Assembly (NCBI GenBank): GCA_026706025.1
Contig: JAPOZO010000093.1
Span: 1-64,000, forward strand
Direction: 5' to 3'
Length of the DNA: 64,000 nucleotides
Source of the DNA: Candidatus Poribacteria bacterium
GTDB taxonomy: Bacteria > Poribacteria > WGA-4E > WGA-3G
A model generated the notes under the pieces. The model searched no databases. It had not been told where the DNA came from and saw nothing but the letters and a program-made list of their open reading frames with translations. Positions within the stretch are counted from its first letter, which is position 1; each line of letters opens with the position of its first letter. Below, in pieces: positions 1 through 64,000 of this stretch. The position numbers were made by a program, and so were the translations under genes.

Positions 1-18
1 GTAGAGACGAGCTCAGAT

Positions 19-1071
19 ATGCCAAATTTCACACAAGAACAGTTACAAAAGATCACTGCCGATATTTTTGAAGCACGGGGTGTTCCGAGGGCCGAGGCAG
101 CGATTATCGCCGAATTGCTCGTCGCTTCAAACCTCGCGGGGCATGATTCACACGGCGTTCTCCGCATTCCGCAGTATATGAGTCTCATTGAATCCGGTCT
201 AATTCAGCCGGGTGCTGCAATGGAAGTCGAGCGTGAATCCACCTCACATGCCCTCATTAACGGCAATTGGGGGTTTGGGCATGTTATCGCACAGAAGGCG
301 ATGTCGCTCGCGATTGAGAAGGCGAAGTCAAGCACGATTAGTGCGATCAGTGTCTATAACTGCAATCATATCGGGCGGATCGGCAGTTATCCAATGATGG
401 CAGCCGAAGCCGGTATGGTAGGCATCACGATGGTGAACGCTGGAGGGACTGCGCTGTACGTTACGCCATTCGGTGGACGAGACGGAAGATTGGCAACGAA
501 CCCCATCGCAATCGCCACCCCGACACGCCAAGGACAGCCGATCCTGCTTGATATCACAAGCAGCGTTGTTGCGCAGGGAAAGATTCGGGTTGCCCTGAAT
601 CGCGGGGACTCCGTGCCACTCGGTTGGCTCATCAACAGTGAAGGTGAACCGACATCAAATCCACAAGACCTGATGGCATCTCCACCCGGTGCGTTGTTAC
701 CGCTCGGTGGGATTGTCGGACATAAGGGGTACGCCCTCGCCCTGCTGATTGACATTCTTGGCGGTGCGCTGTCTGGGGCGGGCTGTAGCGGTTCAGGGAA
801 CACACGGCTCCAGAACGGTGTCTTGATGATTGTACTGGACATCGCCAATTTTACGCCACTTAATGACTTCTATGATCATGTTGAAGGACTCGTTGCCCAC
901 GTGAAAGCCTCACCGACTGCACCGGGATTCGAGGAAATTCTGACCCCGGGTGAGATTGAGGCACGCCAAACGGAGCTGCGTTTACGCGAGGGGATCCCTA
1001 TTGACGACGAAACGTGGCGACAGATTCAAGAAACAGCAGCGGAGGTCGGGATACCCGAACTTGAGTTTTGA
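19..1071 (+). CDS. Ldh_2-family malate/L-lactate-type dehydrogenase
   Basis: 350 residues, the usual length of the Ldh_2 (malate/L-lactate/ureidoglycolate dehydrogenase) family of NAD(P)-dependent cytosolic 2-hydroxyacid dehydrogenases. The N-terminal HDSHGVLRIPQY stretch (about residues 42-53) and the later NCNHIGRIG and ATNPIAIATP segments are family hallmarks; the histidine of NCNHIGRIG is in the usual catalytic region. The substrate cannot be read from the sequence. The stop overlaps the TTG start of the following HAD gene by 4 bases, so the two are probably co-translated. The ATG lies near the window edge, so the upstream context is missing. Family call firm, substrate unknown. Confidence 0.9.
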   Translation: MPNFTQEQLQKITADIFEARGVPRAEAAIIAELLVASNLAGHDSHGVLRIPQYMSLIESGLIQPGAAMEVERESTSHALINGNWGFGHVIAQKAMSLAIEKAKSSTISAISVYNCNHIGRIGSYPMMAAEAGMVGITMVNAGGTALYVTPFGGRDGRLATNPIAIATPTRQGQPILLDITSSVVAQGKIRVALNRGDSVPLGWLINSEGEPTSNPQDLMASPPGALLPLGGIVGHKGYALALLIDILGGALSGAGCSGSGNTRLQNGVLMIVLDIANFTPLNDFYDHVEGLVAHVKASPTAPGFEEILTPGEIEARQTELRLREGIPIDDETWRQIQETAAEVGIPELEF

Positions 1072-1751
1072 GACAATTGAAACCGCCCGTTCAAGCCATC
1101 ATCTTCGACTTTGACTATACGCTGGCAGACTCTTCTGAGGGGGTCATTGAATGTATTAACTTCGCACTTGACAGACTCGGTCTTCCACTCGCTGGGGATG
1201 CCGAGATTCGGAAGACAATCGGTCTATCACTACCCGATGCCTTGGTGATGTTAGTCGGGAAGGAATACATCCATCACACTGATGCGTTTATACGACTGTT
1301 CGTTGAACGCGCTGATGAAGTGATAACTGACATGACGGAACTCTTTGACATTGTTCCAGAAACAGTCGCAGCGTTGCAGAAATTAGGGATCCGACTCGGT
1401 ATTGTTACACTGAAGTATCGTTACCGTATCGAATCGGTGCTCAGACGGGAGCAGCTGACGGACGCGTTTGAAGTCATCATCGGTTTTGAAGATGTGTCTG
1501 AGCAGAAACCGAACCCAACGGGTTTGCTGACAGCAGTTGAAAGATTGGAGTGTGTCCGCCAAAATTGCTTCTATGTTGGGGATAGTGTAACCGATGCCAA
1601 AACCGCACAGCAGGCTCATATAGACTTTATCGCTGTGCTGTCAGGTGTCACGCCACGCGCAGTTTTCGAGGATTATGACGTTTATGCTGTTCTTAAAGAT
1701 GTGTCTGAGCTGCTAAATTTAGAGTCGGTGAGAAGAGAGCAACGCCGTTAA
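1068..1751 (+). CDS. HAD-superfamily phosphatase (phosphoglycolate phosphatase-like)
   Basis: 227 residues with the complete HAD set: motif I DFDYT (about residues 15-19, nucleophile the first Asp), motif II threonine in GIVTLKY, the motif III lysine in EQKPNP and motif IV GDSVTD. The helical cap between motifs I and II matches the Gph/PGMB type, so it should hydrolyse a small phosphate ester in the cytosol. The start is a TTG overlapping the stop of the upstream dehydrogenase (TTGA), which suggests translational coupling; no later in-frame ATG keeps motif I. The sequence around its stop (TTTAGAGTCGGTGA, later GTTAACAACC) recurs after the next gene. Substrate not predictable. Confidence 0.87.
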   Translation: MRQLKPPVQAIIFDFDYTLADSSEGVIECINFALDRLGLPLAGDAEIRKTIGLSLPDALVMLVGKEYIHHTDAFIRLFVERADEVITDMTELFDIVPETVAALQKLGIRLGIVTLKYRYRIESVLRREQLTDAFEVIIGFEDVSEQKPNPTGLLTAVERLECVRQNCFYVGDSVTDAKTAQQAHIDFIAVLSGVTPRAVFEDYDVYAVLKDVSELLNLESVRREQRR

Positions 1752-1774
1752 CAACCAAAAAAGGGGCACTAATA

Positions 1775-3415
1775 ATGCAAAATGGACAGATCACTATCGG
1801 TGAGTACCTTCTGAGAAAATTGCAATATTACGGTATTGATCACATTTTTGGTATTCCGGGTGATTATGTAGTGCAGTTTTTCGATATGATCGAGAAAAGC
1901 CCTATTCAACACATCGGTACGACACGAGAAGAAACTGCGGGATTTGCTGCAGACGCCTATGCCCGGACAAAAGGCATCGGCGCTGCATGTGTGACGTATG
2001 GTGTTGGTGGGCTATCGATGATCAACGCTGTTACTGCCGCCTACGCTGAAAAATCACCTCTCGTTGTGATTAGCGGAAGCCCGGGGATAGAAGAGCGTAG
2101 CGAAGAGGGACTTTTGCACCATAAAGGTAAAGATTTCTACACACAACAACGTATTTATGACGAGATAACCGTTGCATCCGCACTCCTTGATGAACCCTTT
2201 ACCGCCTTTAACGAGATAGATAGAGTGCTCGACGCTGTGTATTGGCACAAGCGTCCGGGCTACATAGAACTGCCACGGGATAGAGTCGGTGTGCTCGGGA
2301 CACTCTTCCAACGTCCTTCAACGAGAGACCGCCAGAGTGCCCCTGAGACATTAGAGGCCGCCTTAGCAAATGCAATTGCCTTCATAAATCAGAGCGAAAA
2401 TCCTGTCATTTTGGCAGGTGCGGAACTCCACAGATTCGGCTACCAAAACAAATTACTCCAGCTTGCCGAAGAAAAACAGTTTCCCGTGGTGACAACGCTG
2501 CTGGGCAAATCGGTAATGCCAGAGGCTCATCCGCTCTACTTAGGTATTTACGGCGGCGCGATGAGCAGGGAAGAAATCACAGTACTCGTTGAATCTTCCG
2601 ATTGTCTTATTACCCTCGGTGCATTTATGACCGATGTCAACCTCGGCATCTACACGGCAAACTTGGAGCGCAGTCGCCAGGTGTACGCAACCTCGGATAA
2701 AATCTCGGTCGGCTACTCTACCTATGAAAATGTCACCTTTGAAGATTTTATTGATGGCTTGTATTCTCCGGAACTCCATGAACGGGGGAACATAGATTTG
2801 GAATGGGTCATGGAAGTGCCAGAACCTTTCGAGATGATGCCCGACCAGCCGCTGACAATGCAACGCCTGTTCCAACAACTAAATCTACTGCTGTCTGAAG
2901 ACATGATAGTTATCCCTGACATCGGTGACAGCCTCTGGGCGGCTTTAGACTTACGGCTTCCGGCACGTACCGATTTTATTGCGCTTGCCTACTACACCTC
3001 AATGGGGTTTGCAGTTCCCGCCGCAATCGGTGCCCAACTCGGCAAACCCACAGCCCGACCACTTGTCATCGTAGGCGATGGGGCATTCCAAATGACCGGC
3101 ACCGAACTCTCAACGACGATTCGCTACCAGCTCAATCCGATTGTTCTGATTTTAAACAACCAGGGATACGGCACCATCCGTCCCTTTATTGAAGGCCCCT
3201 TTAACGATATAGAAAATTGGAACTACACCCATATACCCGAACTCTTTGGCGCAGGACGTGCATTTATTGCCCGTACCGAAGGCGAATTTGATGCTGCCAT
3301 GAAAGCAGCACTTGCTGAGACGCAACATTTTGTCTTGATTGAGGTGGAACTTGACAAATTGGACATTTCGCCCGCACTTATGCAGTTGGCAGAACAGGTG
3401 TCTAAGAAAGTTTAA
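1775..3415 (+). CDS. TPP-dependent 2-oxoacid decarboxylase (pyruvate/indolepyruvate decarboxylase family)
   Basis: 546 residues, the typical size of pyruvate, indolepyruvate or branched 2-ketoacid decarboxylases, which release CO2 from 2-oxo acids to give aldehydes. Seen: PGD (28-30), the cofactor-activating Glu in TREETAGFAADAYAR (Glu52), the HH pair at 115-116, and the TPP/Mg motif GDGAFQ (434-439) ending in NN at 461-462. Odd: where Zymomonas-type enzymes have the catalytic Glu (TIE in the segment after GYG), this protein reads TIRPFIEG, so that Glu appears replaced by Arg469. It may be a divergent subfamily with another reaction. Start ATG follows an AAAAAAGGGG ribosome site. Confidence 0.83.
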   Translation: MQNGQITIGEYLLRKLQYYGIDHIFGIPGDYVVQFFDMIEKSPIQHIGTTREETAGFAADAYARTKGIGAACVTYGVGGLSMINAVTAAYAEKSPLVVISGSPGIEERSEEGLLHHKGKDFYTQQRIYDEITVASALLDEPFTAFNEIDRVLDAVYWHKRPGYIELPRDRVGVLGTLFQRPSTRDRQSAPETLEAALANAIAFINQSENPVILAGAELHRFGYQNKLLQLAEEKQFPVVTTLLGKSVMPEAHPLYLGIYGGAMSREEITVLVESSDCLITLGAFMTDVNLGIYTANLERSRQVYATSDKISVGYSTYENVTFEDFIDGLYSPELHERGNIDLEWVMEVPEPFEMMPDQPLTMQRLFQQLNLLLSEDMIVIPDIGDSLWAALDLRLPARTDFIALAYYTSMGFAVPAAIGAQLGKPTARPLVIVGDGAFQMTGTELSTTIRYQLNPIVLILNNQGYGTIRPFIEGPFNDIENWNYTHIPELFGAGRAFIARTEGEFDAAMKAALAETQHFVLIEVELDKLDISPALMQLAEQVSKKV

Positions 3416-3505
3416 ATCTGCCAGTGCGAGGTACTACGTTTAGAACCGGTGAAAAAATTGTAACAGCGTTAACAACCGTGCATTAGCAAAGGAGCGAGTC
3501 ACACG

Positions 3506-4306
3506 ATGAAAACGATGATTTTATCTATCCTCTTCGGGTTTCTGCTCGTTTTTACAGTCAATGCAGACTTTCTTCCAGAGGACAACAGCGATGCGTTTGG
3601 GTTGGAATATGGAGAATCCATCGCGGGGTTTATTCCGAACGCCCCCAAGATTGATGGAAAACTTGATGATTGGAAGTATGCCATCTGGGTCGCGTTTGAC
3701 TCAGAGGATGAGCTGCTTCGGGGACAAGGCGCGTGGGAAGGGAAAGATGACCTGACGATGACTTGGTCGACCATGTATGACGCGAAAACTTTTTATTTTG
3801 CAGCGGCGGTGCGCGACGATATTTTCGCACCAGCGGCGAATGCCGGACAACCTTGGGTAGGCGATACAATTTTTCTGTACATCGACTGGGAGCAAGTCGG
3901 CGTCGGAGCCCCTGCGTGCAAGCCGAATTTCGCTTTTATTAACAAGAAGGCACTCGTTACTGATTTCAGTGCGATCAAAAATCCGGATCTCCCAAAATCC
4001 GATATTGCGATCGTGCCGACACCTGAATTGGGTAAAGGCGGTATGATTTATGAGGTGGCGATGCCGTTTACGTCGCTCACGAAGGTAAAAGTCAAGGAGG
4101 GAACCGAAGTCGGGTTTACACCCGGATATGAGGAAGGCACGGATGATCCGGAGAAGAAGGGTGGACTTGTGTTTATGGATTGGCACGGTCTGAATCCGGA
4201 CGACTCCGCGAATCTTGGCACTTTAACGTTCGGCGGTCCCCTCGCCGTTGATCCAACAGGCAAGTTAACACTAACGTGGGGACAGTTGAAGAAATTTTCT
4301 CCATAA
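3506..4306 (+). CDS. Secreted CBM9-like protein with C-terminal WxxLK tag
   Basis: 266 residues. A signal peptide (about residues 1-20, ending near VNA-DF) indicates export. The body (from PKIDGKLDDWKYA, about residue 48) looks like the CBM9/DOMON-like beta-sandwich that binds carbohydrate or occurs in extracytoplasmic enzymes: the IDG-x-LDDW opening, TMYDAKTFYFAAAVRDD and DTIFLYIDWEQ strands fit. No catalytic domain is fused, so a binding role is likely. The last 19 residues (4247-4306) carry V-D-P-x2-K-L-T-x2-W-x2-L-K, the tag shared by six exported proteins in the window. Strong AAAGGAG ribosome site 11 bases before the ATG. The ligand is unknown. Confidence 0.82.
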   Translation: MKTMILSILFGFLLVFTVNADFLPEDNSDAFGLEYGESIAGFIPNAPKIDGKLDDWKYAIWVAFDSEDELLRGQGAWEGKDDLTMTWSTMYDAKTFYFAAAVRDDIFAPAANAGQPWVGDTIFLYIDWEQVGVGAPACKPNFAFINKKALVTDFSAIKNPDLPKSDIAIVPTPELGKGGMIYEVAMPFTSLTKVKVKEGTEVGFTPGYEEGTDDPEKKGGLVFMDWHGLNPDDSANLGTLTFGGPLAVDPTGKLTLTWGQLKKFSP

Positions 4307-4376
4307 TTTTGGTATGTCCACTTCGGAAGCGGGCATGATCATAAATAAAACTCACAATCACATAAGGAGGGTAACA

Positions 4377-4577
4377 ATGGGCGGACCAGGCTTTGGAGAA
4401 GTCATATTATTGATGCTATTAGTATATCCGTTAGGGGCTATGTTGGGGGCAGTCATGATTGGTGTGGGTATTGCCCTGGGTTTCAGATGGGGTGGTAGAT
4501 GGTTTTTGAAAATCATTTACAGCGATCCTGAATTTGAAAAATGGCTGAGACGGGTTCTTAACGCCTCTGAAAAATAA
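4377..4577 (+). CDS. Small membrane protein, 66 aa (paralogue of the gene at 4752)
   Basis: The start is the ATG placed just after a textbook AGGAGG site; a longer in-frame extension to 4314 has no ribosome site. The product has one or two hydrophobic segments rich in Gly (about residues 7-35), then WGGRWFLK and a charged C-terminal helix (DPEFEKWLRRVLNASEK). It aligns without doubt to the 55-residue product at 4752: PLG, GA, IG-x-GI, WGG-x-W-x-L, DP-x2-E-x-W-x2-RV-x-N, SEK. I do not recognise the family. The tandem paralogues and the DUF815 ATPase behind them suggest a local unit. Membrane location is inferred from hydrophobicity. Confidence 0.72.
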   Translation: MGGPGFGEVILLMLLVYPLGAMLGAVMIGVGIALGFRWGGRWFLKIIYSDPEFEKWLRRVLNASEK

Positions 4578-4664
4578 GATTATATTGATATAACTGAATT
4601 CTCCGTTGACGTTTGCAGACAAGTATCTATAGCACGCTGCCTTGTCAAAATCCTATAGATTGAT

Positions 4665-4694
4665 TTGACAATCATCTACCGAAGTTGTTAAACT
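4665..4694 (+). promoter_or_regulatory. Candidate sigma-70 promoter for the 4752 gene
   Basis: TTGACA (4665-4670, perfect -35) and TAAACT (4689-4694, four of six -10 bases) are 18 bases apart, 57 bases ahead of the ATG at 4752. It would let the second small gene be transcribed apart from the first. Confidence 0.4.
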
Positions 4695-4751
4695 ATCTAA
4701 TAAGTCTGGCGTTCAGAGCAAGATTTGAAACTTAATGGGAGCAGATCAAAT

Positions 4752-4919
4752 ATGGAAGGATTAATAGGTGTAATAATAACCGTTCCTCTGGGAATAGCAG
4801 TAGGCGCGGCGACAATAGGACTCGGTATCAAATGGGGCGGCACTTGGCTGTTGAGAGCGATTTCCAATGATCCTGTGCTCGAAGATTGGGTAAAACGGGT
4901 TTTCAACAGTGAAAAATAA
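4752..4919 (+). CDS. Small membrane protein, 55 aa (paralogue of the gene at 4377)
   Basis: ATG at 4752 lies 10 bases after a GGGAG site; the alternative TTG at 4725 has no better site. The protein is one Gly/Ala/Ile-rich membrane segment (about residues 3-27) followed by KWGGTWLLRAISNDP and an amphipathic C-terminal helix ending NSEK. It shares the whole pattern of the 66-residue protein 175 bases upstream but lacks its longer N-terminus. Conservation of the cytoplasmic-looking tail as well as the membrane segment argues that both are real genes. Function unknown; a membrane anchor, pore or toxin-like peptide are all possible and none is shown. Confidence 0.7.
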   Translation: MEGLIGVIITVPLGIAVGAATIGLGIKWGGTWLLRAISNDPVLEDWVKRVFNSEK

Positions 4920-4976
4920 GGCCATAACCTAATACGCAACACCTCCGCTGATATTTTAAACCAATCCAATTAAACT

Positions 4977-5891
4977 ATGTCTAAGAAGAACAAGGAGATG
5001 GAAGGCATCTTCCCACTCTTTACGGAATTGCTGGAAAAAGCCGATAGTCTACTAAACCGCTTGGACGCGCGTACGACGCTCACATCAAGTGAGTGTCTCA
5101 ACGACTACATCGCCTTTCAGTGGCGAGCACAGAATGGAACAGGATATCTCATGCCTGTTAAACACCCGCATCTTGTTGATAGTACGGATCTCATCGGCAT
5201 AAACTCACAATGTACAGCGTTAGATCGAAACACGCGGCAATTTCTACAAGGACTGCCCGCGAACCACGTCTTGCTATGGGGCGACCGTGGCACTGGGAAA
5301 TCCTCGCTTGTTAAAGCGATGCTGGAACGTTACGCTGACGAAGGGCTTCGACTGGTAGGTGTTGGCAAAGAGGGACTTATCCATCTACAAGAAATTGCGG
5401 AGGTATTGTGGGAACGTCCGGAGTACTATATCCTTTTCTGTGATGATCTCGCATTCAACGAAGATGAACCCGAATACCGTGAGCTCAAAGCGATGCTCGA
5501 AGGCGGTATCTCCGCCTGTCCAGACAATGTTCTCATTTATGCCACTTCAAACCGTCGGCACTTGATGCCTCGACAAGTACGTGAAAACCAATATCCTCAG
5601 AACGATGAAGATGAGTTGTATCCGCGCGAAGCGACGGAGGAAAAGGTCTCGTTGAGCGACCGTTTCGGTTTACGCCTCGCTTTCCATCGAATTTCACAAG
5701 ATACTTATTTAGAGATTGTCTCCCACTATGCGCGAAAACGAGGACTCTCTGTTCCAACGGAGACGCTCCACCGAGCAGCGTTAGAGTGGGAGGCATCCTC
5801 AAGTGGACGGTCTGGACGTGTCGCCTATCAGTTCGTTGCAGACCTCACAGGACAATTAGCACTCGAATCAAACACACACGGCAAAAAGTAG
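4977..5891 (+). CDS. DUF815-family AAA+ ATPase
   Basis: 304 residues. Walker A GDRGTGKS (102-109), Walker B YILFCDDL (151-158), the sensor region YATSNRRHLMP (188-198), a SLSDRFGLRL segment and a C-terminal helical part match DUF815 (PF05673), cytosolic P-loop ATPases of unknown role found widely in bacteria. The segment GVGKEGLIHLQEI after Walker A is typical too. No good ribosome site precedes the ATG, so expression may depend on the upstream small genes, 57 bases away. The family is firm; the partner or substrate is not known. Confidence 0.88.
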   Translation: MSKKNKEMEGIFPLFTELLEKADSLLNRLDARTTLTSSECLNDYIAFQWRAQNGTGYLMPVKHPHLVDSTDLIGINSQCTALDRNTRQFLQGLPANHVLLWGDRGTGKSSLVKAMLERYADEGLRLVGVGKEGLIHLQEIAEVLWERPEYYILFCDDLAFNEDEPEYRELKAMLEGGISACPDNVLIYATSNRRHLMPRQVRENQYPQNDEDELYPREATEEKVSLSDRFGLRLAFHRISQDTYLEIVSHYARKRGLSVPTETLHRAALEWEASSSGRSGRVAYQFVADLTGQLALESNTHGKK

Positions 5892-5955
5892 ATACATCAC
5901 GCGTGCCGTAACAAATAATCCGTACGGTTTTAACCGTGCATCTATGGAGGTTTTT

Positions 5956-6591
5956 ATGAAAACCCGATCAATGCTCTACTTAGTACTCGCGATCTTTCTA
6001 AGCGGTGTACTTTTGATACAAACGACAAATGCTGTGCCGAAAAAAGGCACATTGCGGGTCAGCGGTGATAATACATGGGTTGCGTTTATTAACGGCGAAG
6101 AGGTCGCTGCAAGCGGAAATTGGCAAGCCCCCACGGTCAGTGAATTTAAACTGGACAAAGGCTTTGCCCAAATTGCCGTCTATGTCCACGATGCCGAACC
6201 CGGTGCCGCCGGTAGAGGCGGGTTCCTCGCCGATATTATCCTTGATGCCAAGCCGGATTACATCGGCACAGGCGAAGATGGCTGGCGATGTGATACCGGC
6301 AAACTCCTCGCTGATCGGAAAGATGGCTGGGAAAAGGTCGATTTCGACGACAGCAAATGGGAAGATGAACTCGAAATCTACGAAAAATTCGGGGAAGGTA
6401 TTTGGGGATTTGGTGCTGCAATCATGGCACAAATTCTCAAAGACCCGGATTGTGAAGCAAACTGGGTGTGGTGCGGTCCCAACGATGCCGAAGATGATAT
6501 CTATTTCCGATATACGATCGGCACACTTCCCGTTGAGCCGCAAGACAAACTCGCCACCACATGGGCGCGTATTAAAAACGACGCTATGTAA
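5956..6591 (+). CDS. Secreted jelly-roll protein with C-terminal WxxLK tag (paralogue of 6631)
   Basis: ATG at 5956 is chosen over 5944 because GGAGG sits just ahead of it, which gives 211 residues starting with a signal peptide (MKTRSMLYLVLAIFLSG, cleavage near TNA-VP). The mature part (NTWVAFINGEEVAASGNW, later WRCDTGKLLADRKDGWEKVDF and FDDSKWED, then GIWGFGA) resembles the galactose-binding jelly-roll modules found N-terminal in rhamnosidases and beta-galactosidases. It is clearly paralogous to the next gene, 39 bases on. The last 19 residues (6532-6591) carry V-E-P-x2-K-L-A-x2-W-x2-I-K. The ligand is unknown. A small palindrome ACGGTTTTAACCGT lies at 5924-5937 in its leader. Confidence 0.78.
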   Translation: MKTRSMLYLVLAIFLSGVLLIQTTNAVPKKGTLRVSGDNTWVAFINGEEVAASGNWQAPTVSEFKLDKGFAQIAVYVHDAEPGAAGRGGFLADIILDAKPDYIGTGEDGWRCDTGKLLADRKDGWEKVDFDDSKWEDELEIYEKFGEGIWGFGAAIMAQILKDPDCEANWVWCGPNDAEDDIYFRYTIGTLPVEPQDKLATTWARIKNDAM

Positions 6592-6630
6592 CCGCGCGTG
6601 CCTGTCATAGCGTAAAAAAAGGAGAACACA

Positions 6631-7242
6631 ATGAAAAAATTTCTTACCCCAACAATTTTGGTTTTAGTTTTTGCCTTAGTTGCTTCAGTGACCTGGGCAG
6701 CGACACTCCGTATCAATGGTGACAACTCTTGGGTCGGTTTCGTTAACGGCGAACAGGTTGCCGAAGGCAATAACTGGCAACAAGCCAGCATTACCGAATT
6801 TGACATGCCGGATGGTTACGCCGTTATCGGTGTCTATGTCCACGACGCGGAACCCGGTGATACCGGGCGCGGCGGTGCACTGTTTGATGTTATCCTTGAC
6901 GACGGCACCTATATTCCTTCCGATGACACTTGGAAAGCGGATGCCGGTGCACCACTTGCAGATCGCAAAGACGGTTGGGAACAACCCGATTTCGACGATA
7001 GTGGTTGGGATAATGCGACACAACTTGATCAGTTTGGTGAAGGTATCTGGGGCTTCGGTGCAGACACGATGCGTCAAACTTTGAAAGATCCTGACTCAAC
7101 GGCATACTGGGTCTGGGCGGGTCCGAACGATGTTGAAGATGATGTCTATTTCCGAAAAACCGTCGGAGACCCACCAACTACACCTGTTGAACCCGGTGGG
7201 AAAGTCACCACTACATGGGGTGCCTTGAAGGCAGCACAATAA
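6631..7242 (+). CDS. Secreted jelly-roll protein with C-terminal WxxLK tag (paralogue of 5956)
   Basis: 203 residues; AGGAG lies 8 bases before the ATG. Signal peptide MKKFLTPTILVLVFALVAS with cleavage near TWA-AT. Residues 25-170 repeat the preceding protein almost position by position: INGDNSWVGFVNGEQVA, YVHDAEPGDTGRGG, ADRKDGWEQPDFDDSGWDN, GEGIWGFGADTM, WVWAGPNDVEDDVYFR. The tail (7186-7242) has V-E-P-x2-K-V-T-x2-W-x2-L-K and three more residues. Two tandem copies with the same tag suggest gene duplication of a cell-surface or secreted binding protein. No enzymatic motif is visible. Confidence 0.78.
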   Translation: MKKFLTPTILVLVFALVASVTWAATLRINGDNSWVGFVNGEQVAEGNNWQQASITEFDMPDGYAVIGVYVHDAEPGDTGRGGALFDVILDDGTYIPSDDTWKADAGAPLADRKDGWEQPDFDDSGWDNATQLDQFGEGIWGFGADTMRQTLKDPDSTAYWVWAGPNDVEDDVYFRKTVGDPPTTPVEPGGKVTTTWGALKAAQ

Positions 7243-7254
7243 ATCTAACGCCTA

Positions 7255-7282
7255 TAGGGAACAGCTTTCGCGCTGTTCCCTA
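7255..7282. terminator. Hairpin between convergent genes, candidate bidirectional terminator
   Basis: A perfect 11-base-pair stem (TAGGGAACAGC, 7255-7265, and its complement 7272-7282) with a 6-base loop sits between the converging genes 6631 and 7280. The right arm contains the stop codon of the minus-strand aminotransferase. There is no long T tract on either side, so strength is uncertain. Confidence 0.5.
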
Positions 7283-8584
7283 CACCCCTTCAATAACCCT
7301 CGCAATCTTCGCAAATACCGTCTCGATATCTGATTCATCAAGACATGAGTAGGCAATTCGCAATTCTGTTTCACCAAGTGCGATTGTGCCGATGCCGTGT
7401 TCAGCCAAAAGCCGCTGTCGAATGGTTTCCGCGTTCCCAGATTTAAGGTTCAGACACGTGAAATAACCTGCATGACTCGGATATACTTCCCAAAGCTTCG
7501 CATACCGCCCATCAGACGCGACCGCTTTCACTTTCAACGCACGTGCCTTAAGGGTTTCATAGTTGTGCTGTTTCTGCTCAGTATACCTCGATGCCTTCAT
7601 CGCTTCAAGGATCAGCGTTTGGGAGACCTGTGCCGCGCCAGAGGTATTCGCTCGGATGAGTCCACTCAATTTTTGCGCGAGTGGCTCCATTGCTGTCTCT
7701 TCAAGTCCAAAGGTGATAAACGCCACACGTATCCCCCATGCGTATTCCTCTTTTGTGGCACCGTCTATTTTCACTGGCACCACATTCGGGTGGCACCCGA
7801 CTAATAACCCGAAAAGCGATTCTTGCATGACCGTTGTATCGTACCACAAACCGGCGTAGGCATCATCAATCATAACAAGGATATGGCAGCCCGTCTCCGC
7901 CCGTGCCACAATCGCGTCCACAATCTGCTGTGCTTCTACGCGGGTAACCGCATAACCGGTCGGATTGTGCGGAAAATTCAGGAGGATTAGCAATTTTTCA
8001 GCAGTAGCGTTGGCGAGTGCCTCACGAAATCCGTGTGTGTTAAAATCGCTCGAAGCGTTGCAGAACGGGTAACTCTGGATATTCGCGCCCGCTTTGGTTT
8101 GGAAGATGAGTCGGTAATTTCCCCAGATCTTATCTGGTAACACAAGGGTGTCCCCACTATCTACGAAGAGTTCCGCGAGTAGACTAAATCCGTGCGTCAT
8201 ACCGCTTGTCACAATTGGAAGACTGAATGTTTTTCCCGCGAGTGCCGGATTCTCTTGCAAAAGATGCGCTTTCCACGCTTCCCGTAATTCTTGTTGACCG
8301 AGTACGGGCGCGTAGCCGTAGATACTTTCCAGTGTGAGTTCCGGTACCAGTTCCCGCGAGACCGGTAGGTGCATCATGTCGCCCGCATCCTCTGAAAAAT
8401 CTAAGGCGATCGCGCGCGTCGCGTTGAACTGGTGTGCCTTCGTGTTTGCCTCTGCTGTCTGGCTCAAAATACCTTTCGGGAGGTAGATGCGTTTCCCTAA
8501 CTCAGAGAGAAGTGCGAAAACCACTGGTGAGGCGGAGCGAATCTGTTGGTTTAAATCGGCTGCTAATGGATTTAAGTCTTGCAT
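7280..8584 (-). CDS. Class I/II PLP-dependent aminotransferase
   Basis: 434 residues, fold-type I aminotransferase size. Seen: SGMTHGFSLLAE region for phosphate/PLP binding, the NFPHNPTGY motif (Asn contacting PLP), DDAYAGL (Asp pairing with the pyridine nitrogen), the Schiff-base lysine in DGATKEEYAWGIRVAF, and the C-terminal Arg in ELRIAYSCL that binds substrate carboxylate. It should transfer amino groups between an amino acid and a 2-oxo acid in the cytosol. Which amino acid cannot be said. It is monocistronic, convergent with the secreted-protein genes. Confidence 0.88.
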   Translation of the reverse strand: MQDLNPLAADLNQQIRSASPVVFALLSELGKRIYLPKGILSQTAEANTKAHQFNATRAIALDFSEDAGDMMHLPVSRELVPELTLESIYGYAPVLGQQELREAWKAHLLQENPALAGKTFSLPIVTSGMTHGFSLLAELFVDSGDTLVLPDKIWGNYRLIFQTKAGANIQSYPFCNASSDFNTHGFREALANATAEKLLILLNFPHNPTGYAVTRVEAQQIVDAIVARAETGCHILVMIDDAYAGLWYDTTVMQESLFGLLVGCHPNVVPVKIDGATKEEYAWGIRVAFITFGLEETAMEPLAQKLSGLIRANTSGAAQVSQTLILEAMKASRYTEQKQHNYETLKARALKVKAVASDGRYAKLWEVYPSHAGYFTCLNLKSGNAETIRQRLLAEHGIGTIALGETELRIAYSCLDESDIETVFAKIARVIEGV

Positions 8585-9050
8585 AGTTCCTAAAGCCGCG
8601 GAAAATGTAATTTCTGAAGAATTAATGACGTTTAAGTATCTAACAAATCAATAACAGGTGTATGACACACCGGATTTATAGTTGTGCGATGCGTCGCACG
8701 TTCAAAACCAGAGCATAATTCATCAGGACTTACGCAATTTTGACGATATGATGCTCTGTTAGCGGGCAAACTCTGAAAAAACAGAGACGTTCTCAGTGCA
8801 CAGGCTAACGGTCTCCTATGCTACAAAAGAGCAACCTGCGTAAGTCCTATTCATTAAGCATCGCCTTCATGGTAGGGCAATCTATCACGCGTTGAACATA
8901 ATTCGTTACCAATTTTCCTGTAATTGTGGACTGCTACCAACTTAATGTCAACAATTTTCCGCCAAGACTCGTTAGGTATTATACACGACGGAGTGGCGGG
9001 AATATAGTTCAGACAGGTTCAGCAGCGGAAACCAAAAGGAGCTATTTCTC
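8585..9050. other. Intergenic region holding a MITE-like element
   Basis: 466 bases between divergently placed genes. It holds the inverted-repeat element at 8725-8848 and, within it, one copy (8800-8825) of the ACAGGCTAAC...TATGCTAC repeat also present in degenerate tandem at 60424-60520. The rest shows no gene. The VWA gene's AAAAGGAG ribosome site is at its right end. Confidence 0.6.
8725..8848. mobile_element. MITE-like element, 124 bp, 12-bp terminal inverted repeats
   Basis: AGGACTTACGCA (8725-8736) is repeated exactly in inverse at 8837-8848. There is no ORF inside. A second element with the same ends lies at 18645-18744, which supports a mobile, non-autonomous origin. I saw no clear target-site duplication. 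Confidence 0.6.
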
Positions 9051-10652
9051 ATGAAAACTGAATTTAAAATGGTATACCCGTTAAGCGTTGTCCTTGCGAT
9101 GTGCGGGCTGATGCTTTTTAGCTACACGGGCTGCGGCGGTTCTGATAGTGCTGACGAAGCGGAGAGTGCGTATGCTACAGACGGGTATACTTCGCAAGGC
9201 GGCACATCTTTCGGATTGCCTCCTCCGAGTGGTGCCGTCTTTAAGGATTACGGTACGAATCAATTTATTGATACAAGAAATGATCACCTTTCGACATTTG
9301 GTATGGATGTCGATACCGCCTCCTATTCCATCACGCGCAACTATCTTCGGGATGGATATCTTCCGCCCCCGGAAGCTGTTCGAGTAGAGGAATTTGTTAA
9401 TGCTTTTGATTACAATTACCGCCCCCCATGGGGTGAAGCCTTTGCTGTGCACGTTGAGGGCGCGCCATCCCGATTTGGTGAAGGCGGGCACCTCCGATTG
9501 CCGCAAAATCGCAGACGGCTCCGAGTTCCCCAAGATGACGAACAACTCCAGTTGCTCCGAATCGGTATACAAGGGCGCGTGGTTCCCGACGAAAACCGAA
9601 AGGACGCGATGTTGACTTTCGTCATTGATGTCTCTGGTTCAATGGCCATCGAAAACCGGCTGGAATTGGTCAAAGGTGCGCTAACGCTTTTGGTTGAAGA
9701 GCTCCGTCCGCGGGATAAGGTGGCTATTGTCGCTTACAGTAACCGAGCGCGGATCGTCCTTCCGCATACCGGTATTGAGGGACGTGAGGGGATCCTGGCA
9801 GCAATCCATTCGCTTGTCCCAGAGGAGGCAACCAATGTTGACGAAGGACTCCGCCTTGGGTACAGCCTCGCCTTGCGCAATCCAAAGATTGACGGCATCA
9901 ACCGTGTGATCCTCTGTTCCGACGGCGTTGCCAATGTTGACGCAACAGACCCTAATGTCATACTCAGAAAAGTTCGCGGGCATGTTGCGGAGGGGATTAC
10001 CTTAACAACAATCGGGGTCGGCATCGAGAATTTCAACGATGTCCTTCTGGAGCAACTTGCTGATAACGGCAACGGTAGTTACGCTTATGTGGACACCCTC
10101 AATGAAGCGAAACGTGTCTTTGTTGAAAACTTAACAGGGACCCTACAACTTATCGCTAAAGACGCAAAGGTCCAAGTTGACTTTAATCCGCAAGTCGTCA
10201 GTCGTTTTCGACTGCTAGGCTATGAAAACCGTCGGCTCGACCATGCGGAATTTCGGGATGACAGCGCAGATGGCGGAGAAATCGGTGCAGGTCACAGCGT
10301 CACAGCACTTTATGAAATTAAACTCACTGAAGGTGCGAGAGGACATTTGGCGACTGTCTCTATACGTTACGAGGATCCGGATACCTATCGTCCCTCCGAA
10401 ATTAGCGAGGAAATTTTCACAACACAGTTGAAGCGGACATTCCAAGCGGCATCCGCTGAATTTCAACTCGCAGCGATTGTAGCGGAATTCGCAGAAATTC
10501 TGCGCGAGAGCTTTTGGGCAAAAGATGGAAATTTGGCAGCCGTATCGCAAAGCCTTAGAGAGATCGCACCGCGTATCCACAATGAACAAGTCGATGAACT
10601 TAGACACTTGGTAAGCAGCGCCGCGCGCTTTAAGGCATCAGACCTTGACTAA
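9051..10652 (+). CDS. VWA-domain lipoprotein (YfbK type)
   Basis: 533 residues. N-terminal signal with lipobox YTG-C (Cys28), then a low-complexity Ser/Gly/Ala spacer, so it should be an envelope lipoprotein. Residues about 75-170 (FGMDVDTASYSITRNYL, FVNAFDYNY) match the N-terminal module seen ahead of VWA in YfbK-like proteins. The VWA domain follows, with an intact MIDAS DVSGS (193-197), and the C-terminal part (about 370-533) fits DUF3520. MIDAS VWA domains bind metal and mediate protein contacts; the partner is unknown. Good AAAAGGAG ribosome site. The next gene starts 121 bases on. Confidence 0.86.
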   Translation: MKTEFKMVYPLSVVLAMCGLMLFSYTGCGGSDSADEAESAYATDGYTSQGGTSFGLPPPSGAVFKDYGTNQFIDTRNDHLSTFGMDVDTASYSITRNYLRDGYLPPPEAVRVEEFVNAFDYNYRPPWGEAFAVHVEGAPSRFGEGGHLRLPQNRRRLRVPQDDEQLQLLRIGIQGRVVPDENRKDAMLTFVIDVSGSMAIENRLELVKGALTLLVEELRPRDKVAIVAYSNRARIVLPHTGIEGREGILAAIHSLVPEEATNVDEGLRLGYSLALRNPKIDGINRVILCSDGVANVDATDPNVILRKVRGHVAEGITLTTIGVGIENFNDVLLEQLADNGNGSYAYVDTLNEAKRVFVENLTGTLQLIAKDAKVQVDFNPQVVSRFRLLGYENRRLDHAEFRDDSADGGEIGAGHSVTALYEIKLTEGARGHLATVSIRYEDPDTYRPSEISEEIFTTQLKRTFQAASAEFQLAAIVAEFAEILRESFWAKDGNLAAVSQSLREIAPRIHNEQVDELRHLVSSAARFKASDLD

Positions 10653-10772
10653 ACCATAGGGCTTACCCGAATCGGTGAGGCACCAAACTTCGTTAATCGT
10701 GTATGGGTAGGCATCCGAATTTTGCGTAAGCCTTAAAAAAAAACAGGACACACGGCGGCAATAGGAGCAAAC

Positions 10773-11876
10773 ATGAAAGCACTTCTGAAAAGCCTGACAT
10801 TTATCATTATCTTTGTCGTTTTCGTCGGTTTCGGCTTTGGCGTTTATGTTTTTCAAGCACCACCCGTTCAGCAGACGAAGGTTCCAAAATTTCAGATTCA
10901 CACGCGTACAGCAGTGCGCGGAAGACCAGTAGTCACTTCAAAACCGCTTGCCTACACTAAAGATGTATATCGCTTCAATTTGGATAGGCAATATATCAGC
11001 AACCTGAGCAGTGGTAAATTGGGACGTGAACTTCTGTTTAGCGCGGCATTGACACATCGTGCGCGTCTCAAAGGAGCCGCTCTGGACAAGGCGTTGAGAA
11101 CAGAGATCGATTGGCAAAAGATGTTCGCGAATATGACAGAAAATATCCGCTTTGGTCCGAGTGCGCCGCGCCTTGAAGTTTTGATAAGCGGTGAAGAGTG
11201 GCTGCTCAGGAATGCGCCGGGTGCTGGGTATATAGTCACCAGAACAGATAACCAGATTGATGTCTATCTCCCTGACCTAAAGAACGCGTTTGACACAAAC
11301 AAACTGGAACTTTCAACGGATATGGAAGTTTCTACCGGACAGACAAACAAACAGTGGTTCATTAAAGATAAGAAACACGGTCAGACTTATCGGATCACGA
11401 ACGGTAAGGAAAACCTTATTGTCTACCAACAGTCCAAGTATGAAATTCTGACGTTGCTGTTTGAGGTTAGTTCAGCAGCGCAGGCTTCTCTCATCGAAGG
11501 CAAATTGTCTCAGGAACTGAGCCAAGGATTCAAAACAGCGAAAATACCGCTGGCGGGACGCGCAGAAGTATCAACAATCGAAGAGGGAGTCAGCTGGGAG
11601 GTAACCGACCTTTCGATGACATATAACATCCGAAGTGAGGACGATCGATTAAAGGTCTACCTTGATCTTGAAAGCAGATGGCTTCACATTAGGGCTGATG
11701 ACAACGTAAAAGGTTGGGTACAAAGTGAGCGAGGTACTATTTTTGAACCACCGCCACCAATACCGAGTTCACGTCAGTTAGTAAAAAAACGGTTGCTCAC
11801 ATTCATTGAGACCTTAAAAGAGAAAGTCGGGATTTCAAATGAAGAAAATAAAACCCAAAATACTGCGTCCCGGTAG
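10773..11876 (+). CDS. Membrane-anchored protein of unknown function
   Basis: 367 residues, not recognised. One strong N-terminal hydrophobic segment (about residues 5-29, FIIIFVVFVGFGFGVYVF) followed by a soluble part that should face the periplasm. Two halves rich in beta-strand patterns end in acidic/polar turns (VDVYLPDL-type strands, ISGEEWLLRN, VSWEVTDLSMTYNI, then RSEDDRLKVYLDLESRW), and a PPPPIPSS stretch near residue 325. AGGAG ribosome site. The 3' end overlaps the start of the LD-carboxypeptidase gene by 38 bases in another frame, so the two are probably translated together and may serve the cell wall. Confidence 0.7.
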   Translation: MKALLKSLTFIIIFVVFVGFGFGVYVFQAPPVQQTKVPKFQIHTRTAVRGRPVVTSKPLAYTKDVYRFNLDRQYISNLSSGKLGRELLFSAALTHRARLKGAALDKALRTEIDWQKMFANMTENIRFGPSAPRLEVLISGEEWLLRNAPGAGYIVTRTDNQIDVYLPDLKNAFDTNKLELSTDMEVSTGQTNKQWFIKDKKHGQTYRITNGKENLIVYQQSKYEILTLLFEVSSAAQASLIEGKLSQELSQGFKTAKIPLAGRAEVSTIEEGVSWEVTDLSMTYNIRSEDDRLKVYLDLESRWLHIRADDNVKGWVQSERGTIFEPPPPIPSSRQLVKKRLLTFIETLKEKVGISNEENKTQNTASR

Positions 11877-12891
11877 CCGTATCGCAGCGATCTCACTTTC
11901 TTGGGGAGGTCCGGGGACTGTCCGGTACCGGTACGAGATAGGGAAACGGCAATTTGAAGAAGAATTCGGCGTAACGGTTACCGAAACAGCACACGCATTG
12001 CGCGATGCGGATTGGCTTGCCAAAAATCCCGAAGCGCGTGCCGACGATTTGATGGCAGCCTTTGCCGATGAGACAATCGACGGAATTATCTCAACGATCG
12101 GTGGTGAAGATTCAATCCGCACGCTGCCCTACATCGACTTGGACCTGATTCGGAAGAATCCCAAAGTCTTTATGGGGTTTTCGGATACGACTATTTCGCA
12201 CGCTGCTTGTTTTAAAGCGGGGATCGTTTCATTTTACGGGCCCTCGTTTATGGCAGGATTCGCTGAAAACTGCGGGATGTTTCCGTATATGGTAGATTCC
12301 GTTCGACGCACCCTCTTTTCCGCCGAACCGATTGGCGTTATTGAACCAAATCGAAAGGAATGGACGGTTGAATATCTGCCCTGGGAGAACCCTGAAAACC
12401 AATCTATTCGCCGGAAACTGAACCCGTGTGAGGGTTGGAGATTTCATCAGACAGATGGGATCGCTGAAGGTGAACTTTTTGGCGGCTGCGTTGATGTTTT
12501 GGACTGGCTTCGCGGCACTGACTATTTCTCCGCTGCTGGGGATCTTCAAGGTGCTGTGCTCTTCTTGGAAACCTCTGAAGAGGGGCTTCCGCCCTCATTT
12601 TTAGCACGGTTTGTGAGATGCCTCGCAGCAATGGATATTCTTGACGGACTTAGCGGTATTTTGCTTGGGCGCCCCGGTGGCGGTGTTGATCCTGATACGT
12701 TTGCTGAATACGACGATGCGCTCTGTAAAACAATCCGCGAGGAGTTTGGGTTAAACGACATGCCCATTGTCACCAATATGGACTTCGGGCACACGGATCC
12801 GATGTTCGTCGTTCCGATCGGGACAAAGGTGCGTATCGATTCTGCCAAGCAGGAGATCACCATTGACGAGGCAGGTGTCACTAAAAACTAA
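11839..12891 (+). CDS. S66-family LD-carboxypeptidase (MccF-like)
   Basis: 350 residues. The S66 serine-peptidase triad is visible: nucleophile in MGFSDTT (Ser115), Glu in LFLETSEE (Glu244) and His in DFGHTDP (His318), each in its family context, plus GTIGGEDS-like segment STIGGEDSIR. S66 enzymes trim the terminal D-alanine from murein tetrapeptides during recycling, or, in the MccF branch, cleave microcin C-type acyl-sulfamoyl adenylates. The length and the long insert around 180-210 favour the MccF-like branch, but sequence alone does not decide. The start lies inside the preceding gene. Confidence 0.87.
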   Translation: MKKIKPKILRPGSRIAAISLSWGGPGTVRYRYEIGKRQFEEEFGVTVTETAHALRDADWLAKNPEARADDLMAAFADETIDGIISTIGGEDSIRTLPYIDLDLIRKNPKVFMGFSDTTISHAACFKAGIVSFYGPSFMAGFAENCGMFPYMVDSVRRTLFSAEPIGVIEPNRKEWTVEYLPWENPENQSIRRKLNPCEGWRFHQTDGIAEGELFGGCVDVLDWLRGTDYFSAAGDLQGAVLFLETSEEGLPPSFLARFVRCLAAMDILDGLSGILLGRPGGGVDPDTFAEYDDALCKTIREEFGLNDMPIVTNMDFGHTDPMFVVPIGTKVRIDSAKQEITIDEAGVTKN

Positions 12892-12915
12892 TACAGATAG
12901 ATCCTTGTACTGCTA

Positions 12916-14010
12916 TTACCGATTTTCGGAAACCGGATAAAGTGTGAGTCTCGCTTTCTTACCCGACCCTTCGTCTGCAATTATGAGTGTGCCATCTGTA
13001 GTGAAGGTGATCCCTTCAGGTTGACGATGCCATTGGGCAGGAAACTGCCTGGCTGCAACGACCTGCCCCCACGGGGTAACCTCCGCGATTGCCCCCTGAC
13101 GCGCAGCGATGACAAAGTAATTTCCTGACACAGGGTGTCGTTCAATGCCGGAAGGCTGAAATTCCTTCCCCTTAATATGACGTGTGAATTCAATGACAGG
13201 TATGACTATATGTGCATCTTCAATGAGTTGTTTCTTGTCAAGTGACCAACGGTATAGAACCAACTGTTCTTTCAGGTCTGCTTTACGAGAGCCTTTGCTC
13301 ATCAGTAAGAGTGCCTGTTGACTTGCGTCGTACGCTAAACCCTCTATTTCGTAATCTCTACCGATGCCAGTAGTATAGCTATTATAAAGGACGGATTCCG
13401 CATCAGTTCCCCTATTGCCTTCGTATATGCGCCCTGAACTTGTGACCAAATAGACCTGATCGTTAACTATCGCAATACCCTCAAAATCACCGTTTACCGG
13501 GTCCTTCATATCCGCTAATTGGAATGCTTTTACGATTTCCCCATGCCGATAATCTATCTCGTAAATAACCGCCTTTTCATCATTGTGAGCCATGAGTCGA
13601 TTGTCCAGAGTCATTGCTAAGCCAGAAATCTCATAGAGACGTCCGGGCAGCTTCCAATGCGTCGCGGTCTCTACTTTCAGGTCATAACTTTCAAGCGATA
13701 TTTTCCTTTGTCCTACCGCCTTCGTGCCCGCCGAAAGGTGGTCAAGTATAGCGTTTGGATTCATATTTAGCAAATCTTCACTCAAACCCACTGGTGGATT
13801 CTCTTTATTCACTTGCTCTTCACCCAAATCTGTTGGTGAATTCTCTTTATTCACTTGCTCCCCATTCAAACTTGCTGATGGCTTCTCTTTATCGACCTTC
13901 TCTTCACGCAAACCTGTTGACGGATTTTCTCTATAAACCATCGACACTAAAAGGATAAGAAGGCTAAAAACAAGGAATCCTAACAAAAGTTTATTTCCGC
14001 GATTCTGCAT
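12916..14010 (-). CDS. SdiA-regulated-domain beta-propeller protein, membrane anchored
   Basis: 364 residues. One N-terminal membrane anchor (about 8-26), then four tandem 14-residue charged repeats (28-83), then a propeller of the SdiA-regulated family (PF06977): EISGLAMTLDNRLMAHND, VYEIDYRHGEIVKAF, DFEGIAIVNDQVYLV, EIEGLAYDASQQALLL, QPSGIERHPVSGNYFVI, QPEGITFTTDGTLIIADE. Family members are extracytoplasmic and of uncertain function. It follows the DUF4956 gene by 6 bases on the same strand and is probably the last gene of that operon (15034-17748, 14017-15009, this). Confidence 0.8.
   Translation of the reverse strand: MQNRGNKLLLGFLVFSLLILLVSMVYRENPSTGLREEKVDKEKPSASLNGEQVNKENSPTDLGEEQVNKENPPVGLSEDLLNMNPNAILDHLSAGTKAVGQRKISLESYDLKVETATHWKLPGRLYEISGLAMTLDNRLMAHNDEKAVIYEIDYRHGEIVKAFQLADMKDPVNGDFEGIAIVNDQVYLVTSSGRIYEGNRGTDAESVLYNSYTTGIGRDYEIEGLAYDASQQALLLMSKGSRKADLKEQLVLYRWSLDKKQLIEDAHIVIPVIEFTRHIKGKEFQPSGIERHPVSGNYFVIAARQGAIAEVTPWGQVVAARQFPAQWHRQPEGITFTTDGTLIIADEGSGKKARLTLYPVSENR
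13762..13929 (-). repeat. Four tandem 42-bp units encoding a 14-residue charged linker
   Basis: Inside the SdiA-regulated-domain gene: residues 28-41, 42-55, 56-69 and 70-83 follow E-[NK]-x-[PS]-x2-L-x2-E-x-V-[DN]-K, with the fourth unit degenerate at its end. Such units are prone to copy-number change and form a spacer between membrane anchor and propeller. Confidence 0.8.
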
Positions 14011-14016
14011 GTGTGA

Positions 14017-15009
14017 TTATCCTCCCCCGAGTTCTTTCCCCTTCAGTTTTACGTCGTTGATACACCCTCTTCCGTTTTCTTCAATATCCTGTATAAAGGA
14101 AGGCAAAGTGACAGATTTTTTTAGCCAAGCATCAAATACAACGATTGAAGTCCCATCTGTGTTTTCGACCACACCTGCTACCTGCCACCGTTTGGTACTG
14201 GATTCAAGAATTTGCACAGTTGATTTTTTGGCTACATTCACCTTCGTCGTGTACACTTCAATCTGAGCATTATAAAGGTTTTCGGTGGCAATGCCTCTTT
14301 CTCCAGGGGCTGGGCCCCATTTTCCAGAATTATCGATTCTCCAGCCAGAGAGTACTTCCGGTTGCGCGCCAAAATTGCTTTTCCATACAGCCAGAGTAAT
14401 GATGACAAACACCACGGATGCCAGGTAAGCCACTAAAATAAGTTGCGTCCCCGCCGCGAGCCCTATCCCGATAGCCATAAGCATATATACGGAATCCATG
14501 GGTTCTTCAAGTGAAGTACGAAAACGGACAGCGGCCACGATGCCCGCTAAACTGAACGCAAGGGCAATACTATCCTTGACCAAAAAAACGACTAACGATA
14601 TGGCAATAGGTATAACGAGCAAAGTGTGTGCGAAGGATTGACTGTATTTCTTGCGCGGTCGCGTCCACCGATATAACCACGTAATCGGGAGCGTAACCCA
14701 AAAAGCCATTGCCAGAGCAACCATAACCGGAATGGTACGCGCTGGATCCACAAATGTAACCATGAGCAGGACTTCTTTGATATTGCCTTCAACAAGCGTG
14801 GCAACCCCCTCTTTGATTTTCTCCAGATCACCTTGTTCTCCTTCAAAGAGGCGTTCACGCCCTTGGACCCGTTCACGCTCTTGCGAGACATAAATGAGAA
14901 TTTGCGGGAAGAGGTGAAAAATCCCGCCGAGTGCTAAAAGCCAGGCAAGATAGTAAACAACGAGGCGTATAATTATGTTGTTGAGTATGCCATATATCTT
15001 GTTGAGCAT
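14017..15009 (-). CDS. DUF4956-family membrane protein
   Basis: 330 residues. Membrane segments at about 12-40, 90-115, 128-150 and 170-210, with a charged loop (SQERERVQGRERLFEGEQGD) between the first two. The core from QSFAHTLLVIPIAISLVVFLVKDSIALAFSLAGIVAAVRFRTSLEEPMDSVY matches DUF4956 (PF16316); the invariant-looking VRFRT and the GIGLAAG segment are present. The C-terminal 110 residues are soluble. DUF4956 genes often sit by VTC-type or CotH-type genes; here the neighbour is a barrel protein with a kinase-like N-terminal part. Function not established. Confidence 0.8.
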   Translation of the reverse strand: MLNKIYGILNNIIIRLVVYYLAWLLALGGIFHLFPQILIYVSQERERVQGRERLFEGEQGDLEKIKEGVATLVEGNIKEVLLMVTFVDPARTIPVMVALAMAFWVTLPITWLYRWTRPRKKYSQSFAHTLLVIPIAISLVVFLVKDSIALAFSLAGIVAAVRFRTSLEEPMDSVYMLMAIGIGLAAGTQLILVAYLASVVFVIITLAVWKSNFGAQPEVLSGWRIDNSGKWGPAPGERGIATENLYNAQIEVYTTKVNVAKKSTVQILESSTKRWQVAGVVENTDGTSIVVFDAWLKKSVTLPSFIQDIEENGRGCINDVKLKGKELGGG

Positions 15010-15033
15010 ACGCTATTTCTCCTATTTGATTGG

Positions 15034-17748
15034 CTAAAACATGAAGCCAGCGCGCAGATACACGCCCGTCAAGTCATCGCCATTAATGATCGCAACGCTC
15101 AAGGTCTGCTTACGTTTGAGAAAAGAGAGCCAGAATCCGCCACCAATACCCGCGTGCCACTTATCGGCATCGTTCGGATCTTCAGCGAAAAAGACCCTGC
15201 CGACATCAGCCGCAATGAACGCGCCGAACTCTCCGGGCACTATGACGTTGATGGGGAGCAGCACAAGTCGCAGTTCGGCATTCCCATACACCGAGGTGTC
15301 TCCAGCGAACCGATTTTTTCGGAAACCGCGTATATGACTATCCGATAGACCGGTAGCAGCAAAGCCGGGCCCGCCGAGGAAGGCACTTTCGTGGAAAGGA
15401 AAAGTCCCCCATACTTTCTTGGCACCTACCCTCAGAGCCAGGGTCGGGTTCGTCGGAATAGGAGCAGTAAGGTAAGTGTGCACTCTACCGTCTATACTGC
15501 CAAAGGGAAACTCCACATCCCAAGCTTCAGGGTAGACAGCTCCAGCAGCCCTGATCAAAAACCCACGAGTGGGATATGCGGGATTGTTTCGCGTGTCGTA
15601 CTTGATTTCACCCGACGCGCCTACCTGACCAAAGTACCCTGTGCCATAATACACCGGACGATCCGGCGAGTAGATGAATCTGTCCTCGTTGGCATCTAAT
15701 GGCGTGCTTGAATACTTGATGATCGGCCCCAGATGCCCGGTCAATACCGAGCGGAGCGGTTCCGCAGGTCCCCCAGGCACATCTTCCTCATGCGCTTTCT
15801 TGCGAAAATAGAGAGAGGGTGTGAAAGCGACATGACTCTGTTCCACCTTATAGAAGGATGACGATTCTGAAATCTGAGTGTCGTTGCCGAATCCGTTGAA
15901 TCGGATTGTCTGGATACCAGAATACTTGAAGCGAACGCTTCCGTCAAGATTGGGCAGTACGCGGCGAAAGTCCCCGGTATAGGAGGCAAAAGGCTCGAAA
16001 CCATTCGTGGCAAGTCCAACGCTGAAAGAATGCCGCGAAGCGAAAGGGGCTTTTCGATAGCCGAAATACATCCGGCTGTGGTGTGCCCTCAAGAACAGAC
16101 CCAGATCCGGATTTACTGTAACGCTCGGATAAGTAAAGGTGTGCTTCCCCCAGTCCAGGGCATACCGGGCAAGTAAAATAGGGATCCATCCCGGAGGACG
16201 TGTGTAGGAAGTCGTATCGACTTTCGCGCCCTTGCCTTTGACAAACTGATTTTTTCCTCGAAAATCATAGAACCGAGTCTTTGAGGCACCAGCCTCGGAG
16301 GCGTTTGTAAACGTGTCGTCCCCACCGCCGCCATCTATACGAACGGTAATGCGCCCGGTTGTGCCTGATATTTCCGCACGGTCATCTCCACCCCGAAGGT
16401 ATATTCGAACTTCTCGCGATTCTTTGGCAGCGAAGGTCCTCTGGAAATAGGGTGCCTTCCTTTCTCCATCGGGACCTTCTATGAGACCGATACGGACGAC
16501 CAAATCACCACTCGGCGTATGCTCACATACGACGTACTCGTTCTGATCCGTCGCCTTGATTTCAGGCTGGCGGGTAATCAATGCATAGTACCTGCTGGCA
16601 AATTGCGGCAATGCGTCCCGTCTCGATTTGAGTGCCTGCGTCAGAGCCTCTCCAACGATGTCGTAATACGGCTGTGGAAGCCGCCTTACCGCTGCCTCTA
16701 TAAGCGGGTCGGGTAGATCCTCGCAAAACGCTGTTACCACCGAGTCCCATGCAGCCTTATCGAGTTCAACAAGGAATTCGCGATCGAGTTCCCAACCCGT
16801 AATCGTCAAGCCCAACAGACTTGGATACTTATCCTCGAATTCCATGAAAACGGGGATACCTCTCCGCGCGACTGCCATGACGACCCCGTCAAGGTCGCTA
16901 AGAGCGTGGTCGCGATCCTCCGGTATCGGGACCCAGATATGCCCTTCACCATCGGGGAACCGCGCCCATCTCCATTGACCATCATGACGGTCTTTGTCGC
17001 CGATGAGAAAATCCATCAATCTCGCCTTTAGAAAAGCGGGGGCATCAACGCGGTTAGAAGGCGTTTCTTCCAAATGCTCCCACAACTTCTCGGTACCGCT
17101 GATCTGCCGGGAACCTGCAAAGCCGGGAGTGTTATCAACCCCTTCGGAAGGGTGTTCCTGTAGTGTTCCTATAAGACCAGCAAATTGCTCGCGGTACTCC
17201 TTGAGCCTCGGATCATCTGGAATAACGACAAGCGTATGCTTGGAATGGAGAATGCCGGTGGCTTCCATCAGCGGATCAATTACAAGTGCGCCTGTCGGCA
17301 GAAGCGCACTCACCATGTTCTGAAGGAAGTCGTCGGCAATCGTTCCCTTGAGGACTTCCCATATCCGTTTGGTGGGATCTTTGTCCAAGGAACGAACCGT
17401 ATACCGGCGGCCATCCTCACCTGTGAAATGAAGGGATATGGACTGTCCGAATCCGCCAGTCCGAAGGGGTGTCAGCCCGCCCCCTACGCTGTCGAGGTCG
17501 AGGACTGCAACTTCGATTGGGGTGGTCCAGAGATCCCGATAGTCGCTGCCGTAGATCCAACGTTTGAACCCGCTGGCACTAAACCTTTCCCCCGGGACGA
17601 CTACGTGGGTCCTGGCACCCTGTGGCGGAATAGATCGATGAATCCGGTATCCTGGAGGAGGTGAGTCCTTCTCAGATGCCGATACTGCTGGCACAGAAAG
17701 CGCAAGCACCAACGAGAGTAAAAGGGCATTCCCTTTAGAAAATATCAT
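15034..17748 (-). CDS. Omp85/BamA-TamA-type barrel protein with kinase-like N-terminal domain
   Basis: The ATG at 17748 is chosen because GGAGG lies 10 bases before it; it gives 904 residues with a signal peptide (MIFSKGNALLLSLVLALS, cut near VSA-SE). The C-terminal third (GEIKYDTRNNPAYPTRGFL, then FLGGPG and HIRGFRKNRFAGD, ending in F) is a surface-antigen/Omp85 barrel in the outer membrane. The N-terminal part has VRSLDKD (about 118-124), LIGDKDRHDGQWRW (about 248-261) and PEDRDHALSDLDG (about 276-288), which resemble the Lys, catalytic Asp-Arg-His and metal-binding Asp of HipA/FAM20-like kinase folds. Kinase activity is an inference only. First gene of a three-gene minus-strand operon. Confidence 0.75.
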   Translation of the reverse strand: MIFSKGNALLLSLVLALSVPAVSASEKDSPPPGYRIHRSIPPQGARTHVVVPGERFSASGFKRWIYGSDYRDLWTTPIEVAVLDLDSVGGGLTPLRTGGFGQSISLHFTGEDGRRYTVRSLDKDPTKRIWEVLKGTIADDFLQNMVSALLPTGALVIDPLMEATGILHSKHTLVVIPDDPRLKEYREQFAGLIGTLQEHPSEGVDNTPGFAGSRQISGTEKLWEHLEETPSNRVDAPAFLKARLMDFLIGDKDRHDGQWRWARFPDGEGHIWVPIPEDRDHALSDLDGVVMAVARRGIPVFMEFEDKYPSLLGLTITGWELDREFLVELDKAAWDSVVTAFCEDLPDPLIEAAVRRLPQPYYDIVGEALTQALKSRRDALPQFASRYYALITRQPEIKATDQNEYVVCEHTPSGDLVVRIGLIEGPDGERKAPYFQRTFAAKESREVRIYLRGGDDRAEISGTTGRITVRIDGGGGDDTFTNASEAGASKTRFYDFRGKNQFVKGKGAKVDTTSYTRPPGWIPILLARYALDWGKHTFTYPSVTVNPDLGLFLRAHHSRMYFGYRKAPFASRHSFSVGLATNGFEPFASYTGDFRRVLPNLDGSVRFKYSGIQTIRFNGFGNDTQISESSSFYKVEQSHVAFTPSLYFRKKAHEEDVPGGPAEPLRSVLTGHLGPIIKYSSTPLDANEDRFIYSPDRPVYYGTGYFGQVGASGEIKYDTRNNPAYPTRGFLIRAAGAVYPEAWDVEFPFGSIDGRVHTYLTAPIPTNPTLALRVGAKKVWGTFPFHESAFLGGPGFAATGLSDSHIRGFRKNRFAGDTSVYGNAELRLVLLPINVIVPGEFGAFIAADVGRVFFAEDPNDADKWHAGIGGGFWLSFLKRKQTLSVAIINGDDLTGVYLRAGFMF

Positions 17749-18374
17749 TAATAATATGCCTCCGTCTCTGTAGAAAGAAGAAAGGTCCATCATGCTTAGG
17801 CGCAGTCTCGGGAAACACCCAAGCAAAACACCTACACAACTCAAGATATTTTATCAAACTCATGTTTGCAAAAACCGTGCCAACGCTTCTAACCTTCCGA
17901 TTTGTCATCGTGTTTCTACGGGTTCACATACCATACACCCTTGTAAAATCAGGGTTTCTAACATCTTATTAATTTTAAACCCAATGAGAACTCGTTTCGC
18001 TAACCCGTGTAAAACCGCAAAAATTTTTGTGGGACTTGCCAAAGTTTTTAACTTCAGAAAAGATTTTGGTTTTGCCAAAAGGAACGTTCCACATATTGGT
18101 TCACGAAGGCACCGAGAAGACAAATAGCACAAAGCGTTATAATAGGGCTATTTTAAATATTATTCAAGTGAAAATAATCAAGCCTATACCCAACTTTATA
18201 CTATACGATACTTTACGACAAAAGCAAATTATACAGAACTATTTAGTTTTCGGTTTTTTCCTAATATTTTTCACATCTGTTAATATTGGGACATAAATAG
18301 ATACAGCGTGACTTTTCACGCTGCATCAACTATAATTCACCGTAAAAAAATCTCCACATTTTTTGAGGTGAATC
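17749..18374. other. AT-rich intergenic region without genes
   Basis: About 630 bases with no credible coding sequence in either strand; open frames here are short and of low complexity. It contains the ribosome site of the 17748 gene at its left end and a hairpin at 18304-18323 just before the transposase remnant. Confidence 0.5.
18304..18323. repeat. 8-bp-stem hairpin ahead of the transposase remnant
   Basis: CAGCGTGA (18304-18311) and its exact complement (18316-18323) flank a CTTT loop. It may be part of the left end of the former insertion sequence or a terminator protecting it from outside transcription. Confidence 0.4.
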
Positions 18375-18593
18375 ATGACAAGAAATGCCTCTGGTTTCCA
18401 CTTACTTGATATATTACCAGAAGTGCCGGATCCACGCAATAAAAAAGGTGTCGCTATTGATGGAAATCAAGAGTTATGCGGTGTTGAAGACACAAAAACC
18501 AGATACAGGACACATTTACTCTCCGCTATAACTACGCCCTTTCGCGTCACCCTATCCATCGCGAGAAATATGAGTTCTGAATCTTCGTCCTGA
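18375..18593 (+). pseudogene. Remnant of an ISAs1-type transposase
   Basis: The frame opens with MTRNASGFHLLDILPEVPDPRNKKG, which has the LL-x-L-x-[DE]-x-PDPR pattern of the DDE_Tnp_1-associated N-terminal domain of ISAs1 transposases, and then jumps directly to VAIDGN, the segment that normally follows about 80 residues later (AIDGK). A following frame change reads KTQKPDTGHIYSPL. So the gene has an internal deletion and at least one frameshift and no DDE core. About 220 of an expected 1,100 bases remain. Confidence 0.6.
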
Positions 18594-18644
18594 TTTTTTC
18601 ATTGACTTGTGTATCTAAAACCTGTATCCTTATCAAAAACCAAC

Positions 18645-18744
18645 AGGACTTACGCAAATTCAGCACGCGCTGGTAGATTTTTAAGTTTTTAACCCCCTAA
18701 ATCCCCCTTATCAGGGGGACTTTAAGAGGTAGTGCATAAGTCCT
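18645..18744. mobile_element. MITE-like element, 100 bp, same ends as the one at 8725
   Basis: AGGACTTACGCA (18645-18656) is matched at 11 of 12 positions by the inverted copy at 18733-18744. The interior is different from the 8725 element and contains a C5T-TATC-AG5 hairpin. No ORF. Confidence 0.6.
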
Positions 18745-18837
18745 AACCAACATGCTTCTCCCCGGAGGGTGCTATGAAGCATTACCCAAGAAGTCAACAT
18801 ACTATTTCGTCAGTTAAGCGATACCCTCATTAAAAAA

Positions 18838-20034
18838 ATGAAAATCCTTTTCCTATCGCCTACTGTGCCGTTTCCACTCACCGATGGCGGACGTATTCGG
18901 GTTTTTAATCTCCTTAAACAGATTGCAGCGAAAAGCGATGTGACACTGCTCGCTTTGGAGACACAACCGACAGATGCGGCCGGGGTTGCCCAATTGCAGC
19001 AGTTAGGCATTCAGGTTCACCTCGTCCGCAACGCACCGACACTTCCACGCGTATCGTTCGGTACACTCGTCAACGCCTTCCTCAAACGGCAACCGATTAC
19101 TATTGCCCGCTATGCCCTACCTGCCTATCGTCAGAAATTTAGGGAGTTAGTCGCGACGGAAGACTTCGATCTCGTCCATTATGAGATGTTCCATACAGCA
19201 CAGTTTCGGACGGACACCGACCTGCCCGGTGTGCTTTCACAACAGAACGTCGACTCTGCGATCTGGCAGCGACTCTGCGATGAAACGACCAATCCGTTCT
19301 ATAAATTCGCGTATTGGACGCAGCAGCTTGCATTCCAACGCTATGAACGCGTGCTAAGCCCAAAGTTCGACGCGGTCACGTGTACTTCTGACATTGATGC
19401 CGCCGTTTTTCAACGACACTGCGCGGCGGATACCATTGAGATCATCCCGAACGGTGTAGATGTCACGCATTACCAACCTGATTTTACGTCTGAAGCCTCT
19501 GCACACCTCATTTATATTGGGAGTATGGATTGGTATCCGAATGAAGACGCTGTCGCCTTCTTTGCCGATGCGGTATTACCACAAATACAAGAGAAGGTCC
19601 CCGATGTCCAATTTTCGATTGTCGGTGGCAACCCATCGGCACGTGTGCAAAAGTTAACCGAGAGAGCAGGCGTTATTGTCACCGGACGCGTCCCGGAGAT
19701 CAAACCCTATTTCGCCGAAGCGACGGTTTTTGTCGTGCCGTTGCGCATCGGGAGCGGCACACGCCTAAAAATCCTTGAAGCGTTGGCGATGGGTAAAGCG
19801 ATTGTCTCCACGTCAGTCGGTGCGGAGGGTTTAGACCTCAAAGACGGTGAAGAAATCTTTATCGCCGATGAACCGACAGTTTTTGCCGATGCTGTCACCC
19901 GACTCCTCACAGACCCCTCACTTCGTCGTAGGATTGGCGAAAATGGACGCGCCCGCGTCGAGCAGGATTATGATTGGCGCAGCATCGGTGGAAAACTCCA
20001 TGCCCTCTACGAATCCCTTATCAAGACAAAATAG
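18838..20034 (+). CDS. GT4-family glycosyltransferase
   Basis: 398 residues. GT-B fold: N-terminal KILFLSPTVPFPLTDGGRIRVFNLL typical of acceptor domains that begin with a Gly-rich loop, linker DVTHYQPDF, and the C-terminal nucleotide-sugar domain with HLIYIGSMDWYPN, GRVPEIKPYF and the E-x7-E signature region RIGSGTRLKILEALAMGKAIVST. It is of the same subtype as the protein at 43227 (both open KILFLS and share the GSG-x4-ILEAMAMG-type block). Probably builds an envelope glycan. No ribosome site is evident before the ATG. The stop is directly followed by a TCAGTT repeat. Confidence 0.88.
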   Translation: MKILFLSPTVPFPLTDGGRIRVFNLLKQIAAKSDVTLLALETQPTDAAGVAQLQQLGIQVHLVRNAPTLPRVSFGTLVNAFLKRQPITIARYALPAYRQKFRELVATEDFDLVHYEMFHTAQFRTDTDLPGVLSQQNVDSAIWQRLCDETTNPFYKFAYWTQQLAFQRYERVLSPKFDAVTCTSDIDAAVFQRHCAADTIEIIPNGVDVTHYQPDFTSEASAHLIYIGSMDWYPNEDAVAFFADAVLPQIQEKVPDVQFSIVGGNPSARVQKLTERAGVIVTGRVPEIKPYFAEATVFVVPLRIGSGTRLKILEALAMGKAIVSTSVGAEGLDLKDGEEIFIADEPTVFADAVTRLLTDPSLRRRIGENGRARVEQDYDWRSIGGKLHALYESLIKTK

Positions 20035-20163
20035 TTGTCAGTACTCAATTATCAGTTGTCAGCAAAGAGGGTTCTGATTAAACAGGTGCCCCTTTTCACA
20101 TCCGTAAGCAGGACGATTTAGTTTTAAGGATTTATTGTGTTTCAGGTCTTTTTTTAAAGATCC

Positions 20164-20185
20164 GGTGCGGTTAGGAAACCGCACC
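20164..20185. repeat. Hairpin repeat, GGTnCGGTT family
   Basis: Two exact 9-base arms around a 4-base AGGA loop, followed by TACCGG. The same design with one changed base pair (a compensated G-C to T-A change) recurs at 21334-21355 and 57033-57054. Confidence 0.75.
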
Positions 20186-20259
20186 TACCGGGTTTGGGGT
20201 CCGAAAATTTGGTAAGAAAATGGAAAACTAAATAACCCTGCATCCGTAAGCCCCAAAAG

Positions 20260-20288
20260 TTGATTTTTTTTATGGAATGTGTTAATAT
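20260..20288 (+). promoter_or_regulatory. Candidate promoter for the LamG gene
   Basis: TTGATT (20260-20265) and TAATAT (20283-20288) with a 17-base spacer; each matches four of six consensus bases. It lies 64 bases before the ATG at 20352. Confidence 0.3.
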
Positions 20289-20351
20289 TTGGCTTAGACT
20301 TAGATCAACCCTCTAACTTCAATAATGAACCACTTAAAAGGAGCGATTCCG

Positions 20352-21101
20352 ATGAAAGTCTTTACGTTATTTTTGGCGGTCACCTTTTTACTGATGAGTG
20401 CCACTTTAGGGATTACCGGCGAAGATCCAGATTTAGTGGCATACTACCCGTTTGATGGTGACTCAGAAGACGCAACAGGCAACGATAACCACGGCGAAAT
20501 TACTGGCGGATCCAAGTGGGTTAAAGGTAAATTCGGGGACGCGATCGAACTTGACGCGACTGCTTACGTCGAGATGCAAGTCTCCGACTCACTTCACGGG
20601 GACATCTTCAAAGCAGACCCGTTCACAATTTCGGCTTGGGTTAATCCCAACTTTGAAGGCACCACATGGGAACATATCTGGCGGAGTCTTCCGGGTGCTT
20701 CTGGACACAATACCTTCTTTCTCAACAAAGACCAAGGGCTCCTCTCTTGGCGCGGACAGGTCGGTGGATGGACGGTCCTGTGTCAGAGCGACGGTGGGAT
20801 CGTTGAAAAGGATAAATGGATGCATGTAGCCGTCACAGGCGATGGCGATAAATTCAAAATTTATGCTGATGGTGAGATGGTCGCCGAAACGGACTTCCAA
20901 GAGACCCGTGGTGAGAATGTAACCTACCGCATTGGCGGCACAGGTGGCGAGACTTTTGCCGGTTTAATGGACGATTACGCAGTCTTCATCCGTGCGTTAG
21001 ACGAAGACGAAATCAATCTGATCATGGAAGGCGTTGAAACGTTCCTGCCCGTCGAACCGCGAGGTAAACTTGCAACACAATGGGCAGCCCTCAAACGCTA
21101 A
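20352..21101 (+). CDS. Secreted LamG-domain protein with C-terminal WxxLK tag
   Basis: ATG at 20352 follows AAAAGGAG; the earlier ATG at 20325 has no site. 249 residues. Signal peptide (MKVFTLFLAVTFLLMSATLG). Then a LamG-like jelly roll (PF13385 type): DLVAYYPFDGDSEDATGNDNHG, then GKFGDAIEL, FTISAWVNP, WMHVAVTGDGDKFKIYADGE, GLMDDYAVFIRALDEDEI. This fold binds sugars or proteins and is common in Poribacteria and Planctomycetes. The last 16 residues (21051-21101) have V-E-P-x2-K-L-A-x2-W-x2-L-K plus a final Arg. No enzyme domain is attached. Confidence 0.85.
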   Translation: MKVFTLFLAVTFLLMSATLGITGEDPDLVAYYPFDGDSEDATGNDNHGEITGGSKWVKGKFGDAIELDATAYVEMQVSDSLHGDIFKADPFTISAWVNPNFEGTTWEHIWRSLPGASGHNTFFLNKDQGLLSWRGQVGGWTVLCQSDGGIVEKDKWMHVAVTGDGDKFKIYADGEMVAETDFQETRGENVTYRIGGTGGETFAGLMDDYAVFIRALDEDEINLIMEGVETFLPVEPRGKLATQWAALKR

Positions 21102-21333
21102 TTTCAGAACCAGTAGATGCGGTTTGCATTTGTAGAGATGGGTTACAGCGGGGCATCGTTGCTATCTGGAGCGAAAACATGTTTCTCATCATAATTGACC
21201 TTAAAACATAGCAGAATCTCCAGATGCCGCCCCTACGGGGCTTAGTTCTGTGAGGTCCCGTTTTTCTATACAGATGCCGTCGCTACGCGATTGAAGAGGT
21301 TTTTGAAGTCTTAAAGGTTTCTGCGCAGTATCC

Positions 21334-21355
21334 GGTTCGGTTAGGAAACCGAACC
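21334..21355. repeat. Hairpin repeat, GGTnCGGTT family
   Basis: Exact 9-base arms around AGGA, followed by TACCGG; second member of the family described at 20164. Confidence 0.75.
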
Positions 21356-21383
21356 TACCGGACCTGGGGAACCGTATCGTCCT

Positions 21384-21630
21384 GTAGGTTGGGTTGAACG
21401 GATACCACCGAAACCCGTCAAATCAGAGAAAACACAACTTTCTCCAGAGACACAACTGCCCCCAGAAACCGAGTGAAACCCAACGCTTTGGATACCGTGA
21501 AGTTCCCGAAACCTTGACAGTGTAAAGTTGGGTTTCACTCCGTTGATGAGTAGATATAGCGGGATACTAACTTTCAGGTGCTTTTGGCATATCAACACCT
21601 GATTTCTCAACGCCGTTCAACCCAACCTAC
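21384..21630. mobile_element. Nested inverted-repeat element, MITE-like, 247 bp
   Basis: 18 bases at 21384-21401 (GTAGGTTGGGTTGAACGG) recur exactly inverted at 21613-21630. Inside, GAGTGAAACCCAAC (21471-21484) recurs inverted at 21527-21540. The element has no ORF and begins GTAG and ends CTAC like the small hairpins in this genome. Confidence 0.6.
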
Positions 21631-22017
21631 GGGACTAAGAGGGCTATGAATCTTCAAGGTTCCCTGGTAGTATACAGTTAGGTTGGAATGCAGGTCGCAA
21701 GAAACCCCCCAGCAAAACACCCTCCGTTATCCCCCTAACCTTCCATATCCCCTCTTATCAGGAGGCACGGGGCAGGTGAGTACACCGCAAAACCGAACCT
21801 ACCGGGCCTGGGCCTGAGACGGTTATTTTTTTAAAATTGACATCTATGGTGTTCTGTGTTCATGGTTTTACCTCCTTGTGAAATGCTGCGAAATGCTCCC
21901 GCTTTAATTTGGATTTCTCCAGAATTATAACGTAGTATATCCCAAGTATTAACATCTATGAAAACACAACGCAAAAAATTTACAATTGAATGACTCTGCG
22001 GCTATCCCACATTTCCC

Positions 22018-22046
22018 TTGCACTCTTATCCTGTTTCTGATAGAAT
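22018..22046 (+). promoter_or_regulatory. Candidate promoter for the LarA-like gene
   Basis: TTGCAC (22018-22023) and TAGAAT (22041-22046, five of six -10 bases) with a 17-base spacer, 35 bases before the ATG at 22082. It lies within the in-frame extension to 21986 and so argues for the later start. Confidence 0.4.
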
Positions 22047-22081
22047 TGCCTGTAAAATCCAAACATAAAGGATGGAAACGC

Positions 22082-23335
22082 ATGGCACTTCCAAAAATGA
22101 CACGGATTCAACAGGAGTTTGAGGCACCCGTTCTCGCTGATCTCCCGGCAGCGATTCACGCAGAATTAGATCGGATTAACGCCTCGGCTATTGTCAAACC
22201 CGGTGAAACTGTTGCGATTACCGCTGGCAGCCGCGGTGTCGCGAATGTTGATATAGCTGTTAAAGCAACGGTTGATTATCTCAAAGGACTCGGCGCGAAA
22301 CCGTTTGTGGTTCCAGCGATGGGGAGCCACGGTGGTGCAACCGCTGAAGGACAACGAAGCGTCCTGGAACATTACGGTATCACCGAGGAGACCGTCGGCG
22401 CACCGGTGAAAGCGACAATGGAGGTCGTGGAACTCGGAAAAACGGCAGATGGCTTGCCGGTTTTCTTTGATCGGTATGCTGCTGAAGCGGATCACGTCGT
22501 CCCGCTGAATCGTATCAAGGCACATACAGATTTTAACGGCTCCATCGAGAGCGGCTTGATGAAAATGATGGTGATCGGACTCGGCAAACAGCAGGGGGCA
22601 AACCTCTACCACCGCGCCTTCTTCCAGTATAGCTTTGAACACGTCATCACTGCAGTCGGCGGCTTCATTCTCGACACCGGAAAACTTGCTTTCGGTTTGG
22701 GTCTGATCGAAAACGCACATGAAGATACCGCGAAGGCGGTAGCGATGCCCGCTGCACAACTTCTTCAAAGCGAACGTGAACTGCTCGTTGAGGCGAAATC
22801 GCTGATGGGACGACTCCCATTCGATGAACTTGATCTGCTGATCGTGGATTGGACAGGCAAAAATATCAGTGGCACCGGTATGGATACGAATGTCATCGGC
22901 AGGATGATGCAGAACTTTGAACCTGAACCGGCAAAACCCGCGATTCTCCGTATCTTTGTCCGGGATCTCACTGAAGAGAGCGACGGCAACGCCACTGGTA
23001 TCGGACTCGCCGATTTCACAACGACCCGCCTTGTGGAGAAGATTGATCGACACTCGACCTACATGAACGGTATCACCGCGCTTGGACCGCAGAAGTCAAA
23101 AATCCCCTTCTACTACGACACCGACCGCGAAGCGATTGAAATTGCATTGGACACCATCGGTCTCACCGAACCGGAAGATGCACGGGTTATCCGGATTGAA
23201 AGCACATTGAGATTGACGGAACTCGACATCTCTGAGGTGTTGCTTGAAGATGCGAAATTGCATTCGAGGTTAGCGGTTATCGGGGACACGAAGCCGTTTA
23301 CGTTTGATGATGCAGGTAACCTGTTGCCTTTTTAA
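22082..23335 (+). CDS. LarA-like (DUF2088) lactate-racemase-domain protein
   Basis: ATG at 22082 follows AAAGGATGG and opens MALPKMTRIQQEF; 417 residues. The N-terminal domain matches LarA_N/DUF2088: GETVAITAGSRGVANVD, PFVVPAMGSHGGATAEGQR (the His is in the place of a LarA active-site His), then NRIKAHTDFNGSIESGLMKMMVIGLGKQQGA. Enzymes of this family use a nickel-pincer nucleotide to racemise or epimerise 2-hydroxy acids, but many members have unknown substrates. LarC, the nickel-inserting enzyme of that cofactor, is encoded at 31955-33277, which supports a nickel-pincer role. LarB and LarE are not in the window. Confidence 0.8.
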   Translation: MALPKMTRIQQEFEAPVLADLPAAIHAELDRINASAIVKPGETVAITAGSRGVANVDIAVKATVDYLKGLGAKPFVVPAMGSHGGATAEGQRSVLEHYGITEETVGAPVKATMEVVELGKTADGLPVFFDRYAAEADHVVPLNRIKAHTDFNGSIESGLMKMMVIGLGKQQGANLYHRAFFQYSFEHVITAVGGFILDTGKLAFGLGLIENAHEDTAKAVAMPAAQLLQSERELLVEAKSLMGRLPFDELDLLIVDWTGKNISGTGMDTNVIGRMMQNFEPEPAKPAILRIFVRDLTEESDGNATGIGLADFTTTRLVEKIDRHSTYMNGITALGPQKSKIPFYYDTDREAIEIALDTIGLTEPEDARVIRIESTLRLTELDISEVLLEDAKLHSRLAVIGDTKPFTFDDAGNLLPF

Positions 23336-23407
23336 GCGGTCAGCCATCAGTAGGTGTCGCGAGCAAAGTTCGCGCCTACACAATGTGAGCGGTTTGCGGG
23401 GACAAAG

Positions 23408-24259
23408 ATGCGGAAACTCAGAATTATCTTAGAGATGATCAAATTTGAACATACCGTCTTCGCGCTTCCGTTTGCTGTGATGAGTGCTTTTATCGCATCG
23501 GACGGCTTTCCGCCGCTCCGAAAACTCGGCTGGATTCTCGTAGCGATGGTAGGGGCAAGGAGTTGCGCTATGGCGTTTAACCGACTCGCCGATGCTGAGA
23601 TTGATAGCATAAACCCGCGCACTGCCATGCGTGCGATTCCTGCGGGTTTAATCACAACGGGCGCGGTATGGTGTTTTACCATTGTTTCTGCCGGCCTGTT
23701 GGTTTTCGCGGCATGGCGGTTGAACCCGCTCGCTTTTGCTTTATCACCCGTCGCACTTGCTGTGGTTATGGGTTATTCCTATACCAAACGTTTTACCGCA
23801 TTCTCTCACTTCTGGCTCGGACTCGCGCTCTCCATCTCACCCGTCGGTGCGTGGATTGCAATCAAAGGAAGCTTCGCGTTGCCACCGATAGTCCTGTGTC
23901 TTGTTGTGCTGCTTTGGACAGCCGGATTTGACATCATCTATGCGTGTCAAGATGTCAACTTCGATAGGAAACACGGACTACACTCCGTCCCTGCGAAAAT
24001 CGGGATCCGGTGGGCGTTATGGCTCTCGTCTGGTTTGCACGTCATCGCCGTGCTGCTCCTTCTCGGTATCCCGCACCTTGTTGCGTTAGGGGTTTTCTAT
24101 TATATCGGTGTCGGTATCGTCGTGTTAATTTTTATCTATGAACACGCAATCGTCAAACCGACAGACCTATCCCGTGTCAACCTCGCCTTCTTCACACTGA
24201 ACGGCATGATTAGCCTTGTCTTGATGGCACTCTCAATTGCCGATATTTTACTGTTATAG
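23408..24259 (+). CDS. UbiA-family prenyltransferase (UbiA/MqnP type)
   Basis: ATG at 23408 gives 283 residues starting MRKLRIILEMIKFEHTVFALPFA, the normal start for the family. First Asp motif NRLADAEID (58-66) and second motif DIIYACQDVNFDRKHGLHSVP (start at 175) bind the prenyl diphosphate through Mg; eight to nine membrane segments surround them. It should attach a polyprenyl chain to an aromatic acid in quinone biosynthesis. Soluble-acid substrate could be 4-hydroxybenzoate or the futalosine-pathway naphthoate; the MqnP-type is plausible for an anaerobe-derived lineage but not shown. A GTAG-foot hairpin lies in the gap before it (near 23350-23378). Confidence 0.87.
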   Translation: MRKLRIILEMIKFEHTVFALPFAVMSAFIASDGFPPLRKLGWILVAMVGARSCAMAFNRLADAEIDSINPRTAMRAIPAGLITTGAVWCFTIVSAGLLVFAAWRLNPLAFALSPVALAVVMGYSYTKRFTAFSHFWLGLALSISPVGAWIAIKGSFALPPIVLCLVVLLWTAGFDIIYACQDVNFDRKHGLHSVPAKIGIRWALWLSSGLHVIAVLLLLGIPHLVALGVFYYIGVGIVVLIFIYEHAIVKPTDLSRVNLAFFTLNGMISLVLMALSIADILLL

Positions 24260-24389
24260 TTTTCAGAGGAATGGATGTCTCTTAAGATAATCCCAAAACC
24301 GGTAGTCCGTAACGAAGTGGCGGACGGATTTGAGAAACGCACGTTAAAGTTCAAATGTCCGTTGTTTCTCCGCAAGGTAAAATTAAAAT

Positions 24390-25211
24390 ATGAAACTTTC
24401 ACTTTCCGTACGCGTCGCGGAAACAGCATCCAAAAGAGACGCTACACATACTTTCACACAACTGACCGAACTCGCTGCCGGACTCGGCTACGAAGCGGTC
24501 TGCATGCGCGCCTCCCAAGTCGGTATCCATTCACCTTTAGAGCAGATTACCGCCGCGCGTAAACAGGCAGTATCACTGAATTTAAAAGTCTCAATGATCA
24601 CCGGCGATTTTCCGGTGCCACTCAACAACGAGCAAGGCCCCGATGGACTCCGTAGTATTACCCCTTACCTCGATTTAACGGAGCTGCTTGGCGCAGACCT
24701 CATCCGCATTGCGATGAAGGTTGAGGAAGACATCCATTGGGCACAACGCGCCTCCGACGAAGCTGCAGAGCGCGGTATCCGTCTCGCACATCAATCACAT
24801 ACGCAGAGCCTATTTGAAACAGTAGACGGATCGGTCGATGTCCTGAAACGCGTGGGCAGAAAGAATTTTGGGATCATCTACGAACCCGCCAACCTCGACC
24901 TCTGCGCACAAGATTACGGGGTCGAGACGCTCAAGCGGTTTTCGCCGTATCTTCTCAACGTCTATCTTCAGAACCATATTCGCCGACCAGACGGAAAGAC
25001 GCGACTTCTGACGTGGATTCAGGGAGAAGTTCCGCACGATCCGATCCGTCTACAAGACGAAGGTGGTATTGATTTTCCACGGGTATTTGAAGGTCTGGAA
25101 GCGATCGGTTACGACGGTTATGTAACGGTGCATCAGGCGTTTCGAGAGATTATGGAGCCAGAAGACGCAGCGGAACAGAGCTACACTTACCTAAAACCGT
25201 TTTGTCCGTAA
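24390..25211 (+). CDS. Sugar phosphate isomerase/epimerase-type TIM barrel
   Basis: 273 residues, AP-endonuclease-2 (PF01261) TIM-barrel type. Seen: alternating strands with GLGYEAVCMRASQVGIHSP, metal-ligand candidates in IRIAMKVEED, LAHQSHTQS, GIIYEPANLDL, YLQNHI and GYDGYVTVHQAF. These barrels isomerise or epimerise sugars and inositols, or act as dehydratases. The following sulfatase and the abundance of such barrels in this lineage suggest carbohydrate breakdown. Weak AAGG ribosome site. Substrate unknown. Confidence 0.83.
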   Translation: MKLSLSVRVAETASKRDATHTFTQLTELAAGLGYEAVCMRASQVGIHSPLEQITAARKQAVSLNLKVSMITGDFPVPLNNEQGPDGLRSITPYLDLTELLGADLIRIAMKVEEDIHWAQRASDEAAERGIRLAHQSHTQSLFETVDGSVDVLKRVGRKNFGIIYEPANLDLCAQDYGVETLKRFSPYLLNVYLQNHIRRPDGKTRLLTWIQGEVPHDPIRLQDEGGIDFPRVFEGLEAIGYDGYVTVHQAFREIMEPEDAAEQSYTYLKPFCP

Positions 25212-25349
25212 TCTATAATTCGCTACCTTCATTCAAAATAGAACGAACTTTACCATAGATAATTTGCCAACCCTATTCGGTGCGATGAATTCCGTCTTCA
25301 AATCAATACAAGATAGTAAAAGCTGTTAATGTCAAGAGCAGAAACATCT

Positions 25350-26864
25350 ATGAATACACAACGTCCGAATATACTCATTATCACAACTGATCAGCAGCGG
25401 ACAGATAGCCTGAGCTGCTACGGGTCAACGTTCACGGATACGCCGCATCTGGATAAGTTCGCGTCTGAAGGGGTCTGTTTCGAGCGTGCGTATTGTGCGA
25501 ACCCGGTATGTACGCCTGCTCGCGCCTCAATCTTTTCTGGACGGTATGTGAGCCGCCATGGTGCGTGGAATGTCGGTATGAACGTCCCTGAAGATGAGCC
25601 GATGCTCTCGCACCGACTGGGTGAGGTTGGGTATCGCACGCACTATATCGGCAAGGCACACTTCCAACCGTTCGGTGCCTCCGCAGAGCAGTCCATCGAA
25701 ACGCGTAACGATACGACACGCTACCCCGATTTCCGAGGTCCCTATTACGGATTTGAAACCGTCGAATTAGCACTTGGACACGCGACTTACGGCATCGCTG
25801 GACATTATGGCGAATGGGTACGTTCGCAGGTCTCTGAAGAGGCGTTCGAGCGTTACAGTAAAGCGACACGTCTCAGTGAGAGGGGTTTCGGTGGCGAGGC
25901 TTACGACTGGGATATACCGCTGAAATATCACAATAGTGTCTGGACGGCGGATCGGACGGTAGATTTCTTGTCGAACCACGATGCGACACAACCGTTTCTG
26001 CTGGCAGTCGGTTTCCAAGACCCGCACCACCCGCACTGCGTCCCGACTGAATTTGCGGCGCGTGTCGATCCTGCACAGGTCCCGCTTCCCGATTTTGTTG
26101 AAGGCGAATTAGACGATAAACCGCCGCATTTTTTGGAGGCGCGATGCGGTGAACTTGAAAAGTCAGAGATACGCGGAAGGTTTGCCATTGCAGGACAGGG
26201 TGGCGGTGCTGACTATCGTAAAGTCTCGGAAGAAGATGCACGACTCGGTAGGGCATATTACTACAATATGGTGAAGATTATTGACCAGCAGATGCATCGG
26301 ATTCTGGAGTGTCTGGATACCTCTGGACTGGCAGAAAACACGTTAGTGCTCTTCACGACGGATCACGGTGAGTTACTCGGTGACCACGGTCTCTGGATGA
26401 AGGGACCGTTCCACTATGAGCAGCTTGTCCGTGTGCCGACGTTGATGCGGTTTCCTGCGGCTATCCCTGCTGGGCAACGCACACAGGCACTGTTCAGCCA
26501 CGTTGATATTGTACCGACGGTGTTGTCTGCGGTCGGTTTGCCGCTCCCATCAGATACAGATGGCGTAGATATGATGCCGATGCTTACCGGAGAGACAGCA
26601 TCTGTCCGAGATTCAGTGTTAGTTGAGTGTGTGGACGATCCACGCGGTTTGCGGCTTAAAACGATTGTAACCGATACACGGAAGTTGACATGGTATTGTG
26701 GGCACGCCTACGGCGAACTCTATGATCTGGAAAAGGATCCGGGTGAGCGGGAGAATTTGTGGAATAATGCTTCGTACGCCGACGACAAGGCATCGCTTAT
26801 GCGTACTATTCTTGAGACAATGGAGCCTTTGGAGAAACGGGTTGAGCGATTATCGTATGCTTAA
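25350..26864 (+). CDS. Type I sulfatase (formylglycine-dependent)
   Basis: About 504 residues from the ATG at 25350 (MNTQRPNILIITTDQQR, the classic start); an in-frame ATG at 25329 is possible and neither has a strong ribosome site. Sulfatase signature V-C-T-P-A-R-A-S at residues 53-60: the Cys (Cys54) is the one converted to formylglycine, followed by Arg58. Metal ligands Asp14 in TTDQQ and the FTTDHGELLGDHG block near residue 340 are present. No signal peptide is seen, so it may act in the cytosol or use another export route. It would cleave sulfate esters, likely from algal or sponge polysaccharide; substrate not predictable. Confidence 0.9.
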   Translation: MNTQRPNILIITTDQQRTDSLSCYGSTFTDTPHLDKFASEGVCFERAYCANPVCTPARASIFSGRYVSRHGAWNVGMNVPEDEPMLSHRLGEVGYRTHYIGKAHFQPFGASAEQSIETRNDTTRYPDFRGPYYGFETVELALGHATYGIAGHYGEWVRSQVSEEAFERYSKATRLSERGFGGEAYDWDIPLKYHNSVWTADRTVDFLSNHDATQPFLLAVGFQDPHHPHCVPTEFAARVDPAQVPLPDFVEGELDDKPPHFLEARCGELEKSEIRGRFAIAGQGGGADYRKVSEEDARLGRAYYYNMVKIIDQQMHRILECLDTSGLAENTLVLFTTDHGELLGDHGLWMKGPFHYEQLVRVPTLMRFPAAIPAGQRTQALFSHVDIVPTVLSAVGLPLPSDTDGVDMMPMLTGETASVRDSVLVECVDDPRGLRLKTIVTDTRKLTWYCGHAYGELYDLEKDPGERENLWNNASYADDKASLMRTILETMEPLEKRVERLSYA

Positions 26865-26967
26865 AACAGGGATGCTAATTATGTGGTGGACTTTCTACTA
26901 AACAAGGGATGTTTCTCAACGCCGTTCTCAGAACATCTCGCAAGTTGTTTCGGGCAAGGAGTATTCA

Positions 26968-27450
26968 ATGAAGTTTAGATTGCGTGAAAAGTTGAAATAT
27001 ATGTTTTTAGGTGGATCGCTGACCCTTGCTGGTTTTATGTTTGGTCACATGAACAGTGACACCACAGCACAATCTGGATATGAAACGATTGATAAACTGA
27101 CCGTTCAAGAGTTAATCGTGCGTAAGGATATAACGGTAATGCGTGAGGGTATGGCTCCTCAAGTTCTTATCTCTTCGGACAGAAATGGCGGGCGTGTGAT
27201 CACTTATGGACCAAAGGGTCCACAAGGGATGGGTGCCGCTTCTCTTTTGGTCAGGGAGGGTAACGGCGTTGTGACAACTCAGGGATCAAAAGGGAAAACT
27301 GGTGCTTCTCTCATGGTTAATGCGGGCGGCGGGGTGCTATCGCTTTTCGCGCCTGATGGCAAAGCTAAGATTGTCTTAGGTATAGCTGAGGGTGAGGGTG
27401 TTGCTTACTTAGTCAATAAACTTGATGAAGCGCGTGTATTGAAACCTTAG
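26968..27450 (+). CDS. Membrane-anchored beta-repeat protein, unknown
   Basis: 160 residues, not recognised. One N-terminal hydrophobic segment (about 12-26, FLGGSLTLAGFMFGHM) then a soluble domain of short repeats alternating hydrophobic strands and Gly turns: KLTVQELIVRKDITVM, APQVLISSDRNGGRVITYG, AASLLVREGNGVVTT, ASLMVNAGGGVLSLFAPDG, KAKIVLGIAEGEGVAYLV. The pattern suggests a small parallel beta-helix outside the inner membrane. CAAGGAG ribosome site. It stands alone between the sulfatase and the GT2 gene. Confidence 0.7.
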   Translation: MKFRLREKLKYMFLGGSLTLAGFMFGHMNSDTTAQSGYETIDKLTVQELIVRKDITVMREGMAPQVLISSDRNGGRVITYGPKGPQGMGAASLLVREGNGVVTTQGSKGKTGASLMVNAGGGVLSLFAPDGKAKIVLGIAEGEGVAYLVNKLDEARVLKP

Positions 27451-27640
27451 TTACAACGTGTGAACACAACGATTGAAGATACCGCAGAACCAAATGGTGC
27501 TGGATTGTTCTGTTTTTATGCTTGCTTTTAAGAAAAAGATTCGGTATCATTTAGGTAGAAGAAATTAAGTGTGTTCAACCTCGCTTTGACGCTATCATAT
27601 CCTACGTTAAAGAAGTGGGACAAACATTGGGGACATCCAG

Positions 27641-28414
27641 ATGGAGCCTACGCTATCCATTGTGATTCCGATTTACAACGAGGTCGCAAGCCTAATAAAA
27701 CTTTTGCAACAGGTTGTCAGTGTTGAAATCGGTATGAAAAAAGAATTGATTCTTGTTGACGATTTTTCAACAGATGGCACGCGCGATATTTTAGCGGAAA
27801 TCGAAAGTATTGAAGATATTCCAAACGAAATATCCAGTTACCTCGAAATAACCGAGATGCCGATAGACGTAGATGCGGGAAACATAGACGAGCTATCGAT
27901 AAAGGTCTTTTATCACGATGTGAATAAAGGGAAAGGTGCAACACTCCGCACGGGTTTCCAACATATTACAGGCGAGATTACGCTCATTCAGGATGCCGAT
28001 CTGGAATATGACCCGCAAGACTATCCGAAATTGCTGAAGCCTATCTTAGATGACGAAGCCGATGTCGTATACGGGTCTCGGTTTATGAAGGGTAAGCAGT
28101 CAGGGTTATTACGGAGTTATCTCGCGAATCAATTTCTCACAACCCTCGCAAACATCGTCAACGGTACAAAACTGACTGACATGGAAACTTGCTACAAGGT
28201 CATACGGACATCGATTCTAAAAAACATTTCGCTCTACTCGGACAGGTTCGGTTTTGAACCGGAAATCACAGCGAAACTCGCCAAGCGGAAGTGTAAAATC
28301 GTTGAAGTCCCTATCTCCTATCACGGGAGAGACTATCACGAAGGGAAAACCGTTAGTTGGAAAGACGGCGTTGCCGCAATTTTCCACATTCTCCGCTTCC
28401 GGTTCTTTTCGTAG
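27641..28414 (+). CDS. GT2-family glycosyltransferase (polyprenyl-phosphate hexose synthase-like)
   Basis: 257 residues. GT-A motifs: LSIVIPIYNE (5-14) opening, DDFSTDGT (about 41-48), the metal-binding DAD in IQDADLEYDPQDYPKL, and YGSRFM, with LTDMETCYKVIRTSIL and RFGFEPEITAKLAK later. These match dolichyl/undecaprenyl-phosphate mannose or glucose synthases, membrane-associated enzymes that charge a lipid carrier for glycan or glycoprotein building. Spacer of 24 bases to recQ on the same strand. The first 20 residues have no membrane segment, fitting the soluble subclass. Confidence 0.87.
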   Translation: MEPTLSIVIPIYNEVASLIKLLQQVVSVEIGMKKELILVDDFSTDGTRDILAEIESIEDIPNEISSYLEITEMPIDVDAGNIDELSIKVFYHDVNKGKGATLRTGFQHITGEITLIQDADLEYDPQDYPKLLKPILDDEADVVYGSRFMKGKQSGLLRSYLANQFLTTLANIVNGTKLTDMETCYKVIRTSILKNISLYSDRFGFEPEITAKLAKRKCKIVEVPISYHGRDYHEGKTVSWKDGVAAIFHILRFRFFS

Positions 28415-28438
28415 CGGATAAGCGTACACCGTAAAAAT

Positions 28439-30250
28439 ATGCCAAATTTGCAGGATTTGCTTAAAAAGGTAGATGCCATTCTGGAGTCGGTTGATGTACC
28501 AGAACCGGTGCAAAATTCTGAACCACCGACGGATCCGCTTCTGGAATCACTCAATACGCACTTCGGTTACACATTCTTCCGTAAGGGTCAACGGGAGATT
28601 GTTGAGGCGATTTTAGATGGCGAAAACGTGTTCGCTGTATTCCCGACAGGACATGGAAAATCGTTGTGTTATCAACTCCCTGCCTTGATGCTCGATAGCA
28701 TCACAGTTGTCATCTCCCCGCTCATCTCATTGATGAAGGACCAAGTTGATGCTTTACGCGAACAAGGCATCAATGCTGTTTCCGTCATAAACAGCACACA
28801 GACATGGGAAGAATACCAGAATGAATTGGCACGTCTGCGGCGAAACGAGATAAAATTACTCTATGTCTCCCCAGAACGCCTGCGAAGCCGACGGTTTTTG
28901 GACATTCTAAATGCGTTCCCTATTTCACTATTCGTTATAGATGAAGCACACTGTATCTCGCAATGGGGGCGCGATTTCCGTCCCGCCTATCTATCACTCA
29001 GAGATACGATTGATGTCCTTCAGCCGCGCGTTATCTCACTTTTCACAGCAACAGCACCACCAGAGATCCAAAAAGACATACTCAGTGTGCTAAATATACC
29101 GACCCCTCGTATCCTCATCCAAGGGATTGAACGGCCCAACTTGAAACTGAGGGTCCAACACAATGAGGATAACAAGGAAAAATATCAACAACTCGAAACA
29201 TTTCTTAGAGAGCAAGAAGCAGCGAACTCTGGAGCCCCGCGCGCCTTACCGAAAAATGGGATTATTTATGCCGGACGGCGGCGCGACACTGAAGAGATCG
29301 CAGATTTTCTCCAAAGGCGTGGGTTTCGAGCAGATTTCTATCATGCTGGACTTGAACCGCCCGAACGTACACGTGTGCAAGAAGCCTTTTTCGATAACAG
29401 CGAGAACGGATTAGACATTGTCGCTGCCACAAACGCCTTTGGCATGGGGATCGACAAACCGGACATCCGATATATCGTGCATTGGACACTCACTGGCACG
29501 CTTGAAGAATACTGCCAAGAAATTGGCAGGGCAGGCAGAGACGAAAAGGATGCCCACTGTGTCCTGCTTTTCTGCCACGAGGACCGCGGGCTGCACGAAT
29601 GGTTTATCAGAGAAAGCGCGCCGGATAAACAATTCTTGCTAAAACTCTTAAAGGTCGTTGAAAATTTCAAGGGCAGCGGTACCTACCGCACAATCTCCAG
29701 CGAGGAATTAGAGTGGATGAGCAGCGGCAATGCGACAAAGATTCTTGTCAGCCTCAGTTATCTCGAAAAACTTGGATTTTTGAAACGGTGGTATAACGTT
29801 CCGTCTCAACTCTCAGTGAGATTCCGCGGACTCTGGACCGAAGAAACAGAGCCAGCAGATGCCGCGCAGCTGGAACTTCTCCGTCAATTGCGAAGCGGGG
29901 TAAAAACGATTCTGGAACTCTGCGAAGCTACTGGGCAAAATCCGAAGATGATCATGGAGGCCCTCGCTGAGCTGCAAAGCGACGGTTACATTCAGTATTG
30001 GGGGCAGGAAGACTTACTACTTATTGAACTGCTTGAAGACAGTCAAATGCTCAGTACGTTGACAGATGAGCAGATTGAAGTCGGCGATTATGTCCGTCGA
30101 AAACAGAGCCAGATTGATCAGATGATTGTTTATGCATTAGAGACGACTTGCCGGATGCGCGTGATTCGAGACTATTTCGGCGAATCTATTGATGAAGGTT
30201 ACCAATGCGGCACGTGTGATTTGTGTCAAACGCAAACCATCAGCCATTAG
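28439..30250 (+). CDS. recQ: RecQ-type ATP-dependent DNA helicase
   Basis: 603 residues. SF2 motifs in order: Q-motif region FRKGQREIVEAIL, Walker A TGHGKS (70-75), ISPLISLMKDQV, DEAH (168-171) with HCISQWGRDFRP (aromatic-rich loop), SLFTATA, IIYAGRR, GMGIDKPDIRYIVHW and QEIGRAGRD. The C-terminal RQC zinc cysteines are Cys571, Cys590, Cys593 and Cys596. HRDC is absent, which is common. It unwinds DNA 3' to 5' in recombination repair. The last codons and stop lie in a CCATCAGCC repeat (30236-30265), so the QTISH tail may be repeat-derived. It converges with the MacB-like gene 18 bases away. Confidence 0.92.
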   Translation: MPNLQDLLKKVDAILESVDVPEPVQNSEPPTDPLLESLNTHFGYTFFRKGQREIVEAILDGENVFAVFPTGHGKSLCYQLPALMLDSITVVISPLISLMKDQVDALREQGINAVSVINSTQTWEEYQNELARLRRNEIKLLYVSPERLRSRRFLDILNAFPISLFVIDEAHCISQWGRDFRPAYLSLRDTIDVLQPRVISLFTATAPPEIQKDILSVLNIPTPRILIQGIERPNLKLRVQHNEDNKEKYQQLETFLREQEAANSGAPRALPKNGIIYAGRRRDTEEIADFLQRRGFRADFYHAGLEPPERTRVQEAFFDNSENGLDIVAATNAFGMGIDKPDIRYIVHWTLTGTLEEYCQEIGRAGRDEKDAHCVLLFCHEDRGLHEWFIRESAPDKQFLLKLLKVVENFKGSGTYRTISSEELEWMSSGNATKILVSLSYLEKLGFLKRWYNVPSQLSVRFRGLWTEETEPADAAQLELLRQLRSGVKTILELCEATGQNPKMIMEALAELQSDGYIQYWGQEDLLLIELLEDSQMLSTLTDEQIEVGDYVRRKQSQIDQMIVYALETTCRMRVIRDYFGESIDEGYQCGTCDLCQTQTISH

Positions 30251-30268
30251 CCATCAGCCTTCGGTCAT

Positions 30269-31534
30269 TTAATTTTCGGTGCGGAGTGCCTCAATTGGCG
30301 AAAGTCGCGCCGCCCGCATGGCAGGATAGACACCAAAACTAATACCCATAATGAGAGAAAAAACCACAGCAGTTAGTATCCACGGCAGAGAGAGTACCAC
30401 GGGCCACTCTGGTACAATCGGTACGATGCGCACCGCAAGCCGTGCCATCCCGTGCCCAGCCACCCAACCGCCTGCGACACCGAGTACACCGCCACAGAAA
30501 CAGAGGCATATCGATTCCGTTAAGAATTGATAGAAGATGTGAATCCGTTTCGCGCCTACGGATTTTCGCAAGCCTATCTCCCGTGTCTTCTCCCCCACAG
30601 AGACAAGGCATATATTCATGATACCGATGCCGCTGACAAACAGCGAGAAACCTGCAATGCTTCCCAAAGAGATTTTTATCATCTTTTCGATGCGTTCAAG
30701 TCTCCTGGCAGACCGTTTAGGGACCCAATATCCGATAAAATCGTCCTTCCCGCGATGCCTTTTTCGCAGAACATCCTTAACGGAATCAAGGATCTCGTAA
30801 GCATCAGCATCTTTTTGAAAAAAGATAATGAGATCTTCAATATAGCGAGTGCCTGACATCCGTTGTTGATGCGTCGTCAACGGGATACAAACAGTCTCAT
30901 CTAAAGAGTACCAAGTGTTGATACTACTGCCTTTCGTTTTCATGACCCCGACAACCCGTACTCTTACTGGCGGTTGCCGCCAATAATACCGAATTTTTAC
31001 CTCTTGCCCAAGTGCGGAGGCTTCTCCAAAGAGTTCAGTGGCAGTGTCCGCCCCCAGGACGCAAACTTGCTTGGCATCTTCAACATCGCTTTCGGAGAGG
31101 AATCTGCCAGCCCGAACTTCCCAATGGAGACCCCGAGCGTAGTCTGGTGTGACACCTTCGAGTGTATGACGCACTTGGCTACCATCTGCACTGGTAACCA
31201 GAGGCCTGTACCCTTCATTTTTAGGTAAGACAAACTGCACCTTGGGGCATTCGGCTTCAATAGCATGAACATCCTCAAGGGTGTATCGTTCGGTTGTGCG
31301 GCGGAAAAACCGTCGATTTTTCCAAATATAAGAGCGCGTCCAGAGTCGGAGTTGGTTGGCACCGCCGAGTTTCTCAATGTCTTGGGCAATCATAAGTTTT
31401 GCCCCGTCACCGATTGCCATCATGCAAAGCACACTGGCAATCCCGATGAAGATACCGAGAATGGACAACCCAGCGCGAAGCCTATTTTGAGCAAGGTGCG
31501 CAATACCTGCAGCAATAGCATCTCGTATTTTCAT
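30269..31534 (-). CDS. MacB/FtsX-type ABC transporter permease
   Basis: 421 codons with the ATG at 31534; an upstream GTG at 31582 is possible but adds an unlike-family leader. Residues 1-40 (IRDAIAAGIAHLAQNRLRAGLSILGIFIGIASVLCMMAIG) are the MacB_PCD N-terminal membrane region, followed by a periplasmic domain (about 50-280) and three C-terminal FtsX helices ending in FGVYPAMRAARLSPIEALRTEN. Such permeases pump lipoproteins, peptides or antibiotics with a MacB-type ATPase. No ATPase gene is adjacent in the window, so the partner lies elsewhere. Minus strand, monocistronic here. Confidence 0.86.
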   Translation of the reverse strand: MKIRDAIAAGIAHLAQNRLRAGLSILGIFIGIASVLCMMAIGDGAKLMIAQDIEKLGGANQLRLWTRSYIWKNRRFFRRTTERYTLEDVHAIEAECPKVQFVLPKNEGYRPLVTSADGSQVRHTLEGVTPDYARGLHWEVRAGRFLSESDVEDAKQVCVLGADTATELFGEASALGQEVKIRYYWRQPPVRVRVVGVMKTKGSSINTWYSLDETVCIPLTTHQQRMSGTRYIEDLIIFFQKDADAYEILDSVKDVLRKRHRGKDDFIGYWVPKRSARRLERIEKMIKISLGSIAGFSLFVSGIGIMNICLVSVGEKTREIGLRKSVGAKRIHIFYQFLTESICLCFCGGVLGVAGGWVAGHGMARLAVRIVPIVPEWPVVLSLPWILTAVVFSLIMGISFGVYPAMRAARLSPIEALRTEN

Positions 31535-31954
31535 GTTGTAAAGGTAATATACTCCGTATCGTTCCTCGGTCAAGCCGAGCACTTAGCGTCCGCTGAAATT
31601 GACGTTTATACTTGAGTCTTATAGGCTCCAACTTCCTATCATTAGTGACACAATTTCGACGCGGAAAGGGTGCATAACCTTTAAGTTGACCTCATGTTAG
31701 GATAGGTTTCGGTCACAAGCAGCCAAAAGGTTGCGTAAAACAGCGTCAGGTTAATTGCGAGAATAGTCGGTTTGTAGAAACTTCCACTTATACGTACATT
31801 TGGATGCACTCTTGGTGGGACAGCATTAGATTTTAACTGTTATAAAGAGGATGATTTCGGGCTAAAGGGTTTAAAAAAGGAAAATAAGACTGTTACAAAT
31901 CAGATAACTGTTAGATTTCTGACGGATGCGGCGTAGAAGAGATAAAGAAACATT
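31535..31954. other. Intergenic region between minus-strand genes
   Basis: 420 bases, AT-rich near the larC end, with no gene, repeat or clear terminator that I can see. Confidence 0.4.
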
Positions 31955-33277
31955 TTAGACTTCAGAACGATTTACAGTGTCAACAGAACTGAGGTTACTG
32001 AGTGCTTCTGTATAGACTTGTCGGAGTGGGACGTTGTTTTGTTCGGCGAGACGTTTGCAGTCCTCATATTCAGGGATGGTCTTGATAAGCGTGCCGTTGA
32101 AGTATCCGCGTTTTGCTTGGATTGTGCCCCATTGTGTTTCGACTTGGACAAAATCACGACGGAGTTTGATCCGGTCAGCAGAAGAGAGCCTCACGCCAAA
32201 AGTGGTGGTTTCGGTGAGGAGGCGTTCAATGAGTTTGTCCCGATGCACAGTCGGACAAAGCACAGTAATTTGTGTTGCGGGTCTGCCCTTTTTCATCAAG
32301 GTCGGCGTGAGAAAAACGTCGAGTGCTCCGTGTTCAAAGAGTTGGGTCGTAACATAGCCGGTAATCTCCGGTGACATATCGTCTACATTGGTTTCAATAA
32401 TATCAACACTATCAGTTTCAGTGTGATGGTGGTTCGTCTTTGAACTGATGTCGGACGTTTTTTCACCGAGACAGAGGCGGAGAAGGTTGGGACGTTGTTC
32501 GAGATCGCGAGTACCGGCACCGTATCCGACGCGGTTGAGCCGCATCTGTGGCATGACTCCGAATTCTTGCGATAGTGTCGTAATGAGTGCCGCGCCGGTT
32601 GGGGTTACCAATTCTTTCGGAATGTCGGTTTGATGGATCGGCACACCTTGTAGGAGTTCCATGGTGCCGGGGACAGGAACAGGCATGAGTCCGTGGGCAC
32701 ATCGGACAAAACCTCTGCCCAGAGAGAGCGGAGAGGCGTAAACAGCATCAACATCCAAGTGTGTAAGACCAATGACTGACCCGACGATGTCTACGATCGA
32801 ATCAATCCCGCTGACTTCATGGAGATGCACTTTATCTTTCGTTGTATTGTGAACCTTTGCTTCTGCTTCAGCGAGTCGGTCAAAGACGCGTTTTGCGGTA
32901 TCGCGAACCTCTGCCTCTAAATCGCTATCGTCAAGCAGCTGGAAAATATCGGAGAGGTGGCGGCTGGGTCCATGCTCATGATGATGGGAATGTTCATGCG
33001 TATGCGTATGGGAGTGTTCGTGCGTATGGGTATCGGAATGCTCGTGCGCCGATTCTTCGTGTGAAGGTGTGTGTGCTGGGTGTACCTCTACAATCGCTCG
33101 CGTGCCGGTGATACCGTGTTTTACGGATTTTTCAAAGTGCAGGCTGAATTCAGCCTCAAGTTTAAGGGGCGCCAAGCCATCCGTAAGTATTTCGGGTGGC
33201 ACCCCGGCATCAACCAATGCCCCGAGTGTCATGTCGCCACTGATACCTGAAAAGCAGTCAAAATACGCGATTTTCAC
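31955..33277 (-). CDS. larC: LarC-type nickel-pincer cofactor nickel insertase (DUF111)
   Basis: Start set at the GTG at 33277, which has AAAGAGGT about 10 bases ahead; a longer frame to 33313 has none. 440 residues: the first stretch KIAYFDCFSGISGDMTLGALVDAG is the LarC signature. A His/Glu-rich segment (about 70-105, HEH and HTH repeats) suits nickel binding. The core VHLHEVSGIDSIVDIVG and the C-terminal DMSPEITGYVTTQLFEHGALDVFLTP segment are typical. LarC inserts Ni into the pyridinium-bisthiocarboxylate cofactor of LarA-type racemases. Its partner LarA-like gene is 9 kb away at 22082. Confidence 0.93.
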   Translation of the reverse strand: MKIAYFDCFSGISGDMTLGALVDAGVPPEILTDGLAPLKLEAEFSLHFEKSVKHGITGTRAIVEVHPAHTPSHEESAHEHSDTHTHEHSHTHTHEHSHHHEHGPSRHLSDIFQLLDDSDLEAEVRDTAKRVFDRLAEAEAKVHNTTKDKVHLHEVSGIDSIVDIVGSVIGLTHLDVDAVYASPLSLGRGFVRCAHGLMPVPVPGTMELLQGVPIHQTDIPKELVTPTGAALITTLSQEFGVMPQMRLNRVGYGAGTRDLEQRPNLLRLCLGEKTSDISSKTNHHHTETDSVDIIETNVDDMSPEITGYVTTQLFEHGALDVFLTPTLMKKGRPATQITVLCPTVHRDKLIERLLTETTTFGVRLSSADRIKLRRDFVQVETQWGTIQAKRGYFNGTLIKTIPEYEDCKRLAEQNNVPLRQVYTEALSNLSSVDTVNRSEV

Positions 33278-33366
33278 CGTAGTTATACCTCTTTTGGACC
33301 TTTGGTGTCGCATAGGGACAGCATACGGCGTGTGCCTACGACTATGCCAAGATCAAATTAAGAGTT

Positions 33367-33393
33367 GACGGTCACCTCGTTGAGATGACCGTC
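33367..33393 (-). terminator. Hairpin after the sigma-factor gene
   Basis: GACGGTCA and its complement TGACCGTC form an 8-bp stem extended by CTC/GAG around a GTT loop, 16 bases beyond the sigma-factor stop on the minus strand. The following T run is weak (AACTCTTAATTT), so it is a candidate only. Confidence 0.5.
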
Positions 33394-33408
33394 GCTGCGC
33401 TCACGATT

Positions 33409-35046
33409 TTAAGAGACCTGGAGCAACTCTTGGAGTAACTCTGTTGATTCAAGGTGTTTCTTAAGTTTGTCAATGGCTTCAGTCTCTATCTGCCGTACGC
33501 GCTCCCGACTGATTCGGAGTTTGTCTCCAATATCCGCCAAAGTGTATTCAGTGCCATCAATCAACCCATATCGTAAGATAACGACCTGTGTTTCACGTGG
33601 GTTGAGCGTCCGGTTGAGGATCTCAGTGATAACCTCAATTTTGGCGTAATCGAGCAAGTAGTTCTCTGGCGTAATTTGAGATTGATCCGGGATGAGTTCA
33701 GAAAATGAACCGTCAGGTGAATCTTCATTAATAGGTGCATCAAGCGGTACAGGATCCCGGGTAGCGTTGAAAATTTCGGAGACTTTTTTCTCAGTGAGTT
33801 CAACTGCACTCGCGATTTCGGTTGTCGTCGGTTCGCGTCCGAGTTCGGTCGTCAAATCTGATTGTGCCTGCTTAATAGCACGTCGGGCTTCACCGATATA
33901 GCAGGGAACACGGATCATCTGCCCTTGCTGGTCAAGTGCGCGTTTAATGGACTGCATAATCCACCATGTTGCATAAGTGCTGAAGCGAAATTTGAGGGTA
34001 TGGTCGAATTTATCCACAGCGCGCATCAATCCGAGGCTGCCTTCCTGCATCAAATCGAGGAAAGTTAATGATGTTTTGCTGAAGTGATGTTGCTTCGCGA
34101 TGCTGGCGACAAGTCGGAGATTCGCCTCAACGATTTTCAGCTTCGTGCCGTGCGTAACCTGATCCGCGGTTTCCAATTGATCGGCTAACCATTTGATATG
34201 TGCAAATTCGTTTCGTAAGTCTTCAAGAACGAACCGTAATGCGCGTAGCGAACGCGTAGCGGTCCCGTTGGGTAACATATCAGGTGGCAATTCCTCCAAG
34301 AGTGTCTCAATTTCACAACGAATAACGTCGTACTCTTGAAAAGCGTGGAATTCCTGTTCCTCGTCGAAAGGTGTGAATGTGACACGCGCAAAGTCGCGTA
34401 TCGATGGTATTTCTGTAAGTGGTGTCTCACGTAGCTGCTGCCTCGATTTCGCCATTTTTTCGTTAAAGGTACTAATGCTGCGGCGAATCGTTTGTCGGGC
34501 ATAAGTACGGAATTCTGCCCCGCGTTTTGTATCGCCATCGTCAATAGCTTTTAAAAGTCCAAGACTTCCCGCCTGCATTAATTCAGGCGGCGAGGTCTCA
34601 TCAACATATTTTTTAAGGAGATGCAAGTTCCCTTCAAAAATTTTCCAGCGTGCTTGCTTTAGTAATTTCGCCTTCGCCTCTAATTTGTCCAATAAAACAT
34701 CGAGTGCTTGGATTTCGGCGCGAATTTGGCTTATGATTAACCCGTGTTCCGATTGTTGGGGTTCAAATTTGTGTTTGTTGTCTGGCGCGTCATCTTCAGC
34801 GATGTCAAGTGAAGCGAACATCCACTTCGGAAATTCATTTAATTTAGTGGTGAACATCTGGAGACCGTCTTGATATTTTTCAAAGAGGGCGGTTTCCTGT
34901 TCAGGGTCCAACAAAGGGGTCTTGGCTATCTTTTGTAAGTATGCGAAGGTCTCATCCCTCGGAGACTCTACTGGGTCCTCGTCCTTCTCTTCTTCCTCTG
35001 CAAAAAGTTCAGGTTCTACCGGGTATGCCGGGTAATAGTTTCTCAT
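33409..35046 (-). CDS. Sigma-70 family RNA polymerase sigma factor with duplicated sigma-2 region
   Basis: 545 residues. Sigma-1.2 like segment at 31-61 ([29 protein letters not shown]). A sigma-2 copy with degenerate features lies at 134-195 ([42 protein letters not shown]) and a complete one at 303-372 ([47 protein letters not shown]). Sigma-3 is at about 378-450 and sigma-4 with the [21 protein letters not shown] at about 503-520. The intact copy B carries the -10-recognising residues. The linker between the copies (200-300) is not like ordinary RpoD. Function likely a primary-like or group 2/3 sigma; role of copy A unknown. GAGGTGAGGAC precedes the ATG. Confidence 0.86.
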
Positions 35047-35357
35047 GTCCTCACCTCATTGTAGTCTCGATCTCCAGACCGAAGTGTTTGAATTTGCCTC
35101 ACACAGCAAAAATTATGAAAAAAGGTTTAACTTTTTAGTAGGTATGTGATATGCTATTAAGTGTAATCTTCTAATATATCTTACAATCTATCTCATAAAT
35201 CGTAGGCGGGGTTTGTAACCCCAATCTACCACCCCCGCACTCAGGTGAATTGGGACAAATTGTATTTATGAGACAGACTCTAATATTAGCTTGCAAGTTT
35301 AGGAAGCCGCATAGGCGAAAGATAAAGCGAATTCGGTATAACCATTGGAGGCAGTTA
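35047..35357. other. Divergent intergenic region with a hairpin repeat
   Basis: 311 bases between the sigma-factor gene (minus) and the pentapeptide-repeat gene (plus). A GTAG-foot hairpin is at 35203-35228. No gene; I could not call promoters. Confidence 0.5.
35203..35228. repeat. GTAG-foot hairpin repeat
   Basis: GTAG precedes the GGGGTT/AACCCC stem (35208-35213 and 35217-35222) with a TGT loop, and AATCTAC follows. Same overall design as the other hairpins with a GTAG/CTAC foot. Confidence 0.6.
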
Positions 35358-35933
35358 ATGGCTCAACTCACACAAAACGAAATTGTAAAAAGATGCCAAG
35401 CCGGTGAATCCTGTTCTGGTGAAAATCTTGCAAACCTTGATTTAGCGAACCAATCGCTCGCGGGTATTGATTTATCGACAGCAGACTTGAGCGGTACCGA
35501 CCTACGGAACACGGACTTAACGGACGCGAATCTCAACGATGCGAATCTCACCGGTGCGGATCTTTCGGGTGCTATACTTCATCGAACGTATCTGGTCGGT
35601 AGTAATTTAACGGACGCGAACCTTGAGGAAGCGAATTTACGTGGTGCTTTCCTGAGCGGAAGCCTGCTCTGTGGCACAAACTTCAAGCGTGCCGACCTAC
35701 GCCGTGCCACTCTCGGTTGCCCAAAATGTGAGGTGCCGGGACCTTTCGGGTCACTCACGAGTTTTGAGAATGCGAACCTTGAAGAGGCAATTTTTGGTGA
35801 AATCAAGCTGAAAGGTACCGTTTTGCTCGGTGCTAACTTCAAAGATGCGTATCTATATGAGGTTGATCTCTCTGAAGCCGTATATCGCGAATCCGATCTC
35901 GAAGGTGCTATCACCAAAAAAGGACGAAATTAG
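35358..35933 (+). CDS. Pentapeptide-repeat protein
   Basis: ATG at 35358 follows GGAGG; an upstream extension to 35250 lacks a site. 191 residues, of which about 30-190 follow the A-[DN]-L-x-x five-residue rule (for example ADLSGTDLRNTDLTDANLND, ANLTGADLSGAIL). Such proteins form a square right-handed beta-helix. An insert GCPKCEVPGPFGSLTSFEN near residue 120 interrupts the helix and contains a CxxC that might bind metal. Function of such proteins varies (protein binding, DNA-gyrase protection); not resolved here. No signal peptide, so cytosolic. Confidence 0.9.
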   Translation: MAQLTQNEIVKRCQAGESCSGENLANLDLANQSLAGIDLSTADLSGTDLRNTDLTDANLNDANLTGADLSGAILHRTYLVGSNLTDANLEEANLRGAFLSGSLLCGTNFKRADLRRATLGCPKCEVPGPFGSLTSFENANLEEAIFGEIKLKGTVLLGANFKDAYLYEVDLSEAVYRESDLEGAITKKGRN

Positions 35934-36400
35934 GCAGCTGATCTCTTCTTTTGCAGGTTTCCGAAACTTGTTATTCAAGGGTCGTCCGAGTACTAACTGG
36001 CAATTCTGCTTTATAGTCTCAATCTATGGGTTGTCCTTACGACTCCGAGATTAGGACTAAAATACTTAATAGCACTTCCCCTCTTTCCTATTATATGTGA
36101 CGTTAACATAACACAAGAGGTTTACCTAAAATGCATTTTTTCTCGCATGGGATAATTCGCGGACGATTTTCTAAGCAAGTTTGAATATTAAATATGCACA
36201 TTTTACATCAATGACGGGCGGGGAAAACCCTGGGGGAAACACCCAAGCAAAAACACCCTACGAACTCGGCATCGGCTCACATCAATGACGGGCGGGGAAA
36301 ACCCGCCCCTACGAACTCGGCATCGGCTTACATCAATGACGGGCGGGGAAAACCCGCCCCTACACTATCTTCTCAACTTCCAATCTTCCAACTGAACCAG
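35934..36400. other. Intergenic region with GGGCGGG hairpin repeats
   Basis: 467 bases between converging genes. Its right half carries the hairpin repeats 36205-36363; the left half has a copy of the 40-base interspersed repeat (36172-36217) that recurs at 55964-56010. No gene. Confidence 0.6.
36205..36363. repeat. Three GGGCGGG hairpin repeats, 51-bp tandem
   Basis: ACATCAATGACGGGCGGGG occurs at 36205, 36279 and 36330. In copies two and three GGGCGGG (36290-36296 and 36341-36347) pairs exactly with CCCGCCC after a GAAAA loop, followed by CCTAC. Copies two and three are 51 bases apart. The first copy is broken by an insertion. They may terminate transcription of the converging genes. Confidence 0.75.
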
Positions 36401-38314
36401 TTAACTGAGTTGCATCTCACAGAATTTTTTATACAACCCGCCCTTTGCTAACAGTGTTTGGTGTGTTCCGGTTTCCAAAATCTCTCCATCCTTGATAACA
36501 AGGATTTTATCAGCCCGGACAACCGTTGATAGCCGATGTGCGATAATAAAACTGGTTCTTCCTTCCATCAGGTTTGTCAACGATTCTTGAATGAGTGCTT
36601 CTGACTGCGTATCGAGTGAAGATGTGGCTTCGTCTAAAACGAGAATCGGTGCGTCTTTTAGGAGTGCCCGTGCGATAGAGAGGCGTTGCTGTTCGCCACC
36701 GGAGAGTTTTACACCCGCCTCCCCTATTGGCGTAGCGTAGCCCTTCGGAATTTTTGTGATAAACTCGTGTGCGTTTGCCTTCTGCGCCGCTGCAATAATC
36801 GCTGCGTCGGTAGCACCCGGGCAGCCATAACCGATATTTTCCAAAATCGTTCCGTCAAAGAGGAACGTGTCCTGCGGAACGAGTGCAATACTTTGTCGCA
36901 AGGACTCAAGTTTTACTTCAGAAATAGACACACCGTCAATCAAAATCTCCCCTGAATTGACTTCATAGAAACGCAGGAGCAGATTGAGGAGCGTCGTCTT
37001 ACCACTGCCGCTGGGTCCGACGAGTGCGACGACTTCACCCGGTTTCGCCTCAAACGTTACGTTATCAATAACAGGTTTGGCAGGTGCTTGCTGGGTCTCT
37101 GTATCTTGCGAATAAGCGAAGGTGACGTTTTGGAATGTGACGGATCCGTGGATATTCTGGAGTTCGATAGCGTCTATCGACTTCTCCGTCAAGCGGTCGC
37201 GTTCACCTGCCGTATTTTGCTTGGTTGCCTCGGCTCCGAAATCAAGGAGATAAAAAATACGTTCTGCAGAAACAAGGCATTGCTGTAAAGCAGTGTTGAC
37301 GTTGCCAATCGTCTTAATCGGTTTGAACATGTAGCTGACCATACCGATGTAACTGATGAACCACCCTATAGAAAGCTGACCATTAATCACTTGCCAACAG
37401 CATAACCCAAAAACCGTTGCAATCCCAATAGCCCCCAACCATTCAATCAGAGGAGGGAGGAGTGCTGCGAAACGGGCACGCCGAATGGCTGAGCAGTATT
37501 GACTCCAATTAATGGTTCGGAAACGTTCTGTTTCCGTCTGTTCAGATGTAAAACTTTTAATAATTTTGATTCCGGAAAATGTCTCTTTGAGTTGTGAATA
37601 GATGTTTGCACTCTGCTGTTGAATCTCTATGCTGGCACTACGAATTCGCCTACCAACAAGCGTAATCAGATAAGCGAGGAGCGGCAGGAGCAATAAAACA
37701 AAGAAGGTAAGTTTGAAACTATCAATTAGCATCACAGAAACGAAAGAGACAACAAGAACAACAGCCCGTATGATCCCCGCCATAGCGGCAACAAGCGTCT
37801 GCCAGACTCGAACATCTTCCGTGATCCGTGTCATGAGGTCGCCGGTGCGTTCTTCGCGTAAAACACCTAACGGTGCCGAAACAATTCGCTCGTAGAGGGC
37901 ATTGCGTAACCGAAAGGCGAGTTTATGCCCGACACGCGCCATCACATAATCGTTGCCGTAAACAAAAAAACCTTTGATGAGAACGAGAATAAGCATTCCA
38001 CCGAGTAGCGATAAAAAGTATTTAAGCGCGTCGTCAGCATCTACTAATACCACCTCAAAACCATCAAAAGCGAACATTCCTTCATTGCCCTCGCGGTGGA
38101 AGTAACGGACAGATACAGGTTCGTCAAACGAATTGCCACTGACAGCTTCAAGAGCGTTAACCGCATCATGCAAAACAAGTTGAAGGACACCTAAGTCACA
38201 CACGGCACCGACCAATGCGAAAGCCATCGCCAAGAGAATAGAACCGGTGTAAGGTGTGTGATACCACACAAACCGTTTAAAGATTGGGTTTTTTGTGAGG
38301 GTTTCTTTGTCCAT
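36401..38314 (-). CDS. MsbA-type ABC exporter (fused permease and ATPase)
   Basis: 637 residues from the ATG at 38314, which lies 2 bases after the stop of the upstream kinase gene, so translation is likely coupled; an upstream extension to 38401 overlaps that gene. N-terminal six-helix ABC membrane domain (about 20-330) with a periplasmic insert, then the ATPase: Walker A GPSGSGKT, Q-loop ALVPQDTFLF, signature LSGGEQQRLSIARALL, Walker B ILVLDEATSSLD, H-loop IIAHRLST. MsbA-type pumps flip lipid A, other lipids or drugs across the inner membrane. Substrate unknown. Confidence 0.9.
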   Translation of the reverse strand: MDKETLTKNPIFKRFVWYHTPYTGSILLAMAFALVGAVCDLGVLQLVLHDAVNALEAVSGNSFDEPVSVRYFHREGNEGMFAFDGFEVVLVDADDALKYFLSLLGGMLILVLIKGFFVYGNDYVMARVGHKLAFRLRNALYERIVSAPLGVLREERTGDLMTRITEDVRVWQTLVAAMAGIIRAVVLVVSFVSVMLIDSFKLTFFVLLLLPLLAYLITLVGRRIRSASIEIQQQSANIYSQLKETFSGIKIIKSFTSEQTETERFRTINWSQYCSAIRRARFAALLPPLIEWLGAIGIATVFGLCCWQVINGQLSIGWFISYIGMVSYMFKPIKTIGNVNTALQQCLVSAERIFYLLDFGAEATKQNTAGERDRLTEKSIDAIELQNIHGSVTFQNVTFAYSQDTETQQAPAKPVIDNVTFEAKPGEVVALVGPSGSGKTTLLNLLLRFYEVNSGEILIDGVSISEVKLESLRQSIALVPQDTFLFDGTILENIGYGCPGATDAAIIAAAQKANAHEFITKIPKGYATPIGEAGVKLSGGEQQRLSIARALLKDAPILVLDEATSSLDTQSEALIQESLTNLMEGRTSFIIAHRLSTVVRADKILVIKDGEILETGTHQTLLAKGGLYKKFCEMQLS

Positions 38315-38316
38315 GC

Positions 38317-39465
38317 CTAATCCTGACCGTTGGGCTCCGTTCGGTTCACCCCAGCCTGCTTGCTTGACCTTAACTGATAATCGCCAAATTGAATCGCACA
38401 CGCCTGTTTTACAGCATCAGTTTTGCAACGGACACTAAGTTCTCGCTTTTGGAAGTCCACAGCCTCAATGATTCCGATCACGTAGGTATCCCCAGTGCTA
38501 TCGATTAATCCAACCAAGCGGCGTTCAAAGTAGGTAGAAACTTCGACTGTAACGCGCGTCAGACTTAAATAATTTTTAATGCGGGTGATAATCGCTTTGG
38601 AAAGATGCTGCGACCCAATGAAACATAAGGTGCGATTTCCCCATTCGGCATGGTAAACTTGCGTCTCTGCAAGCCCGGCGAGAATTTCTAACTCTTTCTC
38701 ATTTGCGGGACGCCCTATAAAAAAAGGAGTGCGCCCCCCACGAACCTGTTCAAAAGGAAGTTGTTGGACGCAACTCTCAGAGAAGTAGGTATCAAATCGG
38801 TCCTTTCGGTACCCACTTCGTGTATTACTATTTTTCAATCGAGCATTCTGGTGTGGCAGGAGATAATGAATATTGAGCCACGCCTGTTGACTGTAGCAGG
38901 CTGTTATCTGCTTGAATTCGATGGAACGCCCGATGCAAATGAGGTGGTTGGGTCTGATGAGTTCAATCTTATGCTGTTTGAGAATGACTGCGGCGGGATC
39001 ATGAACATAGCCGGTGGTATCAACAATAATGAAATCGGCATCGGCTTCACGTGCGTTATCTACCATCAGACGTGTTCCTGTGAGGGTCTCAAGGAAATGT
39101 CCTTTCGGCGACACATCACCGACGAAATAGAGCCGGTCCGCGGTGCCATCAAATACAATATTCTTTTCTACTCGGTTTTGTCCGCTTTCTAAAATCGATT
39201 CCTGTTCTGATGGTAATTGGATTTCACTTTGCGGTCCGAAGGACTTCACACCGATTGTGGTAGGAGGCCCGATTTGGGACTGACCGATATCTGCATCTAC
39301 GCAAGCGACTTTAAACCCCTTTGCGAGTGCAAAGTCGGCTAAAAAACGGCAAAAAGTCGATTTTCCTGTATCGGTCGCGCCTATCACAAGTACAATCTGT
39401 TGCGGCTTGACAACTCGACTCGCAAGTTTTCGCCAGTCAGGGTTAACTTGGTAGGTGTCATCCAT
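38317..39465 (-). CDS. Clp1/Grc3-type polynucleotide kinase-like protein
   Basis: 382 residues. Walker A GATDTGKST (29-37), then VDADIGQSQIGPPTT (56-70, the Clp1-type DADxGQ motif that binds Mg-ATP and substrate), GDVSPKGHFLETLTG and VDTTGYV (Walker B-like), and a C-terminal beta-rich domain of about 120 residues. These match the CLP1_P domain of RNA 5'-hydroxyl kinases. In eukaryotes and archaea they phosphorylate RNA or DNA 5' ends; bacterial members are rarely studied. It is in a long minus-strand run, followed 2 bases later by an ABC exporter and preceded by sppA, which does not explain its task. Confidence 0.8.
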   Translation of the reverse strand: MDDTYQVNPDWRKLASRVVKPQQIVLVIGATDTGKSTFCRFLADFALAKGFKVACVDADIGQSQIGPPTTIGVKSFGPQSEIQLPSEQESILESGQNRVEKNIVFDGTADRLYFVGDVSPKGHFLETLTGTRLMVDNAREADADFIIVDTTGYVHDPAAVILKQHKIELIRPNHLICIGRSIEFKQITACYSQQAWLNIHYLLPHQNARLKNSNTRSGYRKDRFDTYFSESCVQQLPFEQVRGGRTPFFIGRPANEKELEILAGLAETQVYHAEWGNRTLCFIGSQHLSKAIITRIKNYLSLTRVTVEVSTYFERRLVGLIDSTGDTYVIGIIEAVDFQKRELSVRCKTDAVKQACAIQFGDYQLRSSKQAGVNRTEPNGQD

Positions 39466-39490
39466 CTTCCTGTCTCATCATGCGGAGAAT

Positions 39491-40360
39491 TTAGTCACCA
39501 AGGCTCATTTGATAACGGAAAGTGACACCCGGGGGACTGAACATCTCATCAAAAGGCGGCATCTGTTTAATACCGACGAGTTGTTCAAACAGCGATGTTT
39601 TCCTTTCCTTACGTAGCACCTTAGGTTTCCCCTCGATGCCTCCCAATTCTCCAGCGATTTTGATTGCATCAGGTAGGTTGCCGAGTTGGTCGATCAGTTT
39701 TGAATCCAACGCCTGTTTTCCAGAGAAAATCCGACCATCTGCGAGTTCGGCGACTTCCGCCCGGGTTAAAACGTTCCCGCGCGCCTCAGCGATGGTATCC
39801 ACAAATTGATTGTAAACATCATCGACAGTGGCTTGTAGCACCGCCCGTTCCTGCTCCGTCAATGTGCGGAAAGGTGAGCCTGTGTCCTTAAATTGGCCGC
39901 TCTTAATGACTTGGTGTTCTAATCCGACTTTGTCGTATAAGCCCTTCATTCGCGTGAACTGCATAATAACGCCGATGCTACCGGTTAATGTGCCGGGGTT
40001 CGCGAGGATTGTGTCGGCTGCACAGGCAATATAATAACCGCCTGATGCTGCGCTGCCGCCCATTGAAGCGACTATCGGTTTTTCTATTTTTTCCAATTCG
40101 CTGTAGATTTCCTGGACAGGGGCGACACTCCCACCGGGTGAATCAATTCTAAGAACGATCGCTTTGACACTCGGGTCATCGCGATAGGCGTGAATGCGTT
40201 TAATCGTTGCATCGGATTTGGAGATAATTCCTGTGACATCTATCACAGCGACCTTATCTCCAAGTGATGCCCCGCCACCTATTGAACGTAATACAATGAG
40301 CATCAAGCAGAACAAGCCAATGATCGTGCCTAAGATAATAAAAACTCGTCTATTTTTCAT
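39491..40360 (-). CDS. sppA: Signal peptide peptidase SppA, 36-kDa type
   Basis: 289 residues. N-terminal membrane anchor (about 6-26), then the ClpP-like S49 fold: DSPGGSVAP (73-81), nucleophile in MGGSAASGGYY (Ser106), NPGTLTGSIGV and the general-base lysine in IKSGQFKD (Lys153). It degrades leftover signal peptides in the membrane. The anchor and length fit the short, homo-oligomeric SppA. Upstream, a TCAGTT array (40369-40421) separates it from the polysaccharide genes. Nothing odd in the catalytic residues. Confidence 0.92.
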   Translation of the reverse strand: MKNRRVFIILGTIIGLFCLMLIVLRSIGGGASLGDKVAVIDVTGIISKSDATIKRIHAYRDDPSVKAIVLRIDSPGGSVAPVQEIYSELEKIEKPIVASMGGSAASGGYYIACAADTILANPGTLTGSIGVIMQFTRMKGLYDKVGLEHQVIKSGQFKDTGSPFRTLTEQERAVLQATVDDVYNQFVDTIAEARGNVLTRAEVAELADGRIFSGKQALDSKLIDQLGNLPDAIKIAGELGGIEGKPKVLRKERKTSLFEQLVGIKQMPPFDEMFSPPGVTFRYQMSLGD

Positions 40361-40368
40361 ATTTTGGA

Positions 40369-40421
40369 GTTGTCAGTTGTCAGTTGTCAGTTGTCAGTTA
40401 AAGAGGCTATCAGTTATCAGC
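40369..40421. repeat. TCAGTT-type tandem array
   Basis: Four to five near-exact 7-base TCAGTTG units followed by degenerate ATCAG units. Similar arrays are at 20035, 44679, 47717, 48928 and 63600. Confidence 0.7.
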
Positions 40422-40450
40422 AGCCAACAGGGAAGAAAAAAAGTGTAAGT

Positions 40451-41098
40451 CTATCGTCTAACGATGACGACCCAAAGGGTTTTTAACAACCATCCTATAT
40501 CAGAGGCGATGCTCTGTGTTGCGACATAGTGAAGATCCAAGGCGAGTTTTTTGGGCATCAACTCTGTGATGTAATAATGCTCCGCATCCTGTTGCCCTTT
40601 GAGTTTCTCCTCTTCATCGCGGTTAGCGAGTTGCGAGGGGCCGGTCATTCCCGGTTTTACCTGCAGCACCTGTTTCTGTATTTCCGTATAGTGTTTAACG
40701 TAATCAGGAGCCTCAGGACGTGGTCCGATGAGACTCATCTCTCCTTTGATAACATTGATTAGATTCGGGAGTTCGTCAAGTTTTGTCCATCTCAAAAACC
40801 TGCCGATGGGTGTAATCCGTGTGTCTCGATAGGTTGTCAAGCTGCCGCCGAGTGTATCCGCGTTGACGATCATAGTCCTGAATTTATACATTTCAAAGAG
40901 AGTTTCGTGCTTGCCAACCCGCTTTGCTTTGTAAAACACAGGTCCCTTGGATTGCAACTTCGCGAGCAGGCTACCGAGAAAAAAAAGGGGGGACAGCAGT
41001 AGGAGTGCGATAATCGCAAACACGAGATCAAATGTCCGTTTCACCCAAGCAGACTTGGATGCGATAATGACATCTGGGGAGTCTACAGTTTGCGACAT
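40451..41098 (-). CDS. Undecaprenyl-phosphate sugar phosphotransferase (bacterial sugar transferase)
   Basis: 215 residues, PF02397. One N-terminal reentrant membrane helix (KRTFDLVFAIIALLLLSPLFFLGSLL, about 19-44), then GPVFYKAKRVGKHETLFEMYKFRTM, RITPIGRFLRWTKLDELPNLINVIKGEMSLIGPRPEAPDYV, all hallmarks of the short monotopic phosphoglycosyl transferases. It should place the first sugar-phosphate on undecaprenyl phosphate to start an exopolysaccharide or O-antigen repeat. Lies 22 bases after the CapD-like gene, same operon. Sugar not predictable. Confidence 0.91.
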   Translation of the reverse strand: MSQTVDSPDVIIASKSAWVKRTFDLVFAIIALLLLSPLFFLGSLLAKLQSKGPVFYKAKRVGKHETLFEMYKFRTMIVNADTLGGSLTTYRDTRITPIGRFLRWTKLDELPNLINVIKGEMSLIGPRPEAPDYVKHYTEIQKQVLQVKPGMTGPSQLANRDEEEKLKGQQDAEHYYITELMPKKLALDLHYVATQSIASDIGWLLKTLWVVIVRR

Positions 41099-41120
41099 GT
41101 GATTACCCTACCTTATAGCG

Positions 41121-43136
41121 TTAGCGGCGATTTGCGGTAGCGGTTTTCGTTTCAGCGGGGAACTGAACAATCTCAGACCCGCTCTCCGTATCCGTCTCTG
41201 TAATGAACGCCCGGTTCGGTTGATATGTTGGCACCAATTCTTGGAATTTGGCGACAATCCCTTCTGCGTCAAGTCCATCTGCGAGCTGCGAAAGTTCATC
41301 AATCTGAGAAAGGAGTTGATGTTCCTCAATCCCTTCCAATTGTGCTACAAAGATACGCTGATGCTTTGTCGCTGTAACGCCTTCTTTCGGTGTAAGGAGT
41401 TCTTCATATAACTTCTCGCCGGGTTCCAACCCCGTAAATGCGATCTTGATGTCTCTGTCCACCTCAAGCCCAGAGAGTCGGATGAGATCTTGGGCGAGGT
41501 CAAGAATTTTAATAGGTTCCCCCATGTCCAACATAAGAATTTCGCCACCATTGCCCATAACCCCTGCTTGGATGAGCAATTGGACGGCTTCAGGAATCGT
41601 CATAAAATAGCGAGTCGCCTCGCGATGCGTAACCGTGACGGGACCACCTTTAGCAATCTGGCGTTTGAAATTGGGGAGGACACTCGCCCGGCTACCGATA
41701 ACGTTTCCGAAGCGGACAGCGATAAACCGAGTCCCGTTTTGTCGTGCCTTACACTGAATCAATTTCTCTGTTACGCGCTTGGAGGCACCATAAACGCTCG
41801 TTGGGTTCACGGCTTTATCGGATGAGACGAGGATAAACGCTTCAACGTTGTGTTTAATTGCGGCATCAATCAGGTTCTGGGTGCCGAGAATGTTATTTTT
41901 CACGGCTTCGTCAGGATGATTCTCCATAAACTTGACATGTTTGTGTGCGGCGGCGTGAAAGATAATATGTGGACGATATTTGCGCGTAATTTGGGAGACC
42001 TTTGCGTTATCTCGGATGTCGCCGATAATCAAAGCACGGTTCAGTTCGGGTTCAAATTCTCGAAGTTCTATATCTGTATGATAGATACTGTTTTCACCGC
42101 GTCCGAAGAGGATAAGGAGCTCAGGGTCCAGTTTCGCCACCTGTCGGCAGAGCTCGGAACCGATAGAGCCGCCGGCACCGGTTACCATGACGCGTTTACC
42201 GGAGAGATATTTGGAAACTTCGGCGATGTCCATTTGGGAGATCGAGCGATTGAGCAGGTCCTCAAACCGGACTTCCCGAATCTGACTAACACTTGCGCGT
42301 CCTTCAAGAATTGCGTGAATGTTCGGGACAATCTTAAACTGGCATCCCCGATACTCACACTGTCGAATAATGTCTCGGATTTTTCCGCCGGGTGCCGACG
42401 GGATAGCGATGACGACTTCGTCCACTTCCCGCTTCCGCGTAATATAGGTTAGGTCCCGGGTCGTGCCGAGTACTTCAAGCCCAGCAACAGTTCTCCCTAT
42501 TTTATGGGGTGCATCGTCAATGAACCCTATTGGTACATACCCTTTTTCAGGATGGTTCCTGAGTTCGCGGAGTACACCGATACCTGTTTCACCGGCACCG
42601 ACAATAAGGACTTTCGTCGGCGGTTTTCGGGCGGGCAGACTCGACACGGCGTTTATACCGTCTGAACCTTTAGTGTCCTGGGAACTCGTGACGACCACGC
42701 GTCTATCTTTTTGAAAGATTTGCTTAGAAAATTTGGTAAATCCGATGAGTGCAAAATTATAGAATCCATCAATCAAGAATAGCACCCAAGCGATTTTCAA
42801 TAGTATAGACACCCCGATGAGTCCCAGAGTCGCTAATATGATTGCGGCAGTTAGTTTTCGGAATTCCTGCGCAGCAGCGTGTTGCCACATGGGTTTGTAG
42901 AGATTAAACCCTAATAATAGACCGATGCGGACGATCGTGACAACAGCGGCGATACCTAAAAAATGCTGAGAGGCGGATAGGTCTGCACTCTGCAATATGG
43001 CAAAGAGCGGCGTTGGCTGTTCTAAAAAGTCAAAACCGAATTGCAGACTGGTCAGATAAGCAAATAAAAACGCAATATTGACGAGAAGGACATCAACAAC
43101 AACTATAAAACTCCATTTTATTTTCGGTTTATCCAT
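41121..43136 (-). CDS. CapD/FlaA1-type nucleotide-sugar dehydratase-epimerase
   Basis: 671 residues. Four N-terminal membrane helices (about 8-150), then a CoA-binding-like Rossmann domain (VLIVGAGETGIGVLREL, about 180-300) and the catalytic SDR domain: VMVTGAGGSIGS (about 315-326), FHAAAHKHVKFME, SSDKAVNPTSVYGASKRVTEK (active-site YxxxK-like region) and VRFGNVIGSRASVLPNFKRQI. The family makes UDP-4-keto-6-deoxy hexosamine sugars for capsule, O-antigen or glycoproteins at the inner membrane. It sits between a GT4 and the sugar transferase that probably consumes its product. Confidence 0.91.
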   Translation of the reverse strand: MDKPKIKWSFIVVVDVLLVNIAFLFAYLTSLQFGFDFLEQPTPLFAILQSADLSASQHFLGIAAVVTIVRIGLLLGFNLYKPMWQHAAAQEFRKLTAAIILATLGLIGVSILLKIAWVLFLIDGFYNFALIGFTKFSKQIFQKDRRVVVTSSQDTKGSDGINAVSSLPARKPPTKVLIVGAGETGIGVLRELRNHPEKGYVPIGFIDDAPHKIGRTVAGLEVLGTTRDLTYITRKREVDEVVIAIPSAPGGKIRDIIRQCEYRGCQFKIVPNIHAILEGRASVSQIREVRFEDLLNRSISQMDIAEVSKYLSGKRVMVTGAGGSIGSELCRQVAKLDPELLILFGRGENSIYHTDIELREFEPELNRALIIGDIRDNAKVSQITRKYRPHIIFHAAAHKHVKFMENHPDEAVKNNILGTQNLIDAAIKHNVEAFILVSSDKAVNPTSVYGASKRVTEKLIQCKARQNGTRFIAVRFGNVIGSRASVLPNFKRQIAKGGPVTVTHREATRYFMTIPEAVQLLIQAGVMGNGGEILMLDMGEPIKILDLAQDLIRLSGLEVDRDIKIAFTGLEPGEKLYEELLTPKEGVTATKHQRIFVAQLEGIEEHQLLSQIDELSQLADGLDAEGIVAKFQELVPTYQPNRAFITETDTESGSEIVQFPAETKTATANRR

Positions 43137-43226
43137 ACTACCTCCCTAAAAATTTACAAATACGGGGTTTCGCTTATTTTTCTGGTCACTCTCTGAATCG
43201 TTAAGTTTTCTGGCGCGATTGCGAAT

Positions 43227-44459
43227 CTATTTTCTTGGACTTGGCATCTGTGCTGCTTGTGCGTAAACATGTTCCAAACGGTCTCCAATAGCCTCCCAAC
43301 TATAATTGGTTTCAACGCGGGTTCTGGCAGTCTGCGCGAGTGTTTTTCGTAAACTCTCGTTATCAAGTAGACGAATAACCTGCTCAGCAAAGTCTGCGGA
43401 TGTATCAGCGACGAGGAGTTCCTTGCCGATGTCCGCTTCTAAACCCATAGCACCGACAGAAGAGGTAACAACTGGCACTCCCATCGCCATTGCCTCCAAA
43501 TTTTTGGTTTGTATCCCCGATCCGGCGCGTAACGGCGCAACAAAAACAGATGCCTTCTCAAAATAGGGGCGGACATCCGGGACATAACCGGTAACGACGA
43601 CCCCTTCCTGATCTTCAAGCCGTTTCACAGGTTCCGATGGATGATTACCGACGACATAAAAGCAGGCTTTCGGATGCCGTTCTCGGATACGCGGGAAAAT
43701 TTCATTACAGAAATAGGTCGCAGCATCAGCGTTCGGAAAATAGTTCATCGTCCCTGTAAAGAGCAAGACAGGTGCGTGTTCCTCTATCAATTTCGGCTGA
43801 AAGTATCCGAGGTCAACGCCCATCGGAACAATCGATAGATTCAAGGTATCGTCCTGTTTCAGCAGATAATCGCGGTCGAAGCGGGCGACAACGGTGCCGC
43901 AATCAAAAGCCTTCATAATATCGACTTCGTAACGCTGCACCCGCTTTTGCTCTAATTTTACCAAAAAACGCTTTGGAGTGCAATCTAATTTAATTTTTGC
44001 GAGCCAAGGATTACTTTCAAGTTCGGCGCGGCGACTGAGATTCAGTGCTAATGAATCACACAAATCCAATACTTTAGCGGGGCCTTGGACGCCTGCCACA
44101 TATTGTCCCATGCGAAAAAGTTGCGCATGAATCAGCTCAAAACGTTCTTTCGCGAGGAGCTGGTCAATCTTACGTTGCATCTGCGGTGCGTACCAGTAGT
44201 GCAGTTGGAGCGGATGCCGCGATAAGCAGTGAAATCCGGTATTCAGGTATGCAAAAGCACGGTGGAACCGTACCCACTCTACGCGTTCACAAAAAGGTTC
44301 TAAATGTTTCGCCGATTCAATATCGGTTTCGGACTCAGCAAAGTAAACGAGTGTTATGGCATGTTGTTTCGAGAGTTGTCTAATAAAGTTGTAAGATCGG
44401 ATCCGATCACCTCGATGTGGTGGATACGGACACCGGAGGCTCAAAAATAAAATCTTCAT
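43227..44459 (-). CDS. GT4-family glycosyltransferase
   Basis: 410 residues. GT-B fold with KILFLSLRCPYPPHRGDRIRSYNFI at the N-terminus, then ELIHAQLFRMGQYV, VLLFTGTMNYFPNADAA, GYVPDVRPYFEKASVFVAPLRAGSGIQTKNLEAMAMGVPVVTS (the nucleotide-binding E region). The layout resembles the GT4 found with PEP-CTERM/XrtA polysaccharide systems, but no exosortase is in the window. Same subtype as the protein at 18838. The ATG overlaps the stop of the Trm112-like gene by one base (TAATG), which implies coupled translation. It should extend the glycan started by the 40451 product. Confidence 0.89.
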   Translation of the reverse strand: MKILFLSLRCPYPPHRGDRIRSYNFIRQLSKQHAITLVYFAESETDIESAKHLEPFCERVEWVRFHRAFAYLNTGFHCLSRHPLQLHYWYAPQMQRKIDQLLAKERFELIHAQLFRMGQYVAGVQGPAKVLDLCDSLALNLSRRAELESNPWLAKIKLDCTPKRFLVKLEQKRVQRYEVDIMKAFDCGTVVARFDRDYLLKQDDTLNLSIVPMGVDLGYFQPKLIEEHAPVLLFTGTMNYFPNADAATYFCNEIFPRIRERHPKACFYVVGNHPSEPVKRLEDQEGVVVTGYVPDVRPYFEKASVFVAPLRAGSGIQTKNLEAMAMGVPVVTSSVGAMGLEADIGKELLVADTSADFAEQVIRLLDNESLRKTLAQTARTRVETNYSWEAIGDRLEHVYAQAAQMPSPRK

Positions 44460-44662
44460 TAGCTCGGTTCTTGGTCAGGCAATTCTGCTTCATCAATGAG
44501 CATCACGGGGATACCGTCGCGAATAGGATAGCGACGCTGACACTCACCGATACATACCAGTTTCTGTGCCGTTTCATCGTGTACTATTCCGCCTTTACAT
44601 GCCGGACATGCGAGGATGTCAAGTAGCGTTTTCGAGAGTCCATAAGCGTTTTCAGTGTTCAA
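44459..44662 (-). CDS. Trm112-like zinc-ribbon small protein
   Basis: 67 residues. Cys pairs Cys19-Cys22 (LACPACKGG) and Cys37-Cys41 (VCIGEC) with the RRYPIRDGIPVML tail are the Trm112/UPF0434 (YcaR) signature. In eukaryotes Trm112 activates several methyltransferases; the bacterial small versions are less clear. Here it is fused by a one-base overlap to a glycosyltransferase, so it may regulate it, though the family also occurs by chance. The ATG is followed by KTLLDIL, typical. Confident gene, role unsure. Confidence 0.87.
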   Translation of the reverse strand: MNTENAYGLSKTLLDILACPACKGGIVHDETAQKLVCIGECQRRYPIRDGIPVMLIDEAELPDQEPS

Positions 44663-44678
44663 AGGCGTTCTCCATTAT

Positions 44679-44711
44679 TAGTTATCAGTTATCAGTTGTC
44701 AGTTGTCAGTT
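44679..44711. repeat. TCAGTT-type tandem array
   Basis: Repeated AGTTATCAGTTATCAGTTGTCAG-like units ahead of the Trm112 gene, in the 44663-44859 gap, which otherwise has a degenerate inverted copy near 44846-44861 and no gene. Confidence 0.6.
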
Positions 44712-44859
44712 AAAGAGGTATCTGATTAAACCGGACCCCTCTTTAACCGAAAACCGATGACCAGTAAAAGAGGTTTTGATAATCACAAAGTCTCTTTTTC
44801 TCACTGCGAAGCAAACTGAAAGATTTTTTCGGAGAAAAAATCGTACTGAAAACTGACAA

Positions 44860-47697
44860 CTATGCGCCGTGGCATCGCTTGTATTTTTTACCGCTACCGC
44901 AAGGACAGGGTGCGTTTCTGCCGACCTTCGGCACGTTTCCCATCGCCTGCTGCGAAGCGAATTCGGCATCATCGCTGGCTGAGGTGGCACTGTCCGCTTT
45001 GGCACGTCTCGGTGGCTGTCTACGCGGTTTGCCTGTGCGTCGCCCGGGGACACGGCGCGGTGCTTCGGTATTGACCCGAGATTTGAAGATAAATTCGCTG
45101 ACCTCTTCCTCAATGTGTTGATACATACTCTCAAAAACAGCGAGTGCCTCGTTTTTGAAGACGACAATTGGATCTTTACCACCGTATCCCGCCCCGAACC
45201 GGATCCCTTCCTCGATGTAGTCAATATTATAGAGGTGTTCTTTCCAGTGATCGTCAATTCTATCGAGCAGGAGTAGGCGTTCAAGGAGGCGCATTACCTC
45301 TGGTCCGAGTTCGGTCTCGCGTTGCTCATAAGTCTCGCGGAGGACCGCCAGTGTCTGTTCCTCAACATCGTTCGCATCCGCTTGCGCCAACGGCGTTTTC
45401 CAGATCGGTTTGACGGGGAACTTATTTGTCAACCATTGCTCATACCTGCCCGGATCTTCGAGAGCGTTTCCACCCTTTTCCGGTAGATTGTCATCAATCG
45501 CATCTTCAACGACTCTCTCAATCATCTGCCAGATTGTCGTTTTGAGGGTAGCCGGTGTTTTGCCACCTTTTTCAGCGAGTGCTGCAAGCCCCATCTCCTC
45601 CGGCATGTTCCCGTTTTCTGGGGATTCCGATGCGTCCGTTTCTGGTGCATCTTCGCCTGCAGACAATATTGACATGTCGGTCGCCGATGCCAAGACGGTA
45701 TCGCGTAAGGTATAGATCGTATCACGTTGCGAATCCATGACATCGTCAAACTTCAGGAGGTTCTTCCGAATTTCAAAGTGCATCTGCTCAACACGCGTCT
45801 GTGCTTTTTCAATGGACTTGGTAACCCATGGGTGCTCTAAGGGTACCTCTTCTTCCATGCCGACCCGTGTCATTAACCCTTGCAAACGTTCGGATCCAAA
45901 TTTCCGCATCAATTCGTCTTCAAGGGAGAGGTAGAACCGAGATGAGCCTGGGTCGCCCTGTCTCCCGGCACGTCCGCGGAGCTGATTATCAATACGACGC
46001 GACTCGTGGCGTTCTGTGCCGACGATATGGAGTCCGCCTGCGGCTAAGACCTTTTCTTTATTTTCGTCACAAATTGCTTCTGCTTTTTCGAGTGCTGCCA
46101 GGAATTCTTCGGACTCTGGATGGACTTCCTCTACTTTTTTTGTTTTCTGCTTGCGGAGCATCTCCTTCGCTAAGCCTTCAGGGTTACCGCCGAGTAGGAT
46201 GTCTACGCCGCGACCTGCCATATTCGTAGCAATCGTTACAGCCCCCGGGATCCCCGCTTGTGCGATGATGTCGGCTTCGTGTGCGTGTTCTTTGGCGTTC
46301 AGAACTTGGTGTTTGATGTCCCGATGTTTGGTTCTGAGCATCTTACTGAGTTTCTCAGAGGTTTCAATCGAGACTGTCCCGACGAGTATCGGGCGCCCTT
46401 TTTCGTGCTGTTCGACGATGTCGTTCAAGACGGCATCATATTTCGCATCTTCGGTCGCATAAATCTGGTCGGGGTTGTCCATTCGGATCATGGGTTCGTT
46501 GGTAGGGATAACGGCGACCTCTAACCCATAGATGTGCGCGAATTCGTTTGCCTCTGTGGCGGCGGTACCTGTCATACCGGCGAGTTTATCGTACATGCGA
46601 AAGTAGTTCTGGTAGGTAATCTTGGCACCGGTTTGGCTTTCCTGAACGACTTTAACGCGCTCTTTCGCCTCAATGGCTTGGTGGAGTCCTTCACTTAACC
46701 GTCTCCCAATTTGTTTCCGTCCGGTGAATTCATCAACGAGGAGCACTTCGCCGTTTTCGACGAGATAATCGACATCGCGTTTGTAGAGGTGATGTGCGGT
46801 GAGTGCCTGATTGACGTGATGCACCATAGCGATATTGGTATGTTCGTAGAGATTCCCGACACCGAGACGGCGTTCAACTTCTTCGACCCCTTCATCTGTC
46901 AGGGTTACAGAGCCGCGCGATTTCCCTTGCTGGTCAATCTGGAAGTGTTCTTCCGCTCGGAGATGCGTGACGACGCTGTTAACTTGCCTATAGAGTTCGG
47001 CGGGTTTACCGGAGGGTTCTGAGATGATGAGCGGTGTCCGTGCTTCGTCAACGAGAATGCTATCCACTTCATCAAGGATGGCGTAGACGTGCCCGCGTTG
47101 CACCTTGGTGTCAAACGAAAGGGCTTTGTTATCCCAGAGGTAATCGAACCCGAATTCGCTGTGTACGCCGTAGGTGATGTCTGATTTGTATCCGAGTCTT
47201 TTCTGTTCATGGGGCATCAAACTGAGTGTGAGTCCGACGGAGAGTCCGAGGAAATTATAGATTTTGCCCATCCACTCTGCGTCGCGGCGTGCGAGGTAGT
47301 CGTTAACGGTGGCGAGATGTACGCCTTTTCCGGTGAGTGCGTTGAGATAGACGGCAAGCGTTGAGGTGAGCGTTTTACCTTCCCCCGTCCGCATCTCTGC
47401 GATGCTGCCTTGATGGAGTGCGGCACCGCCCATAATTTGGACATCGTAATGACGCTGTTTCAACGTCCGTACTGCTGCTTCTCGGACAATAGCGAATGCA
47501 TCTGGTAAGAGTTCATCAAGCGATGCGCCTGCGTCCAATTTTTGGCGAAATTCTGGTGTTTTGGATTGCAGTTGTGCATCAGTGAGTTTTTTGATGTCCG
47601 TCTCGCGTTGGTTGACCGCTTCGACGATGTCACGAAATTTTTTGACATCCCGGTCCTCTTTACTACCGAAGACTTTTGTTATCACTTTTTGGAACAT
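44860..47697 (-). CDS. secA: Preprotein translocase ATPase SecA
   Basis: 945 residues, slightly above typical. N-terminal Walker A in [10 protein letters not shown] (about 99-108), [56 protein letters not shown], then [11 protein letters not shown] and [42 protein letters not shown] and a final zinc-binding C-x-C-x8-C-H segment ([18 protein letters not shown]). It drives Sec export of the many secreted proteins of this genome. A Gly/Pro-rich insert (about 690-730) with acidic residues is likely a flexible loop. The right edge is 24 bases from the next membrane gene. Confidence 0.96.
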
Positions 47698-47716
47698 AGT
47701 TGCTATCCTGTTTATG

Positions 47717-47740
47717 GGTTATCAGTTTTCAGTTTTCAGA
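47717..47740. repeat. TCAGTTTTCAGTTTTCAG array supplying a stop codon
   Basis: Read on the minus strand it gives the last codons CTG AAA ACT GAA AAC TGA of the gene at 47722, so the tail LKTEN and the stop come from the repeat. Confidence 0.7.
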
Positions 47741-48849
47741 AATTGGGTTCCTTCGGCCGGTTCCGGGTTAAACGGCTCTAACAAATTGTGTCCATCAATT
47801 TTCTTACGTAAAATCGTATAAATCACTGTATTTCCGGCGGAAGCGATTGAAAATAGGTGTGCGATTACCAGTCCAGCCCCCATTAGCAGCGTGGTTGTGA
47901 GAAAAATAGCCGTCACTGTCGTCATGAAAGTAGATGGCTCTTTCATGGCCATGCCGATGTTAAAGACACCCAAACTGTTAACGTATGGCAGCATTGCTAA
48001 CTTTTCGATAGCACCACCGAGCCATAGGTTTGCACACGCCGTGATGTGCTCCATCTGCCCGGTATGTAGAACAGACATCGGCAGCATCACGATTGAAAAG
48101 CCTGCGAGGCAAAAAAACGCCCAGATCGGTACAAAGATGAGTTTTATCAGCAACAACATCGCTTCATAACACACTGTGAGCCACGATTTGTTCCAAACGA
48201 TGGCAAACTGCTGATAGATGGTTTCAAACGTATCGGCACCTGTCGTGGCGACAACAGCGGGTACAAAGAGCAGGCTGACAGAAAAAACCACGGCGATTAA
48301 TGCCATTAGCACACCGAGAAAGAATCCGAGCGGCATGAAAAGTGAAGCGACCATGAGAAACGGTTTTCCGACGACCGGTAACTTTCCGAGTCCGGCAATG
48401 CTAAGGGGTATGAGGGCGAGAAATATCTGGATGAGAAGTAATCCGATGAACGCGCCCAAAACAGATTTCCAATGCCCTTTGAGAAAAGTTACGGCATCAC
48501 CGACCGAAAAGAAGAAATCCCCGCGGAACTGTTCGATGGTAATTTTGGAAGCCACAGTGCTTGATAGGAAGAAGATGCATGCGAAGCTTATCACTCCTAT
48601 CCACATTGCGATCTCAGTTATCTGTGCGAGTTCAGCGTTACTGAAAGGGGTGACGGGTAGGAGTGCGTATGTATTCCAAAAATCCTGAGCAGCAGCACCA
48701 CCCTCAACGAAAAGACTGAGATATACCAAAAGTTCATAAATCAGATACGCGATGACGAGTCCAATGAAATGAACAGCGATCTTGCGTCCACTGAATCCGT
48801 AACGGATAACTCGGAAAATATCCCTGAAATCGAAGTATCGTTTTTCCAT
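47722..48849 (-). CDS. Multi-pass membrane protein, unknown
   Basis: 375 residues with about six to seven membrane segments (about 24-46, 82-103, 133-158, 166-210, 238-270 and 305-345). No motif I know. Aromatic and Gly-rich helices with small loops suggest a transporter or integral scaffold. The final residues LKTEN are encoded by a TCAGTT repeat, so the natural C-terminus may have ended earlier. A minus-strand promoter candidate (48889-48918) lies 40 bases ahead. It precedes secA in the same direction, 24 bases apart, perhaps linked to export. Confidence 0.72.
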   Translation of the reverse strand: MEKRYFDFRDIFRVIRYGFSGRKIAVHFIGLVIAYLIYELLVYLSLFVEGGAAAQDFWNTYALLPVTPFSNAELAQITEIAMWIGVISFACIFFLSSTVASKITIEQFRGDFFFSVGDAVTFLKGHWKSVLGAFIGLLLIQIFLALIPLSIAGLGKLPVVGKPFLMVASLFMPLGFFLGVLMALIAVVFSVSLLFVPAVVATTGADTFETIYQQFAIVWNKSWLTVCYEAMLLLIKLIFVPIWAFFCLAGFSIVMLPMSVLHTGQMEHITACANLWLGGAIEKLAMLPYVNSLGVFNIGMAMKEPSTFMTTVTAIFLTTTLLMGAGLVIAHLFSIASAGNTVIYTILRKKIDGHNLLEPFNPEPAEGTQFLKTEN

Positions 48850-48888
48850 GAAGGATTCTTCTGCTTTTTTACGGGTGCTTATGTATTA

Positions 48889-48918
48889 ATGATACTACAA
48901 TTTACACGATTTTGTCAA
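48889..48918 (-). promoter_or_regulatory. Candidate sigma-70 promoter for the 47722 gene
   Basis: On the minus strand TTGACA (48913-48918) and TATCAT (48889-48894, five of six -10 bases) are 18 bases apart, 40 bases ahead of the ATG at 48849. Confidence 0.5.
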
Positions 48919-48927
48919 GTGGGAATA

Positions 48928-49075
48928 GTTATCAGTTTAGAATAGTTACCAGTTACCAGTTGCCAGTTACCAGTTTAGAATAGTTATCAGTTTTCAGTTT
49001 AGAATAGTTATCAGTCATCAGTTTTCAGTTTTCAGTTACAAGAGAATTATCATTAGAATAGTTTTCAGTTGGCAG
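48928..49075. repeat. TCAGTT-type array, about 150 bp
   Basis: The largest array: 15 or more TCAGTT/CCAGTT units with higher-order units ending in AGAATAGTTATCAGTT. It provides the TGA stop of the gene at 49065 (minus strand CAA CTC GGA ACT GCC AAC TGA). Confidence 0.75.
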
Positions 49076-50078
49076 TTCCGAGTTGGATGAAGCCGTAGAC
49101 GGGGATGCGGATGGGTAGTGGGTCTGCTGTAGTTAGGATTTGGATTTCCTCACGCAAAGGTTCTGGCGCGTCTGGAACATGCCATACGACTTTTAGTCTT
49201 TTCTGGTGCTGTTTACCGGTGTCGCTCATAATACTAACCTCCAAAACGGTAGGAGTTTCAACTTTCAGCACCTCAAAACGGGATTCAGCAGAGAGCGTGA
49301 ATTCTAACGATGGCTGTGTGCCTGCCACTGCCACGCCATAGGAGAGGGTTTGTGGGTGTGCCGTAACGGGTGCCATGACTTTAGCAGTGACGGGGAGCGT
49401 TAACGTCCGTTCGTTGGGGAACGCCACAGTGAGTAGCGATGAGAAGGTACCTCTGTCTTTGCGCGGCGCGAGTTGAACGGTAACAAGAAATGATGTGTCT
49501 GTGTCAGGGTCAGGTGTCATTTCCCATGTTAATCTCGAATGGTTTGATGGTAAGAGACGGAGGTCTGATGTGTTGAGTGGCGCGTTCACAATGAGTTTGA
49601 GTTCTTTTTGATGCGTCGTTTCTGGGCGGATATTTCCGAAATCGCAGACATCAGGATTCAGGGTTGCAAACCGTTTGGCAGCCGCGACGATTGTCAGAGA
49701 AACGCTTGGGGTTTTGAGGCTATCGGTGAAAATGGTGGCGGTTGCCAAGGTCTGGTCAGCGGGCAGGATTTCTGGGTTGATGTCTATATGGAAGGCTGCT
49801 GCCTCATTGGGTCGGATCTGTTCGGGTGCTGTAATCTTTGCGTAACTACAACCTGTGTGAACATTTTGGATGCGGAGTGTGTTTTTGCCTACATTTCGGG
49901 CTGTCACGGTTCGTGTGACGGGACCGTCCCATTCAGGGAGAGTTCCGAAGTTGATATGTTGTCGTTCCAGCAGAAGTTCGGGAGTGGGTTCCTGCGGGTT
50001 ATTTCGGAGAAAGATGATTAGCCCGGCAATTAGCAGTGTGGGGATGATGATGTATGTGAGGATTGTGCGTTTGGACAT
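49065..50078 (-). CDS. DUF1573-like secreted or anchored protein
   Basis: 337 residues. N-terminal membrane anchor (about 5-22, TYIIIPTLLIAGLIIFL), then tandem Ig/ASH-like beta domains. The first (HINFGTLPEWDGPVTRTVTARNVGKNTLRIQNVHTGCSYAKI) fits DUF1573, whose members bind or scaffold in the periplasm. Later repeats (FATLNPDVCDFGNIRPETTHQKEL; FEVLKVETPTVLEVSI) repeat the pattern. The stop lies inside a TCAGTT repeat, so the last residues may be repeat-derived. Unknown function; probable role in envelope assembly. Preceding gene in the run is 50122, 43 bases on. Confidence 0.74.
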   Translation of the reverse strand: MSKRTILTYIIIPTLLIAGLIIFLRNNPQEPTPELLLERQHINFGTLPEWDGPVTRTVTARNVGKNTLRIQNVHTGCSYAKITAPEQIRPNEAAAFHIDINPEILPADQTLATATIFTDSLKTPSVSLTIVAAAKRFATLNPDVCDFGNIRPETTHQKELKLIVNAPLNTSDLRLLPSNHSRLTWEMTPDPDTDTSFLVTVQLAPRKDRGTFSSLLTVAFPNERTLTLPVTAKVMAPVTAHPQTLSYGVAVAGTQPSLEFTLSAESRFEVLKVETPTVLEVSIMSDTGKQHQKRLKVVWHVPDAPEPLREEIQILTTADPLPIRIPVYGFIQLGTAN

Positions 50079-50121
50079 GGTTTTATTATAGCGTTGATGA
50101 CCTATTCTCTTTTGATCGTGG

Positions 50122-50862
50122 TTAGGGTAAGAATGTAATTGTAATGGGTCTGCCTCTAATAACGTCTGGTCCCTCTTTAGGATCTCGATTTGAGGGTTGG
50201 ACGAGAAAAACGTCTTGATCTTTGCATCTTAGATATTCAACAAATTTTCGGATTTCTTCAAAAGGTGATTCTGTTTTTAGGAGTTCTCTGAGTTTCTGTT
50301 CATCTTCTTCGGCAAGTGGGTCGGGTTTTTCAATTTCCCCGCCAAAGTGTGTGAGAATTTTTATTGTTTGAAACAGGCCATCTTCCTTTTCGAGTTCGTC
50401 GAGTGGGATTGCATCGATGGTGTTTCTGACGGTTTGGATAATTTTGAGCATTGTCGGCATGAGTTGGCGAGCCTTGTCTGGTTCGGCGTTTTCAAGTTGT
50501 TGGGTACATTTTTCGTAGAGGGTATCCAGCTCCTTGACGACGTTTCGCGGGTGGCGGAGGTAACTATCGTTGTAGGTGTTGAGGTATAACTGTTTGTGTG
50601 TCTCAAAGAGTTCCGTGAATTTTTCGGGCATTTTTCCGTTTTTAGGGTTGAGTGTCCAGAAGTTATGGGAGAGGTAGCGTCGGATTTCGCCTGCGCCGTA
50701 TTTTTCTATGTCGGCGGCGAGTTCGGTTTTGAATTGTTCCATGACAGCGGTGACAACATCGGTGGGTTTCATGAATTGCGCAAACTGGATGACAGCGAAT
50801 TCTTTGTGTCGATTTGCGAGCCTGAATTTGAGGTCTTTTCGTTTTAGCACAGTTTCCTCCAC
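50122..50862 (-). CDS. Uncharacterised protein with DUF2280-like N-terminus
   Basis: 246 residues, unrecognised in full. Residues about 20-95 (EFAVIQFAQFMKPTDVVTAVMEQFKTELAADIEKYGAGEIRRYLSHNFW) have the pattern of DUF2280, a phage-associated HTH-like domain that precedes an A-x-F/L small-terminase-type segment; I hold this weakly. The remainder is helical and acidic (LLKTESPFEEIRKFVEYL), with a basic DPKEGPDVIRGRPITITFLP end. No neighbours of phage kind. A TGAACA/TGTTCA motif cluster lies upstream. It could be a phage remnant or an unrelated regulator. Confidence 0.5.
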   Translation of the reverse strand: MEETVLKRKDLKFRLANRHKEFAVIQFAQFMKPTDVVTAVMEQFKTELAADIEKYGAGEIRRYLSHNFWTLNPKNGKMPEKFTELFETHKQLYLNTYNDSYLRHPRNVVKELDTLYEKCTQQLENAEPDKARQLMPTMLKIIQTVRNTIDAIPLDELEKEDGLFQTIKILTHFGGEIEKPDPLAEEDEQKLRELLKTESPFEEIRKFVEYLRCKDQDVFLVQPSNRDPKEGPDVIRGRPITITFLP

Positions 50863-51735
50863 AGATATAAGTTAACTATTTGTTAATTTATTTTACCATC
50901 GTAGACAATGGGTTTTTAAGCGGTAAATTATGAACATTTCGTGAACATGGCACGGAATTTCATGAACATTCATGAACATTGGCGAACTGTTCAATTTTTG
51001 TGTTCATGATGTCATGGATGATAAATCCACTTGGGACACGGGTTTGTGGCGGTCATCGATTCGGTGCGTGATGCATTCTTTGGCATTGTGTTCATTAATG
51101 TTCATGAAATTGTTCATGATTCTTTTTTATTTTCTGTAAAGGGCATAAACTTAGTTAGCATACGGGTTGATGGCGTTGTTGAATTCTGGATTTCCGTAAT
51201 TTTTGTGAACAATTGGGTAATTTTAATTTTTGTCAATGCTTTCCTGAAGTGCCTCAAATATAGTGTATCATTGGCTCGGTGGCGTTTGTTGGATGCGGTT
51301 CGTTTTTAGGTTGTTCATAAAATGCTAATTTTGTTGGTTAACGTTTGTTAATTTATGTGGTCTACATCTCGTGTTTTTTCAGAGCGTGTTCGCTACATTA
51401 TGTATGATAACCTGTTTATATATGATAACATATTTGATTTGGGAAGTCAAATTTATTTTTTCTCTGAATCGCGGATTACACAGATTACGCGGATTACGCT
51501 GATTTTAAGAGGTTTTCTGTTAGTTCGGGGTGCTATTTGTCTGAATCAGGATTTACTGGATTAGAAGATTTTCAGGATTATTGATCTTTTGGGATTACCG
51601 GCGTTTGCCAACCTCAAAATAGAGATGAAATATTTCTGAATTCCCATTTCCGCTTGACTTTGCGATCACCATATGTTATGTTAACACAAGTTTGATATAG
51701 GACTCATTTGTAGATTCGGTTGAGAGGATAGAATT
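50863..51735. other. Divergent intergenic region with TGAACA/TGTTCA cluster
   Basis: 873 bases, AT-rich, between the minus-strand 50122 gene and the HsdR_N-type gene. Eleven copies of TGAACA or its complement TGTTCA at 50931, 50942, 50963, 50973, 50988, 51001, 51089, 51099, 51111, 51206 and 51312. Around 51468-51505 a GATTACACAGATTACGCGGATT-like repeat is present. No gene; the short plus-strand frames are not convincing. Confidence 0.6.
51654..51682 (+). promoter_or_regulatory. Candidate promoter for the HsdR_N-type gene
   Basis: TTGACT (51654-51659) and TATGTT (51677-51682) with a 17-base spacer; 54 bases ahead of the ATG at 51736. Confidence 0.4.
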
Positions 51736-52752
51736 ATGATAAAAGAACAAATTGACGATATACGTAACAGGTTAAAAAATAAAGAATACCCAAATGAGCA
51801 GGCGGTTCGCCAAGGAATTGTGGATCCGTTACTCAGAAACTTGGGTTGGCCACTTGAAGAAACTCAAATTGCTTATCCTGAATACACTGTAGGTTCTGGG
51901 AAAGTAGACTACGCCCTACTGGATCCGCAATCGAAGAAACCTCGTGTCTTCATTGAAGCCAAGCAAGTTGGGAACATTGAAGGGGCAGAGGAACAATTGT
52001 TTGGATATGATGCTCGCATAAGAGTACCAATCGCGGTCCTCACCGATGGTCAGATATGGCGTTTCTTTCACCCAACGGGAGAAGGAACATGGGAGGAACG
52101 TAAGATCCGCGAGTTAGATTTCATCACAGGAGACAGCGCGGAAAGTGCCGAGTGCCTTAGCAAATACTTGAATTACGAGTCAATTTGTTCAGATAAGGCG
52201 GTTGATGCAATCAGAGATGACTATAATAACCGTGTCCGACAAAAAAAGATTCAGAGTGGTTTACCAGAAGCATGGCGCGCCTTGGTAAAGGAAGCAGACA
52301 AGGGTCTGATCAAAGTTGTGGTGGAAAAAACTGAAAACGTGTGTGGACATCGTCCCGACGATGAACAAGTGATCGCCTTTTTAAGAAAGGAAGAGTTACC
52401 CTTAGTACAACCCCTCGCTCCAGATCCTCGTGAGAAACAACCGGTCCAACCTAACGCTCCAACACCACGCAAGAAATCAACACGTTTGCGCGTTACAATG
52501 CCTAATGGAGAAGTGGTTGAACGTCGCCATGCAAAAGCCACATTCATTGAGACACTTGAAAAGTTAGGAATAGAAAAGGTAATGAGCGTTCACCCATCTA
52601 CCGTACGAACCGATCCTCCAAAATATTTTAGAGTTGAATATGGACAGTATTACATACATCATTATGCTGATACTCGTGGTAAAAAACGTGCTCTTGAGGA
52701 AATTGCTCAACTTCTAGGTGTCCAAATCACAGTAGAAATAGTTGAGAAATAG
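51736..52752 (+). CDS. HsdR_N-type PD-(D/E)xK protein with a TRLRVTMP C-terminal domain
   Basis: 338 residues. Residues 5-135 match the type I restriction HsdR N-terminal fold: NEQAVRQGIVDPLLRNLGW, then GKVDYALLD (Asp58), PRVFIEAKQVG (Glu74-x-Lys76, the catalytic PD-(D/E)xK residues) and a Gln87 in EEQLFGYDA, then VLTDGQIWRFF. No helicase follows. A Pro-rich linker (222-247) joins a 90-residue domain (249-338, TRLRVTMPNGEVVERRHAK to VEIVEK) that recurs alone as the protein at 53336. So the gene encodes a nuclease-type head with a partner module, likely in defence or DNA metabolism. Function unproven. Confidence 0.75.
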   Translation: MIKEQIDDIRNRLKNKEYPNEQAVRQGIVDPLLRNLGWPLEETQIAYPEYTVGSGKVDYALLDPQSKKPRVFIEAKQVGNIEGAEEQLFGYDARIRVPIAVLTDGQIWRFFHPTGEGTWEERKIRELDFITGDSAESAECLSKYLNYESICSDKAVDAIRDDYNNRVRQKKIQSGLPEAWRALVKEADKGLIKVVVEKTENVCGHRPDDEQVIAFLRKEELPLVQPLAPDPREKQPVQPNAPTPRKKSTRLRVTMPNGEVVERRHAKATFIETLEKLGIEKVMSVHPSTVRTDPPKYFRVEYGQYYIHHYADTRGKKRALEEIAQLLGVQITVEIVEK

Positions 52753-53335
52753 TGAAAATCGATCTCACTTTCCAATAGACCTGCTGTTGTGTCTGTCCGT
52801 TATCACCCTATTGTGAAAATCTTTTGACAAATCTTTCAATCCAAACCGGTAAAGACAAATATGTATTAAAATAAAACGCAGTTAGTAGTTTGGGGGATGG
52901 TTAAATTAGATTTCACGTTATTACTGCCGTTAGTTGTTGGTATGTATTGTAGCATATCAGAAATGTTTAAGAAAAAAAACGCGAGACCGAGGTAGGTGTC
53001 GCAAAACCCCGTGAGACAGAGTAGGGTGTCGCTGGTTGTTTTTTATACCTCAAGATTAGTTGATCTAACGTAATTGTATTCGTATGTATTGGATAATCTC
53101 GATCAGAAAAGGGGAAGGCTTGTACTGCCTACCGGGTGAAGAAATGACTTGAAAAAGGCTTTGGAAATCCGCTGAAATACTGTTCTTGCTTGGGTGTTTC
53201 TTAAGCCAAAACACCAACATTTGTTAGTAGCAACTTGGGTTAAAATAGTTAAAACTGATAAACCTCTCGCAAGGTAAGTAACACTTTCGCTCACTAGCAT
53301 AGGTTTACTTGTCTACAGATTGTCAATGAGGAACA
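52753..53335. other. Intergenic region between the two TRLRVTMP genes
   Basis: 583 bases between converging genes. Contains GTAGGTGTCGC-like and GTAGGGTGTCGC words near 52993-53032 and AGTAGCAACTTGGGTTA at 53225-53241, which recurs at 58183-58199. No gene or clear terminator. Confidence 0.5.
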
Positions 53336-53641
53336 CTATTTTGGAATAATCTCTACTTTCATCGTTGAAATACCAAGACGCTCGGCAATCCTCTCAAGGA
53401 GTTCCTTTTTGCGTTCGTTTCGCCAATCACGTGATATGTACCACTCCCCTCGCTTGCGATAATTTCGGCTACTGTCAGATAACTGAAATCGCGAGATAAG
53501 CATATTCTCGTGGTCTACACTTAAGACGCGCTCGGGACCAAGTGTAAAAATAACCTCTTCTACAGTATCCGCTGCTATGGGACATTCAATTACCTCTCCA
53601 CCGGGCATCGTCACTCGAAGTCGCGTGTGTGGGTTATTCAT
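53336..53641 (-). CDS. Stand-alone TRLRVTMP-domain protein
   Basis: 101 residues. It is one copy of the domain at the end of the 51736 product: shared TRLRVTMP-x-GEV-x-E, an A-x2-T-x2-E helix, LG-x-E-x-V-x-SV, YI, KK-x2-LE-x-IA-x2-LG, VEI. ATG is placed 9 bases after GGAG; it overlaps the AlkB-like stop by 8 bases. I recall similar C-terminal stretches on other restriction-like or uncharacterised bacterial proteins, but cannot name a family. Likely a small DNA- or protein-binding module that works with the fused form next door. Confidence 0.72.
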   Translation of the reverse strand: MNNPHTRLRVTMPGGEVIECPIAADTVEEVIFTLGPERVLSVDHENMLISRFQLSDSSRNYRKRGEWYISRDWRNERKKELLERIAERLGISTMKVEIIPK

Positions 53642-54296
53642 AATAACTGTCTCCTATAATTACTTTCCTAAATGTTAGTGATACCCGTCGTTCCCTACCA
53701 TGCCTCTCACCTTCCCATTCGTCCCATCCCCTTGCTGGAATACTGTGTAACCACTGATACCTCGCTTCCCCTTCCATGACAATAAGACTTCTCGGTTCGA
53801 GCCAGACTGGGATACGCTTTGCTTTATCTAACTTATTTGTGAAATTCATAACACAATTGGATCCCAAGCTTAAAGAAACAATGGTATCCTTGAAACACGG
53901 TTCACAATCAATATGCGCTGAAATCCCTTGCCCAGGCAGATATTCATTGACAATCACCTGATCCGCGACTTCTGGCATGTACTTATCCCAATACAGTTCC
54001 TTGCTCAATTTTTCCAACCATCCGGGCAACTCACCGATGTGCATATCATAATTTACCTTCCGTGCCCTGTAGTCATACTTAAAGCCGTAATGCTGGACGC
54101 GTCGCTTAATGTCGTCAAGCCATAGTTGTTCGTCAACGTGGGCTAATAACTTATCATGTCTCTCTGCTGTGATATAGTTTTTTATACACCGCAACCCCGG
54201 TATCTCCATCGATATCTCTTTTTTTTCACTGGGTTGTGGTTGAGGGGCTTGCATATCCCGATCAAACAATTCTAATTGTACTGCTCGTTCTGCCAT
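53634..54296 (-). CDS. AlkB-type 2-oxoglutarate/Fe(II) oxygenase
   Basis: 220 residues from the ATG at 54296 (AAGGAG 7 bases ahead; a TTG two codons earlier is possible). Iron ligands His128 and Asp130 in GISAHID and His184 in WLHSIP, and the 2-oxoglutarate-binding Arg in RRVSLTFRK are present, with the substrate-loop region RVQHYGFKYDYRARK. The layout is AlkB/ALKBH-like and oxidatively demethylates alkylated DNA or RNA bases, or RNA-type substrates in the ALKBH8 branch. Second gene of the methyltransferase operon: 14-20 bases after the upstream gene and 8 overlapping with the next. Confidence 0.87.
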   Translation of the reverse strand: MAERAVQLELFDRDMQAPQPQPSEKKEISMEIPGLRCIKNYITAERHDKLLAHVDEQLWLDDIKRRVQHYGFKYDYRARKVNYDMHIGELPGWLEKLSKELYWDKYMPEVADQVIVNEYLPGQGISAHIDCEPCFKDTIVSLSLGSNCVMNFTNKLDKAKRIPVWLEPRSLIVMEGEARYQWLHSIPARGWDEWEGERHGRERRVSLTFRKVIIGDSYYE

Positions 54297-54316
54297 GGTC
54301 AATCTCCTTTGAGGTG

Positions 54317-55234
54317 TTACCGGTTATAAAAATAATCGTAGGACACATCATAAGGGTGCAGCGTTCCTTGCATTAACCGCTTATATTTTACACGCATGGT
54401 TGCCGTGTCATTTTGACCCATAAAAGTAATATGGCGAAAAGCGTTAATAATCCTATTTTTGAGTTCCCTCCAATTTCTATCACCGCCGCTGATATTCTGA
54501 TACATCATGGCAATTTTATAGTCGAGGTTCGCTTGAACAATATTGAGGAGCGCGTTGATTAACGCATTGATATTTCCTCGGAATGTCATAGAAGCAAGCA
54601 CGTAACTAAAGTTAAATAGTATCAGCGTATCTTCAGGATTACCTCTTTCAATACTGTTCAAATACGCTGGCAAGTTATTGAAGTTACGTCCAAGGTGAAA
54701 ATTTTTGTAAAAAGGCTCATCAGAATTGCCAAAGGGGCCCGCAGTGTTTATTTCCGCTGCCTTATTAAGCATGTGTTCCGAAATATCAACACCTATATAA
54801 GTGATATTGCACTGTCCTGCTACAGTCCAAAACGCAATACCTGAAGTTAATGGTCCACAACCAAAGTCGATAAAGACTACGTTCTCACTTTCGATTACGT
54901 GTCTGTGCCCTCTATAAAAATGATAAGAACTATAGAGGTGCATAGGCATATAAAAAACACCATTGAGTAACACCTTATGTTCTGGTGTATAATCCTTACC
55001 GCGCCATGATGATGGGGCATCGAAATCTGTCGAACCTCGATTCAGAACACTTATCCTTAGCCCGTTTATATAATCTGAATTGCTGTTGTAATCTTCAAAT
55101 TTATTCGCTTCCTCTGGAAGTGATTCTCTAAATGGTGTTATTACCGTATTCTCAAATAAACTGTATAGACTATCGCTGGGTTCATAGCAATTGTAACCTG
55201 AATTGTCCGTACCAGTGTAGTGAATATATTGCAA
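54317..55234 (-). CDS. Class I SAM-dependent methyltransferase-like protein
   Basis: 305 residues with a TTG start: AAAGGAGT is 7 bases ahead and no ATG fits. Rossmann signature VVFIDFGCGPLTSG (119-132) and YIGVDISEHML (146-156) bind SAM; an LILFNFSYVLASM block near 205-217 matches the motif IV/V area. The catalytic target is not a known DNA methylase NPPY motif, so small-molecule, protein or RNA methylation are as likely. First gene of the operon with the AlkB-like oxygenase; an odd pairing since one may make and the other remove a methyl group. It carries a near-perfect promoter. Confidence 0.75.
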   Translation of the reverse strand: MQYIHYTGTDNSGYNCYEPSDSLYSLFENTVITPFRESLPEEANKFEDYNSNSDYINGLRISVLNRGSTDFDAPSSWRGKDYTPEHKVLLNGVFYMPMHLYSSYHFYRGHRHVIESENVVFIDFGCGPLTSGIAFWTVAGQCNITYIGVDISEHMLNKAAEINTAGPFGNSDEPFYKNFHLGRNFNNLPAYLNSIERGNPEDTLILFNFSYVLASMTFRGNINALINALLNIVQANLDYKIAMMYQNISGGDRNWRELKNRIINAFRHITFMGQNDTATMRVKYKRLMQGTLHPYDVSYDYFYNR

Positions 55235-55257
55235 TTCAAAACTCCTTTGATAAAAGC

Positions 55258-55286
55258 ATTATACCACAGACACATAAGTGTGTCAA
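55258..55286 (-). promoter_or_regulatory. Consensus sigma-70 promoter of the methyltransferase-AlkB operon
   Basis: On the minus strand TTGACA (55281-55286) and TATAAT (55258-55263) with a 17-base spacer: both hexamers fully match the sigma-70 consensus. It sits 24 bases ahead of the TTG at 55234. Confidence 0.75.
55269..55284. promoter_or_regulatory. Operator-like palindrome in the promoter spacer
   Basis: GACACA-TAAG-TGTGTC, a 16-base palindrome with 6-base arms, overlaps the -35 element and most of the spacer. A repressor bound here would block the promoter. Confidence 0.45.
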
Positions 55287-57032
55287 CGAAGTATGATTGT
55301 CAGTGTCAGGGCGTTCGCTGCGCTTCCCGTCCCTAGTAACGAGTGGGGCCCCTGTCGGCAGTTAGCCTTTTGTCGCTGGCATTATATCTTTCACATTCAA
55401 ACGTAAGACGCGTCGCGACCGAATTGACGGTGTTTCGTTCTCCTGTGGTTTCGATCAAGGGTTAAATCTAAACTTTCACCGAACTGTATATTAAAGACAA
55501 TTTTTTTATCCCCTTTTCGTGCATAAAATGAAAAAAATGTGAAAAAAAGTGAATTTTATTGGTAAATCCGAAAATATGTGGTTGTCATGACGGCTACACT
55601 CCCGAAAATCCCTAAATCCTATAAATCATGGTTCAGACAATTATCATAATTGCTTCAAAACACGCGCCCGTCTCTGATAATCCCCTTCTCCGCAAAGCGC
55701 GGCAGGATGCGGTGTTTCTGGCTGATATGCGCCGGTTTTGCTGACTCGCTATAAGAGCAGTGCAGCCAGACCTACATCTCATTTCGTGTGAGAGCCTCTT
55801 CTTGTACAATGACGGCAAACCGCTGCAGCTTCTGAGTTGCTATGGGTGACTTCCCGACGCAATGAAGGTAGACTCAGATAGAATCTCTTGTCAGCTTCGT
55901 CCGGATGGTCACGCGGACGAAGACAAGTATCTTCAAGACGAAATGCTAATTGCTAATAGACATTAAGCAAGTTTCAATATTAAATTTGCACATTTCCCAT
56001 CAATGTCGGGCTACGGGGGTGCCTGCGGAAAAATCGAAAAATTGATACTTTATTATTTAATATTGCTTAATGATTTAACCGTTTTTACAATGCGGCTAAT
56101 CCGCAATAATTGTCTTTCATGTAATGTGAAACAAAAATAGAGGCTTCATATTACTGTAACGCGTATGTTAGGACGAAAGGTTGCATAAAATAGAAATTAG
56201 ACATGATAGTGGGTGAATTGTGTGTCCTTATTCATATTTTTGCTTAAAATGGCAGAAATGAGGACAACTCGCAAATGATACCGCTAAAAGACAACAAAAC
56301 AACGTGAAATGTATCCTAAGCGTTAATTCGCATAATATGTTCTTAACGTGAGTTTGATAAAAGCATATTGTAGCGTAAACTTCCGAGTTTGCGCATATAC
56401 CACACAAACTGGATGAAGATTAAGAAAATAGATCGGTAACAAAACGGGCAATAATGCACTTCGCATGAATCAACGGTATGAATGCCTTATGGGCATTCCC
56501 CGGGGTGAGTACACCGCAGAATTGCCCTACTACAAACAGATGGGTTCGTAGTAGTCAGTAGAAAGAATGCAAGTGGCGTTTTGTTCTCCTACAGGGTCAT
56601 TCAGTTTTAAATAAATTATCGGATTGTCTCAAATTTTGAATCCTCTTTTTTAAGTCCTGTGCGGTTGCAAACCACACCATAGTGTCAATTTAGGGATTTT
56701 TCGTGCCATTCTCGGCAGAGTAAGTCTGAACTGTGATTTCTGTGATTTTTCTGATTTTTCTGATAAGATCTCTGATAGAAAATAAGATGCTGATTGTGGG
56801 GTTGAAGTTTCTACAAAGATGGCGTTCCTGGGAAACTGCTGAGCCGTCAGGACTCGGTTTTCAGTTTTCAGTTGCTTGTGATGGGTTTTCTTATCATGAG
56901 TATCATAGCAATCAGAGAAATCACAGTTCAGAAATTAAAAGTGTAAAGCGTTAGGAGACCGACCGTCTCGGTCTGGATGCCGAGGGTGTTTTTGCGTGTC
57001 GAGAGGGTTATTTTTCTAAAATTGACACCTAT

Positions 57033-57054
57033 GGTTCGGTTGGGAAACCGAACC
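57033..57054. repeat. Hairpin repeat, GGTnCGGTT family
   Basis: Third member: exact 9-base arms around GGGA, then TACCGG. The preceding 30 bases (57006-57033, GTTATTTTTCTAAAATTGACACCTATGG-like) also match the DNA at 21819-21848. Confidence 0.75.
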
Positions 57055-57211
57055 TACCGGGTCTGGGTCTGAGACAGTTATTTTTTCCAAATCAGAGCTA
57101 TTGAATTTTTGATTTCTCTTTGACTTCAGAGACCTCTATATGTTACACTTTTGAAGGTTTCTATGATGAATGGAATTGGTTTTTATCTGGTTTATGAAAA
57201 GGAGAAATAAT

Positions 57212-58036
57212 TTGGTGTTTGTAAAAAGGGTTCGCGTTGGACTGGTGTTGGTGCTTTTATTCCTCTATGCCTCGATTGCTGCAATGGCAGAAACTGTGGC
57301 GTATTATCCGACGGATTTGGGGAACATTTGGGTGTTGGAGACTGAGGATGGGACTGAACGGGTTACTTATACGATTGAAGGCTCAGAAGAACGTATTGCG
57401 GACAAAGAGATCGCACTCTTCAAAAGAACAGCAGAAACGGCAGGTGCAGACGAGACTACGGGTGAAACGTATTTTGTGCATTTTGATGACGAGGGCGTAA
57501 AACTGCATAAAATTGTTGCGGAACTCGGTTCAATATTCGGTACAGCAACAGCCATATTATCGCCGCCTGTCCTCTTTGTCCCAGCGTCATTAGCACTTGG
57601 GGATTCGTGGGAGTTTATGTTGGAAACAGAGGTTATACTCACGGGTCGAGTTTCAGTTACTTATACTTACGAAGTTATTGCGGTAGAAGATGTGGTAACA
57701 CCCGCGGGGTCATTTGAGAACTGCCTTAAAGTTCAGCTTGATTCAAGGACTGTCTCTACGTCGATAGGCCGTTCTACTTCTTACCAATGGCTGGCACCGA
57801 ATGTTGGGATTGTTAAAGTCGAGACGGATCAAGAGCTTGTTTTTAATTTGATACGCTCCAATTTGGTTCCTGGCGCTTCCCCTTATGATGTAACGGGTGA
57901 TGGCGTTGTCAATATATTAGACCTTGTCTTTGTTGCTTCCCGTCTTGGGGAGGTGGATACGGATGGGGATGTGAATGCGGACGGTGTTGTTAATATTTTG
58001 GATTTGGTGCTTGTCTCACAGAATTTGAGCGATTAA
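57212..58036 (+). CDS. Secreted protein with two C-terminal dockerin-like repeats
   Basis: Start read at TTG 57212 (or GTG 57215), the only starts with AAAAGGAG at the right distance; an ATG at 57194 lies before the site. About 274 residues. Signal-type segment VRVGLVLVLLFLYASIAAMA, then a beta-rich domain (YYPTDLGNIWVLETEDGT, later YQWLAPNVGIVKVET). The last 50 residues hold two copies of D-V-[TN]-[GA]-DG-V-V-N-I-L-D-L-V, calcium-binding dockerin-like units. Dockerins normally bind cohesins, but in this lineage such units end many secreted proteins without a known cohesin. No WxxLK tag, so this may be an alternative attachment type. Confidence 0.82.
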   Translation: MVFVKRVRVGLVLVLLFLYASIAAMAETVAYYPTDLGNIWVLETEDGTERVTYTIEGSEERIADKEIALFKRTAETAGADETTGETYFVHFDDEGVKLHKIVAELGSIFGTATAILSPPVLFVPASLALGDSWEFMLETEVILTGRVSVTYTYEVIAVEDVVTPAGSFENCLKVQLDSRTVSTSIGRSTSYQWLAPNVGIVKVETDQELVFNLIRSNLVPGASPYDVTGDGVVNILDLVFVASRLGEVDTDGDVNADGVVNILDLVLVSQNLSD

Positions 58037-58041
58037 CTTAT

Positions 58042-58079
58042 CGCGAGCACAGCCTATCGCGAGCACAGCTCGCTCCTAC
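58042..58079. repeat. GCGAG hairpin repeats
   Basis: Two copies of TATCGCGAGCACAGC; the second forms a GCGAGC/GCTCGC stem (58059-58073) followed by TCCTACAAG. Related copies at 61810-61866 and near 23350. Confidence 0.65.
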
Positions 58080-58196
58080 AAGAGAAAAAAATTACATAGA
58101 TAAAGTAAATATGTAAAACCAAATGCCCCTGTCTGGGGTGTGGAAAGAGATTCAAAACCTTCTGAAATGTGCAAAATCTGTCAGTAGCAACTTGGG

Positions 58197-59036
58197 TTAC
58201 TTTAGAGGAACATCCTTCACACAGCGGAATCCGCGGAAGACGCTGGTGTAATTCTGTGGTCCCCAGTCCCGGTAGGCGACCCGCAGGAATAACCCGTTAT
58301 CGCTCCAGCAGCCGCCCCTTAAAACGCGGTTCTTCTTCTTGATGACTTTGAAACTATTAATAACTTCTTGGCGTGTGCCATTAGAAACTGGGTTTTCTCG
58401 CGGGGAGGTTGCATAGAAATCAGGATCGTATTCATCAAGACACCATTCGGAGATATTTCCTGCCATATCGTATAAGCCGTAGCCGTTGGGTGGGTACTGC
58501 CCGACAGCGATCGGGGCATTGAAATGCCGTGCGTGGTTTGCGCGGGTTGCATCAATAGTATTGCCCCATGGATATGCCTCCCCAGCGAGGCCGCCGCGTG
58601 CGGCTTTTTCCCATTCTGCCTCTGTCGGTAACCGTTTGCCTGCCCATTCTGCGTAAGCCATCGCTGCGTACCAACTGACATAAATGGCCGGATGGTCCGC
58701 TTTGCCTTCGGGATAGGTGTTCCCGTCCCAGAGCCGGAGGTATACACCATCGTGATATTCCTCGGGAATGTTATCTTTTTGCCACTGCGGATTTGCATCG
58801 ACGAAAATTTTGTATTGTGCGTTTGTTACCTCGTAGATGTCCATATAGAAGGCATCAAGATAGACGGTATGCACTGGACGTTCATTGTTTTTCCCGGTGT
58901 GGCTCCCCATTTCAAATTCGCCTGCAGGTATTAGCATCATACCGTCAGGGGTATCATCGGCAGAGGGGATGTGTTGTGTACCGTAGCCCCATAAAATGGT
59001 AAGGATTAGGAGGGACGTGATTCTTTTTTGCGTCAT
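58197..59036 (-). CDS. Secreted FGE-sulfatase-domain (SUMF1-like) protein, probably non-catalytic
   Basis: 279 residues. Signal peptide (MTQKRITSLLILTILWGYG). Then the FGE domain: FEMGSHTGKNNERPVHTVYLDAFYMDIYEVTNAQYK, HPAIYVSWYAAMAYAEWAGKRLPTEAEWEKAARGG, PWGN, GLYDMAGNISEWC, RVLRGGCWSDNG, GFRC. The catalytic Cys pair of true formylglycine-generating enzymes is absent: in the GG-x-Y-x-C-x4-C region this protein reads GGCWSDNGLFL, with Asp and Phe/Leu at those places. So it is unlikely to activate the sulfatase at 25350. Such domains also serve as structural or PvdO/GldK-like modules in the periplasm. The stop lies at the end of an AGTAGCAACTTGGGTTA repeat. Confidence 0.8.
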   Translation of the reverse strand: MTQKRITSLLILTILWGYGTQHIPSADDTPDGMMLIPAGEFEMGSHTGKNNERPVHTVYLDAFYMDIYEVTNAQYKIFVDANPQWQKDNIPEEYHDGVYLRLWDGNTYPEGKADHPAIYVSWYAAMAYAEWAGKRLPTEAEWEKAARGGLAGEAYPWGNTIDATRANHARHFNAPIAVGQYPPNGYGLYDMAGNISEWCLDEYDPDFYATSPRENPVSNGTRQEVINSFKVIKKKNRVLRGGCWSDNGLFLRVAYRDWGPQNYTSVFRGFRCVKDVPLK

Positions 59037-59076
59037 TATGTAAAACTTCCTTCGTATCTATTGGTTTATGGACGGA

Positions 59077-59976
59077 TTAAGGCTGTCGATTCACAAGATA
59101 GATGCCCACTGCCACCAATCCAGTGCCTGCTAACAAGTCGAGTGTCAGTTCATCACCTAAAAATAGATGACTAAACAAAACGCCGGACAGGGGCATCAGG
59201 AAGGAAAAGACGACCAATTTACTCGCCTTGTATTTTCTGAGCGTCCATGTCAATCCTAAAAAGCAGAACCCTGTGATAATCCAGCCCTGATAGATGAGCC
59301 CAGCAGTGCTTGCCAGCGTCCATTCAACGGATTGCTCACGCTCAAAAATGTGGCTGAGAATGTAGAAGCAGGGAATGTTTAAAGCCAACAACCAGACGAG
59401 GAGTCGGTACGGGTAAATGTCCGGAACGAACACCTTTGTGAGTGTGATGCGGAGCCCTAAGAAACATGCGCTAAGAATGACGATGAGATCGCCGATGAGG
59501 TATCCTGTGACGCTCCCACCTTGCAGATTTGGCATGATGGCGAGAAAAACACCACCGAATGCCGCGATAATTCCGAGTGTTTTCGTCACAGTAAGTCGAT
59601 CATTTGGAAGCCAAAAGTGTCCAAACAAGACTGTAAAAAGCGGATAGAGACTGAAAAAAATAGTTGAACGCGCGGCTGTTGTGTGTTGGGTGCCGATGTT
59701 CAGCGTGATTGTATGCAAGGTGTAAAGGGCGGCGATCAGGAGGAGCCGACGGAATTCCTCGAAGCGCATCCGCATTGACATCCCATAGTAGAACCCTGCG
59801 CCGCCAACAAAAATAACGCCCAATATACAGCGAAAGAGTGCCATTTTTAAGGGTGGAATGCCTTGGAGACCGAGTTTAACGGCGAATGCCCCGCCGCCTA
59901 TGAGCGAAACAATGAGCAACATGAAGGCAATAATCTTGCCTGATGGGTCTTCGTTCCTAAATTCTTTTTCAAGCAT
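59077..59976 (-). CDS. EamA/DMT-superfamily transporter
   Basis: 299 residues with ten membrane helices in two EamA halves. Typical: GGGAFAVKLGLQGIPPLKMALFRCILGVIFV, NIGTQHTTAARSTIFFSLYPLFTVLFGHFWLPNDRLT, GIIAAFGGVFLAIMP and the second half LSACFLGLRITLTKVF, SFLMPLSGVLFSHLFLGDELTL, GTGLVAVGIYLV. It exports or imports a small metabolite such as an amino acid, nucleoside or drug; not known here. No clear ribosome site precedes the ATG. No partner genes. Confidence 0.9.
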   Translation of the reverse strand: MLEKEFRNEDPSGKIIAFMLLIVSLIGGGAFAVKLGLQGIPPLKMALFRCILGVIFVGGAGFYYGMSMRMRFEEFRRLLLIAALYTLHTITLNIGTQHTTAARSTIFFSLYPLFTVLFGHFWLPNDRLTVTKTLGIIAAFGGVFLAIMPNLQGGSVTGYLIGDLIVILSACFLGLRITLTKVFVPDIYPYRLLVWLLALNIPCFYILSHIFEREQSVEWTLASTAGLIYQGWIITGFCFLGLTWTLRKYKASKLVVFSFLMPLSGVLFSHLFLGDELTLDLLAGTGLVAVGIYLVNRQP

Positions 59977-60618
59977 AAATATAAATAAGCCCCGAAAAGA
60001 GGGACCAAGTTGTGATTTTGTGGTATATTTATTCTACGCTGTGGTGTAAAATGGATATTGATTTTCACTAAGGATACTACGTTTATCTTTGTTGGTCAAG
60101 GAAAAAGTCGTCATGATTTTTTGATATTTTTTTCGGACTTATGTGCTACCCTATTATAACTAAACGCGGATGGGACAGCAGTGTTATGAGGGTCTTCTAT
60201 CTCATCATTTCATTATTTTCACCCAAGTTGTCACTTTTTTATTCACATAGCACTCCGCTGGAGTGCCGGGGTTTGACGACGCGATTTTCTATAGACATAC
60301 CACCCCTACGGGGTGTGAAGAGATGCTTTTCATTAAAAAATCTGTGTTTATAGTAGATTTCAGAATTAAGAGGGCATTCTCAAACAATTCTTAGTGCTCT
60401 CATCGTCCTTGAAAGTGCCGCAGGAAACCAACGGTCTCTTATGCTACAGAGGCACACAGGCTAACAGCCTATGCTACGAAAACGTGACACAGGCTACCAG
60501 CCTATGCTACGAAAGCGTGCCACTATAAACACCCAAAACCTATTCGGCGGCAACTTGGGATATGTTACCAGAAACCGTCACCAGATTTAAAGTAAAAAAA
60601 GGAAAGCAGAAATTAAAC
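59977..60618. other. Intergenic region with tandem repeats
   Basis: 642 bases. Holds a CTCCGCTGGAGTGCCGGGG to CCCCTACGGGG repeat (60250-60320) similar to 21225-21295, and the ACAGGCTAACAGCC tandem at 60424-60520. No gene apart from the start of the binding-protein gene. Confidence 0.5.
60424..60520. repeat. ACAGGCTAACAGCCTATGCTAC tandem, about 33-bp period
   Basis: A degenerate first copy and two near-identical copies, each forming an AGGCT-loop-AGCCT hairpin and ending ATGCTACGAAA. One degenerate single copy is in the 8725 element. Confidence 0.7.
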
Positions 60619-61779
60619 ATGAAAATGAAAAGAATCGTAATATTCGCATTTGCTTTAGCAAGCATTGCTTTGACTGTCGGACTTTTGAGTTGTGGTAGAG
60701 TCGTCTCGGTAGTATCTAATGGCGAAATGCCTCAGATGATGAGCGAAGAGATTCCCATCGGTGTTGTTGTAGCACTGACAGGACAGCACGCCGAACCGTA
60801 TGGGTTTCCTATGCAACGCGGTTTTGAATTGGCACGCGAAGAGATTAACAGCCGTGGTGGTGTGAATCTCACGTTTATCACTGTGGACGATCATAGCACC
60901 CCGGAGGGTGCGAAGGCAGCCGTACAACATCTGGTTGATCAAGGTGTCCCTGCTATAGTCGGGCTTGCTATCTCGACGCACCTTAAAGCGGCTGCTCCAA
61001 TTGCGCAGGAAAATCGGGTCATCGCTTTCAGTTCGGTTTCCTCCGCTGCAGGTTTGAGCGGGATTGGAAATTTTATTTTTCGCACCAGCCTTGCCACAAA
61101 TATAAGCATTCCGAGTGGGGTAATGGTGACGCAGCAGAAACTCGGCTATCAAAAAGTCGCGACGATCTATGATGAGATTGATGTCTACGCCAGAAGTAGC
61201 AACGAAGTGTTAGAGACAGTACTTGCGGCAAACGGGGTTGAGATACTCACGCAGGAAACCTTTAAAACCGGCGATACCGATTTTTCTCAGCAATTAATGA
61301 ATATAATGGCGGTGGAGCCGGATGCGCTCTTTATCTCCGCCCTCTCACAAGAAATAGCGCAGATTGTTGGACAAACATCCGAGGTAGGTTTTCCAGATAC
61401 GCTTCGCGTAATTGCGCCTGATTTAACCATGGATGAAGTCCAAAAGGCGGGCGATGGTGCTGAAGGGACGATAGGTTTTATCGGATGGTCTACTACATCT
61501 GATGCCCCCGGAAACCAAACCTTTATTGAGAATTATCGGGCGAAATACGGTATTGAACCTGAACCGTGGGCGGCACAATCGTATGTGACGCTCCATGTTC
61601 TCGCCAATGCGATTAAGATAGCACAATCGGCGGATTCGACCGCCATTCGGGACGCGCTTGCAGAGACGAAGGATTTCTCCACGATTTTAGGCGACTTCTC
61701 TTTTAACCCTGACGGAGATGCCCTGTATGACCAGATTGTTCTGGTTGTTAAGGATGGAGAATTTCAGGTGCTTGAATGA
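60619..61779 (+). CDS. ABC-type periplasmic binding lipoprotein (Leu/Ile/Val-binding family)
   Basis: ATG at 60619 gives 386 residues with a signal and lipobox LLS-C (about residue 25), so a lipoprotein of the inner or outer membrane. The Peripla_BP_6 fold follows: IPIGVVVALTGQHAEPYGFPMQRGFELAREEINSRGGVN, ITVDDHSTPEGAKAAVQHLVDQGVPAIVG, YQKVATIYDEIDVYARSSNEVLETV, PWAAQSYVTLHVLANAIK. It should bind a branched amino acid, amide or similar compound for an ABC importer; no permease or ATPase gene is in the window. Ligand unknown. A GGAAAG stretch is a weak ribosome site. Confidence 0.88.
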   Translation: MKMKRIVIFAFALASIALTVGLLSCGRVVSVVSNGEMPQMMSEEIPIGVVVALTGQHAEPYGFPMQRGFELAREEINSRGGVNLTFITVDDHSTPEGAKAAVQHLVDQGVPAIVGLAISTHLKAAAPIAQENRVIAFSSVSSAAGLSGIGNFIFRTSLATNISIPSGVMVTQQKLGYQKVATIYDEIDVYARSSNEVLETVLAANGVEILTQETFKTGDTDFSQQLMNIMAVEPDALFISALSQEIAQIVGQTSEVGFPDTLRVIAPDLTMDEVQKAGDGAEGTIGFIGWSTTSDAPGNQTFIENYRAKYGIEPEPWAAQSYVTLHVLANAIKIAQSADSTAIRDALAETKDFSTILGDFSFNPDGDALYDQIVLVVKDGEFQVLE

Positions 61780-61809
61780 TCTTCAGCGTTGAGTCAAGAT
61801 ATAGCAATC

Positions 61810-61866
61810 GCGAGTAAAACTCGCTCCTACAAGATCAACCAGAGAGAAATCGCGAGTAAAACTCGC
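61810..61866. repeat. Two GCGAGT hairpin repeats
   Basis: GCGAGT-AAA-ACTCGC at 61810-61824 and 61852-61866, each followed by TCCTACAAG. Confidence 0.65.
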
Positions 61867-61927
61867 TCCTACAAGATAATCCGCCGACAGCGTGGCATCG
61901 AGACGCGCGCTAAATACTTTCTACCCA

Positions 61928-62629
61928 TTATCTTCTCTTGAATTGGCTCCACATTGTGGTTAATTTGACTTCTGGGGTGACGTTTAGTCCGGAGATGGTG
62001 AAGGTATCTGCCCATGCCTCGCCGACCCACTGGTTTGCGATATTAAGACCTTCCATGACAAAACCGAGAATCTCAATTTTATCAAAGTTCACGTCTTGGA
62101 ATGCGGTGCGGAATTCGCCGTCCGCAAACAGCAGAAAATATCCCGAATGAAAGTACAATTCCATCTCTGTGAGGACATCCGTCTCCCAGCGGATGCGTGG
62201 CTCTCTGGAGAGTCGGTATCGGAAGGGTTGACTGCTCCCTTTGCCATCAAAACGGCGTGCTCTGATTTCATCGGGGAAAAAGACGTAAAAGAAGGGATCT
62301 TCGCCGGGTGTATCGGCAAAATGCCGTCCGACACAAAACCCGAAACGCGTTTTGTCGCCGCCGAAATCCGTTATCTTGATTACAAAATCTCTGTAGGGTG
62401 CTGGAATTGCGGTGAATTGGTAGAGTTCGTATTGCACGTTCCAATCGCGGTTCACCTCTGCGCGTAGAAATCCGTCGTTTATTTTCCAGACAGCATCGTT
62501 TCCGACGATGTTCCACGCTTGCGGGTTTTCGGTATCGAAATCGTCGTGCCAGACCTCGGCGGATACGGAGAGGGTGCAGCTGACGAATATGTAGAGGAGT
62601 ATGAAGGTGCTTAGGTTTTTGTGTGGCAT
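61928..62629 (-). CDS. Secreted ConA-like protein with C-terminal WxxLK tag (paralogue of 63638)
   Basis: 233 residues. Signal peptide (MPHKNLSTFILLYIFVSCTLSVSA, cut near SA-EV). A beta-sandwich of the DUF1080/ConA-like kind: WHDDFDTENPQAWNIVG, WKINDGFLRAEV, FFYVFFPDEIRARRFDG, FLLFADGEFRTAFQDVNFDKIEILGFVMEGL. The C-terminus (61928-61981) has V-T-P-x2-K-L-T-x2-W-x2-F-K then RR. It aligns through its last 120 residues with the product at 63638. A role in binding or processing glycans outside the cell is inferred. Confidence 0.8.
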   Translation of the reverse strand: MPHKNLSTFILLYIFVSCTLSVSAEVWHDDFDTENPQAWNIVGNDAVWKINDGFLRAEVNRDWNVQYELYQFTAIPAPYRDFVIKITDFGGDKTRFGFCVGRHFADTPGEDPFFYVFFPDEIRARRFDGKGSSQPFRYRLSREPRIRWETDVLTEMELYFHSGYFLLFADGEFRTAFQDVNFDKIEILGFVMEGLNIANQWVGEAWADTFTISGLNVTPEVKLTTMWSQFKRR

Positions 62630-62693
62630 AGAAAGATATTTTGGTTAAGCGAGATTGGAAACCTCGCTAGCGAAGATGGCTCAATCGGGCGAC

Positions 62694-62753
62694 GGGCGAT
62701 GAATCGCCCTACTACAAACCCGCATACTACGACGGGCGATGAATCGCCCTACT
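62694..62753. repeat. Two GGGCGAT hairpins, 40-bp apart
   Basis: GGGCGAT-GA-ATCGCCC at 62694-62709 and 62734-62749, each followed by CTACTAC. They lie beyond the start of the 61928 gene. Confidence 0.65.
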
Positions 62754-62844
62754 ACGAACCGATGTGTTGACGAGGTTCCCGTTATATGGCTTAAGGTGTC
62801 AGTCCTGTTCCAAAGCGCACCTACCGGACCTGGTGATGCACAGA

Positions 62845-63588
62845 TTAATTGATTTTTATGCAGTCGTACCAGCGTTGTGTTTTCTTTCCTCTTCGGCTCA
62901 AGACCCCGGGTTTGCGTTCGACAGGGGGTCCGAAGTCTCCGTCGTTCTGTTTCAAAACGTCCCAATCGGGTGGGAACCAAGTTCTGAGGGTTTTACAGTT
63001 AACTTCAAGGGGTTCACCTTCCCATCCGCCGACTTTGTAATACATCGGGCAGACCCATCGTTCCACGCCGCGTGCATAGCGTCGCCACCCGATGACGAAG
63101 GTTTGGGCGTGGATAATATCGCCGTCGCGCCAGTGTCGCTCAACGCCGCTCCATGGGTAGCCTGTTGTGCCGCCACCGACACTAATTTCACTCCATCCCA
63201 AATCGTCGCGGAGGGTAATGTAGGAGTAGTTTGTGCCCCAGGGTGTGTCGTCTGTAGCAAAACGCCACTGCTGTCCGCGGTACCAATGGAGGGCACCTCG
63301 GATACTTGAACGGGAGACCGCTGCACTCTCAATGGTTTCTACGATGTCAAATTGCCCTCTATTGTTGTAAAGGTTATGGACCCCTTCGCAGAGCGTGAGG
63401 GAGTTAAGCTCAGGTCCGAACCATTTTCCGTTTACACCGGGGGTTCTATAGTAGGCACCTGAACTGGCGGGTTGGGCGCGCTCACCGGGATTCAAGCGTG
63501 CTCTGGCGTAAGTGCTCCAAAACCCGATGGCGAGGACTGTTATGAGTAAAAGTGCGTTGAAGATGAGGTCTAAATTTTTTCGGAGCAT
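62845..63588 (-). CDS. Membrane-anchored Trp-rich protein, unknown
   Basis: 247 residues, not recognised. An N-terminal membrane anchor (about 8-24) then a soluble part rich in Trp, Tyr and Gly (WYRGQQWRF, DLGWSEISVGGGTTGYPW, VIGWRRYARGVERWVCPMYYKVGGW) that could be a carbohydrate-facing beta domain. Pro/Arg-rich end. It lies between the two paralogous tagged proteins but carries no tag itself. Cys residues are few. No function proposed beyond an extracytoplasmic location. Confidence 0.68.
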   Translation of the reverse strand: MLRKNLDLIFNALLLITVLAIGFWSTYARARLNPGERAQPASSGAYYRTPGVNGKWFGPELNSLTLCEGVHNLYNNRGQFDIVETIESAAVSRSSIRGALHWYRGQQWRFATDDTPWGTNYSYITLRDDLGWSEISVGGGTTGYPWSGVERHWRDGDIIHAQTFVIGWRRYARGVERWVCPMYYKVGGWEGEPLEVNCKTLRTWFPPDWDVLKQNDGDFGPPVERKPGVLSRRGKKTQRWYDCIKIN

Positions 63589-63599
63589 TTATTAATAGT

Positions 63600-63660
63600 T
63601 ATCAGTTGTCAGTAAGATAGTGATTAGCCGTCAGCGATCAGCGGTCAGAACTGGTTTTCA
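63600..63660. repeat. TCAGTT/TCAGCG array at the 63638 gene end
   Basis: TTATCAGTTGTCAGT, CGTCAGCGATCAGCGGTCAG and TTTTCAG units. Read on the minus strand they encode the last residues of the 63638 product after the tag and its TGA stop. Confidence 0.65.
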
Positions 63661-64000
63661 GATGTGCCCATGTTGTTGCTAATTTTCGTATGGGTGAAAC
63701 TGCGAGTCCGTCAATTGTAAAAGTGTCTACCCATGCGGTGCCGACATTGAGGTCTTCCGTGACAAATCCAGCAAGCACAAAAGCGATGGTATCAATGTGA
63801 TCGAAGTTTGCGTCGGTAAAGTCGATACGGGATTCGCCATCAGCGGAGAGTTGGAATCTGCCGTCATTAAAGTGTAATTCCATCTGTTGGAGTTCGTCGG
63901 TATTCCAACGCTGTCCGGGTTCGATGAATAGGTTGTCGTCTCTTGATGTATACATATCGTTTGTGAAAAAGAGGTAGTAGCCGTGTTCTTCTATTTCAGT
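63638..64000 (-). CDS. Partial secreted protein with C-terminal WxxLK tag (paralogue of 61928)
   Basis: The 5' end is off the window: the frame stays open to base 64000 (first visible residues TEIEEHGYYLFFTND). The last 120 residues align with the 61928 protein (YYLFFTND against FFYVFFPDE; MELHFNDGRFQLSADGE against MELYFHSGYFLLFADGE; VGTAWVDTFTIDGL against VGEAWADTFTISGL). The end (63638-63700) has V-S-P-x2-K-L-A-x2-W-x2-L-K, then TSSDR, of which the last residues lie in a TCAG repeat. Signal peptide not visible. Confidence 0.75.
   Translation of the reverse strand, partial: TEIEEHGYYLFFTNDMYTSRDDNLFIEPGQRWNTDELQQMELHFNDGRFQLSADGESRIDFTDANFDHIDTIAFVLAGFVTEDLNVGTAWVDTFTIDGLAVSPIRKLATTWAHLKTSSDR

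Follow-up and report, generated by a model that had tools for sequence, protein, structure and literature searches.

A putative SeqA-like domain common to an HsdR_N nuclease and a methyltransferase–AlkB cassette in Candidatus Poribacteria

SeqA reads DNA methylation in E. coli. Its contacts with GATC are made by residues R116, T117, R118, N150 and N152 (PMC6225831). Eukaryotic ALKBH8 is a tRNA hydroxylase in which an AlkB core is coupled to a SAM methyltransferase. It has bacterial counterparts, and Zdzalik et al report that their physiological substrate is unidentified (PMC4051686). These authors lean to RNA modification for the canonical bacterial ALKBH8s; the Agrobacterium protein does not modify tRNA-Gly(UCC), its loss left tRNA-Gly(UCC) unchanged, and bacterial ALKBH8 proteins repair DNA in vitro with a preference for etheno adducts (PMC4051686). 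The HsdR subunit of type I restriction enzymes carries an N-terminal nuclease (PF04313), and a methyltransferase is represented in PADLOC by the C3a159 model. Here, we describe a locus whose four genes resemble each of these in part.

Candidatus Poribacteria are sponge-associated bacteria, and the relatives of the genome analysed here (G000) among public records are named Poribacteria. In the window, by which we mean the whole 64,000-nucleotide stretch of DNA that was analysed, all four ORFs reported in a preliminary description were found where it had placed them. A methyltransferase–AlkB–standalone TRL cassette (55234–53336, minus strand) lies tail to tail with an HsdR_N–TRL gene, TRL being the domain that the two have in common:

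51736..52752, plus strand: HsdR_N–TRL protein, 338 aa, with a PD-(D/E)xK nuclease head, a linker and a C-terminal TRL
52477..52749, plus strand: TRL (SeqA-like) domain within the nuclease
53336..53641, minus strand: standalone TRL protein of 101 aa, encoded at the end of the converging cassette
53650..53655, minus strand: AGGAGA, Shine-Dalgarno-like, 8 nt ahead of the standalone TRL ATG
53634..54302, minus strand: ALKBH8-type AlkB of 222 aa, a 2OG-Fe(II) oxygenase with the catalytic HxD...H and arginines in place
54317..55234, minus strand: SAM-dependent methyltransferase of 305 aa with the motif FIDFGCGPLTSG, from a family resembling PADLOC C3a159

The protein at 51736 had been described as a nuclease-type HsdR_N protein, and this holds: it matches HSDR_N (PF04313) over the cut-off (E 2e-6), and the nuclease residues D58, E74-x-K76 and Q87-x3-Y91 do not vary among the 17 TRL nucleases aligned. 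It shares the PD-(D/E)xK core and the QxxxY motif with the HsdR nuclease of type I restriction enzymes. Unlike these enzymes, however, the 338-aa protein contains no helicase domain, its neighbours in the window include no HsdM or HsdS ORF, and it ends in a TRL domain. Nor does the locus hold the full complement of any known PADLOC defence system, the matches being weak and to single component models.

TRL spans ~95 residues at the C-terminus of the nuclease and is a real, undescribed domain that is worth naming. The two copies in the window are 42–43% identical and match each other with an E-value of ~1e-8 in a search within the genome, so that the sharing is not due to chance; those of the nuclease and the cassette are the only copies found in this genome. 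The earlier claim of a novel domain common to both proteins is thereby borne out, as TRL has no confident match in Pfam, NCBIfam, PHROGs or PADLOC. A PDB profile search returned a chance-level match to BTF3 alone, a search of a viral fold library gave nothing significant, and searches of an open-licence literature library found no earlier account of TRL or of the methyltransferase–AlkB pair. Among the 146 genomes drawn as relatives, 48 encode a TRL protein, nearly always with TRL as the C-terminal end of a longer polypeptide (280–460 aa in most cases); one TRL in G066 sits on an unrelated N-terminus without a Pfam match, and the protein at L131 contains two TRLs. Elsewhere, viral contigs, phages and plasmids yielded TRL on one Parabacteroides plasmid only, and 296 Bacteroidota genomes gave one match.

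What is the likely origin of TRL? We built an AlphaFold2 model from eight sequences (pLDDT 88.7, pTM 0.81), and among the 50 PDB matches listed by Foldseek the top TM was for 1lrr, a structure of SeqA with hemimethylated DNA (TMq 0.50, rmsd 3.5), while the SeqA C-domain in 3sk7 gave a TM of 0.47. SeqA also has the highest Foldseek probability among the matches listed (0.44), yet with an E-value of 1.3, and no PDB match to the model is significant by E-value; on structure alone, the assignment of TRL to the C-terminal DNA-binding fold of SeqA (PF03925) is borderline. Profile comparison agrees with this assignment. Using hhalign, 39 TRL domains align with five SeqA sequences over 70 columns (probability 83%, E 8.7e-6, an E-value for a single comparison that was picked after the fold match was known), with a score of 34.7 vs at most 19.3 over 400 column shuffles and a probability of 1% for the reversed alignment. 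The Pfam SeqA model matches the TRL part of L130 below its cut-off (E 0.19). The aligned core takes in the SeqA stretches G-R-T-R-V and Y-W-V-I-T-N-T-N-T-G-R-K. Both SeqA and TRL have a T-x-x-x-T...K loop between the last core strand and a helix, where loops of some TRLs, e.g. YYIMTNTDTKTKK, align with YWVITNTNTGRK of SeqA; the loop in AlkB-linked TRLs (SRDWRN) has diverged. Of the GATC-contacting residues, R118 alone is widely kept and the others, including R116, N150 and N152, are mostly absent, and because of this we call TRL SeqA-like rather than SeqA. Also unlike SeqA, TRL has added edge strands, is fused to enzymes and lacks the N-terminal oligomerization domain, the sequence ahead of TRL being HsdR_N, AlkB or nothing. 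Taken together, TRL is likely to be a distant homologue of SeqA. The SAM and SAM-AMP lyases, which had the top Foldseek E-values, were ruled out as relatives (TM ≤0.31, rmsd >15).

The surroundings of the TRL nucleases recall the partnership of Dam and SeqA in that adenine methyltransferases are among their neighbours. We counted ORFs of at least 200 aa around 43 Poribacterial TRL loci for DNA METHYLTRANSFERASES near TRL. Within 500 bp, 8 of 55 such ORFs encode DNA methyltransferases, whereas at distances above 2 kb 2 of 157 do (Fisher p 4e-4). In every case, the neighbouring DNA methyltransferase shares the strand of the nuclease. The families represented are D12/Dam-like, N6_N4 and EcoRI-type, of which the D12/Dam-like enzyme is one orthologous gene across six genomes (88–93% identical), so that these six loci belong to one lineage and are not independent; most TRL nucleases have no DNA methyltransferase neighbour. 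G010 and G035, which carry the nearest kin of the window nuclease outside G003 (clade support 99), encode an N6_N4 methyltransferase 37–39 bp downstream of HsdR_N–TRL. Both Bacteroidota TRL loci have restriction–modification settings as well, the TRL protein adjoining type III Mod/Res genes in L211 and lying amid SNF2, Eco57I, TIR and AAA genes in L033. In G066 (L265 13420–18078), one strand carries the genes for two distinct TRL proteins together with those for an EcoRI-type adenine methyltransferase and a GmrSD_N–HNH protein.

The other two cassette proteins had been described as an AlkB-type oxygenase and a methyltransferase, and both descriptions are correct. The oxygenase matches 2OG-FeII_Oxy_2 (E 1.5e-24), its residues H130, D132 and H186 are invariant across 46 sequences, and its best PDB match is ALKBH8 (6e-28; E. 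coli AlkB scores 3.5e-5). Similar to ALKBH8, it has the HxD...H iron site, the 2OG arginine and an RRVxHxG lid, and it is coupled to a SAM methyltransferase; it differs in having no RRM or zinc finger, with TRL in place of the RRM in this clade, and in that its methyltransferase precedes AlkB and belongs to a separate family. That methyltransferase gives a weak Methyltransf_31 match and a predicted Rossmann methyltransferase fold (pLDDT 94.7). It is of the same family as PADLOC C3a159, to which a cyanobacterial member scores 451 bits and the window protein 51 bits. In contrast to C3a159 as modelled, the family is far broader than CRISPR loci, and nothing in PADLOC matches its AlkB partner.

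The methyltransferase family is carried by 33 of the 38 genomes of the window's genus and extends to cyanobacteria, Bacteroidota, Latescibacterota, Planctomycetes, Chloroflexi and Gammaproteobacteria. The preliminary description had asked whether AlkB and methyltransferase genes co-occur, and they do so strongly: of 21 loci outside the Poribacteria, 16 have AlkB as the adjacent downstream gene on the same strand, and the two proteins diverge together (distance matrices r 0.82, n=16, permutation p 2e-4). At L100 4544–6139 (531 aa) and L101 7997–9898 (633 aa), the two are a single polypeptide. Methyltransferase and AlkB form a writer/oxygenase pair that is conserved in its own right, and pairs without TRL are the rule. 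The family is found in defence-type contexts in some genomes, including Cmr type III-B CRISPR, a reverse transcriptase gene, DISARM DrmA, HerA/DNA methyltransferase/NurA and an SNF2/HmaA-type helicase. A purely defensive module was nonetheless rejected as a general rule, since the pair occupies a housekeeping site near moaA/sufC/D-cysteine desulfhydrase-type genes (named by sequence reading) in many Poribacteria. Neither AlkB nor the methyltransferase was found in viral contigs. In Picosynechococcus, a plasmid cassette encodes a PNK-like kinase+WYL protein, the methyltransferase and AlkB (L134 4738–8405, L135 4731–8405, L136 2738–6405); on pAQ6 it is close to Cmr type III-B CRISPR, and on pAQ5 it adjoins a reverse transcriptase gene. 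In Bacteroidota, the methyltransferase forms the C-terminal part of proteins of ~1450 aa that also contain an SF1 helicase, and a Dna2/Cas4-like GR[LM]D...ExKSG nuclease motif is kept in eight of eight such fusions (L164 6326–11397, L165, L176, L166, L199, L202, L203 and L205); this Dna2-like nuclease–helicase is related to Mokosh MkoA. Downstream lies AlkB in three of the eight and a DUF1848 gene in L166, and some Bacteroidota have the helicase–methyltransferase without an ALKBH8-type AlkB.

How did TRL reach this pair? In G003, G019, G024 and G029, single ORFs of 321–328 aa encode AlkB with TRL as an in-frame C-terminal extension, whereas the window has one nucleotide more at the AlkB/TRL junction, with AGGAGA where the fused sister genomes have GACGAC or GGCGAC. 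A quick, midpoint-rooted tree built on few columns groups the AlkB-linked TRLs with the solo ones in a single clade (99) inside the nuclease TRLs, and the domain thus probably moved from a nuclease to the cassette. The window copy falls outside the four fused copies, and its start, MNNPHTRLRVTM, is identical to that of the solo TRL in L008; the standalone form may therefore be ancestral rather than a broken fusion. The preliminary description had also pointed to the neighbours of TRL proteins for an association, and the outcome is divided: AlkB–TRL copies adjoin defence-type genes in three other genomes (HerA/DNA methyltransferase/NurA in two, SNF2/HmaA-type helicase in one), but the methyltransferase–AlkB neighbour is missing at most of the ~50 TRL loci examined. 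The HsdR_N gene stands tail to tail with the cassette in the window and at the orthologous site in G003, which is one ancestral event. In G068, from another family, an HsdR_N–TRL gene (nuclease part 26% identical) precedes an ORF judged by eye to be GIY-YIG-like and a methyltransferase ORF truncated to 150 aa; this adjacency is independent of that in the window and G003.

We favour an account in which two modules share a DNA-reading domain, and in full we hold it tentatively, at close to an even chance. TRL would be a divergent version of the SeqA fold, able to bind DNA and to sense whether its bases are modified. Joined to the HsdR_N nuclease, it would make a small methylation-sensing endonuclease, which some relatives encode next to a DNA methyltransferase of its own that acts on adenine (or N4). 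In the cassette, methyltransferase and AlkB may work in series on one nucleic-acid base, by analogy with the methyltransferase and AlkB domains of eukaryotic ALKBH8, which methylate first and hydroxylate second. Within this Poribacterial clade, TRL would have been added to the oxygenase, as a downstream gene or a C-terminal fusion, which could bring the oxygenase to DNA as its target. A defence role may come with this. Several points weigh against the account: the Foldseek comparison by itself lacks significance, most GATC contacts of SeqA are absent from TRL, most TRL nucleases have no DNA methyltransferase beside them, pairs lacking TRL prevail and some occupy housekeeping sites, the methyltransferase model is closest to an RNA-associated enzyme, and some Bacteroidota do without the ALKBH8-type AlkB.

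Alternatively, methyltransferase and AlkB could jointly modify RNA (tRNA or rRNA) as the bacterial equivalent of eukaryotic ALKBH8, with TRL as a general nucleic-acid-binding tail and with defence neighbours that merely share islands or that rely on the pair to keep host RNA protected or repaired under attack. We consider this somewhat unlikely, while several observations speak for it. AlkB is of the ALKBH8 type, down to the stretch RRVQHYG that corresponds to RRVKHFG of ALKBH8, and RNA modification is the view to which Zdzalik et al lean (PMC4051686). The best match of the methyltransferase model is RNA-associated METTL17 (E 1e-9, TMq 0.52–0.55), followed by METTL6, with the tRNA m1A58 methyltransferase and MnmM among the matches listed, yet past METTL17 Rossmann methyltransferases score alike. 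The PNK-like kinase/WYL gene ahead of the pair in Picosynechococcus fits RNA, as does the resemblance of the Bacteroidota fusion partner to the Mokosh helicase MkoA, although that partner also has the Dna2/Cas4-like nuclease motif. Further against an RNA target, the AlkB-linked TRL is itself SeqA-like and SeqA binds DNA, and the unchanged tRNA-Gly(UCC) upon loss of Agrobacterium ALKBH8 also counts against the RNA reading.

The preliminary description had read nuclease, methyltransferase and AlkB as one self/non-self system, in which methyltransferase/AlkB(–TRL) would write or edit a host DNA mark and HsdR_N–TRL would cut unmarked or wrongly marked DNA. The shared domain, the intact nuclease motifs and the methyltransferase–AlkB co-occurrence underlying that reading are confirmed; their union in one system is not. 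In its favour, TRL is common to both parts, the tail-to-tail layout is preserved in G003, a separate HsdR_N–TRL lies beside a methyltransferase in G068, and the nuclease, methyltransferase and AlkB theme recurs through fusion in Bacteroidota. However, these adjacencies amount to one ancestral event plus G068 with its truncated ORF, G024 has AlkB–TRL and no HsdR_N–TRL was found there, the pair is absent from most HsdR_N–TRL loci, and in G010 and G035 the nuclease has a DNA N6/N4 methyltransferase at 37–39 bp instead. The single-system claim, which we regard as improbable, thus exceeds the evidence, and the two-module account is preferred. A base-hypermodification system, in which methyltransferase and ALKBH8-type oxygenase would write a two-step DNA mark, the SeqA-like reader would guide them and the reader-bearing nuclease would police the mark, is similarly a long shot. 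Alkylation-damage repair, with AlkB repairing DNA or RNA, TRL only a tether and the methyltransferase an incidental operon partner, is very unlikely: in vitro repair by bacterial ALKBH8 agrees with it, but the methyltransferase is conserved, co-diverges and is sometimes fused to AlkB, and plain repair needs no such partner.

For bacterial ALKBH8-type enzymes, the pairing provides a lead on what they act on, as the methyltransferase partner, conserved in several phyla and sometimes fused, points to the probable maker of the AlkB substrate. A SeqA-like domain on nucleases would, if true, represent a new class of methylation-reader restriction protein. Other Poribacteria show tandem diverged AlkB paralogues around one methyltransferase (L094, L095, L097 and L110) and shortened AlkB ORFs (e.g. 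L117 5444–5662). In the window, the ~1.9 kb adjoining the cassette (55235–57169) holds one small ORF (73 aa) and may be decayed island sequence.
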